NCBI GenBank assembly: GCA_902705825.1
Contig: CACSIL010000045.1
Location: 80,113 to 144,112 of the forward strand
Source of the DNA: Halioglobus japonicus
Lineage (GTDB): Bacteria; Pseudomonadota; Gammaproteobacteria; Pseudomonadales; Halieaceae
Direction of reading: 5' to 3'
DNA: 64,000 bases
The position numbers and the translations under genes were made by a program. Each line of letters starts with the position of its first letter. Positions within the stretch are counted from its first letter, which is position 1. Shown here piece by piece: positions 1-64,000 of this stretch. The notes under the pieces were generated by a model, which did no database searches, was not told the DNA's origin, and saw only the letters and a program-made list of their open reading frames with translations.

Positions 1-408
1 GCCACGTGTAAGCGACTGGGCCTGAAGCCATTGGCTCGAATCGTTGCGATGAGTGTTGTTGGTTCTGACCCGGTCATCATGCTGGAAGGTCCGATTCCGG
101 CGACGAAAAAAGTGCTGGAACGCGCTGGCATGACGCTCGACCAGATCGATTTGTTCGAAATTAATGAGGCGTTTGGTTCTGTGCCACTGTCCTGGGCGAA
201 GGCGCTGGGCGCTGATCTGGACAAGCTCAATGTCAACGGCGGCGCGCAGGCACTGGGACATCCGCTGGGTGCTACGGGCACGAAGCTGATGACAACGCTG
301 ATACACGAACTGCATCGCAGCAACAAGCGCTTTGGTCTGTTGGCGATCTGCGAAGGTGGTGGCACCGCCAATGGCACCATCGTTGAGCGTGTCGACGCAG
401 TTTTATAG
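1..408 (+). CDS. Thiolase (acetyl-CoA acyltransferase), C-terminal part
   Basis: The frame is open from base 1, so the gene begins outside the window and only about 135 C-terminal residues are seen. They carry the thiolase C-terminal signatures: an INEAF segment, an NVNGGA-x-ALGHPLGATG block with the active-site His, and a CEGGG motif near the end whose Cys acts as the catalytic base. The enzyme should cleave or form the beta-ketoacyl-CoA bond in fatty-acid degradation or acetoacetyl-CoA metabolism. Which thiolase subclass it is cannot be decided from the tail alone. The family call is firm. Confidence 0.93.
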   Translation, partial: ATCKRLGLKPLARIVAMSVVGSDPVIMLEGPIPATKKVLERAGMTLDQIDLFEINEAFGSVPLSWAKALGADLDKLNVNGGAQALGHPLGATGTKLMTTLIHELHRSNKRFGLLAICEGGGTANGTIVERVDAVL

Positions 409-460
409 CAAAACGGGCGCGTCGTTAATGACTATCTGACGCGTACAATGCCTTTCTTTC

Positions 461-503
461 AGCCGCTATCTGGCGGCTGACCTGCAGTCCGCCCGGATTG
501 CAG
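461..503. repeat. Two adjacent hairpins after the thiolase gene
   Basis: In the 194-base gap, AGCCGC (461-466) pairs with GCGGCT (473-478). Directly after it, 482-491 pairs with 494-503 with one G-U. Neither is followed by a T-run, so a standard intrinsic terminator is not shown. They may still end or protect the thiolase transcript. Confidence 0.4.
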
Positions 504-602
504 GAGGCATATCCACTCTTCTTGTTCAATCCTGCCAGATAGTCGTATTTTTGCGCATCGCATGAGTCTACAATCTGAGATTGATCACAATGGGAGGCTT
601 AT

Positions 603-1223
603 ATGGGATTTTATGACAAATACGTGCTGCCGCGGTTTATCAACTGCGCCTGCGGCACCAAACCGATTATGAAGCAGCGCGAGAAAGTCGTGCCACAGGC
701 GACGGGTACTGTGTTGGAGATCGGCATTGGTACGGGCCTGAACCTGCCATACTACGATGCCAGTAAGGTGGACCGCCTGATCGGGCTGGACCCGTCTGAG
801 AAGTCCTGGGAGCTGGCTGCAACACGCGCAGCCCACCTCGATTTTGAGGTTGAGTTTGTCGGCTTGCCGGGAGAGCAAATTCCCCTGGACGATGACAGTG
901 TGGACACCGTGCTGGTGACTTTTGCGCTGTGCACGATTCCCAATCCAATAGCGGCTTTGCAAGGCATGGCCAGAGTGCTGCGACCGGGCGGCAACCTGAT
1001 TTTTTGCGAGCATGGCAAAGCGCCGGACCACAGCGTGTGTAAATGGCAAGACAGGGTCAACCCCTACTGGCGACGCTTTGCCGGCGGCTGTAACCTTAAC
1101 CGGGATATACCTCAGTTGTTGTCTGAAGGTGGGTTCACGGTATCCGAATTACACAATGCCTATTTGCCGGGCACGCCGAGGATTGCCGGGTATAACTACT
1201 GGGGCAGTGCCGCCCACGCTTGA
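603..1223 (+). CDS. Class I SAM-dependent methyltransferase
   Basis: A 206-residue protein of the UbiE/METTL7-like methyltransferase group. Motif I (VLEIGIGTG, residues 37-45) binds SAM. An acidic LDP follows at the end of strand 2, and VLRPGG marks the post-motif region near residue 125. A purine-rich GGGAGG site lies a few bases before the ATG. Its substrate cannot be read from sequence; relatives methylate thiols or small lipophilic molecules. The stop codon overlaps the tamA start, so it is probably cotranscribed with tamA and tamB, although no functional link to them is known. Confidence 0.85.
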   Translation: MGFYDKYVLPRFINCACGTKPIMKQREKVVPQATGTVLEIGIGTGLNLPYYDASKVDRLIGLDPSEKSWELAATRAAHLDFEVEFVGLPGEQIPLDDDSVDTVLVTFALCTIPNPIAALQGMARVLRPGGNLIFCEHGKAPDHSVCKWQDRVNPYWRRFAGGCNLNRDIPQLLSEGGFTVSELHNAYLPGTPRIAGYNYWGSAAHA

Positions 1224-2995
1224 TGTCGAAAGCGACAGTTCTGGCAGTGATATCGCCAGCGATCAGCTGGTGTGTCGGTCTGCTGCTGCTTTTTCCCATG
1301 GCCTTGCAAGCGGCTACGCTGGAGTACTCCGTGGAGGGTATCAAAGGCGAGCGGCTGAGAAATGTTCAGGCCTATCTGGGAGCCGCGCCTGAGACAAATC
1401 AGGACAGACTCAACTTTGTGCTTTCTGCCCGCTCCAAAGTGCGTGACGCACTTCAGGCGTTGGGTTACTACAGCGCGGATATCACATTGGATGTTCAGCG
1501 AACTGATCCCGTTTGGTCGCTCGTGATTACCGTTGAACAGGGCGAGCCGGTACGCATTCGCGAGATCGATATCGAGATAACAGGTGCCGCTGCCAGCGAT
1601 GACGTGATGATGGGGCTGCTCGCAGACAGCGGCTTTGTGGTGGGTGATCGTCTGCACCACGGCAATTTTGAAACTTTCCGAAATAGGCTGCTGTCGACAG
1701 GGCAACAGAGAGGCTATCTCAAAGGCAAGTTTTCCCAGAGTCGGGTGGCGGTTGAGGTAAAGGCTGAAACTGCCGATATTCTTCTTCATTATGAAAGCGG
1801 ACCGCGCTTTCGGTTTGGCGAAATACGCTTCGATGAAGCGCTGATAGATCCTTCGTTACTGGATAGCCTGATTCCCTTTAAGCCGGGTGATTACTTCGAT
1901 CAATCCAGTCTGCGCAAACTGCAATCCAATTTGCAGAAGACCAACTATTTCTCCAGTGTCATCGTGCAGCCCATAAACGCGCGGGAATATGGCGAGGTCG
2001 TGCCGATCGAGGTACGTGTACAAGCCGCCAAACGACATAATTTTGAAGTGGGTTTGGGCTATAGCACAGATACGGAAGAGCGTATTTCCATGACTTGGCG
2101 CACGCCGAGAATTAATCGATATGGCCATAGTCAGGTCACCCGGGTCGAGTATTCACCGGTAAATCCCAGCGGTCGTTTCACCTATTCGATTCCCATTTCA
2201 AACCCTCTCACTGATGTTGTGCAGCTGTGGGGGCTCCTGGGAGAGAATGAGTACGGTGATCTCAAGAGCCGGCAGGTTGAGGCGGGTGCGCGCCGGGAGA
2301 TCAAGGAGGGTAAGTGGATTTACGGCTATTCACTGCGCGGCTTGAACGAATCCTGGGATGATGTAAGTCGCAGTCCTTCGCACGATTATCTGTTGCTGGG
2401 CGGCTCAGTATCGAGCCGTCGTTACACGGGTTCGCTGGTGGACCCTGAGGGAGGCTTTTCACAGCTCTACACACTCGAAGGTGGAGCGCAGCAATTGGCT
2501 TCGGACATTGACCTGGTGCGTTTCACAGCCGAACTCCGCTATATAGTCACGCCCTGGCCACGCCATCGTCTGGTTATGCGAACCGAGGTGGGAGCGGTAG
2601 AAATTTCTAACGGCGATCGCAGTGATCTCGCGCCGTCACTGAGCTTCTTCGCCGGTGGTAACGAGAGTATTCGCGGCTACGCGTATCAATCGATAGGCCA
2701 TAAAGAAACCGTTGTACGGCCAGATGGCAGCACAAAGACCCTGGTGGTGGGCGGAGACCGTTTGGCCATTGCCAGTTTCGAATACCAATACTATTTCACT
2801 GATAAATGGCGTGGTGCTTTGTATGTCGACGGTGGCGACGCCTTCGATGAAAGCCATTTTGATGCAAAAGTGGGCGCGGGTTTCGGTATTCACTACCTGA
2901 CGCCGGTGGGCGCTATTCGGTTTGAGCTGGCCAATAGCGTGAGTGAGAAAAATCCGGATTGGTATTTTCATTTGGCTATAGGTGCCGAGTTTTGA
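1223..2995 (+). CDS. tamA: Translocation and assembly module outer-membrane protein TamA
   Basis: About 590 residues, matching TamA of the Omp85/BamA superfamily. A hydrophobic signal peptide (residues about 10-30, cut after LQA) is followed by three POTRA-like domains to about residue 265 and then a C-terminal 16-strand beta-barrel. The GGNESIRGY motif of the L6 region near residue 475 is the superfamily hallmark, and the last residue is Phe, as expected for an outer-membrane protein. ATG 1223 overlaps the methyltransferase stop; a TTG one codon upstream is possible. It sits in the outer membrane and works with TamB, whose gene overlaps its end. Confidence 0.93.
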   Translation: MSKATVLAVISPAISWCVGLLLLFPMALQAATLEYSVEGIKGERLRNVQAYLGAAPETNQDRLNFVLSARSKVRDALQALGYYSADITLDVQRTDPVWSLVITVEQGEPVRIREIDIEITGAAASDDVMMGLLADSGFVVGDRLHHGNFETFRNRLLSTGQQRGYLKGKFSQSRVAVEVKAETADILLHYESGPRFRFGEIRFDEALIDPSLLDSLIPFKPGDYFDQSSLRKLQSNLQKTNYFSSVIVQPINAREYGEVVPIEVRVQAAKRHNFEVGLGYSTDTEERISMTWRTPRINRYGHSQVTRVEYSPVNPSGRFTYSIPISNPLTDVVQLWGLLGENEYGDLKSRQVEAGARREIKEGKWIYGYSLRGLNESWDDVSRSPSHDYLLLGGSVSSRRYTGSLVDPEGGFSQLYTLEGGAQQLASDIDLVRFTAELRYIVTPWPRHRLVMRTEVGAVEISNGDRSDLAPSLSFFAGGNESIRGYAYQSIGHKETVVRPDGSTKTLVVGGDRLAIASFEYQYYFTDKWRGALYVDGGDAFDESHFDAKVGAGFGIHYLTPVGAIRFELANSVSEKNPDWYFHLAIGAEF

Positions 2996-5900
2996 ACTGG
3001 TTTCGTCGATCACTTCTGGCGCTCCTGCTGCTTGTTCCGGTTGCGCTGTGTCTGGCAATAGTCCTGGTGCTCTATACACCAGCGGGTGCTCGCAGTGTCG
3101 TTTATGTGGCTGAACGCCTGCTGCCACTGCAGATAGATTATCGCAGCGGTAACTTGAGCGGCCTGTTTTATCTGAACCGTCTACGGTATGACGCAGAGGG
3201 CTTGCACCTCAATCTCCATGATATCGCCGCCGAGCTGGATGCGGATTGCCTGTGGCGGGCAGCGATTTGCTTCAAACAATTGCAGGTTGGTGAACTCGAT
3301 CTCTCGCTGTTGGCCGATGCCGCTAGTGAACAAGATTCACCGGCTGCAGACAGTCTGAGCGCCGATACATCGCTGGTCGTGTTCCCCGTTCCGGTGGAGG
3401 CGAAGACACTGAGTATTGGAGCTCTCCGGGTTGGCTGGGACGGTGGGCAATGGCGTCAGGGAGAGTTGCGAGGGAGCGTCCGTCTGCATCAGTCCAGCAT
3501 TGAAGTGCAAAGCGGGCGTATCGAAGAACCAGAACTGACCTTGTTTTCCAGCGACAGCGCTCCGCCACCAGAATCCGGCACCATAACGCTGCCGCGTATC
3601 GACCTGCCAATGACCCTGGCTGTAAACGCGCTACACCTGATAAACCCCGCGTGGAATTTTTACGGCGCCCAGTACCAACAGGATGAGCTTACCTTGCGCG
3701 GCGAATGGCAGCGCACGGCGCTGTCGTTGAATACACTGCAGGTTCAAAGTGCGGAGCTGGGCGGGCTTCTGCTCAGTGGCAAGCTGGAATTTGCTGACGA
3801 CTGGCCGTTGCAGGCGGAGGTCGCTATCGATCTGCAAGAGCGCTTTCAATATCCGGAGTTATTCAACGGTGCTCTCGCACTGTCGGCAGGCGGCGATCTG
3901 TCTGCGCTGGCTTTGCGCTTGAGTTCAGAAGGTGGTGTGAGTGTACAGGGGGAGGGCGAGGTCAACGTATTGTCACCCGCATTGCCGTTTTCCATGGCCG
4001 TCACCGCGACATCGAGCACGCCTTTGACGCTGGCAGAATTCGACGCCGTGCCCGATGTGTTGAGCGATGCAGCCCTGGCGTTTCCTCTATCGCTCACCGC
4101 TCGTGGCTCGATGGAGTCGCAGCACTTTGAACTGCTGGGGGCATCCAGTGGCCTGGGTTACGAATTGCTGCAAATAGCGGTGCAGGGGCGGCATGAAAAT
4201 GCGCAACTGCTGCTCTCGGATATCGCAGTCCAGTCCGCCGAAGGCGATAACGAATTACACGCAAGCGGTGAGCTAAGGTTGTCACCGGAGATCAGCTGGT
4301 CTCTGGCGTTGCAGACCAGCGGCCTGGATCTCCCTGCGATCAGTGACGTCGTCAAGGGGCGTGTCGATGGCAGTGTGCAGTTGGCTGGGAGTGTGCAGGG
4401 TGAACGCTGGCAGCTTGAAGCCAGCGATGTCGCGGTGCAGGGGCAGATCAATGACATGCCCGCGAGTATTCTCGGCTTTACCGGTCTGGACAGCGATTTC
4501 CGCCTGTTCCGCAGCGATCTACAGGCACAGCTCAATGGCGCGCAGCTGTCGGTGCAGTCTCCCGGGCAGGCGGTGGGCCCCGCTCATGTCCGCCTGAAGG
4601 TGGAGGATATCGGTCGTTGGTTTGAAGACAGTAGCGGGTTGCTCGAAGTAGATGCCGATGTCACATCCTATCGGGAACAGGTGCAGCTCAGGGGGCAGTT
4701 GCAGCAGCTTCACTGGTCTGCAGTGAATATAGGGCAGGCGTCCTTTACCGGCCGCTTTGATGCATCCGCAGGCCAGTCCTTTTCTCTGGATGCTGTTTTG
4801 AGTGATGTGAAGGCCGGTGCGCTGACATTCTCAGAAATGCAGTTGTCTGCGAACGGGGATGCGCAGGCGCAGTCGATTGCGCTGACCAGTCGCGGCGACG
4901 TGGAGGGCGAACTCAACGTGTCAGGTACTGGAACGGCAAACGCCTGGAAGGGGGCGCTTGCCCCGACTCGCCTGCGAACACCCGTGGGTGAATGGGTGTT
5001 AGCCGAGTCGGTAGCGATGAGTGGCTCACGCGCCGAGGATGCGTTTACCGTCGCCGGGCACTGTTGGCGGCATGAATTCGCCCAGGTGTGTCCCGGCAAT
5101 CTGGTACTGGGTGCGCGCGGTAATGGCAGCATTCAACTGGACGGTGATCTGGAGATTCTCGCAGGCGTGCTGCCGCCAGATATTGATCTGACCGGTGATG
5201 TAACACTGCAACTCGATGCCCGCTGGACACCGGAGTCACCCGTGACGGTCAGCGGCCGAGCGGAAAGTGGAGCGGTGGTGTTGACGCAGTATTTCGAGGG
5301 CGGCGAGAGCGCTGACTTCGGATGGGACATGGCTGATGTCAGTGTGCGCTCTAGCGGCCAGGGTTTACAACTCGATGTGGGCGTACAGCGCGACAGGCAG
5401 CGCATACTGGCGCTGGATCTGCTGCTGCCACCCGATAGGGCGCAGGCTATCAGCGGCTCGGTAACCGTTGATCAGATGCGCCTGGCAGGGCTTACTCCGT
5501 TTGTTCCTGCGCTGTCAGAACTTGCGGGTGAACTCAGTGGCAAGGTTTCCCTGGCCGGCACAATCGATAAGCCTCAGGGCTTCGGGGCTTTGACATTGCA
5601 GGGCGGTCACCTGGCGCTGGAGGGAAACCCCACCGTGTTGGAGGATCTGCGTTTGACTCTTGATGTACAGGGCAGCGCGGCAAATATCGTCGGCACGGGC
5701 GTTCTCGGTGGCGGCTCTCTGGAGATTTCCGGTAGTGTGGAATCGACGCCGGATCTCGTTCTTGAGCTCGATATCCGCGGAGAAAACCAATCGATATTGT
5801 ATCCACCAACGACTGAGCTATTGGTGTCCGAAGCGCTGCAGTTAACATTGAAACGCGATCTGTTGATACTCACCGGAAAACTTACAGTGCTCGAGGGCTT

Positions 5901-6711
5901 GCTGGAAATAGAGGAATTGCCCGAGGGTAGCGTGGCGTTATCGAGCTCGGTAGTGGAAGTCAATTCCGCTGGTGAGGTCATTCGAGAGCAACTCCCGTTC
6001 AAGGTGCGAATGAATGTGCAGATCCATATTGAGAACCGGCTGCGCGTGACCGGCAGTATGGTGGAGACGAGGCTGGGTGGAGACCTGCGCCTGCAGCAAA
6101 GGCCCGGGCAGCCATTACAACTGTTTGGCAGTCTCAACACTGACGGCGGTGAGTTTCGTGCCTACCAGGCGCGGCTGCAGATAAAGCGCGGTTCTATAAG
6201 CTTTACCGGCCCCCCTGACAATCCTGCGGTGAATGTGCGGGCAGAACGGCGCATCAACAACAGTGATGTCACGGTGGGTGTGCATGTACAGGGGCCGCTG
6301 CAAGATAATCTGCAGCTCGATATCTACTCTGATCCCAGTATGGGGCAGGCCGAGACGATGTCGTATCTTATTCGCGGCAGGGGGATAGACGCGGGTGCCG
6401 GTGTCGATGGCACCACTGCCGCGCTCTCACTGGCCAGCGGTGTGGTAAACCGCTCCGAACTTGTGAACGAACTCAACCGTATTCCGGGCCTGAGCCATGT
6501 GGAGTTCGGCGCCGAGGGATCTGAGACGGACGCCACCGCCACGGTCAGCGGTTATTTTGGTGAACGCCTGTATTTATCCTACGGTGTTGGTGTTTATGAG
6601 CCGGTGAATGTGCTCACCACGCGGTTTTATTTTCGCACCCGGCTGTGGCTGGAAGTGGTCAGCAGTATCGAGAATTCCGTCGACCTCTACTATTCGTTCG
6701 ATATCGACTAA
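2992..6711 (+). CDS. tamB: Translocation and assembly module inner-membrane protein TamB
   Basis: About 1239 residues, the partner of TamA. A single N-terminal membrane anchor (residues about 6-27) is followed by a very long periplasmic beta-taco region and the conserved C-terminal TamB domain (last 300 or so residues) ending in a beta-strand that can dock to TamA. TamB proteins span the periplasm and function in outer-membrane protein insertion and phospholipid transport. I chose TTG 2992, which overlaps the tamA stop as TTGA and puts the hydrophobic anchor at the extreme N terminus; the longer frame from 2959 would place it inside tamA. Translational coupling is likely. Confidence 0.92.
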   Translation: MNWFRRSLLALLLLVPVALCLAIVLVLYTPAGARSVVYVAERLLPLQIDYRSGNLSGLFYLNRLRYDAEGLHLNLHDIAAELDADCLWRAAICFKQLQVGELDLSLLADAASEQDSPAADSLSADTSLVVFPVPVEAKTLSIGALRVGWDGGQWRQGELRGSVRLHQSSIEVQSGRIEEPELTLFSSDSAPPPESGTITLPRIDLPMTLAVNALHLINPAWNFYGAQYQQDELTLRGEWQRTALSLNTLQVQSAELGGLLLSGKLEFADDWPLQAEVAIDLQERFQYPELFNGALALSAGGDLSALALRLSSEGGVSVQGEGEVNVLSPALPFSMAVTATSSTPLTLAEFDAVPDVLSDAALAFPLSLTARGSMESQHFELLGASSGLGYELLQIAVQGRHENAQLLLSDIAVQSAEGDNELHASGELRLSPEISWSLALQTSGLDLPAISDVVKGRVDGSVQLAGSVQGERWQLEASDVAVQGQINDMPASILGFTGLDSDFRLFRSDLQAQLNGAQLSVQSPGQAVGPAHVRLKVEDIGRWFEDSSGLLEVDADVTSYREQVQLRGQLQQLHWSAVNIGQASFTGRFDASAGQSFSLDAVLSDVKAGALTFSEMQLSANGDAQAQSIALTSRGDVEGELNVSGTGTANAWKGALAPTRLRTPVGEWVLAESVAMSGSRAEDAFTVAGHCWRHEFAQVCPGNLVLGARGNGSIQLDGDLEILAGVLPPDIDLTGDVTLQLDARWTPESPVTVSGRAESGAVVLTQYFEGGESADFGWDMADVSVRSSGQGLQLDVGVQRDRQRILALDLLLPPDRAQAISGSVTVDQMRLAGLTPFVPALSELAGELSGKVSLAGTIDKPQGFGALTLQGGHLALEGNPTVLEDLRLTLDVQGSAANIVGTGVLGGGSLEISGSVESTPDLVLELDIRGENQSILYPPTTELLVSEALQLTLKRDLLILTGKLTVLEGLLEIEELPEGSVALSSSVVEVNSAGEVIREQLPFKVRMNVQIHIENRLRVTGSMVETRLGGDLRLQQRPGQPLQLFGSLNTDGGEFRAYQARLQIKRGSISFTGPPDNPAVNVRAERRINNSDVTVGVHVQGPLQDNLQLDIYSDPSMGQAETMSYLIRGRGIDAGAGVDGTTAALSLASGVVNRSELVNELNRIPGLSHVEFGAEGSETDATATVSGYFGERLYLSYGVGVYEPVNVLTTRFYFRTRLWLEVVSSIENSVDLYYSFDID

Positions 6712-6819
6712 GCACTGCAGGATACAGTCTGACTATCGGGCCGATAGTGCAGCTCAAGTGGCACAGCGCCGCACATTTCTGTACATTTGGCGCAAATTTT
6801 TCAGAGGTAGTTTTAGTTG

Positions 6820-7389
6820 ATGAGCACGCACACGATTATTGACGGGGTTGACTATGGTCCGCTGGCCGCACTGGTAGGGACCTGGACGGGTGACAAGGGC
6901 GTCGACAAGGTGCCCGAACCCGATGGTGAGGATCGCAACCCTTACTACGAGACCATTGTGTTCGAGGCGGCGGGAGACGTAACCAATGCTGAGAAGCAGA
7001 CGCTTTCAGTGGTACGCTATCACCAGCAGGTCAGCCGCAAGTCCAATGACGAAGTATTTCACGATCAGGTTGGCTATTGGCTTTGGGACCCGGCAGACAA
7101 TGGTATTGTTGAAACCTTCACCATTCCGCGCGGCGTGGCAGTGGTGGCAGTAGGAACGCTTGCGCCGGGTAACACGGCGGAGGACGAGCTGGTTTTCAAA
7201 GTGGCGGCCGATGCCGATGGTATTGTGCAGGCACCGTTCATGTTCAAACAGGCGCGCACAACGGCGTTTACTCACACGATTACACTCAAGGGAGACCAGA
7301 TGCGCTACACCGAAAACACCGTGCTGGACATCTACGACAAGAAGTCCTTTGATCACCGCGATGTGAACACCCTGAGTCGCGTCAGCTAG
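6820..7389 (+). CDS. Nitrobindin-like heme-binding beta-barrel protein
   Basis: About 189 residues resembling the DUF1794/THAP4-like heme-binding beta-barrel family. The early GTWTG segment (about residues 18-22) opens the barrel, and alternating short beta-strands continue to the end. Members bind heme and react with nitric oxide or peroxynitrite, so a cytoplasmic redox-stress role is plausible but inferred. ATG 6820 is preceded by AGAGGT at a suitable distance; TTG 6817 is an alternative. The stop overlaps the GTG of the next gene. Confidence 0.72.
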   Translation: MSTHTIIDGVDYGPLAALVGTWTGDKGVDKVPEPDGEDRNPYYETIVFEAAGDVTNAEKQTLSVVRYHQQVSRKSNDEVFHDQVGYWLWDPADNGIVETFTIPRGVAVVAVGTLAPGNTAEDELVFKVAADADGIVQAPFMFKQARTTAFTHTITLKGDQMRYTENTVLDIYDKKSFDHRDVNTLSRVS

Positions 7390-8390
7390 TGGATCCTCTC
7401 ACGCAAGGCGTATTGGGTGCCGCGCTGCCTCAGGCATCAAGTGCGCCACGCTACGCGGCCACAGCGGGCTTACTCGGGTTCCTCGCCGGTATGGCGGCCG
7501 ACCTGGATGTGCTGATTCGCTCCGGTTCCGATCCGCTGCTGTTTCTGGAATACCACCGGCAGTTTACTCACTCGCTGATCTTCATTCCGATCGGGGGGCT
7601 TATTTGTGCACTTGTGCTGCATACGCTTCTGGGGCGCAGGCGCGGCCTGTCGTTTCGCCAGAGCTGGCTGTTTTGCACGCTGGGTTATGCCACGCACGCA
7701 TTGCTGGATGCCTGCACCACGTATGGCACGATGCTGTTCTGGCCGTTCAGCGATCAGCGTGTCGCGTGGAATACCATATCGATAATAGATCCTTTGTTTA
7801 CTCTGCCTTTGCTGCTGGCCGTCGTGCTGGCTGCGCGGCGGCGCAAACCAGTGTACGCACGCATCGGTCTGGTGTGGGCTCTGAGTTATATGGCGTTAGG
7901 CCTGTGGCAGCGTAACGAGGCGCAGGAGATGGGGCAGGCCTTGGCGGCACAGCGTGGACACGCTCCGCTGCGCCTGGAAGCTAAACCGAGTTTTGCCAAT
8001 ATCCTCGTATGGAAAATAGTCTACGAAACCGAAGATCATTTTTATGTCGATGCGGTGAGATCGGGGCTGGCCCCACGGGTATTCGAGGGCTCTTCCGTGC
8101 AAAAGCTGGATATTGACAGGGACATGCCCTGGTTGGACCGCAGTTCACAACAGGCACAGGATATCGAGCGCTTTCGCTGGTTCAGCAATGGCTATATCGC
8201 ACTTGACCCGCTGCACGCCAACAGAGTTATCGATGTTCGCTATTCCATGATTCCCAATGAGGTGTCACCGCTTTGGAGCATCGAACTGGATCCGTTGCGC
8301 GGGCGTGATATACATGCTGATTATCTGGTGCATCGCGATACCGGGAATGCGAGGCCGGCGCGGATGTGGTCGATGTTGAGCGGAAACTGA
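7389..8390 (+). CDS. YdjM-like inner-membrane metal-dependent hydrolase family protein
   Basis: 333 residues starting at GTG 7389 within the upstream TAG. Several hydrophobic segments occur in the first 190 residues. Conserved polar residues typical of the LexA-regulated YdjM/YbcI family are present: an Asp pair near residues 38-40, and His56 and His61 in the HRQFTHS motif. A second His-containing stretch (ATHALLDACT) lies near residue 100. Members are predicted integral inner-membrane hydrolases, but the reaction is unknown. The C-terminal 140 residues are soluble and less conserved. Overlap with the nitrobindin-like gene suggests joint expression. Confidence 0.8.
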   Translation: MDPLTQGVLGAALPQASSAPRYAATAGLLGFLAGMAADLDVLIRSGSDPLLFLEYHRQFTHSLIFIPIGGLICALVLHTLLGRRRGLSFRQSWLFCTLGYATHALLDACTTYGTMLFWPFSDQRVAWNTISIIDPLFTLPLLLAVVLAARRRKPVYARIGLVWALSYMALGLWQRNEAQEMGQALAAQRGHAPLRLEAKPSFANILVWKIVYETEDHFYVDAVRSGLAPRVFEGSSVQKLDIDRDMPWLDRSSQQAQDIERFRWFSNGYIALDPLHANRVIDVRYSMIPNEVSPLWSIELDPLRGRDIHADYLVHRDTGNARPARMWSMLSGN

Positions 8391-8448
8391 GGAGATTGGC
8401 ACTCAGTTTTCGCCTCAGTGCGATATTGCTGGATTAGGCTTTTATCGG

Positions 8449-8479
8449 CCCTGAGGCCCGTTATACAAAGGCCTCAGGG
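8449..8479. terminator. Hairpin between convergent genes, probable bidirectional terminator
   Basis: A perfect 10-bp stem, CCCTGAGGCC (8449-8458) with GGCCTCAGGG (8470-8479), and an 11-base loop. It lies between the stops of two convergent genes. The T-tract is weak on both strands, so termination is inferred mainly from position and stem strength. Confidence 0.5.
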
Positions 8480-8493
8480 TTCGTTACTAACGT

Positions 8494-9672
8494 TTATTTA
8501 CTGAACACCGCGTGGGCAGCTGCCAGCGCCTTGCCCGATGTGATCGCCGCACCCTGGCGCTGCAAAATGGCTTCCAGCGCATTCAGGCAATACACCACAT
8601 TGCGTTCGTTGCTGCCAAAACCCATCAGTCCGATACGCCAGGTTTTGCCTGCCAGGGCACCGAGACCCGCGCCGATTTCCAGGTCGAATTCATTGAGCAG
8701 AGCAGAGCGCAGCGCTGCGTCGTCGACACCCTCGGGGATCACCACAGAGTTCAATTGCGGCAGACGGTAGTCTGGATCGACCGCCATGCTGAGGCCCATT
8801 GCCTCCAGCCCGGCAACCAGTGCCAGATGGTTGTGGCGATGCCTGGCATGCGCTGCGTCGAGACCTTCATCCTGCAGCATAACCAGTGATTCATGCAGAG
8901 CGTAGAGGTTGTTGACTGGCGCGGTGTGGTGATAGGCGCGTTTGCTGCTGCCACCCCAGTAGCCCATCACCAGCTGCATATCCAGGAACCAGCTCTGGAC
9001 TTTGTGTGTGCGTTCATTGATGCGTTTTACAGCGCGCTCGCCAAAGGTGACGGGAGAAATACCCGGCACACAGGACAGACATTTTTGTGTGCCACTGTAC
9101 ATGGCGTCTGCGCCCCATTCGTCGACACACACTTTAATGCCACCCACGGAGGTGACTGCATCGACGATTGAAAGCGCACCGCGGCGCGTGGCCAGTGCGC
9201 ACAGGGCTTTGGCATCGCTTTCAACGCCGGTTGAGGTTTCAGCATGCACAAAGGCCAGGATTGCGGCGTCGGGGTGGTCATCGAAGGCGGCCTCGACTTT
9301 GTCGACGCTGACCGGTTCGCCCCAGGTATCTTCAACCATCACCGCGATGCCACCGCAGCGCTCGACATTTTCTTTCATGCGTCCGCCAAAAACACCGTTC
9401 TGGCATACGATCACCTTGTCGCCAGGTGAGACCAGATTGACGAAACAGGCCTCCATTCCCGCTGAGCCGGGGGCAGAGACCGGCAGTGTCAGCGCGTTGT
9501 CAGTTTGAAACGCGAACTGCAGGAGTTCCTTGATCTCATCCATCAGTTCCAGGAACAGGGGATCGAGGTGGCCAATCGTGGGGCGAGCCAAAGCTCCCAA
9601 TACTCGTGAAGAAACATCTGAGGGGCCGGGGCCCATCAAGGTACGCTGTGGCGGGTAGAAACTGCTGATCAT
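8494..9672 (-). CDS. Alanine-glyoxylate / serine-pyruvate aminotransferase family protein
   Basis: A PLP-dependent class V aminotransferase of about 392 residues, the usual length for this family. The N-terminal LMGPGPS motif, an SAPGSAGMEA substrate/cofactor loop and an SGTQKCL motif with the PLP-binding Lys (about residue 197) are visible. It transfers amino groups from alanine or serine to glyoxylate or a related acceptor. The frame is open to 9744, but ATG 9672 has GGAG about 10 bases upstream and gives the family-typical N terminus, so it is preferred. It is divergent from the acyl-CoA ligase gene. Confidence 0.88.
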   Translation of the reverse strand: MISSFYPPQRTLMGPGPSDVSSRVLGALARPTIGHLDPLFLELMDEIKELLQFAFQTDNALTLPVSAPGSAGMEACFVNLVSPGDKVIVCQNGVFGGRMKENVERCGGIAVMVEDTWGEPVSVDKVEAAFDDHPDAAILAFVHAETSTGVESDAKALCALATRRGALSIVDAVTSVGGIKVCVDEWGADAMYSGTQKCLSCVPGISPVTFGERAVKRINERTHKVQSWFLDMQLVMGYWGGSSKRAYHHTAPVNNLYALHESLVMLQDEGLDAAHARHRHNHLALVAGLEAMGLSMAVDPDYRLPQLNSVVIPEGVDDAALRSALLNEFDLEIGAGLGALAGKTWRIGLMGFGSNERNVVYCLNALEAILQRQGAAITSGKALAAAHAVFSK

Positions 9673-9895
9673 GGCGGCGGTTGCTCCGTGCTGCAAAAAA
9701 TGTGGGGCAACGGTAGCAGATTTTGCCACTTGGCTTAAGCTCACAGGTGAAATTCTCTGTATTGACGCCTGTGATATAGATCAGGGTGAAGGCGGCTAGT
9801 CCATCATGGCGTTCTGGCGTAGTATCGTATCCTGATAACGCATCGACAAAGAGCGCGCTGTATAGCGCGCCCGGCATCCCGCATAGGAGAAAACT

Positions 9896-11428
9896 GTGAA
9901 TAGACCCCCGGTAGAACCCAATCTCGCTGGCACTATGTTGCGCCGGGCGGATCTCAGTCCTGAGCGGATGGCGCTGATATTCGAGGAGCAAGAGATCAGC
10001 TATGGCGAGTTCGCCGATCGCGTGCGCCGTCAGGCCAACCTGCTAAAGGCGGGCGGCGTTTGTGTCGGAGATCGCGTCGGCTACCTGGGGTTGAACCATC
10101 CGGCGCTGCTGGAGACCCTGTTTGCCGCTCAGGCGTTGGGGGCCATTTTCGTACCACTGAACTACCGTCTGACGGCACAGGAATTGACGTTTATTATCAA
10201 TGATGCCGGGATTCATACTCTGGTGGTGGATGATGCCACACGGCCAGTACTGGAGCCCGCGCTCGATGACTTGTGCTGCAGTCAGTTTTTTAGCAGTGAG
10301 AGCGCCGCCGATGGCTGGCGTCACCTGTCGACAGAGCGGTCTGAGGCTGCGCCTTTGGCCGGAGCCGTTTCGGTCGATATGCATGACGTGGCAGTCATTA
10401 TGTATACCTCCGGTACGACCGGCCTGCCCAAGGGCGCGATGCTGACGCACGGCAACATATTGTGGAACAACATCAACGCCCAGTTTACCTTTGGCGGTTC
10501 GCGCGATGACGTGATTTTGACGGCGGCGCCACTGTTTCATATCGGTGGACTGAATGTCATGACGCTGGGCTCGTTTCACACCGGGTCTACCGTGGTTCTA
10601 CAGCGAAATTTTGATCCTGGACAAATCCTGGCGGACTTTGAGCGGTATAAGGTTTCCCATATGTTCGGCGCACCAGCCATGTTTCTCTTTATGTCCCAAC
10701 ACCCATCGTTTGCGACCACAAATCTGGATTCTATTCGTGTGCTGTTGTGCGGTGCCGCACCTGTCCCAGAATCGTTGATTGAGCTCTATGCTGCTCGCGG
10801 AATCAGTTTTTGCCAGGGCTACGGCCTCACCGAAACCGCGCCGTTCTCCTCTTTCCTGACGCCCGAATGGGGTGTTACCAAGCTCGGTTCAGCGGGACAG
10901 GCGCCGCTTTTCAGCGACACACGGGTGGTCGATGACAACAACAAACCTGTCGCCGCGGGCGTTCGCGGGGAGATATGCATGCGCGGCCCCAATATTATGA
11001 AAGGCTACTGGAACCGACCGGAGGCGACGGCGGAGGCCATAGACGCAGAGGGCTGGTTTCACTCAGGTGATGTTGGGTATTTCGATGAGGACGGGTTTCT
11101 GTTCATCTGTGATCGCCTCAAGGATATGGTGATCTCCGGCGGCGAAAATGTGTATCCGGCAGAGGTTGAAGGCGCATTGTACAAACACGAGTCCATCGCC
11201 GAGGTGGCCGTGATCGGTCTGCCGGATGAAAAATGGGGCGAAGCAGTCACCGCCGTGGTTGCACTGCATGACGGGCATCAGTTAACGATTGAGGACTTGC
11301 GTGAGTTCGCCGAGCCCATGCTGGCGCGTTATAAGTTACCGCTGCGCCTGCACGTCATTGAAGCGCTGCCGCGCAACCCCGCCGGCAAGGTGTTGAAATT
11401 CGTCTTGAAAGAAAAACTGCAGGAGTAA
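9896..11428 (+). CDS. Acyl-CoA synthetase / fatty-acid-CoA ligase (AMP-forming)
   Basis: 510 residues of the ANL superfamily. The P-loop YTSGTTGLPKG is at about residues 169-179, GYGLTE near 308, the hinge-region SGDVGYFDEDGF near 393, and PRNPAGKVLK with the catalytic Lys lies close to the C terminus. It activates a carboxylic acid to its acyl-adenylate and then to the CoA thioester. Chain length is not readable, and it could equally be an aromatic or steroid-side-chain ligase. The start is GTG 9896, supported by AGGAGA about 6 bases upstream. Confidence 0.88.
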   Translation: MNRPPVEPNLAGTMLRRADLSPERMALIFEEQEISYGEFADRVRRQANLLKAGGVCVGDRVGYLGLNHPALLETLFAAQALGAIFVPLNYRLTAQELTFIINDAGIHTLVVDDATRPVLEPALDDLCCSQFFSSESAADGWRHLSTERSEAAPLAGAVSVDMHDVAVIMYTSGTTGLPKGAMLTHGNILWNNINAQFTFGGSRDDVILTAAPLFHIGGLNVMTLGSFHTGSTVVLQRNFDPGQILADFERYKVSHMFGAPAMFLFMSQHPSFATTNLDSIRVLLCGAAPVPESLIELYAARGISFCQGYGLTETAPFSSFLTPEWGVTKLGSAGQAPLFSDTRVVDDNNKPVAAGVRGEICMRGPNIMKGYWNRPEATAEAIDAEGWFHSGDVGYFDEDGFLFICDRLKDMVISGGENVYPAEVEGALYKHESIAEVAVIGLPDEKWGEAVTAVVALHDGHQLTIEDLREFAEPMLARYKLPLRLHVIEALPRNPAGKVLKFVLKEKLQE

Positions 11429-11437
11429 GCTCAGCGC

Positions 11438-11462
11438 CTGGGCTGCCCTTGCAGCAGCCCAG
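11438..11462. terminator. Hairpin between convergent acyl-CoA ligase and ppdK
   Basis: A perfect 9-bp stem, CTGGGCTGC (11438-11446) with GCAGCCCAG (11454-11462), and a 7-base loop in the 51-base gap between two convergent genes. There is no clear T-run, so the terminator call rests on position. Confidence 0.45.
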
Positions 11463-11479
11463 CCTGGTTCAGAACGACT

Positions 11480-14086
11480 TCAGGTTTTGTCATCTCCACC
11501 GACATTGGCCTGGGCCGCTGCGATGCGCGCAATGGGTACGCGAAACGGGCTGCAGGACACGTAGTCGAGGCCGATGTCGTGGCAGAACTGGATTGAGCGC
11601 GGGTCTCCGCCGTGCTCGCCACAGATACCGTACTTGATGCCTTTCTTTTTACCTCGACTTTCAGTGATCGCTATTTCCATCAAGCGGCCCACGGCGCGTT
11701 GATCGAGTGAAACAAACGGGTCGACGTCAATCAGCTTCTCTTTAAGGTACTTGGGAATAAACTTTCCGGCATCATCGCGTGAGAAACCGTACGTCATCTG
11801 TGTCAGATCATTGGTGCCGAAACTCATGAATTCGACTTCCGGCGCGAGGCGATCTGCACCCAGTGTGGCGCGTGGGGTCTCCATCATTGTGCCGATCTTG
11901 TAGCGAATGGATACCTGGCGGGCCAGCGTCAGTTCGCGAACACACTTGTCGATAATCTCGGTGACAAGGCGAATTTCCCGCACGTTTATAACCAGCGGAA
12001 TCATAATTTCAGGGAGAGGGCGGTAGCCTTTCTCGATGGCGTCGGCCGCAGCGCTGATAATCGCCCTGACCTGCATTTCGGTAATCTCGGGGTACACAAC
12101 CGAGAGTCTGCAGCCGCGAAAGCCGAGCATCGGGTTTACCTCGGACAGACGGTGGGTGATCTCTTGTATCTGCTCTACCGGTTTGCCCAGTTGTGCAGAC
12201 AACGCTTCGATATCGTCGCCGGACTGGGGCAGAAATTCGTGCAGCGGCGGGTCCAGCAAGCGTATGGTCACAGGCAGGCCGTCCATGACGCGGAACAATT
12301 CCAGAATGTCATCGTGCTGGAATACCTGCAATTGGTCCAGATAGGTTTGTCGCTCCGCGTCGGATTCAGAGAGGATCATGCCACGCATGACACCAATCCG
12401 TTCTGCGGCAAAGAACATATGCTCGGTGCGGCACAGGCCGATACCTTCAGCGCCCAGCTCTCTGGCCTTGGCGGCATCTTCGGGGGTCTCGGCATTGGCC
12501 CGCACCCGTAAACGTCGGTGCTTGTCGGCCCAACTCAACAGCTCCTGGAAGTCGTCGCTGGAGCTTGCCTCGATTTTCGCAATGTCACCCAGCATCACTT
12601 CACCGGATGTACCATCGAGAGTGATGATGTCTCCGCGTTTTACACAGACACCATCCTGTGTGGTTGCGGTACCGGCGGCGGTATCGATGCTGAGTGCGCC
12701 ACAGCCGGTGATCGCGCATACACCCATGCCGCGTGCGACAACTGCGGCGTGAGAGGTCATGCCGCCTAACTCTGTCAGTACCCCGGCAGCGACCCGCATG
12801 CCGTGAATATCTTCAGGTGTGGTTTCTCGTCGCAGCAAAATCACACTGTGACCAGCGGCATTTTCTGTCTCAGCCTCTTCCGCCGAGAACACCACCTTAC
12901 CTGTTGCACCACCGGGGCTGGCGGGAAGACCGGTAGCGATAATGTTCTGCTTGGCCGCCGGGTCTACCATGGGGTGGAGGAAGGCTTCCACGTGTTCGGG
13001 AGAGACACGCATCAATGCTTCGCGTTCAGTGATCAGGCCTTCTTTTACCATATCTACAGCGATCTTTATCGATGCTCTGCCGGTGCGTTTACCACTGCGT
13101 GTTTGCAGCATGTAGAACTTGCCATCCTGCACAGTGAATTCGATGTCCTGCATGTCCCGATAGTGTTTTTCCAGTAGCGACTGGGTTTTGAAAAGCTGGT
13201 CGTACACTTCTGGCATACGATCCTGCAGTGCGGAGACGGGCAGGGGAGTGCGTATGCCCGCCACGACATCTTCGCCGGCGGCATTAAACAGATATTCTCC
13301 AAAGAACATGCGCTCGCCGGTGGCCGGGTTACGTGTGAATGCCACGCCAGAGCCCGACTCATCACCGAAATTGCCAAACACCATTGCCTGCACGCCGACA
13401 GCGGTGCCCAGGCTATCGTCGATATTGTTCATTTCGCGATACACAATCGCACGCGGTGTGTGCCAGGAACGAAATACTGCTTCTACGGCCATTTTCAGTT
13501 GTACAAACGGATCTTCCGGGATATCTACCAGTGTCTTGTAGATACTCACGATCTCCCGCCAGTCGTCGGCCGTCATATCGATATCATCTGACTTGTTGTT
13601 GGCCTGCTTGTAGCGCTCCAGCTCGTGTTCAAATTTGTTGCCATCGACATCCAGAACAACATCGGCAAACATCTGGATAAAGCGCCGGTAGGAATCGTAG
13701 GCGAAACGTGGATTGCCTGTCTTGATTGCCAGGCCTTCGGTGATCTCGTCATTCAGTCCGAGATTCAAAATGGTATTCATCATGCCCGGCATGGATACCG
13801 GCGCGCCGGAGCGAACGGAAAACAACAGTGGGTTTTCGGGATCGCCAAATCGCGCGCCCATCTTTTTCTCGACGAGATCCAGCGCCACACGGTATTCCTG
13901 CTCCAGCAGGGATGGCAGTTTGTTGCCGGCCTGGAAATACTCGCGACAGGTGCCGGTCGTTATCACGAAACCGTAGGGTACGGGTAACCCCAGGCTGGTC
14001 ATCTCACAAAGGTTGGCACCTTTGCCGCCCAACAGGTCTCTATCGTCCTTGCTGCCTTCATCGAACAGGTATACGCGTTTAGCCAT
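11480..14086 (-). CDS. ppdK: Pyruvate, phosphate dikinase
   Basis: 868 residues, the normal PPDK length and shorter than a split PEP synthase. In order: an N-terminal ATP-grasp domain starting with DLLGGKGANL; a central swivelling domain with GGMTSHAAVVARGMG, whose phosphorylated His is about residue 446; and a C-terminal TIM barrel with ICGEHGGDP and an SCSPFRVPIAR segment near the end. It converts pyruvate, ATP and phosphate to PEP, AMP and pyrophosphate reversibly, bridging glycolysis and gluconeogenesis in the cytoplasm. No PPDK regulatory protein gene is adjacent. Confidence 0.95.
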   Translation of the reverse strand: MAKRVYLFDEGSKDDRDLLGGKGANLCEMTSLGLPVPYGFVITTGTCREYFQAGNKLPSLLEQEYRVALDLVEKKMGARFGDPENPLLFSVRSGAPVSMPGMMNTILNLGLNDEITEGLAIKTGNPRFAYDSYRRFIQMFADVVLDVDGNKFEHELERYKQANNKSDDIDMTADDWREIVSIYKTLVDIPEDPFVQLKMAVEAVFRSWHTPRAIVYREMNNIDDSLGTAVGVQAMVFGNFGDESGSGVAFTRNPATGERMFFGEYLFNAAGEDVVAGIRTPLPVSALQDRMPEVYDQLFKTQSLLEKHYRDMQDIEFTVQDGKFYMLQTRSGKRTGRASIKIAVDMVKEGLITEREALMRVSPEHVEAFLHPMVDPAAKQNIIATGLPASPGGATGKVVFSAEEAETENAAGHSVILLRRETTPEDIHGMRVAAGVLTELGGMTSHAAVVARGMGVCAITGCGALSIDTAAGTATTQDGVCVKRGDIITLDGTSGEVMLGDIAKIEASSSDDFQELLSWADKHRRLRVRANAETPEDAAKARELGAEGIGLCRTEHMFFAAERIGVMRGMILSESDAERQTYLDQLQVFQHDDILELFRVMDGLPVTIRLLDPPLHEFLPQSGDDIEALSAQLGKPVEQIQEITHRLSEVNPMLGFRGCRLSVVYPEITEMQVRAIISAAADAIEKGYRPLPEIMIPLVINVREIRLVTEIIDKCVRELTLARQVSIRYKIGTMMETPRATLGADRLAPEVEFMSFGTNDLTQMTYGFSRDDAGKFIPKYLKEKLIDVDPFVSLDQRAVGRLMEIAITESRGKKKGIKYGICGEHGGDPRSIQFCHDIGLDYVSCSPFRVPIARIAAAQANVGGDDKT

Positions 14087-14130
14087 GAAATTCTGCCTGA
14101 GTTCTAAGCTTTAATGGCAGCGAGTATAGC

Positions 14131-14152
14131 CTCCCACTGCGCCGAGTGGGAG
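14131..14152. terminator. Hairpin downstream of the LLM gene, upstream of ppdK
   Basis: A perfect 8-bp stem, CTCCCACT (14131-14138) with AGTGGGAG (14145-14152). It lies 66 bases beyond the LLM stop and 45 bases before the ppdK start on the same strand. It lacks a T-run and could be a terminator or a ppdK leader hairpin. Confidence 0.35.
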
Positions 14153-14217
14153 TCAAAATCCTGCAGAATGGGAAGCGGCGATAGTTTTGCGGCTAAGGCC
14201 GGGGCGTATGCACGTGC

Positions 14218-15102
14218 TCAGCGGCGCGCAAGCAACTCGCACAAGCGGTCGATTTCCGATAACTCAGCTGTAGCGGGGACAACAAACAACTCCTCGCACT
14301 GGGCTTCCTCGGCATTGTCCAGCGCCTCGCGCACCGCATCTGCACTGCTGCGGTGTACCGATTCGGCCATCATCGTGGCGATGTCGCTACCGGCAATTGC
14401 CAGGTACTCGTAGACGTAGTCGTAGAGTTTTTGTTGTCCACCATCGGCCAGCGTGTACCAGAAACCACCCATACGGTAGGGTGTTTGCTCTCGGCCTGCG
14501 CGTTCCCACGCCGCCTCGGCCATCGCAAAAGTTCGGCTCAATTCCTCCTCTTCGCCATTGCCCGACCAGGCGTAGAGTCCATCGGCCCACTGCGCACAGC
14601 GTTCTATACTTTTCGGACCCATAGCGCCGGCCAGCAAGCGGGGGCCACCCGGCCTGTTCATAGCGGGGCCGATTGCTCCACCTCCGGCAACGACCTCCTC
14701 GCCACGCCAGATTTTACGCATCTCCTCTACCTGTCGGTCCATTCGTCCGTAACGGCCTTCAAAGCGAGCGCCGAGCGCCTCATAGTCTTTTGGCCGCCCG
14801 CCGTAGCCGAGCACGATGCTGTTCACCCGGTCACCGGAGAGAATATCCAGAGTGGCGACTTCCTTGGCGACGCGGGCGGCACTGTGCATTGGCAGTACGT
14901 ACAATGTAGGGGTGAGCTCAATCCGAGTGGTGGCCATCGTTGCGGCAGCCAGCAGCACCCGCATGTCATAAGTGGGGCCATGTATGCGCTCGCCACAGGA
15001 CAGCGCGTGAAAAGGCCCGTCGTCGATGGCTTTGAACCATGCCTGGTAGTCCTCGCGGCTGAGACCGGCTTTCATGTACGGCAGGCAGACGCCGATTTTC
15101 AT
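14218..15102 (-). CDS. LLM class (luciferase-like) flavin-dependent oxidoreductase
   Basis: About 294 residues beginning KIGVCLPY, with the ATTRIELTP strand and a VNSIVLGYGGRPKDYEALG stretch typical of bacterial luciferase-like TIM-barrel oxidoreductases. Such enzymes use FMN or F420; which one cannot be told by sight. The open frame extends about 96 residues further upstream, but that stretch does not look like the family and the luciferase fold starts at MKIG. ATG 15102 is therefore chosen, with GTG 15114 as an alternative. The substrate is unknown, and it is divergent from the lipoprotein gene at 15354. Confidence 0.82.
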   Translation of the reverse strand: MKIGVCLPYMKAGLSREDYQAWFKAIDDGPFHALSCGERIHGPTYDMRVLLAAATMATTRIELTPTLYVLPMHSAARVAKEVATLDILSGDRVNSIVLGYGGRPKDYEALGARFEGRYGRMDRQVEEMRKIWRGEEVVAGGGAIGPAMNRPGGPRLLAGAMGPKSIERCAQWADGLYAWSGNGEEEELSRTFAMAEAAWERAGREQTPYRMGGFWYTLADGGQQKLYDYVYEYLAIAGSDIATMMAESVHRSSADAVREALDNAEEAQCEELFVVPATAELSEIDRLCELLARR

Positions 15103-15353
15103 TTTGGAAGACACTATCGCAATACCCCGTTTTATTAATGAGCTGGATTCACTGCGGCTATAGTAGCCCAGTTCGCAGCGCCCGCTGTTTAGCATAATGA
15201 ACCGTTGGCGTATTGCGCTAATGCACTGCGATAGGTGCACTGCGATATGGCCCGCCACTGAGCGCCAGTTGCCAAAGCTCGGGTGGCTTGCGATTGAATC
15301 TTTCCACAAGTACTCGCCGACAGGGAATGCACTGGGGTAAACTCCCTGCCCAT

Positions 15354-16100
15354 ATGAATAGTTCCAATAAATCACCGCTGCGCGCAACACCTCGTCTGGT
15401 GTTGTATGGCGTGATCTGCGCCTTGTTCACCGTATTGCTGTCTGCTTGCAGTAGCCCTGCGCCGAAGCGCGCGGTTCTGCAGGGGGATAATTCGCAGTCG
15501 GTGGATATGAGTGGCTCCTGGGAGATGGATTACAGCCAGAGTGACAACACCCAGGAGAAACTGGATTCCATGGTGGGCGAGCTGAACCGGGAGGCCAGAC
15601 GCCGCGCCCAGCAGGGCGGTGCGCAACAGGGTTCTTTTGGTGGCGGTATGGTGATTAATGCCTCGGGTACGAACACCGGTTCATCCATTCTGGGTCTGGT
15701 GCGTATGGCTGATTTGATTACGCAATCACCGCTGTTGGAGATAACCCAGAGTGAACACAAAATCCGCGTGGAGCGAGAGGAGGACTTTGATCTGACCTGC
15801 GAGTTTTACCCCGGGCAGATGCGTCAGGTCGAGACCCCCTTCGGTACCGAGATCTGTGGCTGGAACGGGCATCAACTGGTGTTTAAGTTACTGCTGCCGG
15901 ATGGGCTCAGTATTCAGCATGTTATGACCATGGGAGCAGCGGGCCAGAAACTCAACGTCGCGACGACTGTCGTCACCAGCCAGGTTTCCTTTCCTTTCGT
16001 CCTCAACCGCGTTTACAACCGGTTCGAACCTGGCCAGAGTGGCTATAAATGCGAAGTGACATTGACCAGAGGTACGGTATGTACCACCGAAACCAAGTGA
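15354..16100 (+). CDS. Uncharacterised lipoprotein
   Basis: About 248 residues with a lipoprotein signal peptide: basic N terminus, hydrophobic stretch (about residues 15-30) and a lipobox LSAC with Cys32. After the lipid anchor, an MSGSWEMDYSQSDN segment resembles the opening strand of a small beta-barrel. A Gln/Gly/Arg-rich linker follows near residues 78-98, then a second beta-rich part with paired cysteines. I do not recognise the family. The start at 15354 is chosen because it places the signal sequence correctly; an earlier in-frame ATG at 15288 would precede it with 22 atypical residues. It is followed by an overlapping secreted-protein gene. Confidence 0.72.
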   Translation: MNSSNKSPLRATPRLVLYGVICALFTVLLSACSSPAPKRAVLQGDNSQSVDMSGSWEMDYSQSDNTQEKLDSMVGELNREARRRAQQGGAQQGSFGGGMVINASGTNTGSSILGLVRMADLITQSPLLEITQSEHKIRVEREEDFDLTCEFYPGQMRQVETPFGTEICGWNGHQLVFKLLLPDGLSIQHVMTMGAAGQKLNVATTVVTSQVSFPFVLNRVYNRFEPGQSGYKCEVTLTRGTVCTTETK

Positions 16101-17200
16101 TAACAGTGCGCAGTAGTGGTGCAGCAACTGCGTTCGACGCTGGTGTCGCAGTTATCGCAGCCGTTTTCATCGCCATGTGTTTGGGGTTGTACCCGCCGTT
16201 TGCGCACAGTACAGACGACGCACGTTATATCGACGTCGGCATAGTTGTCTTCAACCCGGGGATTCCGGCGGACGCCTCCACCCACAGCAAGCTGGGCATC
16301 TTCCCGGAAATTCGTAAAGCCGAGGCAAAGTACATGCCGGTAGTGTTACGGCAGACCCTGATAGACACCGGTGACTGGGGCGTGGTGCGGGTTCTTCCCG
16401 AGGCGCTGGACTCCTCTGAGCTACTGGTGACCGGGACGATAATACACTCCGACGGTCAGTGGCTTGAGCTGCGCATTGTCGCCAAAGATGCAGCCGGTGC
16501 AATTTGGCTGGACAGGGCTTATAACGGCACGACGACATCAGCAAGCTATCCGGTAAAAATTGATAGCGACCCGTATATTGGGGTCTACCAGAGAATCGCC
16601 TCGGATCTGTTGGATGTGCGCCGCCAAATGAGCGCCAAGCAATTGGCTGACCTGCGAGAGATTGCGCTGATGCGCTATGCCGCCGGACTTGCGCCAGAGG
16701 TGTTTGCCTCCTACCTCGCAAGTACGCCGGAGGGGGCTTATTCCCTGGTTCGGCTGCCTGCCGAGGATGATCCCATGCTGGCTCGCGTTGTACGTATCCG
16801 CAATCAGGAATATCTTTTCATCGATACCGTCGATGAGCAGTACGCCCGATTGGCCGAAGCGATGGCGCCTACCTACAATCTGTGGCGTCAGTACAGCGCG
16901 GAACAGGCACAGTACAGGGACGACTACGAGGCGCGTGTCGCCAGCAGAAGCAGCCAGGGCAGACGAGGTTCGTTTGTCGCTCTGGAGCAGACCTACAACG
17001 CCTACAAATGGTCCAAAATACACGAACAAGACCTGGACGAGCTGGCGCTGGGCTTCAACAATGAAGTGGCACCTACTGTGATGGAAGTCAGTGGCACAGT
17101 GTTCAAGTTGAGCGGTGGGCTGGACTCCCAATACACCGAGTGGCGCGGTATTTTGCAACGTATTTTCGCGTTAGAGACAGGCTTGCCGCCAGCGGCCTGA
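16079..17200 (+). CDS. Uncharacterised exported protein
   Basis: About 373 residues. A hydrophobic stretch at about 21-44 ending AHS looks like a signal peptide or membrane anchor. The mature part begins with YIDVGIVVFNPGIP and includes LLVTGTIIHSDG, an arrangement that resembles periplasmic proteins predicted to bind or assemble envelope components, but I do not recognise the family. The second half is charged and helical (residues about 240-330). ATG 16079 has AGAGGT close upstream and overlaps the end of the lipoprotein gene by 22 bases; GTG 16106 is an alternative. The overlap suggests the two products act together at the envelope. Confidence 0.7.
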   Translation: MYHRNQVITVRSSGAATAFDAGVAVIAAVFIAMCLGLYPPFAHSTDDARYIDVGIVVFNPGIPADASTHSKLGIFPEIRKAEAKYMPVVLRQTLIDTGDWGVVRVLPEALDSSELLVTGTIIHSDGQWLELRIVAKDAAGAIWLDRAYNGTTTSASYPVKIDSDPYIGVYQRIASDLLDVRRQMSAKQLADLREIALMRYAAGLAPEVFASYLASTPEGAYSLVRLPAEDDPMLARVVRIRNQEYLFIDTVDEQYARLAEAMAPTYNLWRQYSAEQAQYRDDYEARVASRSSQGRRGSFVALEQTYNAYKWSKIHEQDLDELALGFNNEVAPTVMEVSGTVFKLSGGLDSQYTEWRGILQRIFALETGLPPAA

Positions 17201-17219
17201 TTTCTGCTATGCTGTGATC

Positions 17220-17948
17220 ATGGCTGGAAAAGAAAAAGACAACGAATCCCTACTGGAAACCCTGCGCAAGCGGACAGAGCAAATTGCCGGGGGGACTTTT
17301 GACTTCGCCCGCAATACAGCCACGCTCACCGCGATGTTCGGTGAGAGCTGGTTGCGCAATACCCTGCTGAACAAGTTGGAGCCCGAGCGATTGGAGGCGA
17401 TGGCCGAGGCCGGTCGCTTTCTGCGGGATGCGCGGGAGACGGCGGGTATGTCGTTGAAGGATTTATCGGAGAGCCTGGGGCTGTCCGACCGGGCTATGCT
17501 GGAAGACATAGAAAGTGGCGAGACCATCATGCCGCTGGAATTGATGCTGCGCAGTGCGGCTTTGCTGGCGCGGCACGATCCCATCCCGTTTCTGATCAAA
17601 TTCATGCGGACGTACAACCCGGCACTGGAGAAGGCGCTGGAGCAGTGGGGGGTTCTCGCTCTTCCCAAGCAGTACGAGCGGGAGCGCCGCTTTGTCAACC
17701 TGATGCGTCAGCACGACGTGCTGCGACGTCTGTCGGACGATGAATACGACCGCTACATCCACTACATGGAGAGTTCGAGTAATCTGGTGTTGGATGTCAT
17801 GAACAAGGAGAAAGCGGCAAATGCGCCCGCCGCTACAGCCAAAGCGACGCAGAAGACCAAAGCCAAACCCAAGCCCAAGTCCCCGCGCAAAAAGAAGGCG
17901 GCTCCCCGATCAACCAAGCGAGCGTCTGCACGGTCTGATAACGACTAG
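17220..17948 (+). CDS. XRE-type helix-turn-helix protein with basic C-terminal tail
   Basis: About 242 residues. A helical N-terminal region is followed by an XRE/Cro-like helix-turn-helix at about residues 66-120 (GRFLRDARETAGMSLKDLS, then LGLSDRAMLEDIESGE). A further helical segment follows. The last 45 or so residues are extremely rich in Lys, Ala and Pro (KAKPKPKSPRKKK), like histone H1-type or AlgP-type tails. It is predicted to bind DNA, with the tail adding nonspecific contacts. No ribosome-binding site is obvious; GTG 17214 is an alternative start. Its own target is unknown, but a dyad lies just downstream. Confidence 0.75.
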   Translation: MAGKEKDNESLLETLRKRTEQIAGGTFDFARNTATLTAMFGESWLRNTLLNKLEPERLEAMAEAGRFLRDARETAGMSLKDLSESLGLSDRAMLEDIESGETIMPLELMLRSAALLARHDPIPFLIKFMRTYNPALEKALEQWGVLALPKQYERERRFVNLMRQHDVLRRLSDDEYDRYIHYMESSSNLVLDVMNKEKAANAPAATAKATQKTKAKPKPKSPRKKKAAPRSTKRASARSDND

Positions 17949-17982
17949 TCAGCTATTACATCGATAACCGTAACCGTTAAAG

Positions 17983-18005
17983 CACGTGGCAGTATCTGCC
18001 ACGTG
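17983..18005. promoter_or_regulatory. Perfect 9-bp dyad between the HTH gene and rlmKL
   Basis: CACGTGGCA (17983-17991), five bases, then TGCCACGTG (17997-18005). No T-run follows, so this reads more like a protein-binding operator than an intrinsic terminator. It sits 23 bases ahead of the rlmKL start. Confidence 0.45.
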
Positions 18006-18014
18006 TACAGTACA
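18004..18014. promoter_or_regulatory. Short TGTAC-A-GTACA palindrome
   Basis: An odd-length 11-base palindrome sharing two bases with the end of the preceding dyad and ending at the rlmKL ribosome-binding site. Its position would let a bound protein block initiation of transcription or translation. Function is inferred only. Confidence 0.3.
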
Positions 18015-18027
18015 AAGGATTAATGGC

Positions 18028-20196
18028 TTGTCCCTGATTAACACCGATTCAAACGCCTGGTTTGCCACATGCCCCAAGGGGGTCGAAGCACTGCTGTCTG
18101 ACGAATTGAGTCGTCTGGGCGCTGAGACCACTCGAGAGACTGTAGCGGGTGTGCACTTTACTGGCCCTCGTGCGCTGGCTTACCGCGCCTGCCTGTGGTC
18201 GCGTCTAGCAAACCGGGTGCTGTGGCCCATAGCGCAGCTCGACGCAGCCGATGGCGACACGCTGTATCGCAGTATGAAAGACATCGACTGGGGACGGTTG
18301 TTTGACCCGAAGAGGACAATCACCATCGATTTTTCCGGCGAGAACCGGAATATTCGCAACACCCAGTTTGGTGCCCAGCGCAGTAAGGATGCGATCGTTG
18401 ACTGGTTTGTCGACGCCACCGCACAGCGCCCTTCGGTGGATCGCGCCAATCCTGATGTGCGGCTGAATGTGCGCCTGGTGCGCGATCGGGCGCACCTGTC
18501 GGTAGACTTTTCCGGTGGCAGCCTGCATCAGCGCGGTTACCGGCTGCAGGCGGGTATCGCGCCGTTGAAAGAAAATCTGGCGGCGGCGGTGTTGTTGCGC
18601 GCCGATTGGCCGGGCATTGCTGCGCGTGGTGGTGCGCTTATAGACCCCATGTGCGGCTCAGCCACGCTGTTACTCGAGGGCGCGATGATGGCCGCCAATA
18701 TCGCGCCGGGCCTGGCTCGTAAACGCTTTGGTTTTGAACAATTACTGATCCACGACGCTGCGCAATGGGACGCTATTCGAAGTGATGCCCGGGCCCGTGG
18801 TGAACAGGGCAGGGCAGCTCAGCTACCGGAGATTCGCGGTTACGATTGGGATCCGGCCGTTATCAGGCGAGCGCAGGAGAATATTGCGCGTATCGGTCTG
18901 GAGAAAGTCGTCAGGGTAAGCTGTAAGCCCGTTTCAGAATTGCACAAACCTGACCATCGTCCCCTGCCATTTGGCCTGCTGATCTGTAACCCACCCTACG
19001 GCGAACGCATCGGAGAAAAAGAAAGCCTCATGGGCCTTTACCGGCAGTTGGGCGAGGCGATGATCCGTGAGTTTGCCGGGTGGCAGGCAGGCGTGCTGAC
19101 CTCTGATCTGGATCTGGGCAGGGCCACGGGCTTGCGCAGTCACAAGCGCTATGCGCTCTTTAATGGAAAGCTCGCCACCAGTCTGTTGCTGTTTGATCTG
19201 GCCGACAACGAGTTACGCGACGGCGTCCCGCGTGCACCGGAAGCGGCACCTGTGCTGTCCGAGGGGGCGACCATGTTCGCCAACCGGATTATCAAGAATC
19301 GCAAGCGTCTCGCTTCATGGGTAAAACGGGAGCAAGTGCAGTGCTACCGCCTGTACGATGCCGATATGCCGGAGTATTCCGTGGCAGTGGATATATATGG
19401 TGAATATGTCCACGTGGCCGAATACCAGGCTCCCAAATCAATTTCTCCTGAGGTGGCTGAACAGCGGCTCGACGAGGTTCGCTCGGCGTTGCCAACAGCG
19501 CTGGCAGTGGCCCCGGACAATATTGTCTATAAGCAGCGCAGCCGGCAACGCGGCAAGGCGCAGTACAAACGACAGGACAGCCGGGGTGAGTTGCTGACAG
19601 TGCGTGAGGGCAGTGCAAAGTTGCTGGTTAATCTGCACGATTATCTCGACACCGGTTTATTTCTCGATCATCGCCCCCTGCGCCTGCGTATTGGGCAGGA
19701 AGCAAAGGGCAAGGATTTCCTCAACCTGTTCTGCTATACCGGCGCCGCCACCGTGCACGCCGCACTCGGGGGGGCGCATTCCACTACCAGTGTCGACCTG
19801 TCCAATACTTACCTGAACTGGCTCAATAAAAATCTCGCGGTGAATCAGTTAGAGGGCGGGCGACATACCGTGATCAGGGAGGACTGTCAGTCCTGGCTGG
19901 AAAAGGCACAAGATCGCTTCGATCTGATCCTGCTGGATCCGCCGTCCTTTTCCAACTCCAAGGCCATGACTGACAGCTTTGACGTGCAGCGCGATCACGG
20001 TGATATGGTGCGCAGCGCGATGGCGGTGCTGCGCCAGAAAGGGCAGCTGTATTTTTCCAACAATCGTCGCGGGTTTGCGCTGGATGCGTCTTTACAGCAG
20101 GAGTTTCAGTGCGAGGATATTACATCCAAGACGCTGCCGCCGGACTTTCAGCGCAATCGAAAAATACACTGCTGCTGGATAATTCGCCATAAATAG
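18028..20196 (+). CDS. rlmL: Bifunctional 23S rRNA methyltransferase RlmKL
   Basis: About 722 residues, matching the fused RlmL-RlmK enzyme that makes m2G2445 and m7G2069 in 23S rRNA. An N-terminal ferredoxin-like and THUMP region lies at about residues 1-155. The RlmL methyltransferase domain follows with NPPYGER near residue 321. The RlmK domain is C-terminal, with NLFCYTGAATVHA near 565 and DPPSFSNSK near 636. TTG 18028 is chosen because AAAGGA lies 8 bases upstream and the protein then begins near the family start; the longer frame from 17986 runs through the dyad. An ATG at 18023 is out of frame. Confidence 0.93.
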   Translation: MSLINTDSNAWFATCPKGVEALLSDELSRLGAETTRETVAGVHFTGPRALAYRACLWSRLANRVLWPIAQLDAADGDTLYRSMKDIDWGRLFDPKRTITIDFSGENRNIRNTQFGAQRSKDAIVDWFVDATAQRPSVDRANPDVRLNVRLVRDRAHLSVDFSGGSLHQRGYRLQAGIAPLKENLAAAVLLRADWPGIAARGGALIDPMCGSATLLLEGAMMAANIAPGLARKRFGFEQLLIHDAAQWDAIRSDARARGEQGRAAQLPEIRGYDWDPAVIRRAQENIARIGLEKVVRVSCKPVSELHKPDHRPLPFGLLICNPPYGERIGEKESLMGLYRQLGEAMIREFAGWQAGVLTSDLDLGRATGLRSHKRYALFNGKLATSLLLFDLADNELRDGVPRAPEAAPVLSEGATMFANRIIKNRKRLASWVKREQVQCYRLYDADMPEYSVAVDIYGEYVHVAEYQAPKSISPEVAEQRLDEVRSALPTALAVAPDNIVYKQRSRQRGKAQYKRQDSRGELLTVREGSAKLLVNLHDYLDTGLFLDHRPLRLRIGQEAKGKDFLNLFCYTGAATVHAALGGAHSTTSVDLSNTYLNWLNKNLAVNQLEGGRHTVIREDCQSWLEKAQDRFDLILLDPPSFSNSKAMTDSFDVQRDHGDMVRSAMAVLRQKGQLYFSNNRRGFALDASLQQEFQCEDITSKTLPPDFQRNRKIHCCWIIRHK

Positions 20197-20238
20197 CGGG
20201 CTACAGTGCTAGTATTCGCCAACTTTTTATAGTAGATG

Positions 20239-20341
20239 ATATCCACAAAAGTTTAATAACCCTGCGTTATTTCATTGTAATGTCGCGGAAACACTGTAAA
20301 AAAACTCTAAGTCTTTGAAAAATATAAATAAAAAGAGTTAA
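20239..20341. other. AT-rich intergenic stretch with a DnaA-box-like site
   Basis: The 248-base gap after rlmKL carries ATATCCACA (20239-20247), one base from the TTATCCACA DnaA-box consensus. A very AT-rich run follows from about 20296 to 20341, containing an AACTCT/AGAGTT inverted pair (20303-20308 and 20334-20339). No gene is visible here. Confidence 0.4.
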
Positions 20342-20417
20342 TGCCGGTGAGTTGGATGGATGCCCATCTGAAGGCGTATCCGCAAATGCAACCGGCATCG
20401 TTACCGCTGTCCCCAAT

Positions 20418-20445
20418 GTTATCCACAGAATATGCTGTGGATAAC
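20418..20445. promoter_or_regulatory. Perfect 11-bp inverted repeat containing two DnaA-box consensus sequences
   Basis: GTTATCCACAG (20418-20428) faces CTGTGGATAAC (20435-20445) across six bases. Each arm holds an exact TTATCCACA, the classic DnaA box. The right arm touches the stop codon of the minus-strand reductase gene. No T-run follows on either strand. DnaA binding is inferred from sequence identity. Confidence 0.55.
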
Positions 20446-21470
20446 TACTCTGGGTCGGCCAGTTTCAACAATTGCTTGCCGACATTGCTGCCGATAAACA
20501 ATCGCTGCAAGGTGCTTGGAATCTTGTCGAAACCTTCCTGGATATCCTCGCGCCATGCGATCTCGCCGTTCATCACCCATTCAGTGAGCGCTTGTATCGC
20601 CTCGTCTGCACGGTCGAGGTAATCCAGCACAATAAACCCCTGCATTCTGATGCGGCGACTGGTCAGTAACATCAGGTTGCGCGGCCCCGGCTTGGGCGCC
20701 ACGTCGTTATAGCCCGATATTGCACCGCACAGAACGATGCGGCCGAAATCTGCCATATGTGCAATACCGGCTTCCAGCGTTTCACCTCCGACATTGTCAA
20801 AGAACACGTTTACGCCCTCCGGGCACAACTCCCCGATGCGCTGCTGCAGTGCTTCATTTTTGTAGTCGATGACGGCATCGAGCTTGCAAGCGGTGCGCAA
20901 CCATTCGCATTTCTCCTGTCCACCCGCCAGGCCCACTACGCGGCAGCCTTTGAGCCTGGCGATTTGTGCGACCACCGAACCGGTGGCGCCGGCTGCGCCT
21001 GACACCAGTACGGTTTCTCCCGGCTGTGGCTGACCGACATCCAGCAGGCCGAAATAGGCGGTGAGGCTGGTGCTGCCAAATACGCTGAGTGCAAGATTGG
21101 GTGGTGTGCCCGCAGGCAGTGCGGTCGGTGGGATCATGCCTTTCGGATCGCCAATACTGTACTCCTGCCAGTTCATCAATCCCTGTACCAGAGTACCCAC
21201 GGGCAGCGCGTCATTGTTTGATTCTATGACTTGTCCCACGCCGCTGGCGCGCATGGGTTCGCCGATAGCGACGGGCGGCAGGTAGCTGGGCGCATCCTCA
21301 AGCCAACCGCGCATGGCCGGGTCAAAGCCCAGCATCAGTGTTTTCAGTAGCACCTGACCCGCAGCGAGATCTGGCTGTGGCATTGGGGATTTCACTTGTT
21401 CAAAATGCTGGGGGCCGACGACTCCCACCGGACGCTCTCTCAATATCCACTGCCTGTTTATTGTGCCCAT
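20445..21470 (-). CDS. NADPH-dependent alkenal/quinone oxidoreductase (CurA/leukotriene B4 dehydrogenase type)
   Basis: About 341 residues of the zinc-free medium-chain dehydrogenase group. The N terminus NRQWILRERP and LGFDPAMRGWL are typical of CurA-like proteins. VLVSGAAGATGSVVAQIA near residue 145 is the nucleotide-binding segment, and FDNVGGETLEAGI lies near 225. It should reduce alpha,beta-unsaturated carbonyls with NADPH. ATG 21470 has GGAGGA about 8 bases upstream, which fixes the start against the longer frame. It is divergent from the flavodoxin-like gene. Confidence 0.88.
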   Translation of the reverse strand: MGTINRQWILRERPVGVVGPQHFEQVKSPMPQPDLAAGQVLLKTLMLGFDPAMRGWLEDAPSYLPPVAIGEPMRASGVGQVIESNNDALPVGTLVQGLMNWQEYSIGDPKGMIPPTALPAGTPPNLALSVFGSTSLTAYFGLLDVGQPQPGETVLVSGAAGATGSVVAQIARLKGCRVVGLAGGQEKCEWLRTACKLDAVIDYKNEALQQRIGELCPEGVNVFFDNVGGETLEAGIAHMADFGRIVLCGAISGYNDVAPKPGPRNLMLLTSRRIRMQGFIVLDYLDRADEAIQALTEWVMNGEIAWREDIQEGFDKIPSTLQRLFIGSNVGKQLLKLADPE

Positions 21471-21651
21471 ACTGAATTCCTCCGGGAAATGTGTGCAGCG
21501 GTGTTTCACTGCTGTTTGTGACAATGCGTTTTATACGGCGGTATTAGAGCACCTGATCCACCCGCTGAATAGTCTGATCTCTACGCGAGCATGACAGCCC
21601 GGTTCCACTGTGTTCCAATTCGTGCTGCTGATAGTAGGTAGCGAGTTTAAA

Positions 21652-22107
21652 ATGAAATCCCTGTTGATTGTCTATCACAGCCAGAGCGGTACCTGCGCCA
21701 ACCTGGCGCGAGCTGCATGGCGTGGCGCGAAACTCGAATCAGAGGTAGAGACAACGGTGCAGCGGGCCTGGGATGCAGATACCCGGCAACTGTCGCAAGC
21801 CGATGGTGTATTGCTGGTGATGGCGGAAAACTCTGGCGCGTTATCTGGCACCATGAAAGATTTTCTCGACCGCACGTTTTATCCTGCGATTGCACGTGGG
21901 GTAGTCGTGCCTTATGCCTTGTTGATCAGTGCCGGCAATGACGGACGCGGCGCGCAGCGTCAGGCCCAGCGTATTCTGTCTGGCTATCCGTTTCCAGCAG
22001 CATCTGAGCCGCTTATAGTGCGCGGGGCGTGGAGCGAGGAACATCAGCGGGCGAGTGAAGAACTCGGCCAGGCTTTCGCAGCGGGTTTATCGATGGGTAT
22101 TTTTTGA
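21652..22107 (+). CDS. Flavodoxin-like / NADPH-dependent FMN reductase family protein
   Basis: About 151 residues. LLIVYHSQSGTCANLA at residues 4-19 is the flavodoxin phosphate-binding loop, and GALSGTMKDFLDRTF is the second flavin-contact region found in WrbA-like NAD(P)H:quinone oxidoreductases. The domain is shorter than WrbA (about 200 residues), so it is a minimal flavodoxin fold. It is predicted to bind FMN in the cytoplasm. The thioesterase gene starts 13 bases after its stop, so the two are probably one operon. The physiological substrate is unknown. Confidence 0.78.
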   Translation: MKSLLIVYHSQSGTCANLARAAWRGAKLESEVETTVQRAWDADTRQLSQADGVLLVMAENSGALSGTMKDFLDRTFYPAIARGVVVPYALLISAGNDGRGAQRQAQRILSGYPFPAASEPLIVRGAWSEEHQRASEELGQAFAAGLSMGIF

Positions 22108-22120
22108 GGAGGAACGGGTA

Positions 22121-22612
22121 GTGAGTGACAATATTGAAGAAGCTGTACCGGCGGGGTTTGAGCAGCTGCCCACCGGGTTAGGTTATACCGACAGTTTGCA
22201 GCCGTCGTATCGGCGTATAGAGGGCGACAGCGCGAGTTTCGGTTTGTTGGTGCAGGCGCAACACTGCAATACGATGGGCATCTGCCACGGCGGTGTGCTG
22301 ATGACGCTGGCGGATATTACAGCGGCGACCGGTACCAATCTGGCGCGCGGCGTCACCTCCGGCAGTCCAACGGTACATCTGAGTATCGATTTCATATCTT
22401 CGGCGCGGCTTGGTCAATGGCTACGCGCGGATGTGGAGCAGGTCAGTGTCAAGCGACGCTTCGGGTTTTGCAGTGGTGGGATATATAACAGCGACGGCGT
22501 GGTCGCGCGGTTCAACGGTACGTTTTACTTCCCTGATCACAAGGGTATGTGGAAAGACGGGCGTCGCGGTGACGGTGTACTGCAGCAGCCGGAGCAGGAA
22601 CAGGAGAATTAA
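22121..22612 (+). CDS. PaaI-type hotdog-fold thioesterase
   Basis: About 163 residues of the hotdog thioesterase family. The central helix motif HGGVLMTLADI (about residues 54-64) holds the HGG signature, and strands with TVHLSIDF and RFGFCSGGIY follow, typical of the 4HBT/PaaI group that hydrolyses acyl- or aryl-CoA thioesters. GTG 22121 is supported by GAGGAGGA about 8 bases upstream. The stop overlaps the end of the minus-strand LysR gene by a few bases, so the two genes converge tail to tail. Confidence 0.82.
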   Translation: MSDNIEEAVPAGFEQLPTGLGYTDSLQPSYRRIEGDSASFGLLVQAQHCNTMGICHGGVLMTLADITAATGTNLARGVTSGSPTVHLSIDFISSARLGQWLRADVEQVSVKRRFGFCSGGIYNSDGVVARFNGTFYFPDHKGMWKDGRRGDGVLQQPEQEQEN

Positions 22613-23493
22613 TCCGGCGCTATCTCTGCAACGGATTCCAGTGCCTTGATAAAAGCGCGGGCGGCGCGTGAGAGACTACGGCTTTCATGATGTACGACGC
22701 CCAGCGTGCGTTCTATGCGGGCGTCGTGAATCGGCAGGGTGGCCAGCGATGCATCGAGCATGCTGCGTGGTAACACTGTCCAGCCCAGCCCGACTGCCGC
22801 CATCATCCGTATCGTCTCCAGGTAATTGGTCGCGATGGCGACCTGCATCGGCAGGCCGCGGCGGTCGAACAGACTCTTAACAATCTGTCCGGTATAGGTG
22901 TTCAGCCCCGGCAGGATGGCGGGGTATTTGCTCAGCTGTTCTAGATCCAATACTTTTTGGGCTGACAAGCTATGCCCTGCTTGTATCATGAAATCCAGTG
23001 GATCATGCCAGATCGCGCGTGTGACAACGCTGTCCACCGGTGTCGGAGCCAGCGTGACAACCGCCAGCTCTGCCTCGCCGCGCAGGGTCAGATCATACGC
23101 CTGCTCTGAATCCATAAACTCGATATCAAGGTGTACATTTGGATACGTCTGGCTGAAAAAGCTCAGTATCGGTGGCAGGCGGTGCAGCCCGATATGGTGG
23201 CTTGTCGCAAGTCGCAGTCTCCCCCGTACCTCACCGGCCAGATCGCGCACCGACTGCTCCGCAGCCTGCAGTTCCAGTTGCACTGCACGGGCATGAGGTA
23301 GCAGCGCCTGGCCGGCTTCAGTGGTGCTGACAGTTCTGCCAATTCTGTCAAACAGGGTGGTATTTAGCTGCTCTTCCAGTTGTGCCACTCGTTTGCTGAC
23401 AGCGGGTTGTGTCAGGTGCAGCTTCTGTGCGGCGAGCGAAAATGATCCGGTTTCGGCCACCAGCAAGAAGGCTTTGAGATTCTGCGTATCCAT
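22609..23493 (-). CDS. LysR-family transcriptional regulator
   Basis: 294 residues. The N-terminal winged helix-turn-helix (about residues 1-60: NLKAFLLVAETGSFSLAAQKLHLTQPAVSKRV) is unmistakable LysR, and the substrate-binding domain runs from about 90 to 290. It is divergent from leuC with a 119-base shared control region, an arrangement seen beside leuC in Pseudomonas. It may therefore regulate leuCD in response to a branched-chain intermediate, but that is inference from position. Its 3' end overlaps the thioesterase gene. Confidence 0.92.
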   Translation of the reverse strand: MDTQNLKAFLLVAETGSFSLAAQKLHLTQPAVSKRVAQLEEQLNTTLFDRIGRTVSTTEAGQALLPHARAVQLELQAAEQSVRDLAGEVRGRLRLATSHHIGLHRLPPILSFFSQTYPNVHLDIEFMDSEQAYDLTLRGEAELAVVTLAPTPVDSVVTRAIWHDPLDFMIQAGHSLSAQKVLDLEQLSKYPAILPGLNTYTGQIVKSLFDRRGLPMQVAIATNYLETIRMMAAVGLGWTVLPRSMLDASLATLPIHDARIERTLGVVHHESRSLSRAARAFIKALESVAEIAPD

Positions 23494-23536
23494 TCATCTA
23501 TTCCATTTAGGAATTCATATAATAAAAATAATAAAT

Positions 23537-23565
23537 TTGAGTTATCTAAAATACAAGCCCATAAT
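23537..23565 (+). promoter_or_regulatory. Predicted sigma-70 promoter of leuC
   Basis: TTGAGT (23537-23542), 17 bases, then CATAAT (23560-23565), in an AT-rich region divergent from the LysR gene. It would start transcription about 40 bases before the leuC ATG. Confidence 0.5.
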
Positions 23566-23612
23566 TTGCGTATTAGAGATTGTGTGTCTTACTTTTCAAG
23601 GAGGTACCCGCT

Positions 23613-25031
23613 ATGGCCGGACAAACACTTTACGACAAGTTGTGGCAAAGCCACTTGGTAAAGGAGCGTGACGATGGCAGTGCGCTGATCTATATCGATC
23701 GTCAGTTGATTCACGAAGTGACGTCGCCACAGGCCTTCGAGGGGCTGCGCATCGCCAATCGCCAGCCGTGGCGCGTTGACGCCAATTTCGCTGTGCCCGA
23801 TCACAATGTACCCACCGAGACGCACGAGCGCAGTGGCGGGGTGGCGGGTATCACAGACGAGGTCTCCCGGTTACAGGTGCAGACACTGGATGAGAACTGT
23901 CGCGACTTCGATATTCTGGAATTTCACATCAACGATGTACGACAGGGCATCGTTCACGTGGTGGGGCCGGAGCAGGGCGTCACACTGCCGGGCATGACTA
24001 TCGTCTGTGGTGATTCACATACCTCAACCCACGGCGCTCTGGGCGCGATGGCGCAAGGTATTGGGACTTCGGATGTGGAGCATGTTATGGCCACTCAGTG
24101 CCTGAGCCAGCAGAAGATGAAAAATATGTTGGTGCGCATTGATGGACAATTGCGAGCCGGCGTTACGGCCAAGGATGTGGTGCTGGCTGTTATTGGAAAA
24201 ATCGGTACGGCAGGCGGCACGCATCACGCGATCGAGTTCGGTGGCGAAGTGGTGCGCTCCCTGAGTATGGAAGGGCGTATGACGGTTTGTAATATGGCCA
24301 TTGAAGCGGGTGCCCGGGTCGGTTTGATTGCCGTGGATGACACCACCATTGAGTACGTCAAGGGGCGACCCTATGCTCCTCAGGGTGCCATGTGGGATCA
24401 GGCGGTCACGGCATGGCGCGAACTGCACAGCGATGACGATGCGCACTTTGATCGTGTTGTGGAGTTGCGTGGAGAAGATATCTTGCCTCAGGTTACCTGG
24501 GGAACGTCGCCGGAAATGGTGTTGCCGGTCAGCGGCGTTATTCCCGACCCTGCGACAATCGACGATGCTGGCAAGCGCGCTGCAACTGAACGCGCACTGG
24601 ACTACATGGGCTTACAAGCGGGCATGTCGATTACCGATATTAAACTGGACGCGGTGTTTATCGGCTCCTGTACCAACTCGCGTATAGAAGATTTGCGCGC
24701 CGCCGCAGAAGTGGTGAAAGGTAAAAAGGTCGCCGCTAATGTGAAACGCGCGCTGGTAGTGCCGGGCTCGGGTCAGGTCAAACAGCAAGCAGAAGCGGAA
24801 GGTCTCGACAAGATATTCATCGAGGCGGGTCTGGAGTGGCGCGAGCCCGGCTGTTCCATGTGTCTGGCGATGAACTCAGACAAGCTTGGAGATGGCGAGC
24901 ATTGTGCGTCCACCTCTAATCGCAATTTCGAAGGGCGCCAGGGCTTTGGCGGCCGGACTCATCTGGTCAGCCCTGCGATGGCAGCTGCTGCCTCGGTGGC
25001 CGGTCATTTTGTCGATGTCAGGGATTGGTAG
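23613..25031 (+). CDS. leuC: 3-isopropylmalate dehydratase large subunit
   Basis: About 472 residues of the aconitase superfamily large subunit. The [4Fe-4S] ligands are the Cys in GSCTNSR (about residue 352) and the two in GCSMC (about residues 413 and 416). [12 protein letters not shown] and [12 protein letters not shown] are the other hallmarks. With LeuD it isomerises 2-isopropylmalate to 3-isopropylmalate in leucine synthesis. ATG 23613 is fixed by a strong AAGGAGGT at 23598-23605; the open frame from 23580 is longer but lacks a site. leuD follows 12 bases later. Confidence 0.97.
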
Positions 25032-25043
25032 GAGAAGATTACT

Positions 25044-25703
25044 ATGAAAAGTTTTACCGTGTTAAAAGGCATTGCCGCTCCGATGGATCGCGCCAACGTT
25101 GATACAGATCTGATTATCCCCAAGCAGTTTCTGAAATCGATTCAGCGCAGTGGCTTCGGTCCCAATCTTTTTGATGGCTTGCGTTATCTGGATGAGGGGC
25201 AGCCGGGGCAGGATTGCAGTAACCGTCCACTGAACCCCGATTTCCCGCTTAATCAGCCGCGTTACAAAGGCGCGAGTGTTCTGCTGGCGCGAGAAAATTT
25301 TGGCTGTGGTTCAAGCCGGGAGCACGCGCCATGGGCGCTGGAAGATTTCGGGATCAACTGCATCATTGCGCCAAGCTATGCCGATATTTTTTATAACAAC
25401 TGTTTCAAGAATGGCGTTCTGCCCATCGAGCTTGATGCGGCCATCGTCGATCGCCTGTTTGTGGAACTGTATGCCAGTGAGGAAACCAGCGAGGCGTTTG
25501 AGCTTACTGTCGATCTTGCCAGTCAGACTATACAAACACCGTCCGGTGAAACTATTCACTTTGAGGTGGATGAGTTTCGCAAGCACTGCCTGCTCAATGG
25601 CCTGGACGATATCGGCCTGACGCTGGAAAGTGCCGATGCCATACGCGCCTATGAACAAAAACGGCGCGAGCAGGCGCCGTGGTTGTTCGATGTTATAGGG
25701 TGA
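25044..25703 (+). CDS. leuD: 3-isopropylmalate dehydratase small subunit
   Basis: 219 residues, the usual length. It contains [14 protein letters not shown] near residue 18, [16 protein letters not shown] near 84 and the [16 protein letters not shown] loop near 110. This swivelling subunit completes the active site with LeuC. It lies 12 bases after leuC in the same operon. In many relatives leuB follows leuD; here asd comes next, only 46 bases on, with no room for leuB. Confidence 0.97.
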
Positions 25704-25749
25704 GGCTTGCCTGACTTAAAGTGTGCAATGCAAAGGAGGAAAACGACCG

Positions 25750-26775
25750 ATGAGCAATGAATACGATGTAGCGGTAGTGGGAGCCACTGGCGCGGTAGGT
25801 GAAGTAATGATCAGTGTGCTGGAGGAGCGTAATTTTCCGGTACGCAACCTGTATCCGCTGGCCAGTAGTCGTTCTGCGGGCAAAAGCATTCAATTCAGGG
25901 GCAAGCCGGTGCAGGTGACTGACCTGGCTGAGTTTGACTTCAGCAAAGCACAGATCGGGCTATTTTCCGCCGGGGGAAGCATCTCTGAAAAATTTGCTCC
26001 CATAGCGGCGGCCGCGGGTTGCATAGTGATTGATAATACATCGCATTTCCGCCGCGATGAGGATATCCCCCTCATTGTGCCCGAGGTGAATATTGAAGCG
26101 TTGGCCGGTTATACAACGCGCAATATTATCGCTAACCCCAATTGTTCAACGATCCAGATGTTGGTCGCGCTAAAGCCCATTTACGACGCAGTGGGTATTG
26201 AGCGGATAAACGTCGCGACTTACCAGGCGGTATCCGGTACAGGTAAAGAGGCTATCGAAGAGTTGGCGGGGCAGACAGCCAAGTTGCTCAATGGTCAGGA
26301 GATCACTGCGGAGGTCTATCCCAAGCAGATAGCATTCAATGTGCTGCCCCATATCGACGTGTTTGAGGACAATGGCTATACCCGCGAAGAGATGAAGATG
26401 GTGTGGGAAACCCAGAAAATCTTCGGCGACCCCGGCATGTTGGTCAATCCGACCTGTGTTCGTGTACCGGTATTTTTTGGGCATTCTGAAGCCGTGCACA
26501 TCGAGACAGTGGACAAGATCAGTGCTGCCCAGGCAAGAGCCCTGCTCGAAGCCGCGCCGGGTGTGACGGTAGTGGACGAGCACGTGGATGGCGGCTATCC
26601 CACTGCGGTGACCGAGTCCGCAGGTAAGGACGCGGTATTCGTCGGCAGAATTCGCGAGGATTTGTCGCATCCACGGGGTTTGAATATGTGGATCGTATCG
26701 GACAATGTCAGGAAGGGAGCCGCATTAAATAGTGTGCAAATTGCCGAGAGCTTGGTGTCAACCTACCTTGATTAA
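25750..26775 (+). CDS. asd: Aspartate-semialdehyde dehydrogenase
   Basis: About 341 residues. It opens with the dinucleotide-binding GATGAVGEVM, and the catalytic Cys132 is in IANPNCSTIQM, the conserved nucleophile. It reduces aspartyl phosphate to aspartate semialdehyde with NADPH, the branch point for lysine, methionine and threonine. ATG 25750 has AAAGGAGG at 25732-25739, which outranks an upstream in-frame start at 25723. It lies directly after leuD and ahead of fimV, as in Pseudomonas-type gene orders. Confidence 0.96.
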   Translation: MSNEYDVAVVGATGAVGEVMISVLEERNFPVRNLYPLASSRSAGKSIQFRGKPVQVTDLAEFDFSKAQIGLFSAGGSISEKFAPIAAAAGCIVIDNTSHFRRDEDIPLIVPEVNIEALAGYTTRNIIANPNCSTIQMLVALKPIYDAVGIERINVATYQAVSGTGKEAIEELAGQTAKLLNGQEITAEVYPKQIAFNVLPHIDVFEDNGYTREEMKMVWETQKIFGDPGMLVNPTCVRVPVFFGHSEAVHIETVDKISAAQARALLEAAPGVTVVDEHVDGGYPTAVTESAGKDAVFVGRIREDLSHPRGLNMWIVSDNVRKGAALNSVQIAESLVSTYLD

Positions 26776-26824
26776 TGCCTGTAATTCACTGATACTTGAG
26801 CCGAAATTCGGATTGTGAGCGCAG

Positions 26825-26857
26825 CCTTTGTACACTCGGTTGACGCGTGTGCAAAGG
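26825..26857. repeat. Hairpin in the asd-fimV gap
   Basis: CCTTTGTACAC (26825-26835) pairs with GTGTGCAAAGG (26847-26857) as an 11-bp RNA stem with one G-U pair and an 11-base loop. No T-run follows. It may end the asd transcript or be a protein site in the fimV leader. Confidence 0.4.
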
Positions 26858-26973
26858 TTGAGCAAGCCGGTTGGGATCTGTTGTATTGAGGGTCTGGCCA
26901 TTGCATCCGAAAGCTGTGACCGATATCAGGGGAGTCGGTTTTAAATTCGCGGGTACAATAATAAGGGGCTGGT

Positions 26974-29355
26974 ATGGCTCGTAAGTTTGCTGCTGTAGCG
27001 TTCTCGTTGGGGTGTTTCCACGCGAGTTCATTGATGGCGCTTGGCCTCGGTGAAATGCAGCTGGAGTCTTTCCTTAATGAACCGCTTAAAGCCAGTGTTG
27101 ACCTGCTCAACATGGATGGCCTGCACGAAGATGAGGTCAGGGTTCGCCTGGCCACCTCAGAAGACTTTGAGAAGCTGGGCCTGGACAGAGCCTACTTCCT
27201 GACCAATATCACCTTTGAAGTCGTGTCCGATGGTAAGGGCGGGGCGAAGATTCTGCTGAGTTCGGATGAGCCTGTGCTGGAACCCTACCTGGACTTTATC
27301 GTAGAAGCACGGTGGCCCTCCGGGCGCCTGTTGCGCGAATATACGATATTGATCGATCCGCCGGTATTTTCTCAATCCACACCTGTTGTATCTGCCAGTG
27401 AGCGCGTTGCCACGGTAGAAGGTATTCCGGCCCCTGCGCCAGCAAAAAAAAGTGAATCCTACTCCTATGACTATAATGCCGGACGCGTAAACGTCGATCA
27501 GCGCTCCGATCTTGCTGCAGGCGCTATGCCGCAGCGCAATTACAATGCATCGACGGCCGGCGCGCCAACGCCCGGCAGCCGGTACATGATCCACCGCGAC
27601 CAGACGCTCTGGGAAATCGCCAGCATGGCAAAGCCGGCAGGCGTTTCCGTACACCAGACAATGCTCGACATTCAGCGCTTGAACCCCGATGCATTTATCA
27701 ATGGCAACATCAACCGCATCAAGGCGGGCTATATCATTTATCTGCCCAGCGCTGAAGACATCACGTCAGGTGATTTGCCCAAGGCTCTGGCGGAAGTACG
27801 TGAGCAAAATGCAGCCTGGCGTGAAGGCCGTGATACCGCGCCCTATGCCAGCAGCGGGCCGTCTCTGAGAATTTCGGCCGAACCGGAAGACTCTGCGGCG
27901 GTTGAGACAGATACACAGAGCACAGTTGGCAGCGCTGAGCCCAGTGCCATTGACTCGCGAGCAGCGGCGCCCGAGCGGGCTGTTGCAGGTTCAACAGGTG
28001 GTGCTTCTGCTGAAACACTGGAGCGCCTGGCCGCGCTGGAGCAGCAGCTTGAGACACTGCAGCGCATCGTTGCGCTGAAAGATGATCAGATCGCAGCGCT
28101 GCAAAGTGCGCTGACAGAAGCCGGCGGGAGCGTGGAAAGAGAAGAGCCCCGTGAACTTACAATTGATATCGAACCCGAGTTAGAAGCGCAAGCCGAGAGT
28201 GTGTCTGCTGTGGTGCCGCTGGAAAGCGACGAGGCCCCGGCTGAGCAAGCAGCGCAGGAGCCAGTAGCTGCCCCCGTTGCAGAGAAAGAACAGGCCGCTG
28301 AAAGCACCAAGCCAACAGCCGCTGAACCCGCTGGCGCATCCAGCAAAGCCGATCCGAAACCGTCCGCACCGGCCACGTCCGCAGAGGGGTGGACCAGCTA
28401 TCTGCTGTATATCCTCGGCGCTGTCGTGCTGGTGATAGCGGGTTTTGTCTTTGCCCGCCGTCGAGGGGAGGCGAAGGAGGAAGAGTCGCTACCGATTACT
28501 CCCGTTGGCACTACAGCGGCAGTCACCACTGAAGATGTGTTCGCGGATGTGCAGTTGCAGGATCAGAACGTTGAAGTGGAACCGGTGGTCGAAACACCGC
28601 CGCTTGTTGATAAAGGCGCTGATCCGGCTGAGGCAGACAACCGTGGCTACGGTGAGCACAAGCACGACGAGTACGCCTCCGATGTTGACGCGGCCGACGC
28701 GCTGGCCGAAGCCGATATCTATATCGCCTATGGTCGTCACCCCCAGGCCATCGATCTCCTCAACAATGCGCTGGTCGCCGAGCCCGGCAACCCGGTTTAC
28801 CGGCTGAAATTGCTGGAGATATACGTAGAACTGGATAATCAGGCCGCGGCTGTAGCACAGTTCAAGAAAATACTGGATATCGGTGACAGCGATTGTATTG
28901 CGCGCGCTGAATTAATGCTTGAGCGTCTGGGTGATGAATCGATTGGCGGCGACAGCCTTGAAGGGCTGGCAGCACAGCCTGCAGTCCATACCCCAACAAT
29001 CACAGAAACCTCCCCGGGGCTCACACCTAATCCGCTCGATATACTCACGGATTCGAATGATTCGCTGGAAGAGGTGTTCACCGGTCTGGAGATAGAAGAG
29101 GAGGAGGGGGTCGAGGAAGAAGACGATCTGGATTTATCCGGTGACTTTGAAGTCGATCAGCCTGACACCGAGGAAGACGAAGAGCTGGTTATCGCCGCAG
29201 ATAGTAACGCGCTGTCCACCAAGCTGGACCTGGCCCGTGCCTACCTCGATATGGGCGACGATGATGGTGCCCGCCAGATACTGGACGAGGTTGTAGCAGA
29301 AGGCACTGCGGAGTTGCAAGCAGAGGCTCGGGAGCTGCTCGAACGCATTGGCTGA
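26974..29355 (+). CDS. fimV: Polar peptidoglycan-binding protein FimV
   Basis: 793 residues in FimV order. There is a signal peptide (residues 1-25), then the conserved FimV N-terminal domain starting LGLGEMQLESFLNEPL. A LysM-like peptidoglycan-binding domain lies at about 203-258. A coiled-coil segment (about 345-375, LERLAALEQQLETLQR) and a low-complexity Ala/Glu/Pro stretch follow. One membrane segment lies at about 474-492. The acidic cytoplasmic half carries TPR-like repeats and the C-terminal FimV motif (TKLDLARAYLDMGDDDGAR). In relatives it organises type IV pili and polar proteins. AAGGGG precedes the ATG. truA starts within its last codons. Confidence 0.95.
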   Translation: MARKFAAVAFSLGCFHASSLMALGLGEMQLESFLNEPLKASVDLLNMDGLHEDEVRVRLATSEDFEKLGLDRAYFLTNITFEVVSDGKGGAKILLSSDEPVLEPYLDFIVEARWPSGRLLREYTILIDPPVFSQSTPVVSASERVATVEGIPAPAPAKKSESYSYDYNAGRVNVDQRSDLAAGAMPQRNYNASTAGAPTPGSRYMIHRDQTLWEIASMAKPAGVSVHQTMLDIQRLNPDAFINGNINRIKAGYIIYLPSAEDITSGDLPKALAEVREQNAAWREGRDTAPYASSGPSLRISAEPEDSAAVETDTQSTVGSAEPSAIDSRAAAPERAVAGSTGGASAETLERLAALEQQLETLQRIVALKDDQIAALQSALTEAGGSVEREEPRELTIDIEPELEAQAESVSAVVPLESDEAPAEQAAQEPVAAPVAEKEQAAESTKPTAAEPAGASSKADPKPSAPATSAEGWTSYLLYILGAVVLVIAGFVFARRRGEAKEEESLPITPVGTTAAVTTEDVFADVQLQDQNVEVEPVVETPPLVDKGADPAEADNRGYGEHKHDEYASDVDAADALAEADIYIAYGRHPQAIDLLNNALVAEPGNPVYRLKLLEIYVELDNQAAAVAQFKKILDIGDSDCIARAELMLERLGDESIGGDSLEGLAAQPAVHTPTITETSPGLTPNPLDILTDSNDSLEEVFTGLEIEEEEGVEEEDDLDLSGDFEVDQPDTEEDEELVIAADSNALSTKLDLARAYLDMGDDDGARQILDEVVAEGTAELQAEARELLERIG

Positions 29356-30205
29356 GAGCCCCTTTTCCCCTGAGCCGCTGCCAGCTGGTACGCGCATTGC
29401 CTGTCGCGTCGAATACGATGGCAGTAGCTACAACGGCTGGCAATCGCAGCCTCATGTCGGTGTCGTCACCGTTCAGGACCAGCTTGAGCTGGCGCTTGCC
29501 GAAATAGCCAATACGCCACTGCGGGTGCAGTGTGCCGGGCGCACCGATACCGGTGTTCACGCCCACTCCCAGATCATCCATTTTGACAATCCTGTTGCTC
29601 GCAGCTGTAAGGCGTGGGTGTTGGGAGGTAATGCGCGCCTGCCGTACACCATTCGCATCCACTGGGCTGTCCCGGTTGTCGAAGAATTTCATGCGCGTTT
29701 TTCCGCGCAGTCACGTCGTTACCGCTATGTCATCGCCAATACCCGGATTCGCCCGGCATTAATGCAGGGTCAGTTGACCTGGCACCGCCGTAAGCTCAAT
29801 GCCGATGCCATGCATGCAGCTGCGCAGGCGCTCATTGGCGAGTGGGATTTTAGTGCCTTTCGAGCCGCGTCCTGTCAGTCGCGTACGCCGATGCGCAATG
29901 TGCAGTTTATCGATGTCAGGCGTCGTGGTGACCTGGTCATACTGGAAGTGCAGGCCAATGCTTTCCTCCATCATATGGTGAGGAACATTGCGGGGGCGCT
30001 GCTGGCAGTTGGTGACGGACGCAAGCCCCAGCAGTGGATCGCCAAACTGCTAGAGGGCCGCGATCGCACGGTAGCTGCCGAGACTGCGCCAGCCAACGGC
30101 TTGTACCTGGTCGATGTCGAGTACCCAGCGCACTACGGCTTGCCGGTGACGCCTTACGGGCCAATTTTGCTCGGCATAAATCCGCAAACCGACGCTGGCA
30201 TTTAA
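29348..30205 (+). CDS. truA: tRNA pseudouridine(38-40) synthase TruA
   Basis: About 285 residues. It contains VEYDGSSYNGWQSQ near the start and the catalytic Asp in CAGRTDTGVHA (about residue 64), followed by YRYVIANT and FRAASCQS segments typical of TruA. It converts uridines 38-40 of the tRNA anticodon arm to pseudouridine. The start is TTG 29348, overlapping the fimV stop by 8 bases; no better start occurs before the conserved domain, so translation is probably coupled to fimV. Confidence 0.94.
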   Translation: MAESPFSPEPLPAGTRIACRVEYDGSSYNGWQSQPHVGVVTVQDQLELALAEIANTPLRVQCAGRTDTGVHAHSQIIHFDNPVARSCKAWVLGGNARLPYTIRIHWAVPVVEEFHARFSAQSRRYRYVIANTRIRPALMQGQLTWHRRKLNADAMHAAAQALIGEWDFSAFRAASCQSRTPMRNVQFIDVRRRGDLVILEVQANAFLHHMVRNIAGALLAVGDGRKPQQWIAKLLEGRDRTVAAETAPANGLYLVDVEYPAHYGLPVTPYGPILLGINPQTDAGI

Positions 30206-30266
30206 AGACACTGTCGCGCGTGATCTGCTATCATGCGGCCCTTGTTTTTGAAGGGTTTCAGGGGAC

Positions 30267-30909
30267 ATGGCCGCCACGCGCGTCAAAATATGCGGTATAA
30301 CCCGAGAGGAGGATGCGCTCGCTGTCGCCGCCAGTGGTGCCGATGCGATTGGCCTCAATTTCTACGCTGCGAGCCCCAGGGCGGTCAGTGCCGATCGGGC
30401 CGCCGAGCTGGCTGAAGTGCTGCCACCGTTTTTGAGTGTTGTTGCCTTGTTCGTCGATGAACCAGTTAGCGGTATCGCACGTATACTGGATACAGTACCT
30501 GTTGACATCATTCAGTTCCACGGCGATGAAACACCCGAGTTCTGCGAACAGTTCGGGCGTCCGTGGATTAAGGCGCTGCGCGTAAAGCCGGGACTCGATA
30601 TCGTCGATGCCTGTCGCAGGTTTCACCGCGCGCGCGGCATGCTGCTGGACAGTTGGCAAGCAGGTGTACCCGGCGGTACTGGAAAAACCTTCGACTGGAG
30701 TCTTACGCCAGCCGATCTGCCATTGCCTACGGTACTGGCGGGAGGCTTGCACGCGGGCAATGTGGGTGAGGCGATCGCCGCCCTGCATCCGGCGGCCGTA
30801 GATGTCAGCGGTGGTGTTGAGAGTGCACCGGGTATTAAGGATGCTGAAAAAATACATCGATTTGTAGCGGCTGTGCGAGCCGCAGAGCAACAGCCAGACG
30901 GAGTAAGAT

Positions 30910-30920
<11 letters not shown>
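30267..30920 (+). CDS. trpF: Phosphoribosylanthranilate isomerase
   Basis: 217 residues of the (beta/alpha)8 PRA isomerase. [11 protein letters not shown] with the catalytic Cys9 opens the protein, IQFHGDE lies near residue 90, and [14 protein letters not shown] near residue 180 includes the phosphate-binding region. It makes the Amadori product CdRP in tryptophan synthesis. It overlaps trpB by 11 bases, so the trpFBA block is one transcript. It sits after truA, as in Pseudomonas and its relatives. Confidence 0.96.
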
Positions 30921-32130
<1,210 letters not shown>

Positions 32131-32151
32131 TTTACCCCTGGAGAGTATGTA

Positions 32152-32970
32152 GTGAGTCGAATTGCGGGATGTTTCCAGAAACTGGCAGAGGAAGGCCGCA
32201 CCGCCTTAATCCCCTATGTGGTGGCGGGCGATCCCCGCCAGGCGTTCACCGTGCCGCTGATGCACAAGTTGGTTGAAAGTGGCGCCGATATACTGGAGCT
32301 TGGCGTACCTTTTTCTGATCCGATGGCAGAGGGCCCGGTGATACAGCTGGCTCACGAGCGCGCGCTTGCCAATGGCACAACGCTGAGCAAGGTGCTGGCC
32401 ATGGTCAGTGAGTTTCGCAAGACGGATAGCACTACGCCGGTATTGCTGATGGGCTACGCCAATCCGGTAATGCACATGGGGTATCGCAACTTTGCAAATG
32501 CCGCAGTTGCGGCTGGCCTGGACGGACTGCTGACGGTGGATATCCCGCCGGAGGAAGTCGATGGCATCAATGGTGAATTACAGCGTGTTGAAATGGACAA
32601 TATATTTCTGGTGGCACCGACCACGCCAGATGAACGTATTGCCCGTATTGCCAGCAGGGCCAGCGGCTTTATCTACTATGTGTCGCTGAAGGGTGTCACC
32701 GGAGCCGGAAATCTCGACACTGTTGAAGTGGCCAGTCGGGTCGGCGCTATTCGGCGCCATAGCAGCCTGCCAGTGGCCGTGGGCTTCGGTATCAAAGATG
32801 CTGCCTCTGCCCGGGCTGTTGCCCAGACTGCCGACGGTGTTGTCGTCGGCAGCGCATTGGTGAACACGATGGCCGAAGTCATCGAGCGCGGCGGAGAGTC
32901 GGATGCTGCCATTGCGGCCGCCGCTTCACTGTTGGGTGATATTCGCAGGGGCATCGACAGCCCGGCGTAG
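32152..32970 (+). CDS. trpA: Tryptophan synthase alpha subunit
   Basis: 272 residues of the alpha-type TIM barrel. Catalytic Glu49 is present in [10 protein letters not shown]. The second catalytic position, Asp60 in well-studied enzymes, is Glu60 here (DPMAEGP). The GVTGAG and GFGIKDA phosphate-binding loops near residues 183 and 216 are intact. It cleaves indole-3-glycerol phosphate to indole and glyceraldehyde 3-phosphate for TrpB. The start is GTG 32152, 21 bases after trpB. The substitution keeps a carboxylate, so activity is probably retained, but this is inference. Confidence 0.96.
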
Positions 32971-33025
32971 TGCCCCATCGTGGCAATATCACCATCAGGT
33001 AGTTCTAGTTGAGCTGTACCCCGTC

Positions 33026-33031
33026 TATAAT
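33026..33031 (+). promoter_or_regulatory. Possible -10 element before accD
   Basis: An exact TATAAT at 33026-33031, with only a poor -35 (TTCTAG, 33003-33008, 17-base spacer). It would give accD its own start about 30 bases upstream of the ATG. Confidence 0.35.
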
Positions 33032-33061
33032 GCCCCCTTCGACACGGTAGTGAGGAAGACA

Positions 33062-34003
33062 ATGAGCTGGATTGACAAGATTCTGCCGGCTGGTGTGCGC
33101 AGTGACTCAGGCGGGAAGACCTCCAGCAGCGTTCCGGAGGGCTTGTGGAAGAAGTGCGTCAAATGCGAGGCGGTTCTCTATCTGCCTGATGTCGAGCGCA
33201 ATAACGATGTTTGCCCCAAGTGCGATCACCATATGCGCATCGGGGCCCGCAAACGGCTGGGCCGGTTTTTCGATGAGAACACCAGCGAGGAAATCCTTGC
33301 CGATATCGAACCGGTCGACCGCCTCAAATTCAAGGACAAGAAGCGCTACCGCGATCGCCTGGCTGCGGCGCAAAAATCCACCGGTGAAAAGGATGCCCTG
33401 ATCGCCATGCGCGGCACGCTGCGTGGCCTGTCGGTGATTGCCGTGGCATTCGAGTTTGAGTTTCATGGCGGCTCTATGGGGTACGCCGTAGGAGAAAAAT
33501 TCACTCAGGCAGCGCAACTGGCGCTGGAAGAACAGATCCCTCTGGTGTGTTTTTCAGCATCAGGCGGAGCGCGCATGCAGGAGGCACTGATCTCCCTGAT
33601 GCAGATGGCCAAGACCAGTGCGGTTATAGAGCGTCTGAAAATCGCCCGCATACCCTATATTTCTGTGATGACAGACCCCATTTACGGCGGTGTCTCGGCC
33701 TCGCTGGCACTACTGGGTGATATCAATATTGCTGAGCCAGACGCCCGGGCAGGGTTTGCCGGCCCGAATATTATTGAACAGACCATTCGTCAGAAGCTTC
33801 CAAAAGGTTTTCAACGCAGTGAGTTTTTGCTCGAACACGGCGCTATTGACATGATTGTGCACCGTACTGAAATGCGCGATACCATTGCCCGCTTGCTGTC
33901 CAAGCTGACCAATCGGCCGCTGGCACCACTGGAAGAGCAATCGATCGACACACCGCCAGACAGCGACGAAGCGGCAAAGGTCATCGCGGCAGGAGATGAG
34001 TAA
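33062..34003 (+). CDS. accD: Acetyl-CoA carboxylase, carboxyltransferase beta subunit
   Basis: About 313 residues. An N-terminal zinc ribbon has Cys32, Cys35, Cys51 and Cys54 (CVKC and CPKC). The crotonase-like carboxyltransferase domain follows, with [19 protein letters not shown] near residue 170 and a [11 protein letters not shown] oxyanion region. It forms malonyl-CoA with AccA and the biotinylated AccB/AccC system. ATG 33062 is chosen because it starts the usual MSWIDKI N terminus; the open frame from 32903 overlaps trpA. Its stop overlaps folC by 8 bases. Confidence 0.97.
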
Positions 34004-35330
34004 GACAACGCTGGAGCAATGGCTGCAGCGACTGGAAACCATTCACCCACGTGAGATGGATCTCGGTCTGGAACGTATTTCAGCTGTCGCGCGTACACTG
34101 GAATTACTCCCTGTTTCCCAGCCAGTGGTCACCGTCGCCGGTACCAATGGGAAAGGCTCTACCGTGGCAGTGCTGGAAGCGCTTCTGCTGGAATCGGGAT
34201 ACCGTACCGGTACGTTTACGTCGCCCCATTTTCTGCGTTTCAATGAGCGGATCCGGATAGCGGGTATTGAGGCATCCGATGCTGATATCATTGCAGCATT
34301 TGCGGAGATTGATGCCGCCAGGGGCGCGATTTCACTCACGTACTTTGAGTTTGCGGCGCTGGCTGCTCTGCTGCTGTTCAAGGCCAGTGCGCCCGATATC
34401 CTCGTTTTGGAAGTCGGCTTGGGAGGGCGTCTGGACGCGGTGAATATGGTAGACCCAGACATTGCAATCATTACCAGTATCGATCTGGATCACCAGAGTT
34501 GGCTCGGCGAGTCGCGCGGTGAAATTGCGCGAGAGAAAGCCGGGATATTGCGTGAATCGGTGCCGGTAGTGGTGGCAGATCCCAATCCGCCTACTGAATT
34601 GTTGCACCGCATCACGGAAGTGGGTGCTAGTCCTGCACTCTTTCTGGGAAAGGAGTTTACACTAGCGAAGGGTCAGGGTGACTGGCAGGCCGTGCTGCGA
34701 GGGCGCGATGGTCAGCCAATGGCATTGGCTCCTCGGCAGTATGGCTCGATACTACCGGAGAATATTTGCGCTGCAGTGCAGGCGGCGTTGTTGCTGAACC
34801 TTGAGGTCAGCGATGCGGGACTGTCGCGTGCGCTGGACCGTGCTGCGCCTGTCGGACGTCGCCAGCGGCGGTGTATAAAGGAGCGGGACTATGTGCTCGA
34901 TGTGGCGCACAATCCTGCTGCGGTGGGCAAGCTGGTCGAATATTTACAGGCGAGCCCCTGTGAGGGAAGAACAATTGGACTTTTTTCAGTGATGTCGGAT
35001 AAGGACGTGAAGAGCATCGTTCAAACAGCGCTCGGTCATTTCGACGCCTGGTTCCTGGCCGACCAACCGCACAATGAGCGCGCTGCCCGTGCGGCAGACA
35101 TCGCCACCGTGCTGGGGGAGGCCGGGGAGGGCATGATCAGTATCAGCAAAAACCTTCGGCAGGCATTTCGACGGGCACAGAGCGTCATGAACAGGGGAGA
35201 CAGATTGGTCGTATTTGGTTCGTTTACCACGGTTGCGGGCGTGATGCCGTTTCTCGACAACCGCGCAGAGGCCACGCAAAAGTGTGCTGAAGACGAACTC
35301 GGTCAAGTCAGTATTGGGGGAGGGACGTGA
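33996..35330 (+). CDS. folC: Bifunctional dihydrofolate / folylpolyglutamate synthase
   Basis: 444 residues of the Mur-ligase superfamily. The P-loop [10 protein letters not shown] lies at about residues 47-56, [13 protein letters not shown] follows, and the DVAHNP signature is near residue 303. It adds glutamate to folate. It overlaps accD by 8 bases and the SPOR gene by a few bases, so accD-folC-dedD are very likely one transcription unit, as in many gammaproteobacteria. Confidence 0.95.
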
Positions 35331-35953
35331 ACGAGATCCTCAAGCAGAGACTGGTAGGCGCGCTGATCCTACTCGCATTAGGCGTGGTTTTTTGGCCCAT
35401 TGTATTCGTGGAGCCTGAACAAAAGACGACGATGCAGCAGCGGCCCATTCCGGCGCCACCAGCGGTGTCAACGGCGGATATCGACGTGCCGCAGCAGGGT
35501 GATCTTCGATCTTCACCGGCGCTGACAGCGAATGATTACGCGCAGGCGGAAGGCGATCCAATGCCCGAAGAGAATACGCCATCCAACATCGAGGATGCGC
35601 TCTCGGTGAGCGCAGCATCCGCAGCGCCGGTGGATGCACAGGGCAGCAGTGATGCCGCAAGTACTGTGCGCTCCGAGGCACCGCAGCCGCTTCAGGTGGA
35701 CGCCGCTGGCGTACCTGTGGCGTGGACGCTTCAGGTTGCCACTGTCAGCAGCGCCGAGAAAGCCGAGTCCCTGCGTAGCCAGCTGCTCAAGAAAAACGAG
35801 AAGGCGTATATCAAGAAGATATCCAGTGGCGGAAAGCAGCTCTATCGGGTTTGCGTCGGCCCCAAGTTTGAGAAGAAGGAGTTGGAGCGAATCCAGGCAG
35901 GTATCAATGCAGAGTTTGGTGTAAAGACTATGCTCGTAAGGTATTTGCCGTGA
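35327..35953 (+). CDS. dedD: SPOR-domain protein, DedD-like
   Basis: 208 residues. A single N-terminal membrane segment (about 10-27) is followed by a periplasmic Pro/Ala/Ser-rich linker. A C-terminal SPOR domain (about residues 131-208, WTLQVATVSSAEKAESLRSQL onward) binds denuded glycan at the septum. In this gene order it corresponds to DedD, a cell-division accessory protein. The start is GTG 35327, overlapping the folC stop. The linker is of low complexity. Confidence 0.88.
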   Translation: MNEILKQRLVGALILLALGVVFWPIVFVEPEQKTTMQQRPIPAPPAVSTADIDVPQQGDLRSSPALTANDYAQAEGDPMPEENTPSNIEDALSVSAASAAPVDAQGSSDAASTVRSEAPQPLQVDAAGVPVAWTLQVATVSSAEKAESLRSQLLKKNEKAYIKKISSGGKQLYRVCVGPKFEKKELERIQAGINAEFGVKTMLVRYLP

Positions 35954-35978
35954 TGCGCGCGACGGCGAGCTGACTCCG

Positions 35979-36497
35979 ATGGTGGACTGGTTACAGTTTA
36001 ACGCGGCCGACTGGGCTATTATTGTTATCCTCGGGCTTTCGATACTGCTCAGCTTGTGGCGAGGGTTTATCCGCGAAGCGGCTTCTCTGGCAGGCTGGAT
36101 CGCGGCATTCATTATTGCCAATATGTTTGTCAATGAAATGGCGGCGCTCTTGTCGCAATGGATCGCCAACGTTACAGGCCGCTATGTGGCGGCGTATGCG
36201 TTGTTGTTTGCCGGCACATTGGTTGTGGTCGGCATACTGGGGAACATAGGGGCGCAGTTGGTGAGAGCCACTGGTCTGACCGTGTTGGACAGAATACTGG
36301 GTACCGCGTTTGGATTCGCACGCGGTATCATTATCGTACTGGTGCTGGTGTACCTGCTGCGGCAATTGGCACCACCACAGAATTTAGTGTGGTTGGATCA
36401 GGCTCAGTTGATGCCGCATGTCGATATGTTGGGTCAGTGGGTACAACAGTTGTTTTCCAGATCTCAGTCCGGGCAAGCCCTGGGCTTATCAACTTAA
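35979..36497 (+). CDS. cvpA: CvpA family membrane protein
   Basis: 172 residues with four hydrophobic segments (about 11-29, 37-56, 67-93 and 105-127). It matches CvpA, with an early FNAADWAIIVILGLSILLSLWRGFIRE-like start. In E. coli it is required for colicin V production and is cotranscribed with purF, as here. Its biochemical role is not known. The gene lies 25 bases after dedD and 25 bases before purF. Confidence 0.93.
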   Translation: MVDWLQFNAADWAIIVILGLSILLSLWRGFIREAASLAGWIAAFIIANMFVNEMAALLSQWIANVTGRYVAAYALLFAGTLVVVGILGNIGAQLVRATGLTVLDRILGTAFGFARGIIIVLVLVYLLRQLAPPQNLVWLDQAQLMPHVDMLGQWVQQLFSRSQSGQALGLST

Positions 36498-36522
36498 TTG
36501 CGCATAGTGGGGTAAGTGCAGA

Positions 36523-38043
36523 ATGTGTGGCCTTGTAGGAATGGTAGCGAAATCCGGCGTCGCTCCTGAAATATACGATGCCCTGACAGTCCTGCAGCAT
36601 CGCGGGCAGGATGCAGCGGGGATCGTTACCTGTGGCGATGGCAGATTCAGCCAGCGCAAGGGGGAGGGCCTGGTGCGGGATGTTTTTCGCCAGGATCACA
36701 TGCAGCGATTGAAAGGCTCCATGGGAATAGGTCATGTGCGCTACCCGACTGCCGGCAGTTCAGGGATCGCTCTGGCACAACCCTTTTATGTCAACTCTCC
36801 TTATGGCATAGCGCTGGCACACAACGGCAATCTGACCAACTCAGAACAGCTCACACTGGAGATTTTCCAGGATGATCTGCGCCACCTGAATACCGACTCC
36901 GATACAGAAGTCCTGCTCAATATATTTGCACATGAGTTGCAAACACTGGGCAAGCTGAACCCTTGTGCGGACGATATATTTACCGCAGTAGAGGCAGTTC
37001 ACAACCGCTGTCGCGGCGGCTATGCGGTGGTAGGGCTATTGGTGAACCACGGCGTGTTTGGATTTCGTGATCCGTCGGGTATCCGGCCTCTGGTTATCGG
37101 TACGCGCGATACGCCCGCTGGGCAGGAGTACATGATTGCCTCTGAAAGTGTCGCGCTCGATGTGCTGGGCTTTACCCTGCTTGATGACGTGGCACCGGGA
37201 GAGGCGATATTTATCGACTCAGAAGGACAGTTACATCGACGCAGTTGTGCGGCAAACGCGCAGTTGCGCCCGTGTATTTTTGAACACGTTTATTTTGCGC
37301 GACCGGATTCCCTGATGGACGGAATCTCGATATACAAAACACGCATGCGCCAGGGTGAAGCACTGGCTAAAAAAATTCGCCGGTTGCGCCCGGAACTGGA
37401 TATCGACGTGATCATTCCGATTCCCGACACCAGTCGCATCGCAGCGCAATCCATGGCCTATGAGCTGAATATTAAATTCCGCGAAGGCCTGATGAAGAAC
37501 CGCTATATCGGCCGTACGTTTATCATGCCCGGGCAGAGCCACCGGAAAAAATCCGTGCGGCAGAAACTCAATCCGGTACCACTGGAGTTTTCGGGAAAGA
37601 ACGTGATGCTGGTGGATGACTCCATTGTGCGTGGCACCACCTGCCGTCAGATCATAGACATGGCCAGAGAGGCGGGCGCTGCCAATGTCTATTTTGCATC
37701 TGCGGCACCGCCGGTACGTTATCCCAATGTATACGGTATCGATATGCCATCTGCGTCAGAGCTGATAGCACACAACCGCACAGTGGAAGAAGTCTGTGAA
37801 CTCATCGGCGCCGACTGGCTGGTGTATCAGGATCTCGAAGATCTCATACACTGCTCGCTGGAAGGCAATCCACATGTGGCCGGCTTTGATTGTTCGGTAT
37901 TCAATGGTGAGTATATTACCGGCGATATTGATCAGAATTACCTTGATCGGGTGGAATTACTACGCAACGATGAGGCACAGAATGAACGGCGTGTGGCACT
38001 GCAAACAGATGGTGCTGTCGTCGGTCTCTACAACGATGTCTAG
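36523..38043 (+). CDS. purF: Amidophosphoribosyltransferase
   Basis: 506 residues. The glutaminase nucleophile Cys2 follows the initiator Met (MCGLVGMV), and [11 protein letters not shown] lies near residue 68. The PRPP-binding loop [13 protein letters not shown] in the phosphoribosyltransferase domain is near residue 362. It catalyses the first committed purine step. It follows cvpA and precedes metZ with a 9-base gap. The length matches the E. coli-type enzyme. Confidence 0.98.
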
Positions 38044-38052
38044 GAAGGATTC

Positions 38053-39246
38053 ATGAATGATGACGACCCGCTTGCCGGGGCACATATTGACACACTGGCT
38101 ATTCGCAGTGGTATAGAGCGGTCACACGAGGGGGAGCACGCAGAGCCTATCTTCACTACCTCCAGTTATGTGTTTGACAGCGCAGCTCAGGCGGCGGCCC
38201 GTTTTTCCGGGGCAGAGACCGGCAATGTTTACTCGCGCTATACCAATCCGACGGTACGCGCGTTTGAGCAGCGACTGGCTGCATTGGAAGGTGCAGAGGC
38301 TGCGGTAGCAACAGCCTCCGGCATGGCAGCGATTCTCGCCGCCTGTATGGCATTTCTCAAAGCCGGCGACCACGTGATTTGCTCGCGTGATGTCTTCGGT
38401 ACCACCGTCAATCTGTTCGGCAAGTTTCTCGCAAAATTTGGTGTAGAAGTGACCTATGTGCCGCTGCTGGACACCGCCGCCTGGCGCGCCGCAGTGAGGC
38501 CCGAAACTGCGATGTTGTTTTTGGAGACGCCCTCCAATCCACTGTGTGAAATAGTGGATTTGGCAGAGATAGCGCAACTGTCCAAACAGAGCAACTGTGT
38601 CTTTGTGGTGGATAACTCGTTTTGCACCCCGGCGTTGCAATTGCCGTTGCAGTCAGGCGCCGATGTTGTCGTATATTCCGCCACTAAGTACCTGGATGGC
38701 CAGGGGCGTTGTATGGGCGGAGCGGTAGTGGGTGGAGCAGAGCAGATGAACGAGGTGCGCGGTTTTTTGCGTACCTGCGGCCCAACAATGAGTCCGTTTA
38801 ATGCCTGGGTATTTTTGAAGGGGCTTGAAACACTGCGCTTACGGATGGACGCTCACAGTCGTTCAGCGCTGGAGATTGCACTGTGGCTGCAACAGCAACC
38901 GATGGTTGAACGGGTGTATTACGCAGGTCTGCCAGACCATCCGGGCCACGCTATAGCTGCGCGACAGCAGTCCGGCTACGGCGGTGTACTTTCCTTTCTC
39001 GTGAAGGGTGGCAAGGAGCAGGCCTGGCAGTTTATCGATGCCACGCGTCTGATGTCGCACACCGCAAATCTCGGTGATGCAAAAACCACCATTGTGCATC
39101 CGGCAACCACCACTCATGGGCGACTTACTCCCGAGCAGCGTGAACAGGCGGGCATTCAGGACGGTCTCATTCGTATCTCAGTAGGGCTGGAAAACGTGGC
39201 CGATTTAAAGGCCGATATACTGTGCGGTTTTGCCGGTATCAGATAA
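38053..39246 (+). CDS. metZ: O-succinylhomoserine sulfhydrylase
   Basis: 397 residues of the gamma-family PLP enzymes. YSRYTNPT lies near residue 60, and the PLP Lys212 is in SATKYLDGQG. It makes homocysteine directly from O-succinylhomoserine and sulfide. The assignment to metZ rather than cystathionine gamma-synthase rests on its place beside purF, the standard Pseudomonas position, together with sequence style. It is followed 28 bases later by the MoxR gene. Confidence 0.9.
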   Translation: MNDDDPLAGAHIDTLAIRSGIERSHEGEHAEPIFTTSSYVFDSAAQAAARFSGAETGNVYSRYTNPTVRAFEQRLAALEGAEAAVATASGMAAILAACMAFLKAGDHVICSRDVFGTTVNLFGKFLAKFGVEVTYVPLLDTAAWRAAVRPETAMLFLETPSNPLCEIVDLAEIAQLSKQSNCVFVVDNSFCTPALQLPLQSGADVVVYSATKYLDGQGRCMGGAVVGGAEQMNEVRGFLRTCGPTMSPFNAWVFLKGLETLRLRMDAHSRSALEIALWLQQQPMVERVYYAGLPDHPGHAIAARQQSGYGGVLSFLVKGGKEQAWQFIDATRLMSHTANLGDAKTTIVHPATTTHGRLTPEQREQAGIQDGLIRISVGLENVADLKADILCGFAGIR

Positions 39247-39274
39247 CAAAAAACAAGATTCATGGGGTAATAAC

Positions 39275-40204
39275 ATGCAGGTAAGGGGCTTGGTGGATTC
39301 TGCGGTGCAGGAGGTAGGCAACATCCTGCTTGGGAAAGAACCACAGATCAGATTGGCGCTGTGCTGTTTGTTTGCCCGCGGACATCTGCTGCTTGAAGAT
39401 CTTCCCGGTATGGGTAAAACCACCTTGTCGCATGCGCTGGCTGCGGTGCTTGGCCTGTCCTGGAAGCGCGTGCAGTTCACCAGTGATCTGCTTCCGGCGG
39501 ATATTCTCGGCGTGTCGGTATTCGATACCAAAGACGCGAGCTTTACGTTTCACCCCGGGCCGATTTTTACCCAGTTATTGCTGGCCGACGAAATCAACCG
39601 CACCACACCCCGTACTCAGAGTGCTCTGCTTGAAGCGATGGCAGAAGGGCAGGTGACCGTTGAAGGTGAAACACGGCCGTTGCCGCAGCCGTTCTTTGTT
39701 ATCGCCACACAAAACCCTGTTCACCAATCGGGTACCTATCCGTTGCCTGAGTCCCAATTGGATCGCTTCCTGATGCGGTTGGAGTTGGGGTATCCCCACC
39801 CGCAGGCGGAGCGGCAGATGTTCGAGCGGCGCCACAGCGGTGCACAGGAGATTCAAAATCCACAGCAGTGTATTGACCTAGAACAACTCGAAATGATTCG
39901 CGTGGAGGTCAGTAAGGTACACGCCTCGGAGAACCTCCTTGACTACCTGCAGCGGCTGGTCGCCTATACGCGCCAATCGCCAGAGTTCGAAGTGGGCCTC
40001 TCTCCCAGGGGCGCGCTGGCGTTGTTGGACTGTGCAAAAACCTGGGCAGCGATGAACAACCGCAGTCATGTGGTACCCGAGGATATTCAGGCTGTGCTGC
40101 CTTCAGTGGCCTCCCACCGCCTCGTTCCCAGCGGCGACTATGCAGGCGATGGCGATGCGCTGGTCGATCTGCTGCGACGCGATGTGGATGTCATAGGGCG
40201 CTGA
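39275..40204 (+). CDS. MoxR-family AAA+ ATPase
   Basis: About 309 residues. Walker A is LPGMGKTT at about residues 43-50, Walker B is LLLADEINRT near 103-112, and the ATQNP sensor-1 motif is near 145. MoxR ATPases act as chaperone-like partners of DUF58 and VWA proteins. ATG 39275 has GGGGT close upstream; the frame is open further to 39230 but begins inside the metZ stop region. It heads a three-gene operon with a DUF58 protein and a transglutaminase. Confidence 0.92.
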   Translation: MQVRGLVDSAVQEVGNILLGKEPQIRLALCCLFARGHLLLEDLPGMGKTTLSHALAAVLGLSWKRVQFTSDLLPADILGVSVFDTKDASFTFHPGPIFTQLLLADEINRTTPRTQSALLEAMAEGQVTVEGETRPLPQPFFVIATQNPVHQSGTYPLPESQLDRFLMRLELGYPHPQAERQMFERRHSGAQEIQNPQQCIDLEQLEMIRVEVSKVHASENLLDYLQRLVAYTRQSPEFEVGLSPRGALALLDCAKTWAAMNNRSHVVPEDIQAVLPSVASHRLVPSGDYAGDGDALVDLLRRDVDVIGR

Positions 40205-40214
40205 GAGAGCCCCG

Positions 40215-41219
40215 GTGGACAGCAACCAACCCAGTTTTGATATGCGCGACCACAGTTTTCTGGGACGCATGCGCAGGCGTTTTCGCGGGTGGGTGAACCG
40301 GCGTATTCCCCCGGCGCGGGAAGTGACACTGGATCAACGTCGTATCTTTATATTTCCCAGCCGTACCGGGTTATTTTTTGGCTGCAGCCTGACGGTGATG
40401 TTGATAGCGGCTATCAATTTTGAGAACAACCTCAGCTATGCATTGACCTTCCTGCTGGCCACCCTATTTATTGTCGCAACGCTGCATACCTATGCCAATC
40501 TATCGGGGCTGACCCTTCGTGCCGTGCGTGCGCAGCCCGCCTTTCCCGGGCAACAATCCGAATTTCTGGTGATGATTGAACGGAAAAAACGGCGCGACCA
40601 CTACGCGCTGTACCTCAAGTGGCCAACGAGTAGTGACGCGCTGGTGAACCTGGTTGAGGATGACAATATCAAGGTTCAGTTGCATATGCCTGTCGATAAG
40701 CGCGGGTGGTTTCGTCCTGGACGCCTGTTGCTGGAGTCTACTTATCCGCTGGGTTTATTGCGCTGTTGGACCTGGGTCGACCTCGATCTGCACGCACTGG
40801 TCTATCCACGTCCTATGTCATCAGCCGAGCTACCGGGTCTGGCCACGGACACCCCGGACGGCGCGGCCGCAATGGTGGACGGCAATGACGACTTTTACGG
40901 GTTTCGAGACTACCGCAAAGGCGACTCACTGCGGCAGGTGCATTGGAAGGGGCTGGCCAAAGGCCAGGAGATACAGACCAAACAGTACACCGCCTACGCT
41001 GATCGCAGTGTATGGCTCGATTGGGAACTGTTTCCCGGTATGGGTGTAGAACAGCGCCTGTCACATCTGTGCTACTGGGTGCTGGAGTTCGATGATCGCA
41101 GGGAGGAGTACGGTTTGCGTCTGCCGGGCGTCACCATCGAACCGGCAGTGGGGGATAAACACCGCGAACAGGTACTCAAGGAACTCGCTCTCTTTGGCAA
41201 AGGGGAGGCACAGCGGTGA
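40215..41219 (+). CDS. DUF58 domain protein
   Basis: 334 residues. Two membrane segments lie at about 52-95. The soluble part carries the DUF58 signature YRKGDSLRQVHWK near residues 233-245. DUF58 proteins are companions of MoxR ATPases; their role is thought to be assembly or regulation of envelope or metal-binding partners, but no reaction is known. The start is GTG 40215, 10 bases after the MoxR stop, and its end overlaps the next gene. Confidence 0.9.
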   Translation: MDSNQPSFDMRDHSFLGRMRRRFRGWVNRRIPPAREVTLDQRRIFIFPSRTGLFFGCSLTVMLIAAINFENNLSYALTFLLATLFIVATLHTYANLSGLTLRAVRAQPAFPGQQSEFLVMIERKKRRDHYALYLKWPTSSDALVNLVEDDNIKVQLHMPVDKRGWFRPGRLLLESTYPLGLLRCWTWVDLDLHALVYPRPMSSAELPGLATDTPDGAAAMVDGNDDFYGFRDYRKGDSLRQVHWKGLAKGQEIQTKQYTAYADRSVWLDWELFPGMGVEQRLSHLCYWVLEFDDRREEYGLRLPGVTIEPAVGDKHREQVLKELALFGKGEAQR

Positions 41220-43240
41220 ACGTACTGCAGCAGGTGCCGCGTAACGCGCTGGTGTGGATCATCATCAGCCTGTTTGCCCTGGTGGCGCCTCACGTCGCCC
41301 GTCTGCCGATCTGGGTGCTGGCGGTGTATGTGATCGCCGTGATCTGGCGATTGCAGGTACATCGCGGGCGCTGGTCCTTCCCCGGTCGTTGGGTCAAGGT
41401 GGCGATGACGGTGAGTGGCTTCGTGGGCATCTACGCGAGCTACGGCACGCTGGTGGGGTTGGAGCCGACAGTGGCGCTACTGCTGACCGCTTTCGCACTG
41501 AAGTTCATCGAGTTATCGCAGCGCAAGGACGCTTATGTGCTGCTATTTTTGGGCTACTTTATCTGCATCACGGAGTTTCTGTTCAGTCAGGATCTCCTGA
41601 TAACCCTCTATTCTGTGCTCACTGTAGTACTGGTTACATCGGCTCTGGTCGCTCTGCACCAACCGGGACTCAATCGGTTTAATCGCGGTACGGCTCGACT
41701 CGCAGGGATAATGTTGCTGCAGGCCGTGCCATTGATGGTTGTGTTGTTCTTTGTCTTTCCGCGTTTTGGCCCGCTGTGGACAGTGCCTCTGAAGAATCAC
41801 ACCGCCAAGACCGGCATGAGTGATTTCATGAAACCCGGCGATGTGGCCAGCCTCAGCCAATCTGCCGATGTCGCGTTTCGGGTCAAATTTGAGGGTGCCA
41901 TACCGGAGAAATCCGCACTCTATTGGCGCGGGCTGGTATTCAGTCGGCTGGAGCAGAATGTCTGGTCTGGGCTGGGTTATTACGATGTGCCATTGAGTGA
42001 GCAGCGTGTTGATGAGGTCGTCACGTCCGGGAAACCGTTGAGTTACAGCATCATCATGGAATCCACGCAGCAGACCTGGCTGTACGGGCTGAACTATGCC
42101 CGCGCCAGGTCGGCGGGTGTGCTGCACTCATCCGATTACAGATTGATGTCTCCTGCACCGCTGGAGACAGAGTATATGTACAAGGTGAACAGCTGGCTAA
42201 ACGCGCCAATCGAGATGGAACTGTCGGATTGGCGACGCAAAACGGAAACAACACTGCCACCGCAGGGCAACGACAGGACGCGACAGATGGCATTGGATCT
42301 GCGCGCGGCAGCGGGCAGTGATGAGGCCTATATCCAAGCGGTACTGAACAAGTTCAATCAGGAGGACTACGTTTATACATTGCGCCCCGGAAAGCTCTCC
42401 GGACAAAACACCATCGATAAATTCCTGTTTGAGACACAGCGCGGTTTCTGTGAGCACTACGCTTCTGCTTTTGTGTTTATGATGCGCGCTGCAGATGTGC
42501 CGGCGCGGGTGGTAGCGGGCTATCAGGGCGGTGAGATAAACCCGCTGAACAAAACCGTCATCGTGCACCAGTTTGATGCGCATGCCTGGGCCGAGGTGTG
42601 GCTGGAAAACAAAGGATGGGTGCGGGTTGACCCTACTGCAGCGGTGTCTCCACTGCGTATTGAAATGGGGCTGGAGGAGGCGATGGCTTCCGAGGGCAGC
42701 TTTTTGTCAGCAGCGCCTTTATCGCCACTGCGCTACCGAAGTATTCCACTGTTGAACCAGCTGCGACTGCGCTACGACGCGCTGACCTATCGCTGGCAAA
42801 GTTGGGTTGTCGGTTTCGACAGCGAGCAACAGTTTGACTTGCTGCACAGTATGTTCGGTGAAATCAGTACGCGGGTGTTCGCTACGCTGCTGCTGGGGAG
42901 CTGGGCGCTGGTACTTGTTCCTGTCGCCATCTCACTCTTTTTCAAGCGCGCTACCCATCCAGTGAGTCCGCTGGATAAATACTACAGAATTTTCTGTGAC
43001 CGAATGGCCGGTCTCGGCCTGGTGCGCTCCCCCGGCGAAACCCCCGGACAGTTTGCGCACAGAGCGATTGAAGCCCTGCCCGGGTTCAAGGAGGAGTTGC
43101 TGCAGATTACCGGTCTCTATGATGACCTGGCCTATGCCGGTGTAAAGGACAAGGCCGAGCTGACTCAGTTCACCCGCGCTGTTAACAAGTTTCGACCGGA
43201 CAGACGCAGAGGGTTGGTAGAGGAAGATATCACCATCTAG
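41216..43240 (+). CDS. Membrane-anchored transglutaminase-like protein (TgpA/DUF3488 type)
   Basis: 674 residues. Several N-terminal membrane segments occupy about residues 1-195 (DUF3488). The transglutaminase core has the catalytic triad Cys412 (GFCEHYA), His456 (DAHAWAEVW) and Asp472 (VDPTAAV). One more membrane segment is near 562, followed by a DUF4129-type cytoplasmic tail. It corresponds to TgpA of Pseudomonas, a periplasmic transglutaminase needed for viability there. It overlaps the DUF58 gene and completes the MoxR operon. Confidence 0.92.
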   Translation: MNVLQQVPRNALVWIIISLFALVAPHVARLPIWVLAVYVIAVIWRLQVHRGRWSFPGRWVKVAMTVSGFVGIYASYGTLVGLEPTVALLLTAFALKFIELSQRKDAYVLLFLGYFICITEFLFSQDLLITLYSVLTVVLVTSALVALHQPGLNRFNRGTARLAGIMLLQAVPLMVVLFFVFPRFGPLWTVPLKNHTAKTGMSDFMKPGDVASLSQSADVAFRVKFEGAIPEKSALYWRGLVFSRLEQNVWSGLGYYDVPLSEQRVDEVVTSGKPLSYSIIMESTQQTWLYGLNYARARSAGVLHSSDYRLMSPAPLETEYMYKVNSWLNAPIEMELSDWRRKTETTLPPQGNDRTRQMALDLRAAAGSDEAYIQAVLNKFNQEDYVYTLRPGKLSGQNTIDKFLFETQRGFCEHYASAFVFMMRAADVPARVVAGYQGGEINPLNKTVIVHQFDAHAWAEVWLENKGWVRVDPTAAVSPLRIEMGLEEAMASEGSFLSAAPLSPLRYRSIPLLNQLRLRYDALTYRWQSWVVGFDSEQQFDLLHSMFGEISTRVFATLLLGSWALVLVPVAISLFFKRATHPVSPLDKYYRIFCDRMAGLGLVRSPGETPGQFAHRAIEALPGFKEELLQITGLYDDLAYAGVKDKAELTQFTRAVNKFRPDRRRGLVEEDITI

Positions 43241-43276
43241 CGCATCAGCGCTGTACTTCGAAGTGGTGTTTGGGGC

Positions 43277-43301
43277 AAAAAAAAACCCCGCTTGCGCGGG
43301 G
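43277..43301 (-). terminator. Intrinsic terminator of acnB
   Basis: CCCCGC (43286-43291), TTGC loop, GCGGGG (43296-43301), followed on the minus strand by a nine-base T-run (43277-43285 reads as A on the plus strand). It lies 28 bases past the acnB stop and is a textbook Rho-independent terminator on the minus strand. Confidence 0.88.
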
Positions 43302-43329
43302 TCTTCTGCAGTTTCAACGGTAAACCGTA

Positions 43330-45945
43330 TCAGGCACGCAGCTCCTGAATTTCAACCGCCGCAATCCTGGCGCCTTCCTCGGCACTCTTCTGGAACTCGG
43401 CAATCCTGTCGAAGTTGAGATATCGATAAATATCTGCGGACATGGAATCGATGTTGTTCGCAAACTCCATGTACTCGGCAGGTGTCGGCAGTTTGCCGAG
43501 AATGGCGCCCACGGATGCCAGCTCAGCAGACGTCAGATAGACATTGGCGCCATCACCAAGGCGGTTGGGGAAGTTGCGGGTAGACGTTGAAAGCACCGTC
43601 GAATTAGCCGCGACACGCGCCTGGTTGCCCATGCACAGAGAGCAACCCGGCATCTCGGTGCGCGCACCAGCGGCGCCGAAGATATTGTAGTAGCCTTCCT
43701 CCATCAACTGGTGCTCATCCATACGGGTGGGTGGCACAATCCACATGCGCGTGGATATCGTGCCTTTGTGTTGCTCAAGCAGTTTTCCCGCGGCACGGAA
43801 GTGTCCTATGTTGGTCATGCAGCTGCCAATGAAGACTTCATCGACTTTATCGCCGGCCACGTCTGACAACAATCGCGCATCATCTGGATCGTTTGGTGCA
43901 CAGACGATAGGCTCGTTGACTTCAGCCAGATCGATCTCGATAACGGCTTTGTACTCGGCATCTGCATCGGCCTTCATCAGGCTGGGTTCTGCCAGCCATT
44001 CCTCCATCCTGCGTGCGCGTCGCTCCAGAGTTCTGGCATCGCCATAGCCCTCGGCAATCATGGTGCGCAGGAGGACGATATTGGAGCGCAGGTATTCGGC
44101 AACAGTGTCCTCACCCAGTGCGATAGTACAGCCGGCAGCGGAGCGTTCTGCTGAAGCATCTGACAGCTCAAATGCCTGCTCCACGGTGAGATCACTCAGT
44201 CCTTCGATCTCCAGAATACGGCCTGAGAAGATATTCTTCTTGCCCTTTTTATCAACTGTCAGCAGCCCTTGCTGTATCGCGTAATAGGGTATTGCATGGA
44301 CCAGGTCTCGCAGCGTGATACCGGGTTGCATTTTGCCCTTGAAGCGCACCAGAACGGACTCTGGCATATCCAGCGGCATTACACCGGTGGCGGCGGCAAA
44401 CGCAACCAGCCCCGAGCCCGCCGGGAACGAAATGCCCATGGGGAAACGCGTGTGCGAGTCGCCGCCGGTACCCACGGTATCCGGGAGCAACATGCGGTTC
44501 AGCCAGGAGTGAATGATGCCGTCGCCCGGGCGCAATGAAACACCGCCGCGCGTCATAATGAAATCGGGCAGTGAGTGCTGCGTTTCGATATCGACCGGTT
44601 TGGGGTAGGCCGCGGTATGACAGAATGACTGCATGGTCAGGTCAGCGGAGAAGCCCAGGCAGGCCAGATCTTTCAATTCATCGCGGGTCATTGGACCGGT
44701 GGTGTCCTGTGAACCCACAGTCGTCATGCGTGGTTCGCAGTAAGTGCCAGGGCGAATACCGTCGGTACCGCAGGCCTTGCCAACCATTTTTTGTGCCAGC
44801 GAAAAGCCCTTGCCGGTATCGTCTGGCTGTTCCGGTGTACGAAACAGCTCGGACGTGGGTAATCCCAATGCCTCGCGGGCCCGGGTTGTCAGGCCTCGAC
44901 CGATGATCAGGTTAATGCGGCCACCGGCGCGCACTTCATCAAGGAGGACTTGGGACTTCAGGCTGAACTCACTCAGTACTTCGCCGGACTCAGACAGAAT
45001 CTTGCCATCGTAGGGTCTGATCTCAATGACATCGCCCATGCCCAGTTTTTCGACCGGCGCTTCAAACACCAGCGCTCCGGCGTCTTCCATGGTGTTGTAA
45101 AAAATCGGGGCGACATTGCCGCCAATGCAGATACCGCCACTTTTCTTGTTGGGTACACCTTCCATATCGTCGCCGAAGTACCACAGTACGGAGTTGGTTG
45201 CGGACTTGCGTGAAGAGCCCGTGCCGACGACATCGCCAACCAGAGCGACAGGCAGGCCTTTTTTCTGCAGTGCTTCGATCTGTTGCATGGGGCCGGTGAC
45301 ACCGTGTTCCTGCGGCTCCAGGCCATCGCGTGTCATTTTGTACATGGCCAGTGCGTGCAGCGGAATATCCGGTCGCGACCAGGCGTCGGGAGCGGGGGAG
45401 AGGTCATCTGTGTTGGTCTCGCCAGTGACTTTGAAGACTGATACCTTGATAGATTCGGGTACTTCAGTCTGATTGGTAAACCATTCGGCATCGGCCCAGG
45501 ACTGCATCACACCCTTGGCGTTTTCGCAGCCTGATTTAGCCAGCTCAGCCACATCGTGAAAAGCTTCAAACACCAGCAGAGTATGTTTGAGTTCTGTGGC
45601 GGCAGCTTCGCCCAGATCGGCGTCAGTCAGCAGGCCTACCAGCGTCTCGATGTTATAGCCACCGTGCATGTTGCCCAGTAACTTTACGGCACTGAGCTTG
45701 TCGATCAGTGGGCAGGTTGTCTCGCCTTTGGCAATGGCCGACAGAAAACCGGCTTTGACGTAGGCTGCCTCGTCCACGCCCGGGGGAACGCGGTTACTGA
45801 TCAGGTCGAGCAAAAACGCTTCTTCGCCAGCAGGCGGGTTCTTCAGTAGTTCTACCAGATCCGCAACTTGCTCGGCTTTCAGAGGTTTAGGGGGAATATT
45901 CAGGGCGGCCCGTTCAGCCGCGTGGACGCGATATGCTTCTAGCAC
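43330..45945 (-). CDS. acnB: Aconitate hydratase B
   Basis: About 871 residues, typical AcnB. It has an N-terminal HEAT-like domain, then the swivelling domain ([12 protein letters not shown] near 240), and then the catalytic [4Fe-4S] domain with Cys in [14 protein letters not shown] and GCSLCMGNQ. It interconverts citrate and isocitrate. GTG 45945 is chosen because AAGGAG lies 7 bases upstream on the minus strand; this is 18 bases inside the longest open frame and gives the family-typical VLEAYR start. A well-formed terminator follows. Confidence 0.96.
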
Positions 45946-46025
45946 AATTGAGCTCCTTTGCATTGCTTGTATCGTCTCGGGACAGGCCCGGGACGCGTGT
46001 TCAGAAGGGGTGAAAGCAGATCGCG

Positions 46026-46054
46026 ATTATAGCGTAGAGTGCAATTGAGATAAA
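46026..46054 (-). promoter_or_regulatory. Possible sigma-70 promoter of acnB
   Basis: An exact TATAAT on the minus strand (46026-46031), 17 bases from TTTATC (46049-46054). It would start transcription about 75 bases before the GTG. The -35 box is weak. Confidence 0.45.
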
Positions 46055-46140
46055 CGAATCAAGCGCTTATATCTCGCATTCACCCAGGTGATATCGTACA
46101 CTCGCGATGAATCCTCAGGCCCTCGGAAACCCCTTACGCA

Positions 46141-46611
46141 ATGCTGGAACGCGCTGTTAAAACCCCTTGTATCGGAGTCTGTTCGACCGGTATCGGAGAC
46201 AGTGTGTGCCGTGGTTGCAAGCGGTTCAGTCACGAGGTGATCGACTGGAACAGTTACACGCTCGCACAGAAACAAGCGGTGGACTCCCGCCTCTCCGGCT
46301 TCCTGTCACAATGTGTCAGCAATAAGTTGCAGGTGCGCGACGCGGCACTTCTGAAGTGGCAGCTCGAGGTGCAGAAGGTGCGCTATGTCGAACACCACGA
46401 TGAATACTGCTGGGTGTTCAGCTTGCTGAAGGCCGGGGCAGGGCAGATCAATGATACGCAGGCATTTGGCTTTGAGGTGGATATACGGTTTCGCGATTTG
46501 CCGCTGATAGAACTGCGTGAGCAGATTGATCAGGAGTTTTATATTCTTTCTGAGGCCCACTACGAGCGCTATATGCTGACGCCTGACCTTTTTCGCGAGA
46601 CTTCCAGGTGA
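46141..46611 (+). CDS. DUF1289 domain protein
   Basis: 156 residues. The N-terminal DUF1289 cysteine cluster is C10, C14, C23 and C26 (TPCIGVCS and CRGC), a small metal-binding-like motif. After about residue 60 comes a charged helical/beta extension not found in minimal DUF1289 proteins. Function is unknown. It overlaps miaE by four bases, which suggests coupled expression and possibly a role near tRNA modification, but that is only context. Confidence 0.78.
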   Translation: MLERAVKTPCIGVCSTGIGDSVCRGCKRFSHEVIDWNSYTLAQKQAVDSRLSGFLSQCVSNKLQVRDAALLKWQLEVQKVRYVEHHDEYCWVFSLLKAGAGQINDTQAFGFEVDIRFRDLPLIELREQIDQEFYILSEAHYERYMLTPDLFRETSR

Positions 46612-47228
46612 CTGCGCTGCCAGATATTGCCGCCGTGCAGTCCTTTCTGCTCTGTCCCACGCCGCGCGCCTGGGTCGAATGGGCGCTGCAGCACCCCGAA
46701 ATCCTGTTGATTGACCACGCCAATTGCGAGAAAAAGGCGGCGTCCACAGCACTCAACCTGATGTACCGCTACGTTGATCACTACACGCTGTTGACCAAAC
46801 TGTCCCGGTTGGCACGGGAAGAATTGCGCCACTTTGAACAGGTTATTGCGATTATGCGCACGCGTGGAATTGCTTATCGGCAGATCTCGGCCTCGCGCTA
46901 TGCGGGCACTCTGCGCGAGCAGGTCAGGAAACAGGATCCCGCGAAATTACTGGATACCTTGCTGGTAGGTGCAATCATTGAGGCTCGCTCCTGTGAGCGC
47001 TTTGCCGTGCTGGCACCTGAACTGGATACCGAGCTCAGCGATTTCTATTTGTCACTTTTGAAGTCTGAATCGCGGCATTTCATCGACTATCTCAAGCTGG
47101 CCGAAGCATTGGGTTCTAAGGCGGAAGTTGCTGAACGACTGCCGGTATTGCTCGAATGCGAGCGGGAGTTGGTGGAAACGCCAGATTCCGAGTTCCGGTT
47201 TCACAGTGGTGTGCCAATTGAACGGTAA
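46608..47228 (+). CDS. miaE: tRNA-(ms2io6A) hydroxylase MiaE
   Basis: 206 residues of the ferritin-like diiron hydroxylase MiaE. Metal-ligand helices contain HANCEKKA, EELRHF, IEARSCERF and ESRHF, giving paired Glu and ExxH ligands. It hydroxylates the isopentenyl group of ms2i6A37 in tRNA, using O2. The start is GTG 46608 inside the stop of the DUF1289 gene. It is convergent with ppiB. Confidence 0.9.
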   Translation: MTALPDIAAVQSFLLCPTPRAWVEWALQHPEILLIDHANCEKKAASTALNLMYRYVDHYTLLTKLSRLAREELRHFEQVIAIMRTRGIAYRQISASRYAGTLREQVRKQDPAKLLDTLLVGAIIEARSCERFAVLAPELDTELSDFYLSLLKSESRHFIDYLKLAEALGSKAEVAERLPVLLECERELVETPDSEFRFHSGVPIER

Positions 47229-47441
47229 ACTGTGCGATACATTGCGTTATCACTAATAGAATTAATATTAGAATATAGCTATATCTAATTGATTTAAAAA
47301 GATAATAAAGTTTTGTATTGTGGCAAGAGCGGCGTCCGCGCTGCGCTATGAGCGAAACAGCACGCAGAGCGCGCGAGGGACTAAAAGGGAGAGGGTGTGC
47401 GGATGCTGCCGGCCACAATCGGGCCAGCAGCAGTGGCGAAT
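47229..47441. other. Gap between convergent miaE and ppiB
   Basis: 213 bases. The first half is strongly AT-rich and carries a near-palindrome (47268-47288, TTAGA...TCTAA arms around an AGCT centre). The second half is GC-rich with short repeats of AGCG. No gene, no convincing terminator with a T-run, and no RNA gene is visible. Confidence 0.5.
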
Positions 47442-47939
47442 TTACTCTTCGACGACGACAACAGACTCAATAATCACTGGGTCGGAAGGGACATCCTGGT
47501 GGCCCTTGCTGCTGGCTGTCGGCACAGCCCGGATCTTATCCAGCACCTCGGTGCCCTCAACGACTTTTCCGAAGACCGTGTAACCCCAGCCCTGCATGTT
47601 TTTGCCGCTGTGGTTGAGGAAGTCATTGTCTTTCACATTGATGAAAAACTGTGCAGTAGCAGAGTGCGGATCAGAGGTTCTGGCCATTGCAATCGTGCCG
47701 AAATCATTTTTCAGCCCGTTGTCAGCTTCGTTCTCGATAGGATCACCGCTGGCTTTTTGCTGCATTTGGGTGTCAAAGCCGCCGCCCTGGATCATAAAGT
47801 TGTCAATTACACGATGGAAAATGGTGCCATCGTAGAAGCCGTCACGGGCATAATTTATGAAATTGGCAACAGTTTTTGGCGCTTTCTCGGCGTCCAACTC
47901 AATTTTTATTTCGCCGAATGTCGTGCGAATAATGACCAT
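47442..47939 (-). CDS. ppiB: Cyclophilin-type peptidyl-prolyl isomerase (cytoplasmic, PpiB-like)
   Basis: About 165 residues with no signal peptide. The cyclophilin motifs [20 protein letters not shown] and QFFINV near residues 39, 83 and 97 are intact. It catalyses cis-trans proline isomerisation. ATG 47939 is supported by AAGGAAA about 7 bases upstream; the frame is open 13 codons further to 47978. It converges on miaE and is transcribed away from glnS. Confidence 0.93.
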
Positions 47940-48109
47940 GTTATCTTTCCTTGGGGGTGTCTGAAGCAAGCCGGCCAATAATACGGACTTTTAGCGCTCA
48001 GTAAAACATTTAGCAGGCAAAGATGGTCAGAAATGCGAGATTGGTCGGCACACAAGTGTGAATTAGCGACTGGAAGGTGAATTGGCTATAAGCACAGCGA
48101 GGGAGCCGC

Positions 48110-48115
48110 TATAAT
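48110..48115 (+). promoter_or_regulatory. Possible -10 element of glnS
   Basis: An exact TATAAT at 48110-48115, 33 bases before the glnS ATG. No good -35 at standard spacing; TTGGCT (48082-48087) is 22 bases away. Confidence 0.35.
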
Positions 48116-48148
48116 ACGCGACTTTTTTAACCGGCGCAGTACACCCCT

Positions 48149-49810
48149 ATGGACGACACACCAGCCAGTAATTTCCTGCAAACCATCATCGGTGATGATA
48201 TCGCCAGCGGCCGCGTGGCCACTGTCGTGACCCGATTTCCGCCGGAGCCTAACGGTTTCCTGCATATCGGTCATGCCAAATCTATCAGCGTCAACTTCGG
48301 ATTGGCGGAGGCCAATGGCGGGCGCTGTAACCTCCGTTTTGACGATACCAACCCGGAAAAGGAATCCAGCGTGTATATCGAGGCTATTGTTGCCGATGTG
48401 CGCTGGCTGGGTTACCAGTGGGATGGCGATATCCGCTATGCCTCCTCCTATTTCCAGCAGTTTTACGACTGGGCCGTGTACCTCATCAAGGAAAATAATG
48501 CCTATGTGTGCGATCTCAATGCCGATGAGGCGCGGGAGTATCGCGGCACATTGACTGAACCCGGGCGCAACAGCCCCTATCGGGAGCGCAGTGTTGAGGA
48601 GAATCTCGATCTGCTCGCCCGTATGAAAGCGGGTGAATTCGCCGAGGGCGCAAAAGTACTGCGAGCGAAAATAGATATGAGTTCGCCCAATATGAATATG
48701 CGTGATCCCATCCTGTACCGCATACGCAAAGTGACTCACCATCAGACGGGTAATGACTGGTCAATTTATCCCACCTACGATTTTGCCCACGGCCAGGAAG
48801 ACGCCATAGAAGGGGTTACACATTCCATCTGTACGCTGGAATTCGAAGACCACCGTCCCTTGTACGAATGGTTTCTGGATCACTTGCCGGTTCCCTCGCG
48901 GCCCCGGCAGTACGAATTTGGCCGGTTGAACCCCAGTTACACCGTGACCAGCAAGCGCAAGCTCAAGCAACTGGTGGACGAGCAAATCGTGGATGGCTGG
49001 GATGATCCACGCATGCCCACGATTTCTGGTATGCGCAGGCGCGGCTACACTGCAGCCTCTATCCGTCGTTTCTGCGAGATGATCGGTACCACGCGCAGTG
49101 ATGGCGTGGTGGATGTGGCGATGCTGGAATTTGCCATTCGCGAAGATCTCAATGAAAACGCCGTGCGCGGGATGTGTGTGCTCAACCCGCTGAAAGTCGT
49201 GCTCACGGATTATCCCGAGGACAAGATCGAGACGTTAAGCGCGCCGCGCCACCCAAATCGTGACGATCTGGGGGAGCGGGAGTTGCCGTTCACTCGCGAG
49301 ATTTATATAGATGCGGATGATTTTCGCGGGGAAGCCAACAAAAAATACAAGCGCCTGGTGCTGGGCAAGCGTGTGCGTTTGCGCAATGCCTATGTGATTG
49401 AGGCCGATGAAGTGATAAAGGATGACAACGGCGAAATCACAGAGATCCACGCGCATACCATTCCCGGTACGCTGGGCGAGAACCCCGCCGATGGAATCAA
49501 GCCCAAGGGAGTTATTCACTGGGTGTCTGTCGCTCAGGGTGTGCCTGCTGAAGTGCGCCTGTACGACCGGTTGTTCAATCACGAGGCGCCGGACAAGGGC
49601 GACAATATGTTCATGGATCACATCAATCCTGAATCACTGAGCATCGTCACCAACGCATGGATAGAGCCTGCACTGGCTGCGGCGTCCAGGGAACAGCAGT
49701 TCCAATTTGAGCGCGAGGGTTACTTTGTGGCGGACCGTTTTGACCACAGCGCCGATAAACCGGTATTTAACAAGACAATCGGCCTGCGCGATACCTGGGT
49801 TGATGGATGA
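48149..49810 (+). CDS. glnS: Glutaminyl-tRNA synthetase
   Basis: 553 residues of a class I synthetase. The HIGH motif is in [17 protein letters not shown] near residue 37, and a KMSKS-like SKRKL is near residue 268. The C-terminal anticodon-binding beta-barrels follow. It charges tRNA-Gln directly, which implies no obligate Gln transamidation. cysS follows 10 bases later, a common gammaproteobacterial pairing. Confidence 0.97.
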
Positions 49811-49820
49811 GGGGGCAACG

Positions 49821-51203
49821 ATGAGTCTTAAACTTTACAATACCTTGAGCGGCCGTAAGGAAACGTTCGAGCCGCTGGTGCCTGAAACCGTGACCATGTA
49901 TGTCTGTGGCCCCACGGTGTACAACCTGGCACATATTGGCAACGCGCGCCCGGTCGTAGTGTTCGATACGCTGTTCCGTCTGCTGCAAACGCACTATGAC
50001 ACTGTGACCTATGCGCGCAACATCACCGATATCGATGACAAGATCATTGCGGCGGCGCGCGAGGGACAGCGCGGCATAGAGTCTGTCACTGAGGAATACA
50101 CAGCCAAGTTCCGCGAAGATATGGCGCAGCTCAATGCGCTGCCGCCGACACTGGAGCCGCAGGCAACCCAGAACATCGATGCGATGATCGCCCTTACTGC
50201 CACGCTGCTGGAAAAAGGTCACGCCTATGAGGCGCAGGGCCATGTATTGTTTGCGGTTGAATCGATGGAAGATTACGGCAAATTATCCAAACGCTCTCTG
50301 GACGATATGCTGGCAGGCGCCAGAGTAGAGGTTGCCGATTACAAACGGCACCCGGGCGATTTCGTGCTGTGGAAGCCCGCCAGCGACGAAGACCCGGGTT
50401 GGGACAGTCCCTGGGGACGAGGGCGGCCGGGGTGGCACCTTGAATGCTCGGCGATGATTCGCGAGCACCTGGGTGACACCATCGATATACACGGCGGCGG
50501 CCGCGATCTGATTTTCCCTCATCACGAAAATGAAATCGCCCAGAGTCGATGTGCACATGGTGGCGATTACGTGCGCTACTGGATGCACAATGCCTACCTT
50601 GATATAGACGGTGAGAAAATGTCCAAGTCACTGGGCAATTTTCGCACTGTACGCGATCTGCTGAAAAGCTATCGCGGCGAGGTGCTACGCTTTGCGCTGC
50701 TGTCAGCACAATATCGCTCACCACTGAATTTCTCTGTGGAGTTGTTAGATCAGGCGCAGGCCACTCTCGACAGTCTGTACAGCACGCTGCGCGATGTGGC
50801 AGATGTCGATGTGGATATGGAGGTCAGCCTGGTAGACGAACCGTTCTATCACGCGTTAAACGATGATCTGAATACGCCTGTTGCGATTGCGGAGATTCAC
50901 GCCCTTGCCAAGCAGTTGCACAAAGCGGCGCCCGAGGACAAGCCCGGACTGAAAGGTCGCATACTGGCGGCGGGAAATCTGTTGGGTATTCTCGAGCAGG
51001 ACGCGGTGGAGTGGCTGCAGGGTAACGCTGCGTCCGGCGCCATTTCAGCCGAGGAAGTCGAAGCACTGATTGAGGAGCGCCTCGCGGCCAAGCTCGCCAA
51101 GAATTATGCGCGGGCCGATGAAGTACGCGAGGAGTTGCTAGCGCAGGGTGTGGTGCTGGAGGATTCCCGCGAAGGTACGCAGTGGAAGCGTAAGTCGGAT
51201 TGA
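49821..51203 (+). CDS. cysS: Cysteinyl-tRNA synthetase
   Basis: About 460 residues. The HIGH-type AHIGNARP near residue 36 and KMSKSLGN near residue 267 are intact, and the Zn-binding residues include Cys28 in YVCGPT and the HHENEIAQS stretch. It charges tRNA-Cys. ATG 49821 has GAGGGGG about 7 bases upstream; an open frame from 49707 lies within glnS. Its 3' end leads into the unusual repeat region at 51.2-51.6 kb. Confidence 0.97.
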
Positions 51204-51249
51204 CCATAGCGTCATTCTGAAAGTGATTTTTGGGGTCGAGTGAGTCGAC

Positions 51250-51338
51250 GGGCTGGTGCTCCAGAAGACATTTCAGTCGCTCCCGGGGTGCCGGATCAAC
51301 GAATTCGCTTGGTGAAACGCCTTCTGGAACACGAGCCC
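51250..51338. repeat. Hairpin A: imperfect inverted repeat after cysS
   Basis: Eighteen bases at 51250-51267 (beginning GGGCTGGTG) pair with 51321-51338 (ending GAGCCC), with two mismatches. The 53-base loop holds TCAGTCGCTCC (51273-51283) and GAATTCGCTTGGTGA (51301-51315). Both are complementary to the loop region of the next hairpin. Confidence 0.75.
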
Positions 51339-51411
51339 TGCATCGCAAAGCTACGGCGCACGAGAGCCAAATTGGAAAGTTTTAGTGATCTACCTAGGTG
51401 GCACAGAGTTA

Positions 51412-51488
51412 GGTTACGGATACCCAATGTGTTTCTCACCAAGCGAATTCCGTGGAGCGACTGAGAAACACATTGGGTATCCGTAACC
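51412..51488. repeat. Hairpin B: perfect 27-bp inverted repeat
   Basis: The arm 51412-51438 (starting GGTTACGGATACCC) is the exact reverse complement of 51462-51488 (ending CCGTAACC), with a 23-base loop. The loop and arm edge at 51436-51450 and 51454-51464 match the reverse complement of the loop of hairpin A. There is no T-run and no coding content. Confidence 0.9.
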
Positions 51489-51584
51489 GGCAAGCGTGGC
51501 GATTTCCCATGCCAGCAGGAATGACGATTTCTCGTAACCGGCAGGGATGGTGATTTCCCGCCACCGGCAGGAAGGGCAACTCCC
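51483..51584. repeat. Four degenerate tandem units of about 23-28 bases
   Basis: Units start near 51483, 51511, 51534 and 51560 and share an ACCGGCAGG-x-ATGG-x-GATTTCC-like consensus. The first unit begins inside the right arm of hairpin B. The sequence runs to within 20 bases of the folD stop codon. Confidence 0.7.
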
Positions 51585-51601
51585 TGGGGCCGGGATCGAA
51601 C

Positions 51602-52447
51602 CTACGCCAAGCTTTTTTCGCCCGATACAACACTCTGCATGATCAGGGTGTTGATCGTCATTGGCCCAACACCGCCCGGAACTGGCGTGTAGGCAGAGGC
51701 TCGCTCCACCAGCGGTGCCAACTCGATATCGCCGACGCCGCCCGGGTGGTAGCCAGCGTCAACCACGACTGCACCGTCTTTTACCCAGTCAGCTTTGATG
51801 AATTCCGGCTTGCCCACGGCACCGACCAGAATATCGGCCTGCGCGATGATGCTCGGAAGGTCTTTGGTACGGGAGTGGCAGATGGTCACTGTGGCATTTT
51901 TTTGCAGCAGCATCATGGCCATGGGCTTGCCGAGGATCGGACTGCGGCCGACGACAACCGCATGTTTGCCTTCAATTTCAATCCCGTAGTGCTCGAGGAT
52001 GCGCATGATGCCCTGGGGCGTGGCACAACCGTAGGCGTCCTCGCCCATCGCCATGCGGCCGAAACCGAGGCATGTTACGCCGTCTACGTCCTTGGACAGG
52101 GCGATAGCGTCAAAGCAGGCGCGCTCGTCGATTTGCTCTGGAACGGGGTGTTGTAACAGGATGCCGTGTACATTGGGGTCGTTGTTCAGCTCGTCAATAC
52201 GCGCCAACAGCTGCTCGGTAGTGGTCGAGGAGGGCATTTCTACCGCAAGCGATTCCATACCCACCCTGCGGCAGGCGTTGCCTTTCATTTTGACGTAAGT
52301 GGCGGAGGCGGGGTCATCACCGACCAGGATAGTCGCCAGTATCGGTGTTCTGCCGCCAGATTGCGCTTTTAACTGGTCTACCCGCGCCAGTAAGTCAGCT
52401 TCAGATTGTGCTGCCAGGGATTTGCCGTCCAGGACGAGTGCAGACAT
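51602..52447 (-). CDS. folD: Methylenetetrahydrofolate dehydrogenase / methenyltetrahydrofolate cyclohydrolase
   Basis: 281 residues. Catalytic Tyr51 and Lys55 occur in TYVKMK, and the NADP loop [11 protein letters not shown] near residue 166 and PGGVGPMT near 260 are intact. It supplies formyl and methylene groups for purines, thymidylate and methionine. It is convergent with cysS across the repeat region. Its promoter is not obvious on the minus strand. Confidence 0.97.
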
Positions 52448-52601
52448 GCGGTGTGATCCTCAGATTTTCGGTAGATTACGGGGGCCAGAAGGCGTGACAA
52501 AGAGCCAGTAGCCTGCGTTAGCGGGCGTATTGTCCCATGAGAGCTTGTGTCAGTGAAAGAGCAGGCGTAAATTTGTCGTTCGTCGTTGCTGATTTTTAGC
52601 G

Positions 52602-52630
52602 TTGACGCTTGCCGGAGGGCTGAGTATGAT
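52602..52630 (+). promoter_or_regulatory. Promoter of tRNA-Pro
   Basis: TTGACG (52602-52607), 17 bases, then TATGAT (52625-52630) followed by a GC-rich GCGCCC discriminator of the kind found at stable-RNA promoters under stringent control. The tRNA starts about 80 bases downstream. Confidence 0.75.
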
Positions 52631-52709
52631 GCGCCCTCCTGAAAAACAGGGCTCGGCGGTAACGCCTGTATGACATCACCCTTGTGTGGAGTCATCATTG
52701 TAAGAATAT

Positions 52710-52786
52710 CGGGGTATAGCGCAGTCTGGTAGCGCGCCTGCTTTGGGAGCAGGATGTCGGGAGTTCGAATCTCTCTACCCCGACCA
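52710..52786 (+). tRNA. tRNA-Pro (anticodon TGG)
   Basis: A complete 77-base cloverleaf beginning CGGGGTATAGC, with an encoded CCA end. The anticodon stem CCTGC/GCAGG encloses TTTGGGA with TGG at 52744-52746, and the T-arm has GTTCGAA. The C1 start is characteristic of proline tRNA. Confidence 0.96.
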
Positions 52787-52979
52787 CTTACACATCTTCA
52801 TTTAGCTTTCCCACCACTGAAAATATTCCCGCCCAGTTGGCATTGCTAGCGGCTGCACAAAATTGTGCGCATTTGGCGTTGTGTAGGCTGCCTGCGGCAT
52901 CATGCTAGTATTCCTCCCGCACAATGTGCCCAGGCACAACTGAATTTGAATCGCAGTCAGGGAGGCAGGGCCCGCATCG

Positions 52980-54119
52980 ATGTTACAGGCAATTGTTAAC
53001 GGTCAGGTTTTCGACGGTGCGAGTTTGCACACCGATAAGGCCGTGCTTATCGACGGAACACGCATTCTCGCTCTGTTAGACCCCGGGCAGCTTCCCGATG
53101 GTGTCGCGGCGACCTATGATCTGGAAGGCGGAATTCTTCTACCGGGTTTTATCGATCTGCAGGTCAACGGTGGAGGAGGGGTGTTATTTACGGCCAGGCC
53201 GACCATCGACAGTCTTCGCACTATTGGCGCTGCACACCGAACGACGGGTACCACCGGTTTTCTGCCGACGTTGATCACTGCTGACTATGACGTGATGCGT
53301 GCGGCCGTGGCGGCTGTCGAGCAGGCTATTGCTGAAGGCGTACCGGGCATACTGGGTATCCATCTGGAGGGCCCATTCCTGAATCCTCAGCGCCGTGGGG
53401 TGCATGACGCAGGCAAGTTCTGCGCGCTGGATCAGGCAGGGTTTGACATCATCACCTCGCTGGCGGCAGGCACAACGCTTGTCACCCTGGCTCCTGAGCT
53501 GACATCGCCTGCAATGATCCGCCAACTGGTGGATGCGGGCGTGATAGTCAGCTGCGGTCACAGCGCGGCAAGCTATGCACAGGCGCGCGAAGCGCTGGCG
53601 GCCGGCGCCACCGGCTGCACTCACTTGTTCAATGCGATGACACCGCTGCAAAGCCGCGAGCCGGGTATGGTGGGTGCTGCGCTGGAAGATGAGAACAGCT
53701 GGTTCGGTATTATCGCCGATGGCCACCATATCCACCCGGCGGCCTTTCGTATTGCTGTGTCAGCAAAGAAAACCGGCGGCGCAATTCTGGTGACGGATGC
53801 AATGCCTACGGTCGGTTCTGAGCGCAAGTCTTTTGAGCTGGATGGTGAGATCATTAGCGCCAGTAACGGCCGGCTAACGAACGCAGAGGGCACTCTGGCG
53901 GGCTCTGATCTGGATATGTTGTCTGCCGTGAACAACGCAGCCCGCTTTGCCGGGTTGGATTGGTTGGAAGCCGTGCGTATGGCGACAGTCTATCCGGCCA
54001 GGGCACTTGGGCTGGATGGAGAGCTCGGTGCTATCAAGCCGGGTTATCGGGCCAGTTTGCTGGCGTTGGACACCCGGCACAACATCCGCGACAGCTGGAT
54101 CGACGGTATCAGGGCCTAG
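52980..54119 (+). CDS. nagA: N-acetylglucosamine-6-phosphate deacetylase
   Basis: 379 residues of the amidohydrolase fold. IHLEGPFLNPQRRGVHD near residue 122 holds the metal Glu, and GHSAASY, THLFNAMTPL and DGHHIHP give the His ligands and substrate contacts. TDAMP near residue 265 contains the catalytic Asp. It deacetylates GlcNAc-6-P, feeding amino sugars from wall recycling or chitin into glycolysis. No nagB or transporter lies nearby. Its 3' end overlaps the convergent ThuA-like gene by 11 bases. Confidence 0.95.
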   Translation: MLQAIVNGQVFDGASLHTDKAVLIDGTRILALLDPGQLPDGVAATYDLEGGILLPGFIDLQVNGGGGVLFTARPTIDSLRTIGAAHRTTGTTGFLPTLITADYDVMRAAVAAVEQAIAEGVPGILGIHLEGPFLNPQRRGVHDAGKFCALDQAGFDIITSLAAGTTLVTLAPELTSPAMIRQLVDAGVIVSCGHSAASYAQAREALAAGATGCTHLFNAMTPLQSREPGMVGAALEDENSWFGIIADGHHIHPAAFRIAVSAKKTGGAILVTDAMPTVGSERKSFELDGEIISASNGRLTNAEGTLAGSDLDMLSAVNNAARFAGLDWLEAVRMATVYPARALGLDGELGAIKPGYRASLLALDTRHNIRDSWIDGIRA

Positions 54120-54969
54120 CTGCCACCCACTCAATAGCGTTCAACACCAGTTCCCTGGCGTTGTCATTATCCCAATTGGCGTGATAATGGCCCCCGGTAT
54201 ACCCAAAGCCCCGGCCGCCGCCATCACGCTCATAAGCCCAGGCGACTACCTGCGGGACCTCGTCTGCGACTAACTGGCGCACGGTATCGTTGCCACTGTG
54301 CGCACCGTTCCAGCGATCCATTGTTGAGGCCGGCGCAATTGCACTGAGCACGGGTGTCACGCCGCGCTCAACAAAACGCATATTGAAATACCACTCGTCT
54401 TCCAGACGGAAGGGCTTGATATCCCGAGTGACAGGGTGGGGCGGCAATGCGGTGAATTGCGCTGTCCAATGCGGGTTCACCGACCACCAGGTCTCAAAAT
54501 AGCCGCCTGTTGCGTTAAGCATTGCGTCAGCGGAAGCGCTGCCCTTGGGGACCTCCACACAGTAATGAAGCGCAACCACGCCGACCCCCTCATCAAGCAG
54601 GCGATTGAATGTCTGCAGGTGATCGTTTATCAGGTGTGAGTCGCCACCATCACAGTACATCACCAGTGCGTCTGCACCGTCAAAAATCGACTCATCCGTC
54701 GGCCAGCCGCCATAGACAGTGACCGTTTCTATGGACGCTTGTCGCTCACGCAGTGCAGCTTCCAGCAGCAGTGACCCTTGCTTGTGTTCATGGGCGCCGG
54801 GCAGGTGGCTGTCCGGTCCGGCCAGAAAGACGACTTTGGTCTGCGGCCCCGCAGGCGAAGCGGCGGCATGTTTCTGTACGGAAATCTCTTGGGGACCACA
54901 ACCGGCAAGCAGAAACGCTAGCATCGCCAGGCAGGTTCCCAATCTTGCAGTGCGCTGGTATCTGTCCAT
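54109..54969 (-). CDS. ThuA-like domain lipoprotein
   Basis: 286 residues. A lipoprotein signal peptide has its Cys24 in the LLAGC box. The rest matches the ThuA/trehalose-utilisation fold (class I glutamine amidotransferase-like), with VVFLAGPDSHLPGAHEHKQG near residue 46 and VVALHYCVE near 130. The mature part ends with a conserved FGYTGGHYHANW segment. ThuA-like proteins are linked to sugar or lactone metabolism, but the enzyme activity is uncertain. It is placed at the outer membrane or periplasm by the lipobox. Confidence 0.82.
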   Translation of the reverse strand: MDRYQRTARLGTCLAMLAFLLAGCGPQEISVQKHAAASPAGPQTKVVFLAGPDSHLPGAHEHKQGSLLLEAALRERQASIETVTVYGGWPTDESIFDGADALVMYCDGGDSHLINDHLQTFNRLLDEGVGVVALHYCVEVPKGSASADAMLNATGGYFETWWSVNPHWTAQFTALPPHPVTRDIKPFRLEDEWYFNMRFVERGVTPVLSAIAPASTMDRWNGAHSGNDTVRQLVADEVPQVVAWAYERDGGGRGFGYTGGHYHANWDNDNARELVLNAIEWVAARP

Positions 54970-55055
54970 GAAATCTGCCTTAGGTGCTTTGCGTGTGTTT
55001 CAGTGCATAATAGGCAAGCTTGAGTATGCTATTCAAGCAGTTCGATGCGCTAAAC

Positions 55056-55085
55056 TTGACACCTATAGACAGCTAAAGCTACCAT
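55056..55085 (+). promoter_or_regulatory. Predicted promoter of tRNA-His
   Basis: A perfect TTGACA at 55056-55061, then 18 bases and TACCAT (55080-55085) followed by a GC-rich discriminator. It lies about 100 bases before the tRNA. Confidence 0.5.
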
Positions 55086-55188
55086 GCGCGCCGCGTCAAC
55101 AGAGGCGTTCGTCCGTAACTCATTGTTTGCGGCAAGGACGCAGCGCAATTGATCAAGCGGATCAAATCTCTTTCAACCACGATACAAT

Positions 55189-55265
55189 GGTGGCCGTAGC
55201 TCAACAGGTAGAGCACCGGATTGTGACTCCGGAGGTAGCGGGTTCAAGACCCGTCGGCCACCCCA
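55189..55265 (+). tRNA. tRNA-His (anticodon GTG)
   Basis: A complete 77-base gene with encoded CCA. The anticodon stem encloses TTGTGAC with GTG in the centre. The extra G(-1) typical of histidine tRNA pairs with C73. The T-arm is GTTCAAG. Confidence 0.96.
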
Positions 55266-55633
55266 TCCAAATTACTTCCCAGCCAACCCTGGTCTCTGCT
55301 GCAGCCACTGTCGAGTCTGCCGCTGTATTCAATGCCGATACTCAAGCCATGCCCATTGCTGGCTGCAAGGCCCAACACGTCGTCTGTGGGGAGCATACCG
55401 AGCGCAATCTGTTGATCTGAACAAGCTCGCGCGTATTCCCCTGGAAATGTTCAATAGTGTGATTGGAATCACGCCCACCACCCCAGAATTGGGGGTGCTG
55501 AGCTTTTTCAGTGCCCGCTACTATCTTCGATGAGTTGCGCGGTTGCGCGATCATCCGATCGCAAATCCCTTTCTCAATCTGACGGATGGTTTTCCGTTTC
55601 ACAGCGACAGATTTTTCTCTATTGGGGGAGACA
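55266..55633. other. Gap after tRNA-His, no gene seen
   Basis: 368 bases. It holds a 6-bp hairpin (CACCCC 55479-55484 with GGGGTG 55492-55497) followed 6 bases later by TTTTT (55504-55508), a weak terminator candidate for the tRNA transcript. Near the end a GGGGGAG ribosome-binding site precedes the lipoprotein ATG. Nothing else is recognised. Confidence 0.45.
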
Positions 55634-56656
55634 ATGAAAGTAATCTACTTGGCTTTGGCGAGCGCAGTCTTTATTGGCGGCTGTGCGGCAGGCGGTGGCG
55701 CGATTACACCAGAGAAACAAACAGGTGTATTTGGGCAAGAGAATGACAAGGTCAGTGTTACCACTGCCGAGGCATTTAAAGGTAAAAAGGATGTGGTGAT
55801 CGGCAGTTTCAAAGTGGGCTTTATTGAATATAAACGCGCGTCTGAAACTGCCGGCGGCGGTATGTTTTCAGACAACGCTGCGGCAACCACCAAGGTTAAG
55901 GCGAACCTCTTGGGGGTGCCAAAAAGTACTATGCAGGCCATTACAGATGCGGCGTACAAGGACTTCGTCGCCCAACTGGAGGCCAACGGCTACAATGTAC
56001 TGGATCGATCGACGCTGACATCAACAGATGCTTATAAGAAAGCTACCAGTGCGACGAGCCCAACACAGTACGATGATATTAAACTGGCAATGAAATCCGA
56101 TGTTGTTTATTTCGCGCCAACCGGGCAAGAACTCTTCTTTATGGTGGGTGAAAAATCAAGCGCATTCGGTGGCCTGAGCAGCGGCATCGGGTTCAGCAAT
56201 CCCGGGATGGCGTTCCAGGTTGTCGCAGACACCGACAAACTGGCGATCGTGACGGCAAACTATGTGGTTAACTTCGTCAATACCGAAGGCTATGGCGGCT
56301 CCCATCGCTCAACCTCTTCGGTGTCGCTGGATCCTGGCCTGTCGGTTGTGCCGGGCAGTTCGGTGGGTATCATTGGCGGTTACGACGGCACATTCAGCAC
56401 AAATATCGGTTCGATCTCACTGGGTCAGCCTGTCTATACCATGGACGAGTTTGGCACAATTGAGGAAACAACCTCGACAGCTGAAAGTGCCGCCGGGGTC
56501 TTCAGTATGGTCGTCGGAGGCCTTTCAGGTACCAGCTCAATTAACAGCGGGACGTACGCTGTAACTGCGGATCCACAGGCGTATGAGTCGCTCACCGAAG
56601 GCTTGCTCAAAGATGCGAATTCGCAATTGGTGTCTGCAATGGCGGCGAATCGCTAG
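55634..56656 (+). CDS. Orphan lipoprotein, function unknown
   Basis: About 340 residues. It has a signal peptide and lipobox FIGGC with Cys17, followed by a Gly/Ala spacer. The mature protein alternates short hydrophobic strands with Gly/Ser/Thr-rich loops (VSLDPGLSVVPGSSVGIIGGYDG), suggesting a beta-rich periplasmic domain. I do not recognise the family. ATG 55634 has a strong GGGGGAG close upstream, which outranks the earlier in-frame start at 55586. It has no operon partner. Confidence 0.75.
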   Translation: MKVIYLALASAVFIGGCAAGGGAITPEKQTGVFGQENDKVSVTTAEAFKGKKDVVIGSFKVGFIEYKRASETAGGGMFSDNAAATTKVKANLLGVPKSTMQAITDAAYKDFVAQLEANGYNVLDRSTLTSTDAYKKATSATSPTQYDDIKLAMKSDVVYFAPTGQELFFMVGEKSSAFGGLSSGIGFSNPGMAFQVVADTDKLAIVTANYVVNFVNTEGYGGSHRSTSSVSLDPGLSVVPGSSVGIIGGYDGTFSTNIGSISLGQPVYTMDEFGTIEETTSTAESAAGVFSMVVGGLSGTSSINSGTYAVTADPQAYESLTEGLLKDANSQLVSAMAANR

Positions 56657-56825
56657 TATGTAAACGCGGCTTGCAGGGCGCCTGATGGAACAGGCGTACC
56701 TGCTCGATCAGCGTTGCCGCAGCAACCCGGTTGAGACTGGGCCGATACTTGATACGCTGGTGATCTGTCGGTTCTGGTCTTTAATCGCGCAGAGAATCCG
56801 TTACTCCACTGAATTGATGCTTACG

Positions 56826-58835
56826 TTATTTCTTGAATGAATCAGGCACAGCAAGTTGTAACTTTTCAGCTACCTGCCTTAACACCAGGTTGCTGCCCAG
56901 TCGGGACAAATGATTGTCAGTGGAAAAGTAAATTCTGTCATATTCTGATGCAATGCATCTTCCAGACGACTCTCTACAAAATATGTGCTCGGGATATATC
57001 CGTTTAACACCGGGGCCGGATATTTGATCCAAGGCATCATAACTGCTGGCGACACGCTTTTTAAATACGTCGTAACTGGTTGACAGCACGGGCAACTCTT
57101 CCGCGCTTTGCGCTCCCGATGCGTCGAGATTGAGTAATGTGGAAACATCAAACGCCTGCTCTGGAACCGGATAGATAATGACCAATTCGTGACCATCATC
57201 TACCCAACTGGAAAGCGTTGAAACTACCTGGTTGGCTCTGTGTCGAGCCGTGCCTTTAGTTGCACCTGCTCGGGCCATATTGCGCTTTTCAGGTTCTCGA
57301 TTGCCTTCCTGGTTATCAAAAGGTTCCCACTCAATATAGAGCGGTAATCGCGCACTGTAGATAATTGTGACTTTTTCAAAGTGACGTAAAAACGGCCTAA
57401 TAGACCTCCCCATTCCTCTGCAGAGCGCATTGAAATTGCCACCGAGATGTGGGCATCCGATCTGTGTGACCTGAGCAAAATTAAGCTGATTCTTATGCGC
57501 TAGTTCCTTCACTGAGCCCGCTAGGGTATCGGCGTGACTATCGCCTACCAGGACCAGAGTTGGAGCTCCTGGAAAATCTTCAAAGACACAGGATTCTGAA
57601 ACCTGACGAAGGCCTTGTATGCCAGAGAGGCATGGCTGCCCATTCTGCGTAATTTCAGCTGGTTGGTTTGCGTGAAGCAAGCCGCCTAGATAGTCCGGGC
57701 GCTCTGGTATACCGTCGCTATCTATCCAGTACAGGCTTACAGCTATTACCACAGAAGAAGTAGACAACAGTGCAATTAGTAGTGTTCTTGTTGATAGCTT
57801 GCGACTGCGAAAGGGCTTTTCTATAAGGTGGTAGGTGAAGACTGAGAGCATTAGTGTAAGGATGACCCAGCTTCCCTTATGTATTAACGAGGGGTCTGCA
57901 TTCGTCATTTTTCCGAAGGCAAAGATCGGGTAGTGCCACAAATATAAGGAATACGACAGTAGCCCTAAGTAGACGAGAGATGGTCGGGAAAGTGCGCCGT
58001 TAACCCAATCTCCATCAGTTTTGAAGCCAATAATAAGAACAGTGCCCAGCACTGGAACCAGGGTAATAAAACCGGGGTGATGTGAATCGAACCCGATACC
58101 CACCAGTGCGCCGATGATCATCAGCATTCCAAGTGCCGGGACAAATTTGATCAGAGGTGAGGAGGGGGCTTCGGGCGATTTACCCAGTATATATACTGCC
58201 AACAGACTCCCGGCCAACAGCTCCCAAAATCTTGTGGGCAACATATAGAATGAGAAGGATTCGTCATGCCCCGTCATCCATTGGGCTAGAAACAGGCTCG
58301 ACAGAAGCCCGATCCATAGCACCCAAACCAGATAGTCTTTCTTCCACCTGAAGATGGTGAACAGTAGCAGCGGGAATATAATGTAGTACTGCTCTTCAAC
58401 CGCGAGCGACCATGTATGTAGAAATGGCTTGAGCAGTGCAGATTCTGCTTCGTACTGCTGAAGACTGAAGTCCCAATAAAAATTGGAGGAAAATAGCAGT
58501 GAAGCAAGCAAGGATTTGGAAAAATCCACCAGCTGTGCGGGTAGCAGAAGGTGCCAGGCAAAAGGCAGGGAGACAAGCATCACGACCAGCATTGCTGGCA
58601 GCAGACGGCGAGCTCGGCGTTCGTAGAAATTGGAAAGGGATATACGGCCGGAGGAGGCCAATTCACTGATCAGCAGCGTGGTAATCAGATAGCCCGATAT
58701 CACGAAAAAAATATCGACACCGACAAATCCGCCGGGTAGCAGGGTAATGTTGCCAAACGTGATTTTGGCGTGATAAAAAATGACGGAAACAACCGCAACT
58801 GTTCTCAGCCCATCTATTTCGGGTCTATATTTTAT
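56826..58835 (-). CDS. Membrane acyltransferase with SGNH domain (OafA/YrhL-like), probable ATA start
   Basis: About 669 residues. The N-terminal acyltransferase-3 domain (about ten membrane helices to about residue 350) starts with KYRPEIDGLRTVAVV and includes FYHAKI with the conserved His. The C-terminal periplasmic SGNH/GDSL-like domain has GDSHADT and an STDNHLS element with Asp and His. Such proteins O-acylate polysaccharide. No ATG, GTG or TTG occurs before residue 44; ATA at 58835, with AAAAGGA and a 7-base spacer, is the best start. A tool using only canonical starts would begin at GTG 58703 and lose the conserved N terminus. Confidence 0.82.
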   Translation of the reverse strand: MKYRPEIDGLRTVAVVSVIFYHAKITFGNITLLPGGFVGVDIFFVISGYLITTLLISELASSGRISLSNFYERRARRLLPAMLVVMLVSLPFAWHLLLPAQLVDFSKSLLASLLFSSNFYWDFSLQQYEAESALLKPFLHTWSLAVEEQYYIIFPLLLFTIFRWKKDYLVWVLWIGLLSSLFLAQWMTGHDESFSFYMLPTRFWELLAGSLLAVYILGKSPEAPSSPLIKFVPALGMLMIIGALVGIGFDSHHPGFITLVPVLGTVLIIGFKTDGDWVNGALSRPSLVYLGLLSYSLYLWHYPIFAFGKMTNADPSLIHKGSWVILTLMLSVFTYHLIEKPFRSRKLSTRTLLIALLSTSSVVIAVSLYWIDSDGIPERPDYLGGLLHANQPAEITQNGQPCLSGIQGLRQVSESCVFEDFPGAPTLVLVGDSHADTLAGSVKELAHKNQLNFAQVTQIGCPHLGGNFNALCRGMGRSIRPFLRHFEKVTIIYSARLPLYIEWEPFDNQEGNREPEKRNMARAGATKGTARHRANQVVSTLSSWVDDGHELVIIYPVPEQAFDVSTLLNLDASGAQSAEELPVLSTSYDVFKKRVASSYDALDQISGPGVKRIYPEHIFCRESSGRCIASEYDRIYFSTDNHLSRLGSNLVLRQVAEKLQLAVPDSFKK

Positions 58836-59140
58836 TTGCGAATCCTTTTCTTATTTTTTTAAGTATAGTCAGTCGATTGATTGGGCCATTTCACCATGTC
58901 ATCACAGCCCGGACAATGAAAAAAATGCCCGGCTTAAGCCTTTGCCTTTCAGCCAGAAAGTCACTGAAATATAGCGCTTCGGGGTGTTTACAGCATAGAT
59001 GGCATTTAACCAAGTGGCCGAGCCTATTGTGTGTCATATGCTCGCTCCAGTTGTAGTTTTAATTACGCTTGAGCTATCATGGCCGCCCTCTGGTGCCAGC
59101 CAGGGGGTTAAGGTTCCAAAAATAGCACCAACAGTTCTTC
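58836..59140. other. Gap between acyltransferase and tRNA-Arg
   Basis: 305 bases. It contains the divergent control region of the acyltransferase, including a minus-strand AAAAGGA (58843-58849) just upstream of the proposed ATA start, and the tRNA-Arg promoter near its end. The part near 58835-58870 is AT-rich. No gene is visible. Confidence 0.5.
59051..59080 (+). promoter_or_regulatory. Predicted promoter of tRNA-Arg
   Basis: TTGTAG (59051-59056), 18 bases, then TATCAT (59075-59080) followed by GGCCGCC. The GC-rich discriminator fits a stable-RNA promoter. The -35 is imperfect. Confidence 0.5.
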
Positions 59141-59217
59141 GGGGGTATAGCTCAGCTGGATAGAGCACCGGCCTTCTAAGCCGACGGTCGTAGGTTCGAA
59201 TCCTACTACTCCCGCCA
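59141..59217 (+). tRNA. tRNA-Arg (anticodon TCT)
   Basis: A complete 77-base gene starting GGGGGTATAGCTC and ending with encoded CCA. The anticodon loop CTTCTAA holds TCT. The anticodon stem has a C-A mismatch at positions 27-43, otherwise it is paired; the acceptor stem has one G-U. Confidence 0.95.
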
Positions 59218-59233
59218 TTTTCGCAGGGTCCAT

Positions 59234-59268
59234 ACCGGAGACATCGTTCACAGGTTGTACCCGAGACA
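59234..59268. repeat. Imperfect direct repeat after tRNA-Arg
   Basis: ACCGGAGACA (59234-59243) and ACCCGAGACA (59259-59268), 25 bases apart, in the gap before the diiron protein gene. It looks like the end of an old insertion sequence, but no transposase remnant is seen. Confidence 0.35.
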
Positions 59269-59342
59269 CGGTTTGCAGTTGCCGTTGCCGAGGCCGAGGC
59301 CCCGGGGCAAAATATAGCGTGGTCGCCGCGGCCCTGGTTTAC

Positions 59343-60449
59343 CTACAGCGGCTTGGACATCTCCACCCAGTCAATCGTCCCATCGTCGGGCAGGTGTTCA
59401 AACTCCAGCAAGCCCAGCTCTTCGAATTTTGGCCGGATAGCCTCGGTCAGCAAGCCGATGCGCTTCAGGTTGGGTACCACTCTGGAAAACACCAGGTTGC
59501 GAAACTCCTGTCGCGCTTTGCCTCCCAGAGAAATTTCACGGGTCTCGGAGGTGTCCCAGCCAAAGCGTGCGTGGACGTCGGTAGGGATCATGCGCTCGCG
59601 CATGACGATGCAGGCCTCCAGCGCAAATTGCGCCCGTTCTTCTTTTTCCTGTTGACTGAGTGTTTTCACGTGTTCTTCCAGGTAATTGACGCCAAAGGTG
59701 ACGTGACGAGCCTCGTCGCGTGTGACCAGGTGCAGCAGTTGTGAAAATACCGGGTCTTTGGTGGTCATCTTGGCAACATTGAAGGCGGCCAGCGCCAGGC
59801 CCTCTATGATGATTTGCATGCCGATAAACTTGAGGTCCCAACGCGGGTCGGTGAGTATTTTGTCCAGCAACGCCTTGAGGCTGTCGTTGACCGGGTACAT
59901 CAGCCCCACCTTGGTCTGGATGAATTTGTTAAATACCTCGACATGCCGCGCTTCATCGAACGTTTGGGACGCGGCATACAGCTTGGCGTTATAGGTCGGA
60001 GCGCATGAGGCGAGCTGGGAGGCCACCAGCAGCGCACCCTGTTCGCCGTGCAGGAACTGGCACACGAACCAACTATTCAGGTGACGGTGCAGTTCCAGTG
60101 CTGTGTCATCGTCCATGGCCAGGTAAGGGCCATAATCGGCAAAGGGAAAGCCTTCCCGAAACTGCGCCAGCGCCGCAGCCTTTTCTTCAGCAGTACGCGG
60201 CGCGAGTTCATCGACATTGGGTGTTTGAGACCAGTCCACATCAATCTCTGCATCCCAGTTCAATTGTTTACCCAGGTTATAGAGCTTATTGATGCGGTCG
60301 TCCTGGATCGTGTAATCCCAGTTGTATGCTCCGGTCAGCGGAGTATTGAAGATCTCGACAATGTGTTGTATCTGCTCTTCCCGCAGTGCTGGAGGCTCTG
60401 GGTAGTGAACGAGTTCCTGAGGTTGCTGATCGACGATATGCAGTTTCAT
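59343..60449 (-). CDS. Ferritin-like diiron protein, function unknown
   Basis: About 368 residues. Two DEARH motifs (near residues 162 and 243), each preceded about 30 residues earlier by helices carrying Glu (for example HGEQGA), give a duplicated E-ExxH diiron site like ferritin-like oxidases and desaturases. It is probably cytoplasmic and lacks membrane segments. The substrate is unknown; relatives include N-oxygenases and aldehyde- or ring-hydroxylating enzymes. ATG 60449 is chosen, although no strong site is seen; the frame extends to 60473. Confidence 0.72.
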   Translation of the reverse strand: MKLHIVDQQPQELVHYPEPPALREEQIQHIVEIFNTPLTGAYNWDYTIQDDRINKLYNLGKQLNWDAEIDVDWSQTPNVDELAPRTAEEKAAALAQFREGFPFADYGPYLAMDDDTALELHRHLNSWFVCQFLHGEQGALLVASQLASCAPTYNAKLYAASQTFDEARHVEVFNKFIQTKVGLMYPVNDSLKALLDKILTDPRWDLKFIGMQIIIEGLALAAFNVAKMTTKDPVFSQLLHLVTRDEARHVTFGVNYLEEHVKTLSQQEKEERAQFALEACIVMRERMIPTDVHARFGWDTSETREISLGGKARQEFRNLVFSRVVPNLKRIGLLTEAIRPKFEELGLLEFEHLPDDGTIDWVEMSKPL

Positions 60450-60679
60450 GGACAGGGCTCTTGTTGTAACCACGGTATGACACTATAGCGATTTTTGCGC
60501 TGAAAGGGAGTAGCGCAAAGCAGAATCGACGCATCTAGACGTGGCCTGCAGGCGGGCCGTTCGAGTTGGATCAGTGGTTATCAATAGGCCTGCGCTAGGC
60601 AGGCAGAGATAGTCCTGCCGCTGTGGTATGGATCCCAGGGGTTCTGGGGCGCCACGCTGCAGGCGATCGGGCGCTTTCT

Positions 60680-60889
60680 CTATGCAGACTGATTGCGTTT
60701 GTCGCGGCGTGCGCGACGGGTTTCAACGTCTACCGGCTTTGGTTTATCGCCTTTGGCGGTTTTTGACGCACGGCTCAATTCAATCAACCTGAGCGTCTCG
60801 CTGTCGCGCAGTTTGGTGGCATTTTTCTCTAATGTATTCAGTTCTTCAAAACTGTAGATATCGTTCTTCAATTTTTCTATTCGGTCCAT
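60680..60889 (-). CDS. Small charged protein, 69 residues
   Basis: A short helical protein beginning MDRIEKLKNDIYSFEELN and ending with a basic ETRRARRDKRNQSA. GGGAGC lies about 5 bases before the ATG, supporting real translation. It lies 31 bases after the MOSC gene on the same strand, so it is probably cotranscribed. No family is recognised. Confidence 0.55.
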   Translation of the reverse strand: MDRIEKLKNDIYSFEELNTLEKNATKLRDSETLRLIELSRASKTAKGDKPKPVDVETRRARRDKRNQSA

Positions 60890-60920
60890 CTCGTGCTCCC
60901 GCGCACCGCGCGTAGTGTAC

Positions 60921-61430
60921 TTACTGATTTTGAGGGGCAACCTGCACCCGTAATTTGTCTCCGACGGTAATCTTTCCACTTCGGAGGATGCGGCAACACA
61001 GCCCCCCGTGGCCAAACATAGCCGCAACGCCGCCTTTGCCCAGCGCGGTTTCCATTCGAGAGCAGGGGTGGCAGAGGGCGCCTGCCTCGAACAGCGCCTC
61101 ACCAATGGTAAACTGCTGGTGCCGCAGTGTATGCAGATTGATTCCCGAGACAAGCAGATTGCGGCGCAGCAGATCTGGGTCGATGCTGTCTCGCCCCAAA
61201 AAGTGCGCGGTCTGTTCGATGAACTCTCGGGAAATTAGCGTGACCTGCCTTCCTGACCCTGGTGTTTTTTCCGATCTGTGGTCGCCTTCAAGGCCAAGTT
61301 CGGCAATGGCTACGGCTTGTTGCACCGCGGTTACAGGGGCACGTCTTGCCGTTCTAAGGCCAATCCACTCCAGCGTGCCTGGTGGCAGGTCTTTTGCAAA
61401 TCGATCCAGCGGATTGGTTTTTTTCAACAT
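60921..61430 (-). CDS. MOSC domain protein
   Basis: 169 residues. The MOSC core is visible as ELGLEGDHRSEKTPGSGRQVTLIS, an LRRNLLVSGINL stretch and a conserved Cys in GALCHPCSRME near residue 118. MOSC domains bind molybdenum-cofactor-type ligands and are found in sulfurases and N-hydroxylated-compound reductases. Which substrate this protein uses is not known. It is upstream of the small charged protein. Confidence 0.85.
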   Translation of the reverse strand: MLKKTNPLDRFAKDLPPGTLEWIGLRTARRAPVTAVQQAVAIAELGLEGDHRSEKTPGSGRQVTLISREFIEQTAHFLGRDSIDPDLLRRNLLVSGINLHTLRHQQFTIGEALFEAGALCHPCSRMETALGKGGVAAMFGHGGLCCRILRSGKITVGDKLRVQVAPQNQ

Positions 61431-61543
61431 TGCGCGACTATAGCACCAGAAGCCACTGTGACGCGCGATAGTATTGGGTCTATGACCTGAGACGTTCTAT
61501 TTGCGAGGTGGGTAAGCAGGCATCACGATGAACCGAAAAAGCG

Positions 61544-61966
61544 TTACAGCGAGTGGGCGTATCTCTTGGGAAAATTGATTCCGGCGCGGTGGGCGAGCCC
61601 CTCCAGCGGTAAATCCCTTATCCAGACTCTCGCTTCTTCAATTTCGCCGATAGAGTAGTACTGCACATCTGCCGATGTGAAGGATTTGGAAAGTGCTCCC
61701 ATCCAGTGATTCAGTGGTACTGTACCTACTACAGCCAGCCGCCGTATGCCCTTGTAGTGCTCTACATCAAACTTGATATTTTCGCACAGTGCGGCCGGCG
61801 TCCATCCCGAAAACTCCGTGATCACGACCAGCAGGTTAACCTGCCCAAAGCGGTCGATCCGTTCTTCAGCTAACTCCTTGAACAGGCTGTAGTCCTCACT
61901 CCTGAGTTTACCCTGGACGTTGAACTCCAGTCCGTCCGGGCCAGCGTTTCTTATTGCAGCGCTCAT
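61544..61966 (-). CDS. SpoIIAA/STAS-like protein
   Basis: About 140 residues of the STAS/SpoIIAA-like fold (DUF3478). Features include LEFNVQGKLRSEDY, LLVVITEFSGWTPAAL and VGTVPLNHWMGALSKSF. These small proteins are linked to membrane or stress regulation but have no settled activity. ATG 61966 has GGAGGG about 5 bases upstream. It stands alone between MOSC and the MFS gene. Confidence 0.8.
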   Translation of the reverse strand: MSAAIRNAGPDGLEFNVQGKLRSEDYSLFKELAEERIDRFGQVNLLVVITEFSGWTPAALCENIKFDVEHYKGIRRLAVVGTVPLNHWMGALSKSFTSADVQYYSIGEIEEARVWIRDLPLEGLAHRAGINFPKRYAHSL

Positions 61967-62135
61967 GGTCCCTCCAGTTGGGAATTGGCTGGTGATTACC
62001 AGTATGTGCAATATCGACAGGACATGAGGTGGAAAAGTTCCACAAGTGTGAAAATGTTCACGAATTCAGGGGCAAAGTGTGAAGTGTGCCCTGTGTGGGC
62101 CGATCCGTTAGAGGGCTTGAATCTATCCGCGCCGC

Positions 62136-63803
62136 TTATGGGCCGAGGTAGGTCATTGAATCCTGCTGCGTATCCGGAGTGGTCGCTTTCCAGCGCACCG
62201 AGCCGAACGGGCGCTCCAGCCTTCGGCGAATACCGACGATTTCTCCCTCGATGGTGAGTAAGTTGGCCGCCGCCTGAGCCTCTTTATCGGCTTGTGTATA
62301 GCGATCTCTCATTCGCAGATAGTCGCCCCAGGTAGGGAAATGAAATTGCTCAATCCATAGCGAGGGGTCCCCAATGTCGCGCGAGATAGACCAGTTGAAG
62401 CCGCCGTTGCGCAAGCGGACTTTTCGCACTTCCTGCATCGCGGTATAAAACGCGCGGGGATCTTCCGGCTCGACGTGATATTCAATTTCTATGACTACGG
62501 GCCCTGAGCGCATTGTGATGGCAAGTTCGACTGCCGGTTCATGCTGCACATTTACAGCTTCCACTCCGGCAACAGTGACTTCCGGTAGGCGTAAAAATCG
62601 CGATAGCAGCGGTAATGCGAGCATTAGAACGCCAGATGCAATGATGGCAATATCGATAGACCAGTGGTTGGCCACTTCTCCCCAAAACCATGAGCCAATG
62701 GCGACGCCACCCGTCAGTAAAGAGGTGAATATCGATAACGCACGGGCTGTGACCCAGCGTGGCGCTGATAGCTGAACGGTAATGTTCAGTAGTGAAATGG
62801 TGAGCATCGTGGCGCCGCCGGCCAGGTACATGCCGAGGCAGGTCAGCGGCAGCGAGCGGCTGACCCCCACACCAATGAGCGACACTCCCGCGAGCATTGC
62901 GAGCATGAAGCATGCTTGCTCCGTACCGAAATGTGAGCGAAAAGTATTGATAAGCAAAGCGCCGGTAACCGCACCAAAGCCGCCGGCACCGAGCAGTATG
63001 CCGAAGGTGCTGGCCGTGCCGTCCAATAAATCCTTGGCGATTAACGGGGCCATTGCAGTGGCCGTCGCTCCGGCAAATGTGAATAAAAATGAGCGCAGCA
63101 GTACGGTGCGAATCGGGTGTGAATGGAAGGCGTAGCGAACGCCGGAAACCATCGCGCGAGAGATTCTCTCTGGAGGTAATCGCGAGGGAATCTGTATACG
63201 TTTCCACAGGATAAAGGCGAGTATCAATGGCAGGTAGGCCAGAGCATTCACCGCAAATGCAACCTGGGCACCAGCGGCGACGACAATAAGGCCACCAATG
63301 GCGGGGCCGAAGCTGCGGGCCACATTGTAGCTGATCGTATTCAGTGCGATGGCGGCCGGGAGGTCTTGCGGTGTTACTTGCTCGCCGATAGACGATTGCC
63401 AGGCAGGGTTGTAAAGCGCGACACCCGTGCCGATCAAGGAACAAAAAATAAGTAGCATCCAGGGTGTGGTTAGTTGCAAAAATGCCAGAACCGACAGGAT
63501 GGTGCCAAAAAATGCCGCGATACACAGGCCGAGAATGGCGACTTTCTTGCGATCAAATGTATCTGCAAACGCTCCCGCTGGCAGGGCGACGAGCATCAGT
63601 GGCAGCATCATTGCCGTCTGGACCAGGGCGACCATACCGGGGACAGATGTGAGGCGGGTCATTTCCCATGCTACGCCCACGCCCAGAATCAGTTGACCAA
63701 AGTTCGACAGGATACTGGCAGACCATATCCAGAAGAATGTGGGTTCGCGCAGTGGTGCCAGCGCCGATCCTTCACTCATGAGCGAGGCCCGCCGTACGGG
63801 CAT
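62136..63803 (-). CDS. MFS exporter with C-terminal extension
   Basis: 555 residues. An EntS-like major facilitator part (about residues 1-415) has PLMLVALPAGAFADTFDRKK between helices and twelve hydrophobic segments. The final 140 or so residues are soluble and resemble a dimeric alpha-beta barrel (ABM/DUF894-like), with MQEVRKVRLRNGGFNW. It should export a small molecule or siderophore-like compound; the substrate cannot be named. ATG 63803 has GGAA upstream; ATG 63779 is an alternative. The neighbours give no clue to the cargo. Confidence 0.82.
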   Translation of the reverse strand: MPVRRASLMSEGSALAPLREPTFFWIWSASILSNFGQLILGVGVAWEMTRLTSVPGMVALVQTAMMLPLMLVALPAGAFADTFDRKKVAILGLCIAAFFGTILSVLAFLQLTTPWMLLIFCSLIGTGVALYNPAWQSSIGEQVTPQDLPAAIALNTISYNVARSFGPAIGGLIVVAAGAQVAFAVNALAYLPLILAFILWKRIQIPSRLPPERISRAMVSGVRYAFHSHPIRTVLLRSFLFTFAGATATAMAPLIAKDLLDGTASTFGILLGAGGFGAVTGALLINTFRSHFGTEQACFMLAMLAGVSLIGVGVSRSLPLTCLGMYLAGGATMLTISLLNITVQLSAPRWVTARALSIFTSLLTGGVAIGSWFWGEVANHWSIDIAIIASGVLMLALPLLSRFLRLPEVTVAGVEAVNVQHEPAVELAITMRSGPVVIEIEYHVEPEDPRAFYTAMQEVRKVRLRNGGFNWSISRDIGDPSLWIEQFHFPTWGDYLRMRDRYTQADKEAQAAANLLTIEGEIVGIRRRLERPFGSVRWKATTPDTQQDSMTYLGP

Positions 63804-64000
63804 CGATCTTGTTCCGATGCGCTGGTCTGTAATTTGTCATAGGTCTGCTTCGATGTCCTGCCGGCTGCCACATTGCAGCTCGTGCATCGTGCGACATTTT
63901 ATATCATTCGTGCGCTTTAGCGGTCAGAAAATAGCGTTGCTTTTACGAATATTGTTGCCAGCGACAAATTTGGGGGGCGGGAGCGCGCACGGCCACTGCA
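63804..64000. other. Window end, upstream of the MFS gene
   Basis: 197 bases with no gene, RNA gene or clear repeat. It should hold the MFS promoter, but no convincing -35/-10 pair was found. Confidence 0.4.

Follow-up and report, generated by a model that had tools for sequence, protein, structure and literature searches.

A dispersed, possibly mobile hairpin repeat with a conserved loop and freely varying stems in Halioglobus and its relatives

Introduction

In Halioglobus japonicus, two hairpins whose loops are complementary to each other sit between two convergent genes, a cysS-like gene (+ strand, ending at 51203) and a folD-like gene (- strand, 3' end at 51602; both names are our reading of the translations), which raises the question of what such a layout is and whether the two hairpins act on one another. 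They lie in a 64,000-nucleotide stretch of contig CACSIL010000045.1, here called the window. A preliminary description of the locus had proposed a kissing complex or a switch between alternative folds and, as a further thought, a repeat family with a conserved core on different stems. The reading that we prefer, with a probability of about one half, takes the pair as a single copy of a dispersed and non-autonomous mobile hairpin resembling REP/BIME elements, which is read via its loop as a single strand.

Two inverted units in the window

Hairpin A (51250-51338) and hairpin B (51412-51488) have the same loop core in opposite orientation, and each is a copy of a repeat unit made of a stem of ~26 bp and the 23-nt loop CCAAGCGAATnnCGTGGAGCGAC. 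The coordinates and the 11- and 15-nt loop complementarities first reported are exact: TCAGTCGCTCC (51273-51283) has its reverse complement at 51454-51464, and GAATTCGCTTGGTGA (51301-51315) has its own at 51436-51450, the latter match being recovered also as an inverted repeat of the window. The loops are complementary because A and B carry the same sequence in inverted orientation. The parts of the feature, with the strand that is predicted to be maintained (see below), are:

51250-51275, - strand: outer stem arm of hairpin A
51276-51312, - strand: loop of hairpin A, an insertion variant, with GTCGCTCC, extra nucleotides (a mini-hairpin CCGG/CCGG is possible) and ATTCGCTTGG
51313-51338, - strand: inner stem arm of hairpin A, 22 of 26 pairs with the outer arm
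51339-51411, no strand: interior between hairpins A and B, 73 nt
51412-51438, + strand: inner stem arm of hairpin B
51439-51461, + strand: loop of hairpin B, CCAAGCGAATTCCGTGGAGCGAC, the 23-nt family loop
51462-51488, + strand: outer stem arm of hairpin B, 27 of 27 pairs

Hairpin B, in which a 23-nt loop is closed by a perfect stem of 27 bp, was the only hairpin that a seed-based scan of the whole window listed at its threshold. Hairpin A, which the scan missed, has a 37-nt loop with 14 nucleotides more than the family loop, and these interrupt its continuous complementarity with hairpin B. The segment 51230-51500 folds at -114.7 kcal/mol, compared with -86.9 (s.d. 4.7) for shuffled sequences (z = -5.88; 0 of 200 shuffles as good). 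Right behind hairpin B, at 51487-51563, are three imperfect direct copies of a 26-nt sequence of the CCGGCAAGCGTGGCGATTTCCC type.

Copies and host range

Searching the genome of origin with 51230-51500 returned more copies with the same layout. A genome search for the two core motifs, which the preliminary description had suggested, yielded seven copies of the split core GTCGCTCC..TTCGCTTnGTG in that genome and none of the reversed control; the same core occurs 120 times in G001, 15 times in G016, 25 times in Pseudohaliea rubra (G030) and twice in G034, i.e. in 5 of 57 genomes (own included), with the reversed control at zero in all 57. A shorter core turned up in 12 of the 140 genomes searched from the window's family (121 copies in G001 against 0 reversed), with one occurrence of its reversed control in each of three genomes among the 140; three of the 12 (G081, G095 and G114) hold single stemless matches that we treated as chance, as we did stemless core matches elsewhere in the scan of genome contigs. 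With a covariance model of the hairpin, carriers in the family number 14 of 140, a divergent loop subfamily (..GCGAGTATCGGGGAAGCGGG) included; copy counts from this model refer to the candidates scored in each genome and are to be read as 'at least'.

Beyond the family, the same model found two carriers among 369 genomes sampled from the class, the genome of origin and G326. In the order of G326, another gammaproteobacterial order, 23 of 396 genomes carry the hairpin (G326 included), and loops there such as CAAAGCGAGTATCGGGGAGCGAC sit on quite different stems. Twenty-nine G326-type loci were inspected: the loop was visible in 26; the other three (L340, L350 and L356) were clipped loci viewed at a wrong offset, and of these the L340 match was confirmed separately. 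Among the matches listed, the named carriers of close copies include Halioglobus MAGs and P. rubra, while Lysobacter has the same loop on unrelated stems; related loops occur in further families as well. The loop sequence had no match in phage, plasmid and viral collections.

A conserved loop on covarying stems

To describe the variation within the family we used 28 hairpins selected to have dissimilar stems, namely L232 and 27 others in which 21 or more of the 26 positions pair, drawn from the Halieaceae, from Lysobacter and from one divergent subfamily. All 26 stem pairs show changes on both sides, with 297 both-sided cells compared with 90.5 in shuffles. Stem cells are paired in 96.6% of cases, falling to 45.7% or 46.6% when the arms are slid by one column; the selection favoured paired hairpins and so biases the 96.6% upward, which makes the count of both-sided changes the telling figure. 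The loop, by comparison, is invariant at 13 of its 23 columns over the same hairpins. The idea of a repeat family with a conserved core on different stems is thus borne out by dispersed copies whose stems are unrelated yet paired, and the copies with compensatory changes that it was proposed to look for in related genomes do exist. Repeat copies and covariation together rule out a chance palindrome.

Stems of 26-27 bp prevail in the main group (55 of 86 hairpins) and slightly shorter ones, of 23-24 bp, in Lysobacter (18 of 24). Loop insertions, seen in the window's hairpin A, in further copies from the genus and among the G326 relatives, share one site, around which the flanks AAGCGA and GAGCGAC are conserved, and the inserted nucleotides may form a mini-hairpin of their own.

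Two origins for the stem sequences were considered and rejected. Several copies in G001 have the same mismatch, implying that stems are copied rather than renewed, so that arms are not made afresh at each insertion. Nor does the stem appear to be taken from the target, since visual comparison of two G016 copies shows no counterpart of their arms at the empty sites of the genome of origin. The hairpins at L088, L105 and L208 mix stem types, joining a B-type left arm to an A-type right arm or vice versa, which may reflect recombination between loops, an inversion of the interior or an assembly error.

One strand is kept folded

The mismatches that do occur in the stems are distributed very unevenly between the strands. 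Among the 125 of 154 distinct cores with at least 20 of 26 pairs, mismatches read on the GTCGCTCC strand are A-C or C-A in 126 cases and G-T or T-G in 14; on the opposite strand, with the loop CCAAGCG.., these same mismatches are G-T/U wobbles. A second count, which used a strand-neutral wobble filter and stems thinned to <85% identity, gave 93 G-T against 21 A-C on the CCAAGCG strand over all groups. By group the G-T:A-C counts were 42:11 for Halieaceae type I, 15:0 for subfamily II, 26:8 for Lysobacter, 5:0 for the G326 type and 5:2 for P. rubra, the last two each nonsignificant alone and the 5:0 coming from one hairpin after thinning. The bias indicates that one defined strand, that with the CCAAGCG loop, is kept folded, although a mutational bias linked to orientation could imitate it. 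In the window, the maintained strand predicted from the loops is + for hairpin B and - for hairpin A, in which case one molecule would be unable to hold both in their maintained form.

Pairing, orientation and genomic placement

Orientations were counted from covariance-model matches, and gene directions were taken from open frames rather than annotation. The 143 clusters comprise 72 single hairpins, 60 '-+' pairs, two '+-' pairs (L150 and L202), two '--', one '++' and six larger clusters; 47 of the singles lie away from contig or locus ends, and the others may be cut. Sixty of the 65 two-hairpin clusters are therefore '-+', with the maintained strands pointing outward, and 62 of 65 are inverted overall, leaving five exceptions to '-+'. 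The interior of '-+' pairs ranges from 35 to 327 nt and measures 95-104 nt in half of them (30/60). One genome, G553, has an alternating array of eight hairpins, as in BIMEs.

Copies lie between open frames, often just past a stop codon. The '-+' pairs framed on both sides (n = 46) stand between convergent genes in 22 cases, tandem genes in 18 and divergent genes in six. Thirty-seven singles stand clear of contig or locus ends, have a frame within 350 nt on each side and are faced by one or more gene ends; in 28 of these the maintained strand runs antisense to the closest such gene (15/18 in convergent and 13/19 in tandem settings). At the rpoC-like gene of G000 and G016, copies lie (by eye) past what appears to be the gene's own terminator.

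Most clusters of frames near copies came from a locus sampled more than once or from frames within the repeat itself. TonB-receptor-like frames recur at five loci and ABC-transporter-like frames at four, as judged from the translations, and none of the recurrent neighbour frames looks like a mobilising enzyme. Among the positions listed, no gene was seen between the hairpins, as an autonomous copy would have. The one arrangement with widely separated hairpins, at L369:388-1724 (G677), consists of two ordinary pairs on either side of two small open frames whose translations resemble a toxin and its antitoxin.

Gain, loss and drift between related genomes

Comparison of related genomes shows that copies can be present in one and absent from another at syntenic sites. 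Region C23 of G016 is collinear with C1 of the genome of origin; the G016 copies at L046:11089-11333 and 14648-14722 have no counterpart at the collinear sites, and at L046:4039-4291 a pair in G016 corresponds to a single hairpin with an unrelated stem. Such differences fit insertion and loss alike, and neither a precise junction nor a duplicated target was established at these sites. Between cysS and folD, the hairpin in G016 belongs to the other loop subfamily, and the spacer of G008 is short and lacks one. The patchy carriage in the family and the absence of copies at syntenic sites speak against a general essential role.

The site between rpoC and rpsL, in contrast, has a pair in two species (G000 and G016), in which several stem positions have changed on both arms with pairing kept (by eye). 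This common position counts against the mobile reading, and is as would be expected of a fixed functional element. The exceptions to the prevailing orientations, five of 65 two-hairpin clusters and nine of 37 singles, weigh against that reading as well.

Past the cysS-like gene of G013 (L236), another species of the genus, at the place of the window's element, there is a long ..GTCATTCCCGCGAAAGCGGGAATCC.. repeat array.

Proposed mechanism and alternative explanations

In the mobile reading, the unit would be the ~26-bp stem with its 23-nt loop, and the usual copy two inverted units maintained '- then +', outward, often ~100 nt apart. One defined strand, with the loop CCAAGCGAATnnCGTGGAGCGAC, would fold, and a putative factor acting in trans would read the conserved loop, most likely on single-stranded DNA, and spread copies to intergenic sites, in many cases right behind a stop codon. 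The stem would serve as a scaffold only, which must pair but is otherwise free in sequence, and could therefore drift through G-T/U intermediates. We infer mobility in trans, a single-stranded DNA rather than RNA substrate and the factor itself from these patterns; a gene for a recognising or mobilising factor was not found among the genes near copies.

The main rival is a structured RNA, because stem mismatches would look alike whether the folded strand is RNA or single-stranded DNA. Here the strand with the CCAAGCG loop would be transcribed (in pairs, outward from the interior), the loop would bind a protein, and dispersal would be secondary. Wobbles of G-U type on one strand together with both-sided changes are the classical signature of an RNA, and single-site loop insertions with mini-hairpins that leave the flanks AAGCGA and GAGCGAC in place are likewise as seen in RNA evolution. 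Yet the antisense placement of the maintained strand in most singles means that such an RNA would mostly need its own promoter, the element at rpoC stands past the apparent terminator in both genomes inspected, and Rfam has no match at gathering score; we consider this account rather unlikely, roughly a one-in-four prospect. The idea of a host chromosomal element, bound by a replication or nucleoid protein or acting as an insulator downstream of genes, that spread by recombination and is kept for the host, is more improbable still: it would suit the prevailing orientation to gene ends and the rpoC-rpsL position common to two species, but not a distribution over 14 of 140 family genomes with copies missing at syntenic sites.

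The kissing complex, or switch between A and B, finds no support and is very improbable. It draws on the exact complementarity, and with all genomes pooled the partners do agree more than expected, 32 of 46 pairs sharing two variable loop positions (13.7 when shuffled) and 21 of 46 having identical loops (6.1 when shuffled), an excess in its favour unless differences between genomes alone account for it. Within the richest genome, G001, loop agreement is 7 of 12 against 6.3, with no excess. Moreover, the maintained folds of A and B are on opposite strands, whereas a kissing-loop RNA would have both hairpins maintained in one strand with covarying loops; single hairpins make up about half of all clusters (72/143), and the loop of the window's A is interrupted by 14 nt. 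A GTAG-type REP/REPIN with unusually long stems, moved by a Y1 (RAYT/TnpAREP) transposase, is comparably improbable to the host-site idea, and the evidence on it is given with the known repeats below.

A second, unrelated dispersed hairpin family is present in the genome of origin and its relatives (L046:7734-7843, L324-L328, L330). Its conserved loop of ~58 nt, ACGCCAAAAAGCGCACATCC...GTCGCCACACG, consists of two mini-hairpins and is carried on long, (nearly) perfect stems of unrelated sequence; L329, L330 and L331 are among the copies that look decayed. The copy in G016 has no equivalent at that position in the genome of origin, and in Rfam a copy gave one weak sub-threshold match, to TwoAYGGAY.

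Going beyond the mobile reading itself, the element may represent a separate class of bacterial mobile hairpins, unrelated to Y1/REP, whose factor would read a long conserved single-stranded loop (AAGCGA...GAGCGAC) on a sequence-free stem scaffold; we put this forward tentatively, at clearly less than even odds. The usual picture of REP-type repeats is of short palindromes that bear a tag and depend on a single transposase family. A widespread gammaproteobacterial repeat of similar habits, with a long stem free in sequence, a conserved loop and no consistent Y1 partner, would imply that strand-specific mobile hairpins can originate by more than one route, and a second unrelated family of the same architecture in the same genomes would make this a general lifestyle with enzymes of its own. 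The conserved loop offers a clear bait for fishing out the protein.

Comparison with known repeats

At gathering score, Rfam reports three tRNAs in the window and nothing at the element, where E-values up to 1 bring in only microRNA models far below their cut-offs. Integron attC sites have consensus R and L boxes and an integrase nearby. Y1_Tnp is the REP transposase family, and it is present in 7 of 14 carriers compared with 26 of 126 other genomes of the family, as a GTAG-type REP would lead one to expect, but absent from the other seven carriers, including P. rubra and G016 with their many copies, though some of the seven are incomplete genomes. In REP proper, a GTAG tag goes with a Y1 gene flanked by repeats; here, G000 and G001 have three Y1 genes, none with a hairpin within ~1.5 kb, and GTAG at the 5' foot is rare in the hairpin groups (5/86, 0/11, 0/8, 7/15, 0/10 and 3/24). 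The rarity of GTAG, the lack of Y1 in half of the carriers and the distance of Y1 genes from hairpins in the two genomes inspected place the element outside REP proper, despite a similar way of life.

In the portions consulted of the papers on these repeats, REP and BIME elements are extragenic and strand-specific and form inverted doublets and arrays (PMC2817692, PMC3733652, PMC8266576), and GTAG REPs have stems of 5-13 bp with loops of 2-20 (table of PMC3733652). The freely varying ~26-bp stem and long conserved 23-nt loop of the window's element depart from these short stems and loops. CGTC-tagged palindromic repeats, found mainly in Alphaproteobacteria, are closer in that head-to-head dimers prevail and a dedicated transposase is not known, and are set apart from the element by their 8-9 bp stems and 4-5 nt loops, according to the part of PMC3733652 that treats them. 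No description of this loop or of this stem-loop geometry was recognised in the sections of the open-access literature consulted.

The element shares with REP/REPIN/BIME repeats its extragenic position, its many copies, a defined active strand, inverted doublets, alternating arrays and, in our model, movement in trans; the strand bias of its mismatches points indirectly to possible recognition of a single-strand hairpin by an enzyme, as in REP/BIME. Although it fits none of the described families checked, it resembles small mobile hairpin repeats.
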